DNA of 33,179 nt from Eubacterium sp. (GTDB lineage: Bacteria > Bacillota > Clostridia > Lachnospirales > Lachnospiraceae). The stretch's first letter is position 1. The number at the start of each line of letters is the position of its first letter. Under the pieces are notes generated by a model. It did no database searches. It was not told the origin of the DNA and saw nothing but the letters and a program-made list of their open reading frames with translations. Positions 1 through 33,179 of this stretch are shown in pieces. The translations under genes were made by a program, and so were the position numbers. The DNA lies in assembly GCA_024684535.1 (NCBI GenBank), contig JAIKWQ010000127.1:1-33179 (forward strand), written 5' to 3'.

Positions 1-7
1 GGATGCT

Positions 8-352
8 ATGCTTGAGGATATATCTCTGCGCGAATTTCTGGAAAATATGCTGGAAAAGTACGGCACAAAGAAAAATGATATCATCAAGCGTTCTAATCTC
101 GATCAGACCTACGCGTACCAGATTTTTCAGGGGACGAAGAAAAATCCTTCCAGAGAAAAGCTTTTGAGGCTTGCTTTGGCATTCCCGCTTACTGTGGACG
201 AAACGAAAAAACTTCTTTACTACGGTGGAGTTGAGACTCTTTATCCCAGGATTGCCAGAGATGCATACATAATGTATGCCATTCACAACGGATTTTCCGT
301 AATAGAGACGGATGAATATCTCGATGCCCGAGGAGAAGAGACTCTGGGTTGA
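8..352 (+). CDS. Small helix-turn-helix (XRE-like) regulator; the start may lie upstream of the window
   Basis: 114-aa ORF with an HTH-like segment (TKKNDIIKRSNLDQTYAYQIFQGTKKNPSREKLLRLALAF). Confidence 0.6.
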   Translation: MLEDISLREFLENMLEKYGTKKNDIIKRSNLDQTYAYQIFQGTKKNPSREKLLRLALAFPLTVDETKKLLYYGGVETLYPRIARDAYIMYAIHNGFSVIETDEYLDARGEETLG

Positions 353-360
353 TTGTCTTG

Positions 361-420
361 ACATTTTTCTGACTTCAAAGTTACATTTTTCTGACTCTAA
401 AGTTTCATTTTTCTGCAAAA
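361..420. repeat. Three tandem copies of a 22-bp unit, [A/T]CATTTTTCTG...
   Basis: acatttttctgacttcaaagtt (361-382), acatttttctgactctaaagtt (383-404), tcatttttctgcaaaa (405-420); exact 22-bp period. Confidence 0.8.
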
Positions 421-440
421 AAAAATACAAGTTCCTGCCA

Positions 441-578
441 TTTACGGGTGCTATCATACGAACCATAGACGACGGACAAACAATTGCTATGATAGTTACA
501 GCAGCGTGAACGTGAATGATAAACGACTGCTGTGAATGTAAAGTAACCCGTAGGCGACCGGTACAAACGGTTTTATGG
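441..578 (+). promoter_or_regulatory. Candidate structured 5' leader RNA of the BIG2-domain gene (three-way-junction-like)
   Basis: Perfect complementary arms: TACGGGT 443-449 / ACCCGTA 546-552; CTATCAT 451-457 / ATGATAG 489-495; ACAGCAG 498-504 / CTGCTGT 527-533. Possible pseudoknot CCATA 463-467 / TATGG 574-578. Confidence 0.5.
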
Positions 579-612
579 AAGAACAAAGATTCTTCAGAAA
601 GGCAGGAACACT

Positions 613-2994
613 ATGATCAAAAAATCAGCAAAGAAGGCGCTCGCTTTCACACTCGCAGCAGGAATGGCTTTCTCAGCCGCACCGATTAGCTTCCCCGCAG
701 GACCGCAGGTGGCTAAAGCAGCAGAAAGCTCACAGATCACAAACATCACATCGGTGAGTTTCAAACTCGGAACAAACATTTACAACTCATTCAAAGCAGA
801 GGGGCTCGCATCGATGCTTGGAGCTTCAGTAAAAGCAGAAGTTGAGAATGAAGATGTGGTAGGACTTGCACTTGATGCTTCCCTTAAGTATGCAGACAAC
901 GCAGATAAACTAAATGAAGCTGCGGCAGGAAACCTCGCAGGACTTCAGGAGAAGATCGGAGCAGGAAAAGTTGATACGACAGTTTGGGACGATGAAGTAA
1001 CGGTTGACGATAAAGATGCAAATATCAATATGAAAGCAGTCGGAGCCGGAACTACAAAAATAAACCTGACGTCAACAGACGGATCGACACAGGCGATTTC
1101 AGTTACCGTTGCAGACAAGGAATCATACTTCAAAGTTCTGGATGCTGAAGGAAATGAAATCCCTGAAGGAGGAAGCATAAGCGTAGTTGCAGGCGGAACA
1201 GTGACAGCGAAGCTTTCAGCTGAGAATATAAAAACAGCAGTTGATGATATAGGAGTACTTACAGATACAACACATTCAGGATATATCAATTCCGATGACG
1301 GAGTAGCATCGGTTGAGTACAAAGCTGCTATAGATACATTTGAATTTACAGGTGTAAGCGAAGGCACAACGCAGATGAATCTCTACCTGAATGAAGATAA
1401 CAAAATCTTTTCATTCAATGTAAATGTAATCGCACAGACAGAAATCTATGCAAATATCGGTGACAAGCTGTATACTTTCGACGGCGCTTGGAAGTGCGAA
1501 GGGGTTGCAGCTACGCCGAAAGTATTCCTTGACGGAACAGACAGAAGCGGCAAAATAAGCGCTACTTCAAACAACGGAAAAGCAGCAACATATGAGCTCA
1601 AAGCCGGAAGTACAAACATTATTCTCGGAAACGACGGTTCATTCGATGCAAAAGTTGCAGACGGCAAGGTTGTCAAAGGAACATCAACAATCATTATTAA
1701 AGTTCCTGCAAATGCAGAAACAGGACAGGGAGCTAAGCAGGCTGAAGTAGATGTAATCGTAAATGAAGAAAAAGCTAAGCTTGTATCAGTTGAAGTTACA
1801 TCAGACGGAGAAGTGATCGGAGCTGCGGCTGCAAAGGTTACGGGAGTTGAGACATACGCACCCGGCAATGAGACAGCAGATGAGATCAAGCTTTCAACAA
1901 AAGATAAACCGTCAATCGGATTTGTGGTAAACGCAAATGTGAAAGACAGCCTGGTTACTGTAACACCAAGCGACGAAGAGGTTGTAGCAATCGAAGACGG
2001 CAAGCTTGTAGCTAAAAAAGCAGGCGCTACAACAGTTACTGTAAAAGCAGCACCTGAAACAGAATTTGTTGATAAAGACGCAACAATCACATTCCCTGTA
2101 ACAGTTACTGATAAATATGCAAACAACAAGATTACAGTTACAGGAGAGCCGATTGTTCTGAACGCTGAAAAGCTCACAGATACAATCAATGCAAAGGCTG
2201 ACTACAACAACGCACTTACTTATCCTACACTTGCCAGAAAAGCAACAACTTCAGATTCGAAGGCAGAACAGAAAGTCGGATATGTAGATTTAGGCACACT
2301 TGGAACAAGCGCTGAGTACGATGTAACACTCAATGCTACAACAGGAGCTGTAACCTACAAAAACAACGGCAAGAGCGGTACAATCTATGTAAAAGTTGAA
2401 GGGGCTGCAAATGCTGAATCAGAGGCACCGGAGCCTGCATATGTAGAAGTACAGTACGGATCGCTCAAAGACTCAGAGCTTAGCGTAGCAGCAAACAAAC
2501 TCTCAATCAAAGCAGGTGAGAGCGCTTCAGCAGGAGCAACAGCACCGGGACAGAATATCAGCTACTCAAGCGATGACGAGAGTATAGCAATCGTATCACC
2601 TGACGGAACAATCACAGGAGTAGGAGCGGGAACAGCAGTTATCACAGTTACAGCTGAGGCAAATGCATCCTACAAAGCAGCATCAAAAACTGTAACGGTT
2701 GTGGTAAGCGCTAAAGCTAAGAAAGCTGTTTCATTCAAAAATACAAGCAAGACATACAAGGTTAAAGCACTCAAGAAGTCTAAGAAATCCTTCTCGGTAA
2801 TCAAAGCTTCAGACGGCGGCAAAGTAACATACAAAGTAACAAAAGGTACCAAAAAGAGCATATCAGTTTCAAAAGCAGGCAAGGTAACTGTTAAAAAAGG
2901 AACAAAGAAAGGCACATACAAAGTAAAAGTTACCGTTGCAGCAAAAGGAAACTACAAAAAGACATCAAAGACAATCACTATCAAAGTGAAATAA
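613..2994 (+). CDS. Secreted surface protein with bacterial Ig-like (BIG2) domains and a Lys-rich C-terminal region
   Basis: N-terminal signal peptide (MIKKSAKKALAFTLAAGMAFSAAPISFPAGPQVAKAA), BIG2-like motifs (ISYSSDDESIAIVSPDGTITGVGAGTAVITVTA), basic C-terminus. Confidence 0.85.
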   Translation: MIKKSAKKALAFTLAAGMAFSAAPISFPAGPQVAKAAESSQITNITSVSFKLGTNIYNSFKAEGLASMLGASVKAEVENEDVVGLALDASLKYADNADKLNEAAAGNLAGLQEKIGAGKVDTTVWDDEVTVDDKDANINMKAVGAGTTKINLTSTDGSTQAISVTVADKESYFKVLDAEGNEIPEGGSISVVAGGTVTAKLSAENIKTAVDDIGVLTDTTHSGYINSDDGVASVEYKAAIDTFEFTGVSEGTTQMNLYLNEDNKIFSFNVNVIAQTEIYANIGDKLYTFDGAWKCEGVAATPKVFLDGTDRSGKISATSNNGKAATYELKAGSTNIILGNDGSFDAKVADGKVVKGTSTIIIKVPANAETGQGAKQAEVDVIVNEEKAKLVSVEVTSDGEVIGAAAAKVTGVETYAPGNETADEIKLSTKDKPSIGFVVNANVKDSLVTVTPSDEEVVAIEDGKLVAKKAGATTVTVKAAPETEFVDKDATITFPVTVTDKYANNKITVTGEPIVLNAEKLTDTINAKADYNNALTYPTLARKATTSDSKAEQKVGYVDLGTLGTSAEYDVTLNATTGAVTYKNNGKSGTIYVKVEGAANAESEAPEPAYVEVQYGSLKDSELSVAANKLSIKAGESASAGATAPGQNISYSSDDESIAIVSPDGTITGVGAGTAVITVTAEANASYKAASKTVTVVVSAKAKKAVSFKNTSKTYKVKALKKSKKSFSVIKASDGGKVTYKVTKGTKKSISVSKAGKVTVKKGTKKGTYKVKVTVAAKGNYKKTSKTITIKVK

Positions 2995-3038
2995 TCACTC
3001 AAAACAGCAGTCTTCCTCAAATATAAAGTCCGACAGGG

Positions 3039-3075
3039 CGGCCACGAAAAAAGTGGCCGTCTTGTTGTTTTTTTG
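3039..3075 (+). terminator. Rho-independent terminator after the BIG2 gene
   Basis: CGGCCAC (3039-3045) / GTGGCCG (3053-3059) hairpin followed by a T-rich tract. Confidence 0.75.
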
Positions 3076-3087
3076 TATAGGCAAGGC

Positions 3088-3116
3088 TTGATTTTCACGG
3101 AGCAAAGGGGTATAAT
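3088..3116 (+). promoter_or_regulatory. Sigma-A-type promoter for the DUF1858 gene
   Basis: TTGATT (3088-3093), 17-bp spacer, TATAAT (3111-3116). Confidence 0.65.
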
Positions 3117-3171
3117 GTCTATGTTTGATTTTGTGTCAGACAGTCGGAACATTTTTAACGGGAGAAGATAA

Positions 3172-3726
3172 ATGGAAGAAGAAGTAAAAATATACGCAAC
3201 ACCGGATATGCCGATAAATGATCTTTTGCAGGCACACCCGGAAGCGTTTATGGCTTTGCTTGAGTGTGGAATGGGATGCGTGAGCTGTCCGTCGGCAGCG
3301 GTTGAAACCATAGCTGAGGCGTGTATGGTACATGGACTCGATGTGGATGATGTGATTGATTACGTGAATCATTCGCTGACGGAAAAGGACAGGAAAAATG
3401 CCCCGAACGAAGCGGGAGCAGCGACGGCATCAGGTGATAAGTTTGCGGATTCCATATATGCAAGGGCGAAGGCAGCGGGAGTGGGAAGCGACAAACCGCT
3501 TGAAAAAGATATGGAAGAAAAAATGATGGATTTCCTGGATGCAGAGACATACGCAGACCGTATACGCATTTTTGAGGATATGCGCGGCGCGGATGAAAGA
3601 ATCCTCAATAACATCGCCGTAAGTATGGATATCACGCTCAGTGACGATGAGGATAACTACGACAGAATCTACTCTGAGCTCATTTTTCGGAAAAAATTTG
3701 AGACAACCCGCGGAGACAGACTATGA
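3172..3726 (+). CDS. DUF1858 domain protein with an uncharacterised C-terminal extension
   Basis: MPINDLLQAHPEAFMALLECGMGCVSCPSAAVETIAEACMVHGLDVDDVIDYVN resembles the DUF1858 redox-disulfide domain (CxxC); gggag RBS. Confidence 0.65.
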   Translation: MEEEVKIYATPDMPINDLLQAHPEAFMALLECGMGCVSCPSAAVETIAEACMVHGLDVDDVIDYVNHSLTEKDRKNAPNEAGAATASGDKFADSIYARAKAAGVGSDKPLEKDMEEKMMDFLDAETYADRIRIFEDMRGADERILNNIAVSMDITLSDDEDNYDRIYSELIFRKKFETTRGDRL

Positions 3727-3953
3727 GACGGGAAGAGTTCAAAATGGAGCGACCCGGACTTGTCAGTGAGGGCGATGAAGTAGAGATAACAGAGGGTGTG
3801 CTGCCGAGCGCGTATTACTACACCATAGTACCGGCGGTTGCGATGTCCTCAAACTATACACTTAGAGAAAGGATCGAATCAACCAAAGGCGTAGTGAAGG
3901 AAGTTCGCGAGGACGACAGAGGTTTCTATGTAGTGGTTGAGTTTGACGAATAG
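3723..3953 (+). CDS. Hypothetical small protein, translationally coupled to the upstream gene
   Basis: 76-aa ORF; ATGA overlap with the preceding stop. Confidence 0.6.
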   Translation: MRREEFKMERPGLVSEGDEVEITEGVLPSAYYYTIVPAVAMSSNYTLRERIESTKGVVKEVREDDRGFYVVVEFDE

Positions 3954-3963
3954 GAGGGAAAAA

Positions 3964-5364
3964 ATGGAAAGACCAAACGCGTGGAGCAATTACAAAAAGG
4001 CACAGTTAAAAGAAGTTGATGCGCTTGCGAAGGACTATATCGATTTCATAAGTGCAGGAAAGACGGAAAGAGAGTGTGTAATCTTGGCTGAAAAAGAAGC
4101 AAAAGCCAAAGGTTATGTGTCTCTTGAGGATGTCATCAAAAAAGGAAAGAAGTTAAAGGCAGGAGACAAGGTCTATGCCATCAATATGAAAAAGACCATC
4201 GTTCTTTACAATATCGGAAAAAAGCCGCTCGAGGAAGGAATGGCTATACTCGGAGCGCATATCGACAGTCCTAGACTTGATATCAAGCAGAATCCTTTGT
4301 ATGAGGACTCGGAGTTCGCTTACCTGGATACACATTATTACGGAGGAATCAAAAAATATCAGTGGACTGCGTTGCCGCTTGCGATACACGGTGTGATCGT
4401 GAAAAATGACGGCACAGTTATCGATGTGTGCATAGGAGAGGATGAAAACGATCCGGTATTTTGCATATCAGATCTTCTTCCGCATCTGGCGCAGGAGATT
4501 ATGGAGAAGAAAGCAAACAAGTTTATCGAAGGAGAGGCTTTGGATATATTGATCGGAAGCCAGCCTTTGCCCGATTCTACAAAAGAAGAAAAAGAAAAGT
4601 CGGATGCAGTAAAGAAAAACATAATTAAACTTTTGGATGATATATATGGAGTTGAAGAGGAGGATTTCCTTTCGGCTGAACTGGAAGTTGTTCCTGCGGG
4701 ACGCGCGAGAGAAGCCGGTCTTGACAGGTCAATGATTCTGGCTTACGGGCAGGATGACAAGGTGTGCGCATTTACTTCACTTCGCGCTATGCTTGCTGTT
4801 GAGAAGCCTGAGTATACGACTTGTTGTCTGCTCGTTGACAAAGAAGAAATCGGAAGTGTCGGCGCAACAGGTATGAGATCACAGTTCTTTGAGAATACGG
4901 TAGCTGAGCTTATAGGTCTCACCGGGGAGTATGACGGAAGAAAACTGAACAGATGTCTGGCAAACTCGAGAATGCTCTCATCTGACGTGAGCGCCGGTTA
5001 TGATCCAACTTATGCAAGTGTATTTGAAAAGAAAAATGCCGCGCTCGTAGGTCACGGAATGGTATTTAACAAGTTTACGGGCTCGAGAGGAAAGTCGGGA
5101 AGTAATGATGCAAATGCCGAATATATGGCGCGCATCAGAGGAATACTTGACAAAGAAAAAGTTGCCTATCAGACCGCAGAACTCGGGAAAGTTGACGTTG
5201 GTGGAGGCGGAACAATAGCGTATATCCTTGCCCTTTACGGAATGGAAGTTATAGATTGCGGTGTTGCGGTGCTGAACATGCATGCGCCTTGGGAAGTTAC
5301 GAGTAAAGCTGATCTGTATGAAACCGAGAGAGGGTATGAGTGCTTCCTGAAAGGAATTTTCTGA
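3964..5364 (+). CDS. M18 family aminopeptidase
   Basis: GAHIDSPRLDIKQNPLY, DKEEIGSVGATGMRSQFFE and GTIAYILALYGMEVIDCGVAVLNMHAPWEVTSKADLYE motifs; aggaggg RBS 5' of ATG 3964. Confidence 0.9.
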   Translation: MERPNAWSNYKKAQLKEVDALAKDYIDFISAGKTERECVILAEKEAKAKGYVSLEDVIKKGKKLKAGDKVYAINMKKTIVLYNIGKKPLEEGMAILGAHIDSPRLDIKQNPLYEDSEFAYLDTHYYGGIKKYQWTALPLAIHGVIVKNDGTVIDVCIGEDENDPVFCISDLLPHLAQEIMEKKANKFIEGEALDILIGSQPLPDSTKEEKEKSDAVKKNIIKLLDDIYGVEEEDFLSAELEVVPAGRAREAGLDRSMILAYGQDDKVCAFTSLRAMLAVEKPEYTTCCLLVDKEEIGSVGATGMRSQFFENTVAELIGLTGEYDGRKLNRCLANSRMLSSDVSAGYDPTYASVFEKKNAALVGHGMVFNKFTGSRGKSGSNDANAEYMARIRGILDKEKVAYQTAELGKVDVGGGGTIAYILALYGMEVIDCGVAVLNMHAPWEVTSKADLYETERGYECFLKGIF

Positions 5365-5408
5365 AATATCCATGTTTGAATAAAGATATAGTTTATGATG
5401 CCTATCTG

Positions 5409-5440
5409 AATCCCGTACGATTTTTTGTGCGGGATTTTGC
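5409..5440 (+). terminator. Rho-independent terminator after the M18 aminopeptidase
   Basis: AATCCCGTAC (5409-5418) / GTGCGGGATT (5427-5436), one G-U pair, followed by TT. Confidence 0.6.
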
Positions 5441-5474
5441 ATTATATTAAGAAGATAAAAAGTTTTTTTGAAAA

Positions 5475-5725
5475 AGTCCGGCCGTATGACGCCCATTAGC
5501 GCAATTCGTGAAGCGTTCTGCGGGAGCGTATTTGAAAAATGAACCGGGCGTCAGACGGACGTTTTTGGGCGTGCCACGCCCGCGATTTCCGCATGAACAA
5601 CACTGGACGGAGGCTGTTTCGTGTGGTATCATGAGGTTGTTCGCAAATCAAATAAACGCGAAGAATCATTGGGCCGGATACGCCCGGACAGGCAGTACGG
5701 ATACGCCCGGTCCAAGCCCTTGAGA
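5475..5725 (+). ncRNA. Candidate structured non-coding RNA or conserved intergenic element upstream of recA (strand assumed)
   Basis: GC-rich island with nested complementarity: GACGCCC 5488-5494 / GGGCGTC 5546-5552; GGGCGT-GCC-ACGCCC 5567-5581; GAACAAC 5595-5601 / GTTGTTC 5636-5642; TTGGGCCGG 5669-5677 / CCGGTCCAA 5707-5715. No convincing ORF. Confidence 0.55.
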
Positions 5726-5756
5726 AAATGCCTTGTGAAAAGTTTTTAAAAAAGTA

Positions 5757-5785
5757 TTGACAAATCAGACAAGGTTGTGTATTAT
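5757..5785 (+). promoter_or_regulatory. recA promoter
   Basis: TTGACA (5757-5762), 17-bp spacer, TATTAT (5780-5785). Confidence 0.85.
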
Positions 5786-5794
5786 AAGAACGTA

Positions 5795-5808
5795 CGAACG
5801 GATGTTCG
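5795..5808. promoter_or_regulatory. LexA (SOS) box of recA
   Basis: CGAACGGATGTTCG matches the Gram-positive CGAAC-N4-GTTCG operator, just 3' of the recA -10. Confidence 0.9.
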
Positions 5809-5865
5809 TAAAATGCAAAACAAAACGAACGGTTGTGCAGTAAGTGTTCGAGTGGGAGGATGAAT

Positions 5866-6930
5866 ATGTCAGATATGAAACAGAAGGATCCGAATAAGTT
5901 ACGCGCGTTGGAGTCAGCGATTGCCCAGATTGAAAAACAGTATGGGCAGGGTTCGATTATGAAGCTTGGTGATGAATCACATCTTCAGGTTGAGTCTACA
6001 CCGACAGGTTCGCTTAGCCTTGATATAGCTCTTGGTGTTGGTGGTATACCGAAGGGAAGGGTTGTCGAGATATACGGACCTGAATCAAGCGGAAAAACTA
6101 CAGTTGCTCTTCATATGGTAGCAGAAGTTCAAAAAAGAGGTGGTATTGCAGGTTTCATAGATGCAGAGCACGCGCTTGATCCTGTATATGCGAAAAATAT
6201 CGGAGTTGATATAAACGACCTTTATATATCTCAGCCGGACAGCGGAGAACAGGCTATGGAAATCACTGAGACTATGGTGCGCTCGGGAGCCGTAGATATC
6301 GTGATAGTTGACTCTGTCGCAGCGTTGGTGCCAAAGGCGGAGATTGACGGAGATATGGGTGACTCACATGTCGGATTGCAGGCAAGACTTATGAGTCAGG
6401 CTCTTCGCAAACTTACCAGCGTTATTAATAAATCAAACTGTACGGTTATTTTTATCAATCAGCTTCGTGAGAAAATCGGAGTTATGTTTGGAAATCCGGA
6501 AACGACTACAGGAGGAAGAGCACTTAAGTTCTATGCATCGGTACGTATGGAAGTTCGCAGGATAGAAACTCTTTCTCAGGCAGGTGAGAAAATCGGAAAC
6601 AGAGTTCGCGCAAAGATTGTTAAAAACAAGGTTGCGCCTCCGTTTACTGAGGCTGAGTTTGATATCATGTTCGGAAAGGGCATATCAAGAGAGGGAGATG
6701 TGCTTGACCTGGCAGCTTCACAGGATATCATTGTGAAGAGCGGAGCATGGTACAGTTACAAGGGTGAACGCATAGGTCAGGGACGCGAGAATGCGAAAAA
6801 CTACCTTGCCGAGAATCCTGAAATCTTTGAAGAGGTTGAGCAGGCTGTCAGAGACAAAATGCTCCCACAGATTACCGGAACACCGGAGGGTGATGCAGCT
6901 GAAGAAGCTGAAGTACCGGAAAAAGAATGA
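5866..6930 (+). CDS. recA: Recombinase RecA
   Basis: [32 protein letters not shown] and [35 protein letters not shown] motifs; gggagg RBS 6 nt before ATG 5866. Confidence 0.97.
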
Positions 6931-6977
6931 TACAGCTTACTATTTATTCTCCTTTTATGGTAACACAATATCACACA

Positions 6978-7008
6978 GAAAGCCGCGCCTATCCTTTGCG
7001 CGGCTTTC
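6978..7008 (+). terminator. Terminator-like hairpin after recA (weak U-tract)
   Basis: Perfect 11-bp inverted repeat GAAAGCCGCGC (6978-6988) / GCGCGGCTTTC (6998-7008), 9-nt loop. Confidence 0.55.
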
Positions 7009-7055
7009 GCCATGTCTTACAATAGGCAGTTTTATTTGTTTTCCGACGGTTCTAC

Positions 7056-7088
7056 TTAAAAAAAATCAAGAAAACTGATTTTTTTTAA
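7056..7088. repeat. Perfect 13-bp AT-rich inverted repeat upstream of the leuA promoter
   Basis: TTAAAAAAAATCA (7056-7068), 7-nt loop agaaaac, TGATTTTTTTTAA (7076-7088). Confidence 0.85.
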
Positions 7089-7097
7089 CAAAACCTA

Positions 7098-7126
7098 TTG
7101 ACATCAATATTTACAGGTGTTACAAT
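7098..7126 (+). promoter_or_regulatory. Promoter of the leuA-AraC fusion gene
   Basis: TTGACA (7098-7103), 17-bp spacer, TACAAT (7121-7126). Confidence 0.85.
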
Positions 7127-7187
7127 AGCATTACCTTAAATTTTATCAATTTTGATGTTTTTTAATATAGAAACGGAGGAACAGCAA

Positions 7188-9188
7188 ATGAAAGGATACG
7201 AAAAATACCAACCACCTTACTTCATGCCACCGGAGGTGACATACGATTGGGTAACAAAAAAAGAAATCACCAAGCCGCCGGTATGGTGTTCTGTCGATCT
7301 TCGTGATGGAAACCAGGCGCTGATTGAGCCTATGAGCTTACAGGAAAAGCTTGATTATTTTGACTTACTTGTTAAAGTAGGATTTAAGGAAATAGAAGTT
7401 GGATTTCCAGCTGCTTCGGATACAGAGTACGAATTTATGCGTGCTCTTATCGAACAGAACAAAATTCCTGATGATGTTACGGTGCAGGTTTTGACACAGG
7501 CCAGAGAGCATATCATCAGAAAAACATTTGAAGCAGTGAAGGGCGCGCCTTGCGCTGTGGTTCATCTGTACAATTCAACATCTGTTGCACAGAGAGAGCA
7601 GGTGTTCAAAAAGGATAAAGATGAAATTATAAAGATTGCTGTTGACGGTGCAATTCTTTTGAAAGAGCTTGCTGACCAGACGGAAGGAAACTTCAGATTT
7701 GAGTACAGCCCTGAGAGTTTTCCGGGAACGGAAGTTGATTATGCAGTTGAGGTTTGCAACGCCGTGCTTGATGTGTGGAAGCCGACACCTGATTGGAAAG
7801 TGATCATCAACATACCGACGACAGTTGAAAATGCGATGCCTCACGTATTTGCATCACAGCTTGAGTATGTTCATAAACATCTGAAATACAGAGACGGAGT
7901 GGTTCTTTCTCTGCATCCTCACAACGACAGGGGCGAAGGAGTAGCAACCGCTGAGCTTGGCGTGCTTGCAGGAGCTGATCGTATAGAAGGCACCCTTTTT
8001 GGAAACGGTGAGAGAACCGGTAATGTTGACATAGTTACGATAGCTATGAATATGTTCTCGCATGGTTATAATCCGGGACTTGATTTCTCTGATATGCCTG
8101 AAATCAGAAGACAATATGAGACGTTTACGGGTATGACTGTTCCGCCGCGTCAGCCATATGCCGGAGATCTGGTGTTCACCGCATTCTCGGGATCACACCA
8201 GGACGCTATAGCAAAAGGAATGCAGTGGAGAGAGGATGGAAAAACAAATCTTTGGGATGTTCCGTATCTGCCGGTTGATCCGAAGGATGTCGGAAGAACA
8301 TATGACAAAGATGTTATCCGTATAAACTCTCAATCCGGAAAGGGCGGAGTAAACTATACACTCAAACAGAACTTCGGTATCGTTCTGCCTGAGCCTATGC
8401 GTGAAGAGGTCGGATATCTGATGAAGGGAATATCCGATGAGGAGCACAAAGAGCTTTCACCTCAGTGGATATATGAGATTTTTGAAGACAACTATATCAA
8501 TCCTACACCGGTGTTCCAGATAAACGAATGCCACTTCAAGCAGATAAACGGAATTACAGCAAATGTTACCATAACCTGCGGAGACAAAGATTCCATAGTT
8601 GACGCGGTTGGAAACGGACGAATTGACTCGGTAAGTAACGCGATCAAGCAGTTTTTCGACATCAGTTATCAGCTGACAACCTATGAGGAGCACGCGCTCA
8701 CCAAAGGTTCATCTTCGAAAGCGATCGCTTTTGTCAGCGTGACTTGCGATGAACAGGTCTACTGGGGAGCAGGAATCAATGAAGATACGATTACAGCTGC
8801 TATTCACGCATTGACCGTGTGTGTAAACAAACTTCCGGCAGTCAAAAATAATGAAGAACTCAGAGATGAGAGACTTCTTCAGATGATGAACTATATGCAG
8901 GAAAACTACAAAACAGTTACGCTCGAGGAACTTGCGACAAAAATGAACCTGTCTGAGCCGTATATCAGTAAATACATACACGACAAAAGCGGAAAGACAT
9001 TCAAAGAAGTTCTCACATACATAAGGTTGAAAAAAGCGAGAACCTTGCTGAAAAACGGAGCGATGAGTGTTGAAAACATAGCTCTTTCCATAGGTTATCC
9101 GAACGCTGAGCATTTCAGCAGGGTATTTAAGAAAAAATACAACATGACACCTGTGCAGTACAGAAACGATCAGAACAGAAGCGAGTGA
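7188..9188 (+). CDS. leuA: 2-isopropylmalate synthase (LeuA) with a C-terminal AraC-family DNA-binding domain
   Basis: N-terminal HMGL-like catalytic motifs (CSVDLRDGNQAL, LHPHNDRGEGVATAELGVLAGADRIEGTLFGNGERTGN) and LeuA dimer/regulatory region (NECHFKQINGITANVTITCGDKDSIVDAVGNGRIDSVSNAI). C-terminal ~100 aa is a full AraC double HTH (TLEELATKMNLSEPYISKYIHDKSGKTFKEVLTYIRLKKARTLLKNGAMSVENIALSIGYPNAEHFSRVFKKKYNMTPVQYRN). RBS ggagga, ATG 7188. Confidence 0.93.
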   Translation: MKGYEKYQPPYFMPPEVTYDWVTKKEITKPPVWCSVDLRDGNQALIEPMSLQEKLDYFDLLVKVGFKEIEVGFPAASDTEYEFMRALIEQNKIPDDVTVQVLTQAREHIIRKTFEAVKGAPCAVVHLYNSTSVAQREQVFKKDKDEIIKIAVDGAILLKELADQTEGNFRFEYSPESFPGTEVDYAVEVCNAVLDVWKPTPDWKVIINIPTTVENAMPHVFASQLEYVHKHLKYRDGVVLSLHPHNDRGEGVATAELGVLAGADRIEGTLFGNGERTGNVDIVTIAMNMFSHGYNPGLDFSDMPEIRRQYETFTGMTVPPRQPYAGDLVFTAFSGSHQDAIAKGMQWREDGKTNLWDVPYLPVDPKDVGRTYDKDVIRINSQSGKGGVNYTLKQNFGIVLPEPMREEVGYLMKGISDEEHKELSPQWIYEIFEDNYINPTPVFQINECHFKQINGITANVTITCGDKDSIVDAVGNGRIDSVSNAIKQFFDISYQLTTYEEHALTKGSSSKAIAFVSVTCDEQVYWGAGINEDTITAAIHALTVCVNKLPAVKNNEELRDERLLQMMNYMQENYKTVTLEELATKMNLSEPYISKYIHDKSGKTFKEVLTYIRLKKARTLLKNGAMSVENIALSIGYPNAEHFSRVFKKKYNMTPVQYRNDQNRSE

Positions 9189-9207
9189 TCGGAGGCGAAT
9201 ATCGGAT

Positions 9208-9585
9208 ATGTATAAACACAGATTAAAAAAAGCTCTGGCATACTACAAAAAACTTCTGACAGAGGGTAATCCTGATGCGGAAACCGCCAAACGTGAGATG
9301 AAAAGACTTGCCACGCAGATAGCATTTTTCCAGCATGAAAGATTGGTTCATCTGATAGTTACGGTTCTGTTTGGCCTCAGTACGGTGATTACCATACCGT
9401 TTAACCTGATGCTTTTACAGCCGTCGCTTATGTTGTTATCAGGACTGCTTATCGTGCTTCTGGTTCCGTATATCGGACATTATTTCCACTTGGAAAACGG
9501 TGTGCAGACGTTATACAAGTATTATGACTATCTCGAAAGAATAGCTGATGAGGAGCTGACGGATATCTATGAATACGAAATCTGA
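9208..9585 (+). CDS. Hypothetical membrane protein (about 2 TM segments)
   Basis: 125-aa ORF with hydrophobic segments LVHLIVTVLFGLSTVITIPFNLMLL and LMLLSGLLIVLLVPYIGHYF. Confidence 0.65.
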   Translation: MYKHRLKKALAYYKKLLTEGNPDAETAKREMKRLATQIAFFQHERLVHLIVTVLFGLSTVITIPFNLMLLQPSLMLLSGLLIVLLVPYIGHYFHLENGVQTLYKYYDYLERIADEELTDIYEYEI

Positions 9586-10048
9586 AGAAGAAAGGTTTCC
9601 GGATGAGGAGTGCAAAAATGCTTCGGCAAAGGCGCTGAAGCTTTTGCTCCATCAGGACAGAACAAAGGCAGGGCTTGCCGATAAGCTGAAAAATGCCGGA
9701 TTCTCACAAAAAGCGACAGAGTTTGCAATTGAGTATGCTTCGGGCTACGGATACCTGGATGATAAAAGGTACGCGCAAAAGTACGTCGAATACAAGAAGA
9801 CAACGAAGAGCAGGATGGAAATAATCTATAAACTTCGTGAAAAAGGTGTTTCGGAGTATGATATGGAGGAGGCCCTTGAGAGTTACACATCGGAAGATGA
9901 GTATGCAGCGCTCAAAGTCAGGCTTGCCAAAAGACTCAAGTCAGAAGATATCGCAAATATCGGTTTTGAGGAGAGAAGTAAGCACATCAGATATCTGACG
10001 GGGTGCGGTTTTCCTATGGCGTTAGCGAAAAGAGCTTTTAATGAATAA
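9569..10048 (+). CDS. recX: Regulatory protein RecX
   Basis: RecX-like repeats (LLLHQDRTKAGLADKLKNAGFSQKATEFAIEYASGYGYLDDKRYAQKYVEYKKTTKSRMEIIYKLREKGVSEYDMEEALE); overlaps the upstream ORF. Confidence 0.88.
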   Translation: MNTKSEEERFPDEECKNASAKALKLLLHQDRTKAGLADKLKNAGFSQKATEFAIEYASGYGYLDDKRYAQKYVEYKKTTKSRMEIIYKLREKGVSEYDMEEALESYTSEDEYAALKVRLAKRLKSEDIANIGFEERSKHIRYLTGCGFPMALAKRAFNE

Positions 10049-10077
10049 AAACTGTCGGAACATTTTTAAACTCGGTA

Positions 10078-10106
10078 TTGAAACCTTGATAAAGTTTTGG
10101 TATAAT
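10078..10106 (+). promoter_or_regulatory. secA promoter
   Basis: TTGAAA (10078-10083), 17-bp spacer, TATAAT (10101-10106). Confidence 0.75.
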
Positions 10107-10191
10107 GTTATGAAGTGTTGATATTTTTATAAATAATAAGAAGACATTTCGGAATAAGACAACCTGAAAAATACTGCAAAAGGATGAAAAA

Positions 10192-12747
10192 ATGGGAGTT
10201 ATAACAAAAATTTTCGGTACACACAGTCAGAGAGAGTTGAAACGTGTGTATCCTATAGTTGACAAAATAGAAGCACTCGAGCCGCAGATGGAGGCTTTGT
10301 CAGATGACGAGCTTCGCGGAAAGACGGATGAATTCAGGGCGAGATTGGAAAAAGGTGAAACTCTGGATGATCTGCTTCCTGAGGCTTATGCAGTTGTCAG
10401 AGAAGCGTCAAAAAGAACTATCGGCCTCAGACACTTCAGAGTGCAGCTGATAGGTGGTGTTATACTTCATCAGGGACGTATCACGGAGATGCGTACCGGT
10501 GAAGGAAAAACATTGGTATCCACGCTTCCGGCATACTTAAATGCTTTGCCGGGAAACGGCGTTCATATAGTTACAGTCAATGACTACCTGGCAAATCGTG
10601 ATGCCGAGTGGATGGGACAGATTCACAGATTTCTCGGTCTTTCGGTGGGTGTTATCCTCAACAGCATGGATTCGGATGCCCGAAGAGAGGCTTATAACTG
10701 CGATATCACATATGCAACCAACAACGAACTCGGATTTGATTATCTGAGAGATAACATGGTTATCTACAAGGAGCAGCTGGTTCAGAGAGACTTAAACTAT
10801 GCTATCGTCGACGAGGTTGACTCGGTTCTTATCGATGAGGCCAGAACTCCTCTTATCATATCAGGTTCTTCAGGCAAGTCTACCAAGATATATGAGGCTT
10901 GTGATAATTTCGTACGCCAGTTGAAAAGAGGTACCGAAAAAGAACTTTCAAAAATGGATATTATCATGCAGGAGGATTCTCAGGAGACGGGTGATTATGT
11001 TGCCAATGAGAAGGAAAAGACTGCGAACCTCACTCAGCAGGGTGTGGAAAGAGCAGAGAAATTTTTCCATTTGGAGAACCTCGCAGATCCTGAAAACCTG
11101 GAAATCCAGCACTGTATAAATTTGGCGCTTCGCGCGCACAGCCTGATGCACAGAGACAAAGATTATGTTGTTCAGGATGATCAGGTGCTGATAGTTGATG
11201 AGTTTACCGGACGTATCATGCCGGGACGTCGTTACAGTGACGGACTTCATCAGGCTATAGAAGCAAAAGAGAAAGTGAAAGTTAAGCGTGAGTCAAAAAC
11301 GCTTGCAACCATAACTTTCCAGAACTTCTTCAACAAATACAACAAAAAATCCGGAATGACCGGTACTGCGGCAACCGAAGAAAAGGAGTTTCGTGAGATT
11401 TACGGAATGGACGTCGTGGAAGTTCCGACAAACCTCCCTGTTGCGCGTATCGATCATCAGGATGCAGTATACAAAACAAAGAAAGAGAAGCTGAACGCAG
11501 TTGTGGCTGACATCAAAGAAAGCCATGAAAAAGGTCAGCCTGTCCTCGTTGGTACGATAAATATCGATTCATCTGAGGAACTTTCGATGATGCTCAACAA
11601 AGTCGGCATCAAACACAAAGTGCTCAATGCCAAGTTCCATGAGATGGAGGCTGAGATTATCGCTGATGCAGGTCAGAAAGGTGCAGTAACCATAGCTACC
11701 AACATGGCCGGTCGTGGTACTGATATCCAGCTTGGCGAGGGCGTGAAAGAACTCGGAGGATTGAAGATAATCGGTACGGAAAGACACGAGTCAAGACGTA
11801 TCGATAATCAGCTTCGTGGTCGTGCAGGACGTCAGGGAGATCCGGGTGAATCCAAATTCTATATCTCACTCGAAGATGATCTGATGAGACTTTTCGGTGC
11901 GCAGAACCTTATGAATATGTTTAACTCTCTGGGGATTCCGGAGGGCGAGCAGATACAGCACAAGATGCTTACAAACGCTATAGAGCGTGCTCAGAAGAAG
12001 ATCGAGAGCAACAACTACGGAATCCGTAAAAATCTTCTTGATTACGATCAGGTCAATAATGAGCAGCGTGAGATTATCTATGCGGAGCGTTTCAAGGTGC
12101 TTGACGGAGACAACATGCGCGATTCTATACTGGGAATGATAGAAGAGCAGGTTGAAAGATATGTCGGACACGTGGTTAGTGAGGATCTGGGAATCACGAA
12201 AGAAGCAATCGTTGAACTCAATGAGCTTTTGCTTCCAATCATTCCAATCGAGCCGGTTCGTTTCAGCGAATGCGAGAATCTGAGCAAAAATGAGCTGATT
12301 CAGGAAATCAAGGAAAGAGCGTTGACTCTGTATGAGAGCAAAGAAGCTGAATTCCCTGAGGCTGAGCAGATACGTGAGATTGAGCGAGTTATCATCCTGA
12401 GAGTAACTGATTCACATTGGATGAACCATATTGATGATATGGATCAGCTTCGTCAGGGAATCGGACTGCAGAGTCTCGGACAGAGAGATCCTGTGGTTGA
12501 ATACAGAATGCAGGGATTTGATATGTTTGAAGAGATGGTTACATCCATCCGCGAGGAGACAGTCAGAACTCTTATGCATGTTCGTATAGAACAGAAGGTT
12601 GAGAGAGAGCAGGTTGCTGAAGTTACGGGAACCAACAAGGATGATTCGGGAGTTGTTTCACAGAGAAAGTCAGAAAAAATAGGAAGAAATGATCCTTGTC
12701 CTTGTGGCTCAGGAAAGAAATACAAGCATTGTTGCGGACGCGTTTAG
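10192..12747 (+). CDS. secA: Preprotein translocase ATPase SecA
   Basis: [55 protein letters not shown], and C-terminal [18 protein letters not shown] zinc motif. Confidence 0.97.
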
Positions 12748-12787
12748 TTTTGATAAGCAGCAATCTGATACAGGAACAGGTGCAAAA

Positions 12788-13894
12788 ATGGTAGAGTTAG
12801 ACAATATCAGAATAGAGCTTTCCGGATTTGAGAAGCCGCTCGAGCAGATTAGGGATTCGCTTAATCTCGAAGACAAGAGATTGCGTGTCGAGGAGCTCGA
12901 GAGAAATATGGAAGCGCCGAACTTTTGGGATGATGCAGAAGCAGCAAGCGCATCCATGAAGGAAGCGAAGGATCTGAAAAGCATAATCGAAGAAGTAGAT
13001 AAGCTTGATTCTGACTATGAGGATATTTTTACACTCATAGAAATGGGGAATGAAGAAAACGACGAATCTCTGGTGGGTGAAGTCAAAGAAGAATTTGAAG
13101 ATTTTAAATCAAGATTTGAGAATCTCCGAATTTCAACTATGCTTACCGGTGAGTACGATATGGAGAACGCTATCCTCACGCTTCACGCGGGAGCGGGCGG
13201 AACCGAGAGTTGCGACTGGGCAAGTATGCTCTGTCGTATGTATGAGAGATGGGCGGACAAAAAAGGGTACAAAGTGACTGTGCTTGATTCGCTTGATGGA
13301 GATGAGGCCGGACTTAAGTCGGTTACTCTTCAGATAGAAGGAACCAATGTTTACGGTTACTTAAAGAGCGAGCATGGAGTTCATCGCCTGGTTCGTATTT
13401 CTCCGTTTAATGCGCAGGGAAAAAGGCAGACTTCATTTGTGTCTTGCGATGTGATGCCGGATATTGAGAGAGACATTGATATAGAAATTAACGATGACGA
13501 TATCAGGATAGACACTTACAGGTCGAGCGGAGCCGGAGGTCAGCATATCAACAAGACTTCATCGGCTATCCGAATCACCCACTTCCCTACGGGAATTGTG
13601 GTTCAATGTCAGAATGAGCGTTCACAGCATATGAACAAAGACAAGGCTATGCAGATGCTCAAGACGAAGCTTCTTATATTGAAGCAACAGGAAAATCTTG
13701 ACAAAGAATCAGATATTCGCGGAGAGATTATGGAGAACGGATTCGGAAGTCAGATAAGATCATATGTTATGCAACCCTACACGCTTGTTAAAGACCTTCG
13801 TACAGAAGCGGAAACGGGCAATGTTTCGGCTGTGATGGACGGAGACATCGATATGTTTATGAATGCATATCTGAAGTGGGTCAACGAAAAATAA
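12788..13894 (+). CDS. prfB: Peptide chain release factor 2, without a programmed frameshift
   Basis: RSSGAGGQHINKTSSAIRITHFPTGIVVQCQNERSQHMNK with GGQ motif; SPFNAQGKRQTSF; uninterrupted frame from ATG 12788. Confidence 0.93.
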   Translation: MVELDNIRIELSGFEKPLEQIRDSLNLEDKRLRVEELERNMEAPNFWDDAEAASASMKEAKDLKSIIEEVDKLDSDYEDIFTLIEMGNEENDESLVGEVKEEFEDFKSRFENLRISTMLTGEYDMENAILTLHAGAGGTESCDWASMLCRMYERWADKKGYKVTVLDSLDGDEAGLKSVTLQIEGTNVYGYLKSEHGVHRLVRISPFNAQGKRQTSFVSCDVMPDIERDIDIEINDDDIRIDTYRSSGAGGQHINKTSSAIRITHFPTGIVVQCQNERSQHMNKDKAMQMLKTKLLILKQQENLDKESDIRGEIMENGFGSQIRSYVMQPYTLVKDLRTEAETGNVSAVMDGDIDMFMNAYLKWVNEK

Positions 13895-13906
13895 AGAGAG
13901 GTGCGT

Positions 13907-14542
13907 ATGAAGCAGGTAGTAAGCTTTCTTATCAATGGAAAAGAATTTGGCCTTGATATGACCAAAACGAAGACCATCGACAATCCGAAAGAATTGATCA
14001 AAAGAGATGATCTGCCTGACTTTGTGCAGGGAATCATGAACATACATGGTGATATGATTCCGATAGTTGACGTAGCCCAGAGAATGCAACTTCCTGAGTA
14101 CGATGAAGTTGATGAGATAGAAAGAAGGGTTTTGGTTTTTCTCAACAGAGCCGGGAATTACGGTATTCCTGTGGATGCCGTTACGGAGATTTTCAAGGTT
14201 GAGGATGCTGATGTGCAGAGGATTCCCGGATTTTTCTCGGGATCAGAGACGGATTATACCGAATGTATAGTGAAAAAAGGCAACAGCCTTGTGCTTGTTC
14301 TCGATCCGGACAAGTTTTTGCTTCCGAATCAGTGGGAGGAAATGCTTAAGCTTATGGAAACCATAGAGAAAGAGCGTATAGAAGAAGAAAAAAGAAAGCG
14401 CGAGGAACTCAGGCGCAAAAAAGAAGAGGAAAAAAGAAAAAGAGAAGAAGAGATGAGGGCGATGGCAGAAGCTCAGGAGAATGCCGGTCAGGCGGAAAAG
14501 CCTGAAATCGTCGAGGAAGGAGAAATATCAGAAGATGACTAA
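13907..14542 (+). CDS. cheW: CheW-like chemotaxis adaptor with a long charged C-terminal tail
   Basis: CheW fold motifs (VVSFLINGKEFGLDMTKTKTIDNP, IMNIHGDMIPIVDVAQRM, YGIPVDAVTEIFKV); tail EKERIEEEKRKREELRRKKEEEKRKREEEM. Confidence 0.8.
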   Translation: MKQVVSFLINGKEFGLDMTKTKTIDNPKELIKRDDLPDFVQGIMNIHGDMIPIVDVAQRMQLPEYDEVDEIERRVLVFLNRAGNYGIPVDAVTEIFKVEDADVQRIPGFFSGSETDYTECIVKKGNSLVLVLDPDKFLLPNQWEEMLKLMETIEKERIEEEKRKREELRRKKEEEKRKREEEMRAMAEAQENAGQAEKPEIVEEGEISEDD

Positions 14543-15731
14543 AATAGCCATACTCGGATACGGAACGATAGGCTCGGGAGTAGCCAAAGTTATTAAAGAA
14601 AACAAAAACATAGTAAGCGGCAATGCCGGAGATGATATCGAGGTAGTAAAAATCCTTGATCTGCGAGATTTTCCGGGTGATGAAAATGAAAAACTGGTCA
14701 CACACGACTATGAGGAGATTGTTTCGGATCCTGAAATTGATATAGTAGTAGAGACGATGGGAGGCACAAAGCCTGCCTTTGATTTTGTTAAGAGAGCACT
14801 TTTGGCAGGAAAAAGCGTTTGTACTTCAAACAAAGCGCTTGTGGCGGATCATGGAACAGAGCTGATTCAGATTGCGAAAGACAAAAATGTCAAGTTCTAC
14901 TTCGAAGCCAGTGTGGGTGGCGGAATTCCGATACTCAGACCGCTCAGAACCTGTATTGTGGCTGATGAGGTTGAGTCGATCAGAGGAATACTGAACGGAA
15001 CGACAAACTTCATTCTTACAAAAATGGACAGGGACGGAGCTTCATACGAGGATGTACTTAAAGAAGCTCAAAAACTTGGCTATGCTGAGGCGGACCCTAC
15101 AGCGGATGTTGAGGGACACGACACCTGTAGAAAGATAGCAATCCTTACTGCGCTGGCATATGGCGCTCAGGTTGATTTTCAGGATATAGACACAAAAGGA
15201 ATTTCAGATATAACTTCTGAGGATATGGCATATGCAAAAAAACTCGGAAGACAGATCAAGCTTCTCGGATTGAGCAGAAGAGAAAACGGAAAACTCTATG
15301 CGCTTGTATCTCCGTATATGCTTGATGAAAGTGATGCTTTGTATAGTGTTTCAGGCGTTTTCAACGCTATCACAGTGAAGGGAAATATGCTCGGCGACGT
15401 GATGTTCTACGGACAGGGCGCAGGCAAAGAGGCTACGGCCAGCGCTGTGGTTACAGATATCATTGAAACAGTGAAAAAACGAGGACAAAAGCTTGATATC
15501 AACTGGAGCGCAGACAAACTTACGGTAGAGAGTTCAGATAAGCTTTCTGACAGATTTTTTGTCAGGGTAAAAGAGTCTGATGCAGACGTGATTACAGCAT
15601 TTAACGGCGCTGAACGCATCGAGGGTGTAGTATCGGGTGAAGTCGGATTTATCACAAAGAGTTTGACATATGAGGAGTTTACCGCAAAACTGGGCGCAAA
15701 AACTCCGATTTCTGTTATCAGATATGCATAA
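14535..15731 (+). CDS. hom: Homoserine dehydrogenase
   Basis: KIAILGYGTIGSGVAKV, FYFEASVGGGIPILRPLR, ILNGTTNFILTKM, EAQKLGYAEADPTADVEGHDTCRK motifs. Confidence 0.95.
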   Translation: MTKIAILGYGTIGSGVAKVIKENKNIVSGNAGDDIEVVKILDLRDFPGDENEKLVTHDYEEIVSDPEIDIVVETMGGTKPAFDFVKRALLAGKSVCTSNKALVADHGTELIQIAKDKNVKFYFEASVGGGIPILRPLRTCIVADEVESIRGILNGTTNFILTKMDRDGASYEDVLKEAQKLGYAEADPTADVEGHDTCRKIAILTALAYGAQVDFQDIDTKGISDITSEDMAYAKKLGRQIKLLGLSRRENGKLYALVSPYMLDESDALYSVSGVFNAITVKGNMLGDVMFYGQGAGKEATASAVVTDIIETVKKRGQKLDINWSADKLTVESSDKLSDRFFVRVKESDADVITAFNGAERIEGVVSGEVGFITKSLTYEEFTAKLGAKTPISVIRYA

Positions 15732-15757
15732 GGAAACGGTATAAGAGGAGTTAAAAA

Positions 15758-16570
15758 ATGGTTACAACCGGACAAATAGTCGGAATGGCTTTAGCTGCGA
15801 TCATACCTGTGGGTTTGATCATCATGCTTGAGGTCGCGATTCATAAAAATATCAAGAAAAAAGGACTGTTCAGCTGTTTTGTATACGGTATGCTTGGATA
15901 CTGTTGGCAGATAATGATTTACGCGTTCGTAAATGGTTGGCTGGGCAGCGTGATGGCTCAATGCGATTGGTTTAAAGCCGGGTTCGGTCACATAGTTTAT
16001 ATGATGATAAACGCGATTGTATACGCGTTGTTTGTGATGATGGCGGCTGTTTGGTGCATATATCTGGCGAATATGCGTGTGCGCGATTTTGACAGGGGTG
16101 TACCTATCGGTGTCGGATATGGTGCTGCATACGTTTTTTGGAGCTATCTTCTGACCTACGGCGCTGCTTTCGTATATTCGATTCAGATGAAAGCAGGAAG
16201 TTTTTCCGGTTCTGCTGAGCTGAAAGAAAAGCTTCTCGCACTTTCCGTTGAGAATATGTATCTTTTCATCGCTGATATGATCATTTTTCTGCTGATTATG
16301 ACCGGAACTATGGTGCTTGTGAGTCATTTTTTCACAAAAGGACAGAGGATAAAAATGATCCTGGTGCCGATTATTTCACAGTATGTGATTCATTTTCTCG
16401 ATGCATTTTTGCCGTATATGCTCAAAGATAACGATGTTCTTTCGTCGGTTATACTTCATATAGTTACCGGAACTATGGCTGTGTACTCGCTTTGGCTTGT
16501 TTACGGGTATTTAAAAAGCGGCCGTCTTGTGATTCTACCGACAAAATCCAAAGATTCATCGGAAGAATAA
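15758..16570 (+). CDS. Multi-pass membrane protein, possibly distant YhfC-like
   Basis: 270-aa ORF with about 7 hydrophobic segments; RBS agaggag. Confidence 0.6.
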   Translation: MVTTGQIVGMALAAIIPVGLIIMLEVAIHKNIKKKGLFSCFVYGMLGYCWQIMIYAFVNGWLGSVMAQCDWFKAGFGHIVYMMINAIVYALFVMMAAVWCIYLANMRVRDFDRGVPIGVGYGAAYVFWSYLLTYGAAFVYSIQMKAGSFSGSAELKEKLLALSVENMYLFIADMIIFLLIMTGTMVLVSHFFTKGQRIKMILVPIISQYVIHFLDAFLPYMLKDNDVLSSVILHIVTGTMAVYSLWLVYGYLKSGRLVILPTKSKDSSEE

Positions 16571-16612
16571 AAACGACTGCTTTTAATTAATGCGACATAT
16601 AAATGTCAGCGA

Positions 16613-16975
16613 TTATTCACTTGTTATAGATTCTATAACAGATTCAATCTGATCCGGATCAAACGGCTTCTGCATAAATTCAAGCGCGCCACGTTTGATT
16701 GCTTCAACCATCTTTTCTTTCTGTCCGGCGGCTGTAACCATGATAACATTGGCCTCAGGATCCTCGTCGATGATTACATCCAAAGCGCCAAGTCCGTCCA
16801 TCTCAGGCATGGTGATGTCGAGAGTGACAATGTCTGGCTTGAGCTCGCGGTATTTTTCTATGCCCTCAACACCGTTTTTTGCTTCGCCGACTATTTCATG
16901 ACCGAATCCCTGGAGAATATTTGCCAACATGCGGCGTGATGTGCGTGAGTCGTCAACTAACAATATTTTTGCCAT
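16613..16975 (-). CDS. cheY: CheY-like single-domain response regulator
   Basis: MAKILLVDDSRTSRRMLANIL, DIVTLDITMPEMDGLGAL, MVTAAGQ, FMQKPF; ATG at 16975. Confidence 0.9.
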   Translation of the reverse strand: MAKILLVDDSRTSRRMLANILQGFGHEIVGEAKNGVEGIEKYRELKPDIVTLDITMPEMDGLGALDVIIDEDPEANVIMVTAAGQKEKMVEAIKRGALEFMQKPFDPDQIESVIESITSE

Positions 16976-17012
16976 CCTAGTAATCCTCTTTTCTAAGCTG
17001 TTATTTTTTTTG

Positions 17013-17882
17013 TTACTCGAATTTAATGATAAGGTGACTTTCTTTTCCTTCAAGGAAGATAGGAAGAGAATAGTACTCGCCGTCTGTTTCAATAGGTTTG
17101 TCGAAAGAAAGCTGCGGTGGCATCATATCCAGAGATATGTTCTGGAAGCTGAGCTCTGCTGCATACAGACCGTTTACGCAGTTTGTAAACTCTGCGATAG
17201 AATCGAGAGCATCCTCATCAACTGCAGGGAACTCCTCTTTCGCATAGCCGTCGGCGAGTGAAAGAATGTCGTCGTTTTCTCCTGTGAATCCGAGGAACAG
17301 TCCATAGTCACCGATGATCTTCTGATATGCGGCGTACTTGGGAGTTTCTCCTGAAACAAATTTTCCCGGTGCGATGCGTATATAAGAACTGATAAACCTG
17401 ATGATGTTACGCAAGGTAAGTCCGATCAGATCAAGATATCTTTTGTCTTTGATATCAACAAAAGCAGGCAACATTCCCTCGATGTTGCCGTCTCTTATGG
17501 CTTTCATAATGGAATTGGAATAATCATTTTCCTTCTGGAAAGCGGTGAGGTTGTAATCAATCTCATCGTTTGTCAGACATCCGTTCTCGTCAAGAGCCTG
17601 CACGAAAAGAAGGTATGGGTTGCTCTGCAATCCAAGCAGATAGTTGACGTCTGATTCGGTCAGATAACCTTTTTTCACAGCCAAATCGCCAAAGCGCTCA
17701 TCTGACTGCACCTGGAGATAGTTAAGTTCCATAACCTGACTGCTTGTCAATAACCCTTCGCTCTCTGCAATAAGACCTAATTTTACGCGGTTTGCTTTGA
17801 TATAGGTCATGCAGGCGGAGAATTGCTCAGCGGTTATTTTCTGGTTTTCAACAAGATAGTTTCCAAAAAATTGACTAAACAT
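17013..17882 (-). CDS. CheX-like CheY-P phosphatase with an N-terminal MshEN-like repeat domain
   Basis: C-terminal DSIAEFTN matches the D/S-x3-E-x2-N CheC/CheX motif. N-terminal KLGLIAESEGLLTSSQVMELNYLQ-VQSDE-RFGDLAVKKGYLTESDVNYLLGLQ matches the MshEN 24-5-24 pattern. Confidence 0.7.
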   Translation of the reverse strand: MFSQFFGNYLVENQKITAEQFSACMTYIKANRVKLGLIAESEGLLTSSQVMELNYLQVQSDERFGDLAVKKGYLTESDVNYLLGLQSNPYLLFVQALDENGCLTNDEIDYNLTAFQKENDYSNSIMKAIRDGNIEGMLPAFVDIKDKRYLDLIGLTLRNIIRFISSYIRIAPGKFVSGETPKYAAYQKIIGDYGLFLGFTGENDDILSLADGYAKEEFPAVDEDALDSIAEFTNCVNGLYAAELSFQNISLDMMPPQLSFDKPIETDGEYYSLPIFLEGKESHLIIKFE

Positions 17883-17911
17883 AAAAATCTCCTTTCAAGT
17901 CTACTCGTTCT

Positions 17912-17940
17912 ATTATACTATAAGCGGATTTTTTTTGCAA
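17912..17940 (-). promoter_or_regulatory. Promoter for the CheX-like/CheY unit (minus strand)
   Basis: Minus strand TTGCAA (17940-17935), 17-bp spacer, TATAAT (17917-17912). Confidence 0.6.
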
Positions 17941-17963
17941 CAAAAAACTGTAAAAATATACTG

Positions 17964-17992
17964 TTGTCATTTTGGCGAAAAAATGCTATGAT
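17964..17992 (+). promoter_or_regulatory. aroC promoter
   Basis: TTGTCA (17964-17969), 17-bp spacer, TATGAT (17987-17992). Confidence 0.65.
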
Positions 17993-18029
17993 GTGTACTG
18001 GTACATTTTTTATGAAAAGGATGAATGAT

Positions 18030-19124
18030 ATGGCAGGATCTGTTTTTGGAGACATATTAAAAATAAGCACGTGGGGAGAATCACATGGCCCCGTGCTTGG
18101 TGTGGTTGTGGACGGATTGCCTGCGGGGATTGTTGTCGATGAAGAGTATATAAACACTCAGATGAACAGACGCAAACCGGGACAGACAAAGTACGCCACT
18201 CCCAGACCGGAGAGTGATAACGTGGAGATTCTTTCGGGCGTTTTTGAAGGAAAAACCACCGGCGCTCCGATATCTATGATGATCAAAAATACTTCGCAGA
18301 GGTCCGGTGACTACTCTGAGATAGCGTCATACTATCGTCCGGGACACGCGGACAAGTCATTTGATGAAAAATACGGCTTCAGAGATTATAGAGGTGGCGG
18401 CAGATCTTCGGGCAGGGAAACTGCGGCGAGAGTTGCTGCAGGCGCGCTTGCGGGGTTGTTTTTGAAAGAACTCGGTATAGAGGTTACGGCTTACACGAAG
18501 CAAATCGGGACATATGCGTGCAAAACAGAGGGCGTACCGTCCTTTGATGAGATAGAAGCCAGCCCGTTGCGTATGCCGGATAAAGAAGCATCTGACGCTG
18601 CTGAGGAGTTTCTGACTGAACTTATGGAAAAAGGTGACTCGGCGGGAGGGATCATCGAGTGTATTGCAACCGGAGTTCCTGTGGGACTTGGAGATCCGGT
18701 GTTTAGCAAACTGGATGCGTTGCTTGCAGGTGCTGTGTTCTCGATAGGCGCAGTCAAAGGTGTTGAGATAGGAGATGGTTTTGATGTGGCGGCAGCTACA
18801 GGCTCTTTTAACAACGATGCATTTTTGCCGGGGGGAAAGAAAGCAACGAACCATTCAGGAGGGATACTCGGCGGAATAAGCGACGGATCTGACATCATAC
18901 TCCGTGCGGCAATCAAGCCGACGCCTTCCATATCGAAAGACCAGATGACGGTTGATACGTCAGATGCTCCGAAACGCGTTTCAATAAAAGGGCGTCACGA
19001 CCCGGTAATTGTTCCGCGCGCAGTAGTTGTAGTTGAATCAATGGTAAACCTGGTACTGGCCGACAGAGTGCTCGTGGGCACCGGCAGCAAACTGGGCGAC
19101 ATCGTTAAGATATGGAAAAAATAG
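18030..19124 (+). CDS. aroC: Chorismate synthase
   Basis: SVFGDILKISTWGESHGPVLGVVVDGLPAG, RPGHADKSFDEKYGFRDYRGGGRSSGRETAARVAAGA. Confidence 0.96.
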   Translation: MAGSVFGDILKISTWGESHGPVLGVVVDGLPAGIVVDEEYINTQMNRRKPGQTKYATPRPESDNVEILSGVFEGKTTGAPISMMIKNTSQRSGDYSEIASYYRPGHADKSFDEKYGFRDYRGGGRSSGRETAARVAAGALAGLFLKELGIEVTAYTKQIGTYACKTEGVPSFDEIEASPLRMPDKEASDAAEEFLTELMEKGDSAGGIIECIATGVPVGLGDPVFSKLDALLAGAVFSIGAVKGVEIGDGFDVAAATGSFNNDAFLPGGKKATNHSGGILGGISDGSDIILRAAIKPTPSISKDQMTVDTSDAPKRVSIKGRHDPVIVPRAVVVVESMVNLVLADRVLVGTGSKLGDIVKIWKK

Positions 19125-19145
19125 AACAATAGGAGGAAATTTTTC

Positions 19146-20600
19146 ATGGCAACAGATATCTATTCAAGTCCGCTCTCCGAGCGCTACGCAAGCAAGGAGA
19201 TGCAGTACATTTTTTCACAGGATATGAAATTCAAAACCTGGCGTAAACTCTGGATTGCGCTTGCTGAGACAGAGAAGGAGCTGGGACTTACCGATGCGCA
19301 GGGCAATCCGAGAATTACGGATGAGCAGCTTGATGAGCTTCGCGCACACGTAGATGACATCAATTATGATGTGGCTAAGGCTCGTGAAAAAGAAGTCAGA
19401 CACGATGTTATGAGCCACGTTTATGCATATGGAAAGCAGTGCCCAAATGCTGCGGGGATTATACATCTCGGAGCTACATCCTGCTATGTTGGTGACAACA
19501 CAGATGTGATCCTGATGAGAGAGGGCCTGGAACTCGTACGCAAAAAGCTTGTGAACGTGATAGATGAGCTGGCTTCTTTTGCGACCAGATACAAAGATCT
19601 TCCGACGCTTGCATTCACGCATTTTCAGCCGGCTCAGCCGACTACGGTTGGCAAACGTGCGACGCTGTGGATCCAGGAGTTGCTTATGGATCTCGAGGAT
19701 GTAGAGTATGTACTTGGGAGCCTTAAACTTTTGGGGTCAAAAGGAACTACAGGTACGCAGGCATCATTTTTGGAGCTTTTTGACGGTGACAAAGAAAAAT
19801 GTATCGAAGCTGACAAGATGATTGCAAAGAAAATGGGATTTGAAGCCTGTTTTGCTGTATCAGGTCAGACGTATTCGAGGAAGCTTGATACAAGGGTTGT
19901 CAATGTGCTTGCGGGAATTGCTGCTTCGGCGCACAAGTTCTCGAATGATATCAGGCTTTTGCAACACTTAAAAGAGATAGAGGAGCCATTTGAAAAGAGC
20001 CAGATCGGGTCGTCTGCGATGGCTTATAAGCGCAATCCTATGAGATCCGAGCGTATAGCGTCTCTTTCAAGATATGTGATGATAGATGCGCTGAATCCTG
20101 CGATTACATCAGCTACACAGTGGTTTGAGAGAACACTTGATGATTCAGCAAACAAAAGACTTTCTGTTGCAGAGGCATTTTTGGCTACGGACGGAATTCT
20201 TGATCTGTATATGAACGTGGTAGACGGGCTCGTGGTTTACGAGAAGGTCATAACCAAACACCTGATGGCAGAGCTTCCGTTTATGGCTACTGAAAACATA
20301 ATGATGGATGCCGTAAAGGCAGGCGGAGACAGACAGGTGCTTCACGAGAAGATCAGGGAGCTCTCTATGAAGGCAGGAACCAATGTCAAAGAAAGAGGAC
20401 TCGACAACAATCTGCTTGAGTTGATAGCAGAGGATGACGACTTCCCGATGACGCTTGACGAACTCAAGGCTTCTATGAATCCTGCGAGATATGTGGGACG
20501 CGCGCCGAGTCAGGTTGAGGAATTTATCGTCGGTGTCGTGAGACCGGTACTTGAAAAGAATAAGGACTTATTGGGGCTTACTGCTGAAATAAACGTCTGA
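19146..20600 (+). CDS. purB: Adenylosuccinate lyase
   Basis: SPLSERYASKEMQYIFS, HLGATSCYVGDNTD, signature GSSAMAYKRNPMRSERI. Confidence 0.95.
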   Translation: MATDIYSSPLSERYASKEMQYIFSQDMKFKTWRKLWIALAETEKELGLTDAQGNPRITDEQLDELRAHVDDINYDVAKAREKEVRHDVMSHVYAYGKQCPNAAGIIHLGATSCYVGDNTDVILMREGLELVRKKLVNVIDELASFATRYKDLPTLAFTHFQPAQPTTVGKRATLWIQELLMDLEDVEYVLGSLKLLGSKGTTGTQASFLELFDGDKEKCIEADKMIAKKMGFEACFAVSGQTYSRKLDTRVVNVLAGIAASAHKFSNDIRLLQHLKEIEEPFEKSQIGSSAMAYKRNPMRSERIASLSRYVMIDALNPAITSATQWFERTLDDSANKRLSVAEAFLATDGILDLYMNVVDGLVVYEKVITKHLMAELPFMATENIMMDAVKAGGDRQVLHEKIRELSMKAGTNVKERGLDNNLLELIAEDDDFPMTLDELKASMNPARYVGRAPSQVEEFIVGVVRPVLEKNKDLLGLTAEINV

Positions 20601-20648
20601 TGCAGGATTGCGTCGGATGTAAATATTGCTTATGTGGAGGGAAAAGTT

Positions 20649-20849
20649 ATGTCAGGAATTGACAAAGATAAGGCAATGAACTTTTTTGACAAGGCTGTTG
20701 ATAAAGTAAATGAAGGAACTGAGAAGGCTGTGGAGTACGCAAAAGAGCACGAGCTTGATCAGAGAGCTAAAGAATTCGGAGAGAGTCTGAAAGAGGGATT
20801 TCAGGACTTCGGTAGCACGATGAAAGAGACATTTGGAAACAAAGATTGA
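20649..20849 (+). CDS. Small charged helical protein, unknown function
   Basis: 66-aa ORF with ggaggg upstream; amphipathic Lys/Glu-rich sequence. Confidence 0.6.
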   Translation: MSGIDKDKAMNFFDKAVDKVNEGTEKAVEYAKEHELDQRAKEFGESLKEGFQDFGSTMKETFGNKD

Positions 20850-20868
20850 AAGAAGGACGGAAAGGTTT

Positions 20869-21828
20869 ATGCTGCTTGCGGACGGATGGGAAGATTATGA
20901 AGTGATAGACACGTCGTCGGGTGAAAAACTCGAGAGGTGGGGAGAGTATATACTAGTGCGACCGGATCCGCAGGTAATATGGACAACCGATCACAGCCTG
21001 CCTGAATGGAAAAAAAAGAATGCTCACTATCACAGAAGCAGCAAAGGCGGAGGACAGTGGGAGTTTATAAATCTGCCGGAACAGTGGCAAATAGGGTATG
21101 ATCTGAGTGGAGGAGATTTTAAGCTTAAGTTTAATCTGAAACCGTTTCAGTTCAAGCATACAGGGGTTTTTCCTGAACAGGCTGTGAATTGGGAGTGGGT
21201 CTACAAGCGTATTATGTCTTGGTATGATGTTAAGTCTGATTTTTCTTCAAGCGATGTGAAAGCAGATAAACAATCCGAAAAAAACGGGCAGTTTGGCGGA
21301 GATAAATTCAAGGTTTTGAATCTGTTTGCATACACCGGAGGAGCTACGCTTGCCTGTGCTGCGGCAGGAGCGGCGGTGACACACGTGGATGCATCAAAAG
21401 GTATGGTCGGATGGGCGAAAGAGAATGCTTCCTCATCCGGTTTGGGAGATGCAGATATCAGATATCTGGTGGATGATTGTGTGAAGCTTGTTGAGAGGGA
21501 GATCAGAAGAGGGAATCATTATGAAGGAATCATCATGGATCCGCCTTCATACGGAAGAGGACCCAAAGGTGAGATATGGAAGATAGAGGAGAAAGTCTTT
21601 GATCTCATAAATCTGTGCTCAAAACTGATGAGCAAAAACTCGTCATTTTTCCTTATAAATTCCTATACTACAGGACTACAACCTGGAGTCCTGAAGTATA
21701 TGCTTGATTTAATTTTGAGCAAAAAGTTCGGCGGTGTGACAGAAGCAGATGAGATAGGAATTCCGGTGTCGGGAAGCAGGGAAGGTTCTGCATTACCTTG
21801 TGGCGCGAGCGGGAGGTGGTACCTGTGA
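20869..21828 (+). CDS. Class I SAM-dependent (rRNA-type) methyltransferase
   Basis: FKVLNLFAYTGGATLACAAAGAAVTHVDASKGMVGWAKEN (motif I) and IIMDPPSYGRGPKGEIWKIE (DPPSY). Confidence 0.85.
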   Translation: MLLADGWEDYEVIDTSSGEKLERWGEYILVRPDPQVIWTTDHSLPEWKKKNAHYHRSSKGGGQWEFINLPEQWQIGYDLSGGDFKLKFNLKPFQFKHTGVFPEQAVNWEWVYKRIMSWYDVKSDFSSSDVKADKQSEKNGQFGGDKFKVLNLFAYTGGATLACAAAGAAVTHVDASKGMVGWAKENASSSGLGDADIRYLVDDCVKLVEREIRRGNHYEGIIMDPPSYGRGPKGEIWKIEEKVFDLINLCSKLMSKNSSFFLINSYTTGLQPGVLKYMLDLILSKKFGGVTEADEIGIPVSGSREGSALPCGASGRWYL

Positions 21829-22094
21829 GAAGGAGGTACAGATTTCGCGGTATGGTTCAGGGCGTTGGATTCAGATATCACACCAGTATGGCAGCGAGAA
21901 GTCTTGGCGTCACAGGCTGGGTTAGGAATGATTATGACGGCTCAGTTGAAATGGAAGCTCAGGCAGATGCCGGAGTATTGGATATGTTGGTAAGCACGAT
22001 AAATCGTGGGATGTATATAGAGATAGACGATATGGAAGTAATCGAGATTCCTGAAAAAGAAGAGGAGAGGGAATTTCGGGTTAGGATGTTATAG
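21825..22094 (+). CDS. acyP: Acylphosphatase
   Basis: RYRFRGMVQGVGFRYHTSMAARSLGVTGWVRNDYDGSVEMEAQ; GTG start overlaps the upstream TGA. Confidence 0.9.
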   Translation: MRRRYRFRGMVQGVGFRYHTSMAARSLGVTGWVRNDYDGSVEMEAQADAGVLDMLVSTINRGMYIEIDDMEVIEIPEKEEEREFRVRML

Positions 22095-22096
22095 TT

Positions 22097-23056
22097 ATGG
22101 AAAAAAGCAGCAGAGATTATCACAAGGGAGTCATATACCTGATAATATCGGCGTTTTTTTTCGCGCTGATGGCTGTGTTTATCAGGGTCGCGGGTGAAAT
22201 TCCCACTATGGAGAAGGCGTTTTTCAGGAACCTGGTGGCTTTTTTTGTAGCAGGTGGAATTATACTTAAAGATAGACATAATGAAAAAAAGGAAGCGCCG
22301 GTTTCAGGGAAAGAGGGCAAAGAATCGGAGACAGGAAAGTTGGTTCCGAAAGGAGCCTGGACGCCTATAGTTATGAGAGCTTTGTTCGGTACGGTTGGTG
22401 TGTTCTGTAACTTTTATGCAGTTGATCATCTGGTACTCTCGGATGCGGCTATATTAAACAAGATGTCACCGTTTTTTGCGGTATTGGCTTCTTATATAAT
22501 ATTAAAAGAAAAATTTACTTTATCTCAGGGGCTTGCGGTGCTGATAGCGTTTATCGGCGGGCTTTTTGTGGTTAAGCCGGGACTTTCAGGAATGGATTTT
22601 CTTCCTGCTCTTATCGGATTGATTGGTGGAGTCGGCGCCGGAATCGCTTATAGCTTCTTGAGAAAAGCAGGAACTATGGGAGTGAAAGGACCTGTGGTTG
22701 TCATCTGTTTTGCGGGCTTTTCATGCTTGCTTACGCTTCCGATAGCGCTGATTCAGTTTGTCCCTATGAGCATGTATCAGTTTGCGATGCTGATTCTTAC
22801 CGGAGCAAGCGCGGCGGCTGGACAGTTTGCTATCACAGCAGCGTACTATCACGCACCGGCCAAAGAGATTTCGATATTTGATTACACGCAGTTGATATTC
22901 TCGACGATGATGGGATTTTTCATATTTGGAATGGTGCCTGATTATATCAGCATCATAGGTTATGCTATTATAGTTGCTATGGCCGGTTGGATGTTTGTTT
23001 ATAACAAAAAACGTGTTGAGGTCAAGGAAGATTCCGCCAAAGAGGAGGAAAAATGA
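22097..23056 (+). CDS. EamA/DMT-family transporter
   Basis: About 10 TM segments, two EamA-like halves. Confidence 0.85.
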   Translation: MEKSSRDYHKGVIYLIISAFFFALMAVFIRVAGEIPTMEKAFFRNLVAFFVAGGIILKDRHNEKKEAPVSGKEGKESETGKLVPKGAWTPIVMRALFGTVGVFCNFYAVDHLVLSDAAILNKMSPFFAVLASYIILKEKFTLSQGLAVLIAFIGGLFVVKPGLSGMDFLPALIGLIGGVGAGIAYSFLRKAGTMGVKGPVVVICFAGFSCLLTLPIALIQFVPMSMYQFAMLILTGASAAAGQFAITAAYYHAPAKEISIFDYTQLIFSTMMGFFIFGMVPDYISIIGYAIIVAMAGWMFVYNKKRVEVKEDSAKEEEK

Positions 23057-23727
23057 GCGAGAATGTAGATATAGAGTCTGATGAGAAAATATTGAAAACA
23101 GGAGCTTCGGCTCAGTATGTCGAGAAAAGGTCGAAGTTTATCGCTCAGATTGTGCCTGTGAGCAGCGAACAGGATGCTCTTGCTGAAATAGATAGGATAA
23201 AAAAGCAGTATTATGATGCCAGGCACAATTGCTACGCGTACGTAGTGTATGATGAAAAAGGAGAGGCAATAAGCAGAAGCAGTGATGACGGAGAACCATC
23301 CGGAACGGCAGGCAAACCGATGCTTGAAATACTGACAGGAAATAAAATCAACAATATACTTGTTGTGGTGACAAGATACTTTGGAGGAACACTGCTCGGA
23401 ACAGGGGGGTTGGTTCGGGCATACAGCACTTCAGTAAAAGATGCTTTAGCAAAGTGCGAGTTAAGCGCGATTTCGGAAGGACAAAAACTGAAATTAAGGA
23501 TAGATTATACGGGGTTGGCCCAGGTGCAAAACCTGATGAGGAAAATGAATGTGCTCGAGCTGGAAAGTGCCTACGAAAACGATGTTAATCTAGTTTTAAT
23601 CTCTCCGATAGATGTGGTTGATAAATTCAAAAAAGAATTAGCAGAACTGTTTTCGGGAAGAGATGTGACCGAAGAACTTGACAAAGTACGATATGGAATC
23701 AGCGGCCAGGAGATTTTTGTACTATAG
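23053..23727 (+). CDS. YigZ/IMPACT family protein
   Basis: EKRSKFIAQIVPVSSEQDALAEIDRIKKQYYDARHNCYAYV and SDDGEPSGTAGKPMLEIL...VVVTRYFGGTLLGTGGLVRAYS. Confidence 0.92.
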   Translation: MSENVDIESDEKILKTGASAQYVEKRSKFIAQIVPVSSEQDALAEIDRIKKQYYDARHNCYAYVVYDEKGEAISRSSDDGEPSGTAGKPMLEILTGNKINNILVVVTRYFGGTLLGTGGLVRAYSTSVKDALAKCELSAISEGQKLKLRIDYTGLAQVQNLMRKMNVLELESAYENDVNLVLISPIDVVDKFKKELAELFSGRDVTEELDKVRYGISGQEIFVL

Positions 23728-23760
23728 TTGTAGTCTGAAAGGACGATGCGGGAGAAAACT

Positions 23761-25089
23761 ATGAATTTGATTGATTATATGGAAGAACAGAATAAAGAAA
23801 AAGAGGGTCCTCTGGCATCGCGTATGAGACCTCGAACTCTTGACGAAGTGGTAGGTCAGGAGCACATAATAGGAAAAGATAAGTTATTGTACAGAGCAAT
23901 CAAAGCTGATAAATTGTCTTCTGTCATCTTTTTTGGACCGCCGGGAACAGGAAAAACCACTCTGGCAAAGGTGATAGCGAACACCACAAGTGCTGAATTC
24001 AAACAGATAAATGCCACCTCAGCGGGCAAAAAAGATATGGAAGAGGTTGTGGCGAAAGCTAAGGAAAATATGGCTGCATACGGCCGAAAAACCATACTTT
24101 TCATAGACGAGATCCACAGGTTTAACAAAGGTCAGCAGGATTATTTGCTTCCGTTTGTAGAGGATGGCACAGTTATACTTATCGGAGCGACTACAGAGAA
24201 CCCGTATTTTGAAGTGAACGGAGCTTTAATCTCCAGGTCGATCATTTTTGAACTACATAACCTCTCAGACGAAAATATTAAAACTATAATTAAAATATCT
24301 CTTTCGGACGACGAGCGTGGGCTGGGAAGTTTCGGAGCTTTCATAGATGATGATGCTTTAGAGTTTTTGGCGGAAATGGCAGGTGGAGATGCGCGTACAG
24401 CACTTAACGCAATAGAGCTCGGAGTGCTGACAACTGATAAAAACGAAGAGGGAAAGATACATATCACGTTGGAAGTTGCCGAGGAATGTATACAGAAGAG
24501 AAAGGTGTCGTATGATAAGTCAGGTGATAATCATTATGACACCATATCGGCATTCATCAAAAGTATGAGAGGATCGGATCCTGATGCGGTTGTTTATTAT
24601 CTGGCTAAAATGCTGAATGCCGGTGAAGATATCAAGTTTATCGCGAGAAGGATTATGATATGCGCGTCAGAAGACGTGGGTATGGCAGATCCGCAGGCTA
24701 TAGTAGTGGCAGCAGCAGCTGCGCAGATTGTTGAGAGAGTTGGTATGCCTGAGGCGAGAATTCCTCTTGCAGAGGCGGCTGTTTATGTCGCAACCGCTCC
24801 GAAGAGCAATTCATCGTATATGGCCATCAATTCGGCGCTTGCCTATGTCAAGGATCATCCACAGTATCAGGTGCCGTCGCACCTCAGGGACTCGTCTTAT
24901 TCGGGTTCATCGAAGTTGGGAAGAGGAATCGGATACAAGTACGCTCACGACTATCCGGGACATTATGTCGATCAGCAGTACCTGCCGGAGGAGGTCAACG
25001 AGACATTTTTTGAGCCGGGCGAGAACGGATATGAAAAAGATATTCGTGAGTACATGGATTGGATTCAGTCGATCAAAAACGAAAAATAA
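23761..25089 (+). CDS. rarA: Replication-associated recombination protein RarA (MgsA) AAA ATPase
   Basis: PLASRMRPRTLDEVVGQEHIIG, FFGPPGTGKTTLAKVIA, FIDEIHRFNKGQQDYLLPFVEDGTVILIGATTENPYFEVN. Confidence 0.94.
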   Translation: MNLIDYMEEQNKEKEGPLASRMRPRTLDEVVGQEHIIGKDKLLYRAIKADKLSSVIFFGPPGTGKTTLAKVIANTTSAEFKQINATSAGKKDMEEVVAKAKENMAAYGRKTILFIDEIHRFNKGQQDYLLPFVEDGTVILIGATTENPYFEVNGALISRSIIFELHNLSDENIKTIIKISLSDDERGLGSFGAFIDDDALEFLAEMAGGDARTALNAIELGVLTTDKNEEGKIHITLEVAEECIQKRKVSYDKSGDNHYDTISAFIKSMRGSDPDAVVYYLAKMLNAGEDIKFIARRIMICASEDVGMADPQAIVVAAAAAQIVERVGMPEARIPLAEAAVYVATAPKSNSSYMAINSALAYVKDHPQYQVPSHLRDSSYSGSSKLGRGIGYKYAHDYPGHYVDQQYLPEEVNETFFEPGENGYEKDIREYMDWIQSIKNEK

Positions 25090-25142
25090 TAAAACAGACA
25101 TCAGACAACTCAAACGAATTTAACTAAAAGGAGAATTAATTT

Positions 25143-25475
25143 ATGAGTGAAGTGACAAATGAGGAAAACAGGCCTGTACGACCGAAGTCGCACCGCATAC
25201 TTGCGTGGATAGTGATAGTTTTGCTTTTGTCGATGTATATAGTGACTTTGATAGTTGCAATCATTGGAAACGGTATGGCCGGACCGATGTTCATGGCCTG
25301 CGTGGGAGCGTCTATAGTTCTGCCGGGTATTCTGTGGTTTCACGTCAGACTCTGGCAGATGTCGGTTGACAGAGGACGCAAAGACTATGAGAGATTTGCG
25401 AAGCAGGGTGAGTTAAGTGAAGTAGCAAAAGCAAAAGCCGAAACGGGTGATGAAGATGCGAAAGATGAAGCCTAA
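25143..25475 (+). CDS. Small 2-TM membrane protein
   Basis: 110-aa ORF, hydrophobic segments ILAWIVIVLLLSMYIVTLIVAIIG and MFMACVGASIVLPGILWF; aaggag RBS. Confidence 0.65.
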   Translation: MSEVTNEENRPVRPKSHRILAWIVIVLLLSMYIVTLIVAIIGNGMAGPMFMACVGASIVLPGILWFHVRLWQMSVDRGRKDYERFAKQGELSEVAKAKAETGDEDAKDEA

Positions 25476-25599
25476 GAAAGAAATGAAACCCTTCAAGGAA
25501 ATGAAGGACAAAAAGGAAATGAAGCCTATCAAGCCGGCTAAACGCATCAAGAAATCAAAGAAAATCAAGCCGATTAAGCCGATCAAACCTATGAAGTGA
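25456..25599 (+). CDS. 47-aa extremely Lys-rich small protein (not in the supplied ORF track)
   Basis: ATG 25456 to TGA 25597-25599: MRKMKPKKEMKPFKEMKDKKEMKPIKPAKRIKKSKKIKPIKPIKPMK. gggtga RBS 5 nt upstream; overlaps the 2-TM gene by 20 nt. Confidence 0.55.
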   Translation: MRKMKPKKEMKPFKEMKDKKEMKPIKPAKRIKKSKKIKPIKPIKPMK

Positions 25600-25603
25600 T
25601 ATA

Positions 25604-26695
25604 TCAGATTATTTCAAAAACAGCTATGCCGGGCGCTCTGTCCGGCAGTCTTTTTGTCATTTTTTCAAAAATCGGACCGGATACTTCGTCTTTTCTTTGG
25701 TCGAATGGATCGAAATTACCCTGTATATCTCTGTGATCTATCTCCAGAGTCATCTGTTTTCCGCCTTCTCCGGCGTTCAGACGAAGAGTGATTGTACCTT
25801 TTGCATTTTTCATAAACGGCGCAACTATGCCTGTCACAGCTTCCTCTATCGCAAGCCTGCAACGGTTTGTGCTCTCGCTGCCCATAAACTGTCTGCTGCA
25901 AAAGACGTCAAGCAGTGCAAAAAGCTTGTACATATCAGGGTACTCTGAGTAAATAGTGTATTCAAAATTCTTGATGCGATAGATGAAGTTTTTCGTTTCT
26001 TCATCTTTCGGTGAGTCAAAAACCTGCTCAGGGCTTCCGTCTTCAACTATATGTCCGCCCTTCATAAAAATAACCCGATTGCAGACATCTCTTGCAAGTC
26101 TCATTTCATGGGTGACTATCATCATCGTGAGTCCGGTTTCGGCCAGGTCGGCAATTACAGAAAGAACTTCTGAGACCATGGTTGGGTCAAGAGCGCTTGT
26201 AGGCTCGTCAAAAAGCAGGATATCCGGGTGCATAGCGAGAGCTCTGGCGATGGCGATACGTTGTTTCTGACCGCCGGAAAGCTCGTCGGGGTATTTTTCT
26301 TTGGAATCAGCCAGCCCTACTCGGATAAGCTGTTTTTCAGCTTCTTCGCGGGCTGCATCCTCTGTTGCGTCAAGCAGATCCATCTGAGGCATCATGATGT
26401 TTTCCAAAACATTTTTATGATTAAACAGGTTAAACGACTGAAAAACCATGCCTGTTTTTTTGCGAACCTCGCTTAGGTCAGTGTCTGGGTCACATACGTT
26501 GACGCCGTTGATTGTTATGGTTCCGGAGGTTGGAGTTTCCAGGCGATTGATGCATCTGAGCAACGTAGACTTGCCTGTTCCTGAAGGGCCGATGATACCC
26601 ACGATGTCCCCTTTGTTTATATCAAGATTTAAATTATCAAGAGGAGTGACGGAGCTGTATTCTTTTGTGAGATTACGTATGCTTATCAGACTCAT
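25604..26695 (-). CDS. Polar amino acid ABC transporter ATPase with C-terminal RsbW/GHKL-like domain
   Basis: Walker A GPSGTGKSTLL, signature LSGGQKQRIAIARAL, Walker B ILLFDEPTSALDP. C-terminal ~115-aa extension contains RLAIEEAVTGIVAPFMKNAKGTITLRLNAG...MTLEIDHRDIQGNFDPF. Confidence 0.9.
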   Translation of the reverse strand: MSLISIRNLTKEYSSVTPLDNLNLDINKGDIVGIIGPSGTGKSTLLRCINRLETPTSGTITINGVNVCDPDTDLSEVRKKTGMVFQSFNLFNHKNVLENIMMPQMDLLDATEDAAREEAEKQLIRVGLADSKEKYPDELSGGQKQRIAIARALAMHPDILLFDEPTSALDPTMVSEVLSVIADLAETGLTMMIVTHEMRLARDVCNRVIFMKGGHIVEDGSPEQVFDSPKDEETKNFIYRIKNFEYTIYSEYPDMYKLFALLDVFCSRQFMGSESTNRCRLAIEEAVTGIVAPFMKNAKGTITLRLNAGEGGKQMTLEIDHRDIQGNFDPFDQRKDEVSGPIFEKMTKRLPDRAPGIAVFEII

Positions 26696-28242
26696 GCCTT
26701 GATACCTCCCTTCGCATCAACAGGTTTTCTTTTTGTTGTTTTGTTATTTATTACACCGATTGCTTTTGCTATCAGCCACGTGAGCAGGAAGTACAGAATT
26801 GATATCGCAATCAGCGGGAAAAATGCCTCCATAGTCCTGCTTCGTATGAGATCACCGACTCTGGTCAAATCGACAACGGTTATATATCCTGCCACACTGG
26901 TTTCTTTCACGAGCGAAACAAATGCCGACTGGATCATCGGGACATATATCGCTTTTGCCTGCGGGAGGATTATTTTTCTGAACGCCATACCGTCTTTGTA
27001 GCCGAGCGCGTATGCGGCTTCCTGCTGACCGATATCCACCGCCTGAACGGCTGACCACACAATCTGGCATATCCTGGCGGCAAAAATGATGGTAAAGCCG
27101 ATTATGGCGACTATGACCGCCGGGATGGTGACGGACGCAAATACAACATAATAAATCACCATTAATATAACAACTACGGGGATTCCCGCGATAAGCTTCA
27201 AAAATACATTTATCAGGAAGTCGAAGAATTTGATATGCTTTCGACGCAGGAAAACGAGCAGAAATCCGAGAATAGTTCCCAGAATTCCCGAAATCAAAGA
27301 TATGACAACGGTGTACAAAAGACCGCGAAGAATCATAAATCCGCGTCCGTCCTTGATGAAAGTTCGCTCAAAGCTTGCTTTCAGTTCTTCGAAGAATCCC
27401 TCATTTTTGATCGCCGCTGAAGAAGAACGAACCATAAGGACAAACGATGCGGGGCTGTAGCTTACGAAGTCCACAAGCTCTTTTCGCTCATCATTTACGA
27501 CTATGGAGCCGCAGGCGATATCAGATTTTCCGCTTTGTACTTCAGCCAGGATCGCACCGAACTCCATTCCTTTGAATTCTACTTTCACATCCAGCTTTTC
27601 AGCGATTCTTAAGATCGTATTTATATCAAAACCAATCAGCTGACCATTCTCTCCGGCGTATGCCATAGGCGGGAGAGTGTCGCAGGCAGCAACCTTAACT
27701 GTGCCGTTTTTTCCGGGCCAGGTCTGCTCGGGTATCTGCTTGGCGGATTCATCCGCGCCTGTCCAGGTATCCCAATCTTTTTTGAGTTCATCCTGATCGA
27801 GTGAGTCGAAAGCCTTTTGCCATTCGCTGCAAAGGGTGGATTTTTTGTTGAAAGCCAAGCCGAAAGTAGTCTCAGCCAGAGGCTTCGGAAAAAGCTTGAT
27901 ATCGGGAGTGGTGTTATCCATATACTCACCGACTGCGTTGTTCATCAAAAATGCATCGATTTTGCCTTCGCGAAGAGCGAGCTGCATATCGGCCTGAGAT
28001 GAAAAATACAAAAATTCGCCGACTTCCGGGACCTTTGATTTGATCAGTTCTTCAAAAGGAGCACCCGTAAGCATTGCTATTTTTTTGCCGTTCAGTTCGG
28101 AGAAATCAGTGAATTCCGGCGAATCCTGCTGCGTTTGGTCGGTTGTTTCATCTGCGGCAAAGCTTACCGTCGCAGGAACAGATAGAACAATCGACATACA
28201 TATCAAAAATGCGACAAACAGAGATGCTTTTTTTCGAATCAT
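26692..28242 (-). CDS. Amino acid ABC transporter substrate-binding/permease fusion
   Basis: Signal peptide, SBP segments (LNGKKIAMLTGAPFEELIK...; VKVAACDTLPPMAYAGENGQLIGFDINTILRIAEKLDVKVEFKGMEFGAILAEVQSGKSDIACGSIVVNDERKELVDFV), then a HisM-type permease. Confidence 0.9.
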   Translation of the reverse strand: MIRKKASLFVAFLICMSIVLSVPATVSFAADETTDQTQQDSPEFTDFSELNGKKIAMLTGAPFEELIKSKVPEVGEFLYFSSQADMQLALREGKIDAFLMNNAVGEYMDNTTPDIKLFPKPLAETTFGLAFNKKSTLCSEWQKAFDSLDQDELKKDWDTWTGADESAKQIPEQTWPGKNGTVKVAACDTLPPMAYAGENGQLIGFDINTILRIAEKLDVKVEFKGMEFGAILAEVQSGKSDIACGSIVVNDERKELVDFVSYSPASFVLMVRSSSAAIKNEGFFEELKASFERTFIKDGRGFMILRGLLYTVVISLISGILGTILGFLLVFLRRKHIKFFDFLINVFLKLIAGIPVVVILMVIYYVVFASVTIPAVIVAIIGFTIIFAARICQIVWSAVQAVDIGQQEAAYALGYKDGMAFRKIILPQAKAIYVPMIQSAFVSLVKETSVAGYITVVDLTRVGDLIRSRTMEAFFPLIAISILYFLLTWLIAKAIGVINNKTTKRKPVDAKGGIKA

Positions 28243-28258
28243 TTTTCCACTCCTTTTT

Positions 28259-29263
28259 TTATCTGAGTATGGCGTAGGTTGTGTATGCGATGTACATCAA
28301 AACCATAATTCCGCCTTCGATACGTGTGATTTTTTTGCCGGTGCAGACAAATATATAGGTGATGATGCTGACGCCCAGAAGCAACGACAAATCAAAGAAT
28401 GAAGCCACTGTAACGGGTATCGGTGTGATTGACGAAGATACACCAAGTATTAAAAGAAGATTGAATATATTCGATCCAACCACGTTTCCTATCGCCATAC
28501 CGTTTTCGCCTTTTACGGAGGCTACAATCGAGGTTACAAGCTCGGGTAAGGATGTTCCGATGGCTACTATGGTGAGGCCGACCAAAGTTTCACTCATACC
28601 CCACACCATAGCGAGGTTTTTCGCTGAGCTCACGACTCCGTCGCCACCGACTACAATCATACCTGCACCGAGAACTATAAACAGTATGTCTTTCCACAGA
28701 GGCGCCGTCTCGGTGTCATCGTCGTCTTCGGTTTTATTTTTCTTGGCATATCTGACTGTGTAAACCATGTATGCGACAAAGCCGACCATCAGGATGATGC
28801 CTCCGATTCGGCTTACGATTCCTGCGGTTGCGAGATTGTCGGATATATCGGGGCGAGGTCCGAATATGAAATAAAGCCCGGCCATAAACACCAGAGCGAT
28901 TGTAGCTATCAGGCATATCGGAAAATCGCGTTTTTTGATTCGGTCATCAACCGGGAGAGGTTTGAGCAAGGCGCAAACACCCAGAACGACAATAAGGTTA
29001 AATATGTTTGAGCCGACAACGTTTGAAACCGCAATCTGGTTTGAGCCTGAGATGCCGGCTGAAACGCTGACGGCAAGCTCGGGAGCGCTCGTGCCCATCG
29101 CAACTATCGTAAGTCCGATAACTACTCCCGGAATTTTGAACTTCCTTGCGACGTCGGCACTTCCGTCAACAAATATATCCGCACCCTTGATCAGTGCGAC
29201 AAAGCCCACTAAAAGTATAACCAGATTTAATATCATGTTATTTGTCGGTAACCAGTCAAACAT
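28259..29263 (-). CDS. Calcium/sodium antiporter (CaCA family, YrbG-like)
   Basis: Duplicated alpha repeats: VVIGLTIVAMGTSAPELAVSVSAGISGSNQIAVSNVVGSNIFNL and TLVGLTIVAIGTSLPELVTSIVASVKGENGMAIGNVVGSNIFNLL. Confidence 0.93.
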   Translation of the reverse strand: MFDWLPTNNMILNLVILLVGFVALIKGADIFVDGSADVARKFKIPGVVIGLTIVAMGTSAPELAVSVSAGISGSNQIAVSNVVGSNIFNLIVVLGVCALLKPLPVDDRIKKRDFPICLIATIALVFMAGLYFIFGPRPDISDNLATAGIVSRIGGIILMVGFVAYMVYTVRYAKKNKTEDDDDTETAPLWKDILFIVLGAGMIVVGGDGVVSSAKNLAMVWGMSETLVGLTIVAIGTSLPELVTSIVASVKGENGMAIGNVVGSNIFNLLLILGVSSSITPIPVTVASFFDLSLLLGVSIITYIFVCTGKKITRIEGGIMVLMYIAYTTYAILR

Positions 29264-29290
29264 TTTTCACCCTCCGTATTTTATAGGACT

Positions 29291-30214
29291 CTAATCTTGT
29301 AGAATCTCTTCTAAAAATGCTGCGACACCCTCTTCATCATTTGAGAGAGTCAGCTTATCGGCAGCTTCCTTTGTTATCCTCAAAGAATTTGCCATAGCCA
29401 CACCTGTTCCCACAGCTTTCAGCATAGATATATCATTTTCGCTGTCGCCGAAAGCTACGGCATCAGCGGGGTCTATACCAAGACTGTCAAGGAGTTCCAA
29501 AAGAGCATTTCCTTTTGTGGCTTTGGCAGCCGAGAATTCTATGTTTCGTATTCCGCCCTCAACTGCGACGAACTCAGGATAGCGGGAAGCTATCTCAAAA
29601 ACCTTTTCCGAATCAATGCGGTGTTTGTTCTCGTCGCAGGCGAAGTTTACGGTTATTTTTTGTATATCTTTGTCCTTCAGGAATTCATCCATGTTTTCGA
29701 CAAGCGTTCTGGAATCACGTATGTATTCTTTCATAGCATCATAGACATCCATCTGATCGATCAGATAAGCTTTGTCAGCGCGCATATAGCACTTTCCGTC
29801 TATGAAAGGATCCGGCATAACCTGAAGTTTTCCGAATTCTCCCAGAATTTCTCTGGCCCTGTCGTTGTCCATCAGGTGCTCAGCTACCAACTCATATGAG
29901 TCATTTGATATAGTGTATGATTCGGCGCCGTCATCAGGCAGGGAGGATTTATCGCGGTATATCAGCTGTTTCCTCCTGTATATGCCGGCTCCGTTTGAAG
30001 TGATCACGTATTTGCAACCTGAGACTGCTTTGACAGCGTCCGGAATACCCGAGAGTGCTCTTCCGGTGGTTACGACCAATTCGATGCCCATAGATGAAGC
30101 TTTTTCAAGTATGGCTGAGGTGCGCGCGGTGAGCTCTTTTTTCTCGGTGAGGAGAGTACCATCAAGATCATATGCAATTAGTTTTACTGTAGACATGGTT
30201 ATCCTCCGGGACAT
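29291..30214 (-). CDS. Cof-type HAD-superfamily phosphatase
   Basis: KLIAYDLDGTLLTEKKELTARTSAIL and VAFGDSENDISMLKAVGTGVAMANS. Confidence 0.92.
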   Translation of the reverse strand: MSRRITMSTVKLIAYDLDGTLLTEKKELTARTSAILEKASSMGIELVVTTGRALSGIPDAVKAVSGCKYVITSNGAGIYRRKQLIYRDKSSLPDDGAESYTISNDSYELVAEHLMDNDRAREILGEFGKLQVMPDPFIDGKCYMRADKAYLIDQMDVYDAMKEYIRDSRTLVENMDEFLKDKDIQKITVNFACDENKHRIDSEKVFEIASRYPEFVAVEGGIRNIEFSAAKATKGNALLELLDSLGIDPADAVAFGDSENDISMLKAVGTGVAMANSLRITKEAADKLTLSNDEEGVAAFLEEILQD

Positions 30215-30358
30215 TTTTCAAAAATAAAAAATCTTTTCTGTAAAACATACTTTAGACACAATTTGTTGCTATACTTATCTCAACATCAGATGAGAGAATA
30301 CTACTCTATCTGATATGAATTGCCAGCAAGATTGTTTTTTCATAAAACTCCTCTTTCA

Positions 30359-30395
30359 AAGGGCGGGAACTTAGGTTTCCGCCCTTCCCTTTTGA
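30359..30395 (+). terminator. Stable terminator-like hairpin
   Basis: AAGGGCGGGAAC (30359-30370), TTAG loop, GTTTCCGCCCTT (30375-30386), one G-U pair, then ccctttt. Confidence 0.6.
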
Positions 30396-30402
30396 TATGA
30401 TA

Positions 30403-30810
30403 CTACATCAGAAACGAAAAGTAAAGATATCGGCGTTGTTTTATTTCTCCGGGATGTATTGATCTCACATCATCACCATCACATTTGCTTAAACACGCCG
30501 TTCTCATCTGAGAACTCGGCGATTCCAGCATCCGGTTCCGTTCCTCCGTTTCACGCTCACGGACCATCCCCGAAACGATGAAGTAGAAACTCAACGTCAG
30601 TAAAACCAATGTCACCAGCATCATCGAGACGACGATGATATACACACGGAAAACGTTGTTTGTATACAGCGTTTCATAGTGAAGCGGACGGATGATCACA
30701 TTGATGGCGAGAAAAATGCCGGAAAGGATCAACGTGATATACCAGACGATGGGAAGATTTAGAGAGTCAATCAGCACCGTGCCGAAGGGCGTGAAGGTCA
30801 AGCGAGCCAA
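30403..30810 (-). pseudogene. Possible remnant of a GHKL-type sensor histidine kinase
   Basis: TM segments then SFYFIVSGMVRERETEERNRMLE resemble the membrane-to-linker region of such kinases; no kinase domain follows. Confidence 0.35.
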
Positions 30811-30850
30811 GTGATGTATCTGTTTGAAAATTATTCATAAAATGCCAGTG

Positions 30851-30876
30851 AAAAGCCTTGCGTTTGCAGGGCTTTT
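30851..30876. terminator. Bidirectional terminator-like hairpin upstream of the exporter operon
   Basis: AAAAGCCTTGC (30851-30861), GTTT loop, GCAGGGCTTTT (30866-30876), one G-U pair. Confidence 0.55.
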
Positions 30877-30912
30877 GCTGTGTGATGAGGTGAATCAAAT
30901 TATCAAATCGAC

Positions 30913-30941
30913 TTGACATAATTCCGATAAAGTGATAATAT
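30913..30941 (+). promoter_or_regulatory. Promoter of the ABC exporter operon
   Basis: TTGACA (30913-30918); -10 TAATAT (30936-30941, 17-bp spacer) or GATAAT (30934-30939, 15-bp spacer). Confidence 0.6.
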
Positions 30942-30949
30942 GTCCGTTG

Positions 30950-30965
30950 GTTAGCATATGCTAAC
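30950..30965. promoter_or_regulatory. 16-bp palindromic operator, DtxR/TetR-like
   Basis: GTTAGCATATGCTAAC is a perfect palindrome between the -10 and the RBS. Confidence 0.7.
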
Positions 30966-30994
30966 TGAAAAATATCATCACGGAGGAAGGACAA

Positions 30995-32794
30995 GTGGAA
31001 AAGAAAAAATCGCCGGTTTCCAGGCTTTTGGATTACGCCGGCAACTACAGATGGTTATTGTTTCTCGGACTTATTCTGTCAGGAATTGCAATGATACTCG
31101 GTATGGTACCGTACATTTGCATATGGCTGGTTGTTCGAGATCTGATAGATGTTGCGCCGAATTGGACGGTGGCTACGAACATCTCAAACTACGGCTGGAT
31201 TGCATTCGCGTTTGCATTCGGAGGAATCCTGGTATACTTCGGAGCGCTGATGTGCACGCACCTGGCGGCATTCCGAACCGCAGCAAACATCAGAAAAAAA
31301 GGAATCAGACATCTGATGAAAACGCCTTTGGGATTTTTTGATAACAATGCCTCCGGCCTGCTCAGAAACAGACTTGACGGTGGGGCGTCAGAAACAGAGA
31401 CACTCCTTGCGCATAACCTTGCTGATATAGTCGGAACTATAGCAATGTTTGTGGCTATGTTAATCCTGCTTTTCGTATTTGACTGGAGGATGGGGCTTGC
31501 CTGTGTGGTAGCTGCGATTATTTCGTGTGTTGCTATGTTCTCGATGATGGGCGGGAAAAATGCCGACATCATGAATCAGTACCAGGCAGCGGCGGATGAA
31601 ATCGGAAAAGCCGGAACAGAGTATGTCAGGGGTATACCTGTTGTCAAGGTTTTTCAGCAGACGGTTTATTCTTTCAAAGCATTCAAAGAAGCTATAGAAA
31701 ACTATTCAAACAAGGCGGAATACTTCACTGACGGCGTTTGCAAAACACCACAGGCGGTAAACCTGACATTTACTGAGGGCGCTTTTGTGTTTGTGATTCC
31801 CGTTGCGCTCATTTTTGCACCGGCAGCGCTGGCATCGGGAAATCTGGCTGAGCTGGTGACAAACTTCGCTTTCTATGCCGCGTTTTCTGCGGTCATCTCA
31901 ACTGCTCTTGCAAAAATAATGTTCGCGACGAACGGAACGATGCTTGCAAACACAGCGCTCGGACGTATCGATCAGGTGATGGATGCGCCGGTGCTTCCTG
32001 TGTCAGATAACCCAAAACGTCCTGAGGGAAACAAAGTTGAGTTTATAAACGTGAGTTTCACCTATGAAGGAGGTGAGGTCCCGGCGCTTAACGGAGTATC
32101 GTTTGCAGCGGAACCAGGTCAGACAGTGGCGCTTGTCGGACCGTCGGGTGGCGGAAAAACAACAGCAGCCAGCCTGATTCCCAGATTTTGGGACGTGACG
32201 GAGGGAACGGTTGAGGTCGGAGGAGTGGATGTAAAGGAAATTGACCCGAAGGAGCTCACCGATCAGATTGCATTTGTTTTCCAGAACAACAGGCTTTTCA
32301 AAACATCCATTTTTGAAAATGTCCGTGCGGCAAGACCGAACGCAACTCGCGCGGAGGTTGTGAATGCGCTTGAGCTTGCGCAGTGTGCAGACATCATAGA
32401 AAAATTACCCAATGGTATCGACACTGTGATAGGCGCGGAAGGAACATATCTGTCCGGAGGCGAGCAACAGAGAGTCGCATTGGCGCGGGCAGTTCTTAAA
32501 AATGCTCCGATAGTTGTGCTTGACGAAGCGACAGCATTTGCTGATCCCGAGAATGAGGTACTTATCCAGAAGGCGCTTCGAAGCCTGACAAAAGACAAGA
32601 CTGTCATAATGATCGCACACAGGTTATCAACGGTTGTTGATGCTGACAAAATCATAGTCCTGTCTCAGGGAGAAAAGATAGAGGAAGGCACCCACGATGA
32701 ATTGAAAAAAGCAGGCGGATTGTATGAAAAGATGTGGGAGGATTACAATCAGGCTGCGTTGTGGAAAATCAAACGTGAAGGGGGTGTCAGATGA
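30995..32794 (+). CDS. ABC transporter ATP-binding/permease protein (exporter half 1)
   Basis: GTG start with ggaggaagg RBS; Walker A LVGPSGGGKTTAASLIPRFW, signature YLSGGEQQRVALARAVL, Walker B IVVLDEATAFADPENE. Confidence 0.93.
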   Translation: MEKKKSPVSRLLDYAGNYRWLLFLGLILSGIAMILGMVPYICIWLVVRDLIDVAPNWTVATNISNYGWIAFAFAFGGILVYFGALMCTHLAAFRTAANIRKKGIRHLMKTPLGFFDNNASGLLRNRLDGGASETETLLAHNLADIVGTIAMFVAMLILLFVFDWRMGLACVVAAIISCVAMFSMMGGKNADIMNQYQAAADEIGKAGTEYVRGIPVVKVFQQTVYSFKAFKEAIENYSNKAEYFTDGVCKTPQAVNLTFTEGAFVFVIPVALIFAPAALASGNLAELVTNFAFYAAFSAVISTALAKIMFATNGTMLANTALGRIDQVMDAPVLPVSDNPKRPEGNKVEFINVSFTYEGGEVPALNGVSFAAEPGQTVALVGPSGGGKTTAASLIPRFWDVTEGTVEVGGVDVKEIDPKELTDQIAFVFQNNRLFKTSIFENVRAARPNATRAEVVNALELAQCADIIEKLPNGIDTVIGAEGTYLSGGEQQRVALARAVLKNAPIVVLDEATAFADPENEVLIQKALRSLTKDKTVIMIAHRLSTVVDADKIIVLSQGEKIEEGTHDELKKAGGLYEKMWEDYNQAALWKIKREGGVR

Positions 32795-33179
32795 TGTTTG
32801 GAGAGAAATTTAAACGCAAGTATGCATTGTCAGACAGAGGCGTTAAAAACGTAAAAAAAGGAACTTTTTGGACTGTTATCGTCAATCTGATAGCTATGGT
32901 CGGAGCCGGAATTCTGTATATGCTTATGCAGGGGCTTGTAAATACGCTAACAAACGGTGACGAACTTCCGAATACCTGGATTTTCATCGGTATAGTCGTA
33001 GCTTTTATCATACTGTCATTTATCACGCATATTCAGCAATATGGAAACACGTACAGCGCTGTATATGGTGAAATCAAAGATATTCGTATCGGAATTGCTG
33101 AAAAAATGAGAAAGCTTCCACTCGGTTACTTCGGCAAGAGGGATCTGGCGGACCTGACGGAAACGATCATGGGCGACGT
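32791..33179 (+). CDS. ABC transporter permease/ATPase (exporter half 2), truncated by the window end
   Basis: ATGA overlap with the upstream gene; MMFGEKFKRKYALSDRGVKNVKKGTFWTVIVNLIAMVGAGILYMLMQGLVNTL... open to the last base. Confidence 0.85.
   Translation, partial: MMFGEKFKRKYALSDRGVKNVKKGTFWTVIVNLIAMVGAGILYMLMQGLVNTLTNGDELPNTWIFIGIVVAFIILSFITHIQQYGNTYSAVYGEIKDIRIGIAEKMRKLPLGYFGKRDLADLTETIMGD

Follow-up and report, generated by a model that had tools for sequence, protein, structure and literature searches.

A candidate c-di-GMP-responsive CheX-type phosphatase paired with a dedicated CheY in Lachnospiraceae

Introduction

The closest described relatives of the protein discussed here are the MshEN domains and the CheX/CheC/FliY class of phosphatases. 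In MshE, mutation of any conserved hydrophobic residue carries a more than 10-fold cost, and L29 is one of the residues that sandwich the first guanine. The MshEN fold need not bind, as illustrated by PilF GSPII-A. In the non-binding XpsE the change L29R is one among several (Wang et al. 2016, PMC5013675). In the CheX/CheC/FliY class, an Asn orients the water, and an acidic residue pairs with the receiver lysine (PMC3035606). The known links between c-di-GMP and chemotaxis act at the motor or via CheY-like binders such as Cle. The Cle proteins themselves bind c-di-GMP by means of an Arg-rich tail, with no requirement for phosphorylation (Nesper et al. 2017, PMC5677366). The pairing of MshEN with CheX has been listed as a domain association, without a test in the main text (Wang et al. 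2016, PMC5013675); a full-text literature search gave no further paper on it, and none came up when the literature was searched for c-di-GMP together with CheC and FliY in Clostridia. Lachnospiraceae are a gut and rumen family in which the output of c-di-GMP is little known. We describe here an MshEN-CheX gene from such an organism, with its genomic neighbourhood and its relatives.

Organisation of the locus

The window, by which we mean the whole stretch of 33,179 nucleotides that was analysed, contains an MshEN-CheX gene of a gut or rumen Lachnospiraceae bacterium (Table 1). An AlphaFold2 model of the protein, based on an alignment of 45 sequences, has a mean pLDDT of 93.5 and a pTM of 0.83, and shows paired helices and then an alpha/beta domain, with the repeats running on into the CheX domain as a single confident chain. 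The 45 aligned homologues and this confident fold rule out a spurious open reading frame. The CheY gene starts 37 bp past the stop of the phosphatase gene on the same strand, and its product keeps all of D8, D9, D53, T81 and K103. The module was found in 53 of 150 family genomes, about one-third of the Lachnospiraceae sampled, and in 22 loci a CheW gene lies near it, including a same-genus locus, L059. The CheW-domain protein of the window has a long, Lys/Glu-rich C-terminal tail. A gene resembling that of the hydrophobic protein is present at the equivalent place in the same-genus locus (L059:5480-6271).

Table 1 Features of the MshEN-CheX locus, with positions in the window
Feature	Position	Strand	Basis or remark
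MshEN-CheX gene including stop	17013..17882	-	289 aa, ATG start at 17882
Repeat 1, residues 5-28, degenerate	17799..17870	-	MFSQFFGNYL start nearly invariant in family
Repeat 2, residues 34-57, putative first c-di-GMP half-motif KLG...G...Q	17712..17783	-	gapless alignment to MshE 9-32
Repeat 3, residues 63-86, putative second c-di-GMP half-motif RFG...G...L...Q	17625..17696	-	aligned to MshE 38-61
Repeat 4, residues 92-115, degenerate, runs into linker helices	17538..17609	-	AlphaFold2 and motif check
CheX-type phosphatase domain, about residues 147-289	17016..17444	-	Foldseek best hits CheX/CheC structures, E 1e-8
Active-site segment DSIAEFTN, residues 227-234 (D227, E231, N234)	17181..17204	-	conservation in 52 copies
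PP pair, residues 255-256, downstream of Asn	17115..17120	-	also in Thermotoga CheC
CheY-type response regulator, 120 aa	16613..16975	-	Pfam Response_reg 1.4e-28
Hydrophobic protein, 270 aa	15758-16570	+	adjoins CheY; no Pfam match
CheW-domain protein	13901..14542	+	Pfam CheW 1.7e-19; about 2 kb beyond CheY

Repeats and the putative c-di-GMP pocket

The initial annotation, made from the letters of the sequence, had described the N-terminal half as four MshEN-type repeats with a period of 29 residues over residues 5-116. The period is well founded: 29 is the top one among all offsets from 10 to 59, with a mean BLOSUM62 self-score of 0.36 as compared to -0.88 ± 0.23 in shuffled sequences. A chance repeat is ruled out by this test, since none of 10,000 shuffles reached the observed score at offset 29 and 0.1% of 2,000 reached it at any offset. 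The same offset ranks first over the 45-member family alignment. Repeat 2 (K34-Q57) and repeat 3 (R63-Q86) are of 24 residues each and joined by the 5-residue linker VQSDE, exactly as annotated, so that two half-motifs of the form RLGxx..G..xxxxLxxxLxxQ lie 5 residues apart. Around this central pair, repeats 1 and 4 are degenerate and have neither Arg/Lys at position 1 nor Gln at position 24. Ligand binding by all four repeats is rejected for these two, because the contact residues are kept only in repeats 2 and 3; repeats 1 and 4 look structural in role.

That the central pair belongs to MshEN is supported by profile and predicted fold alike. The NCBIfam model NF053729 (MshE-related c-di-GMP motif) gives the protein 39.2 bits, above its cut-off of 38, and matches 45 of 45 family members at E<0.01. 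A family profile aligns residues 28-87 without gaps to residues 3-62 of Vibrio MshE (E 1.3e-6). An unrelated predicted fold would have spoken against the annotation; Foldseek instead finds the four-helix bundle of the 53-residue MshEN unit, the model matching 5htl with a probability of 0.99 and an rmsd of 0.8 Å over 53 columns.

The counterparts of the MshE residues can be read from this alignment. In repeat 2, K34, L35, G36, V50, N54 and Q57 correspond to R9, L10, G11, L25, L29 and Q32 of MshE, and in repeat 3, R63, F64, G65, V79, L83 and Q86 correspond to R38, L39, G40, L54, L58 and Q61. Conservation of these putative pocket residues in 52 copies is high: K34 is kept in 47, G36 and Q57 in 50 each, R63 in 44, F64 in 52, G65 in 49 and Q86 in 51. 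The hydrophobic guanine-pocket positions 2, 17 and 21 are F, V and L in repeat 3, and L, V and N in repeat 2. When compared to the relaxed published motif, repeat 3 fits at 11 of 11 positions and repeat 2 at 9 of 11, with misses at position 7 (E) and position 21 (N). The Glu at position 7 is common to the close relatives of the query, and position 21, the equivalent of MshE L29, is Asn in 31 and His in 7 of 52 copies across the family. The case for c-di-GMP is at its weakest in whether binding tolerates this Asn, perhaps together with the invariant F64.

These deviations raise the question whether binding has been lost, the repeats being a structural or protein-protein domain on a plain CheX phosphatase that serves its CheY. 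Such a loss would agree with the Asn and Glu of repeat 2, with the published non-binding relatives PilF GSPII-A and XpsE, and with five outlying copies (L021, L023, L047, L060, L105) that lack key pocket residues. However, K/R1, G3 and Q24 of both half-motifs occur in nearly all copies, even very distant ones, and two copies, L044 and L046, show no departure from the relaxed motif. Furthermore, GGDEF proteins are encoded in 53 of 53 carriers, and in three loci (L057, L061 and L079) the MshEN-CheX gene has a divergently oriented GGDEF-EAL gene as its neighbour; these three, together with one at 1.5 kb, are the only strong GGDEF matches in about 1.1 Mb of flanking sequence. On balance we regard a loss of binding as unlikely, and binding of c-di-GMP by repeats 2 and 3 as probable, in our judgement and not as a computed value. 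The genome of the window has 20 GGDEF matches, and MshEN occurs only in its two MshEN-CheX genes. In the outlying copy L060 (genome G094) the contact residues are replaced by S, P and R at key places, and the CheY is intact.

The putative phosphatase half

The C-terminal half has the CheX/CheC fold, as indicated by AlphaFold2, Foldseek and profile, with the Borrelia CheX-CheY complex 3hzh among the best Foldseek hits. A fragment of a pilus or secretion ATPase is ruled out, since this half is CheX. Comparison with the Pfam CheX profile gave a divided answer: the query scores 24.4 bits, under the gathering cut-off of 27, which is a profile threshold and not a structural feature, whereas 39 of 45 family members match the model at E<0.01 (best 4e-12). 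The annotated DSIAEFTN motif was found at residues 227-234, with the DxxxExxN pattern kept. Its Asn, N234, is invariant in the 52 aligned copies, all of which have an acidic residue at position 231 (32 Glu, 20 Asp). E231 and N234 are the acid and the Asn of the E-x2-N motif that would enter the receiver active site. The assignment to CheX is thus carried by the fold, the profile and an invariant active-site Asn. Two subfamilies can be distinguished by active site and gene order. In the first, D227 and E231 go with a CheY that is located downstream or fused; in the second (type B), A227 and D231 (A-x3-D-x2-N) go with a CheY located upstream. Locus L043 is an exception, with CheY upstream and yet E231. 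We judge, again without a computed value, that the protein is very probably a CheY~P phosphatase in activity.

The CheY partner and the genomic context

The link to an adjacent CheY, which the initial annotation had assumed for this locus, turned out to be much stronger than was visible there: adjacency is universal, fusions recur, and CheA co-occurs. In the species-genome collection, each of the 44 relatives has a CheY gene directly next to the MshEN-CheX gene and on the same strand (35 downstream, 9 upstream), and in a sample across the family CheY is adjacent or fused in 51 of 53 copies, 6 of them fused; there is overlap between the two sets of loci, in that L046 and L067 seem to be one contig. 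One of the fusions is a paralogue of 440 aa (34% identical) in the genome of the window itself, an MshEN-CheX-REC protein with a C-terminal receiver domain. In Desulfovibrio, the gene after CheY encodes a CheA-like kinase with Hpt and HATPase domains. The D, D, D, T/S, K signature is intact in the partner CheYs except in genome G062. There the receiver lacks the T/S and one of the acidic residues, and the CheX site has become N...D..N, while the MshEN motif is kept. This genome is the sole carrier without a detected CheA. The degenerate CheX site and receiver in the absence of CheA fit a CheX site that serves receiver phosphorylation, although this is a single case.

CheA was detected in 52 of 53 carriers as compared to 26 of 97 non-carriers (Fisher 2e-19), and FliM in 49 of 53 as compared to 29 of 97, both being counts that are not corrected for phylogeny. 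Three carriers have CheA and PilB-type ATPases and no detected FliM. The retention of CheA in these three suggests, with small numbers, that the module is tied more tightly to the kinase than to the flagellum, and a strictly flagellar module is unsupported.

Such genomes also bear on where the protein would act. It has to be considered whether the repeats bind c-di-GMP for localisation or dimerisation, recruiting a constitutively active CheX, with CheY, to the motor, a pilus base or an array. The sequence evidence is the same as for c-di-GMP-dependent phosphatase control, MshEN is common in pilus and secretion ATPases (Wang et al. 2016, PMC5013675), and the three carriers without detected FliM would be in agreement with it. 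However, no localisation partner was found, and the predicted protein is one confident chain from the repeats into CheX, which fits coupling without proving it. We consider recruitment improbable as compared to control of the phosphatase by c-di-GMP.

A further question is which output the paired CheY serves: the flagellar motor, pili or a phosphate sink. Any of these may be the output, given that a different CheY is encoded next to FliY in the same-genus flagellar operon and that other likely CheY-P phosphatases, namely FliY and a separate CheX/CheC-type protein, are present in the genome. In the same-genus flagellar operon (L052), the separate CheY lies between FliY and the export genes, and the paired CheY differs from it in sequence (VDDSRTSRRML as compared to CDDAAFMRVMI in the flagellar-operon CheY). 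Together with the persistence of the module in the three CheA-keeping genomes mentioned above, this makes it conceivable, though we give it rather less than an even chance, that the paired CheY serves as a phosphate sink or regulates some other output and is not the motor CheY. MshEN-CheX would then reset the sink under c-di-GMP and affect the flagellar CheY only indirectly, which is compatible with c-di-GMP control of the phosphatase. On the other hand, the paired CheY retains the usual CheY signature residues.

Some further features of the chemotaxis and flagellar genes were observed. The flagellar operon of the window genome contains a YcgR-PilZ gene (L066:5117-5875). The che operon of the genus (L052, L066) has the order CheA-CheW-CheD, with no CheC gene between. 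CheD often partners CheC in other Firmicutes. In the window assembly (G000), FliM and FliY each occur twice, on contigs C163 and C175, with identical FliM scores, which may be assembly redundancy.

Proposed mechanism

The computation supports the domains, the fold, the conserved site residues and the pairing with CheY. With binding, catalysis and coupling inferred from these, we favour, by a modest degree, the view that MshEN-CheX is a CheY~P phosphatase that responds to c-di-GMP and has a CheY of its own. An MshEN pocket formed by repeats 2 and 3 would hold one c-di-GMP. The CheX domain would reach into the active site of the adjacent CheY with N234, which orients the water, and with E231, which forms a salt bridge with the lysine of the receiver, and so dephosphorylate this CheY. 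Binding of c-di-GMP may alter the helical repeat bundle. Repeat 4 and the helices of the linker (residues 105-163) could relay this change to the CheX domain, which would then differ in activity or in how it reaches CheY. In this way, c-di-GMP would set the lifetime of CheA-phosphorylated CheY and hence motility output, by flagella in most carriers and perhaps by type IV pili in some. That c-di-GMP regulates the phosphatase activity is, as a judgement and not a computed value, somewhat more probable than the opposite. The sign of the effect is not readable from sequence; we lean slightly towards activation, as a guess.

It may be, with a chance that we put just short of even, that a c-di-GMP receptor, a CheX domain and a dedicated CheY form a general module, sometimes in one polypeptide, for control of CheY~P lifetime by c-di-GMP in Clostridia and Desulfovibrio, with the two subfamilies D...E..N and A...D..N differing in active site and gene order.

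Comparison with known systems

Membership of the protein in both parent families, MshEN and CheX, is supported by sequence and fold. The domain pairing is already known; what is new here is the dedicated CheY partner, the recurrent fusions, the two active-site subfamilies and the association with CheA. As in Vibrio cholerae MshE (5htl), there are two 24-residue half-motifs, a 5-residue spacer and a four-helix bundle, with R/K1, G3, G10 and Q24 kept. In contrast to MshE, two extra degenerate repeats flank the pair, the equivalents of L29 and L39 are Asn and Phe, and the output domain is CheX instead of an ATPase. With the CheX/CheC/FliY proteins (Thermotoga CheX 1squ/1xko, Borrelia CheX-CheY 3hzh) the protein shares the fold, the D/S-x3-E-x2-N motif and a CheY partner, but it has an N-terminal c-di-GMP-type receptor, CheY is fused to it in some species, and there is a second subfamily with A-x3-D-x2-N.

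Control of flagellar motility by c-di-GMP would be a feature shared with the YcgR-type PilZ flagellar brake, which acts at the motor and not on CheY phosphorylation. If the proposal is true, a phosphatase that reads c-di-GMP would put control at the step of signal termination, and the module would bring dephosphorylation in chemotaxis under the direct control of a second messenger. The gene may thus feed the swim-or-settle signal into the chemotaxis pathway. The likeness to Caulobacter Cle (Nesper et al. 2017, PMC5677366) would be that c-di-GMP provides an input to chemotaxis at its CheY/motor branch, whereas the proposed c-di-GMP receptor is here the phosphatase and in Cle the CheY-like protein itself.
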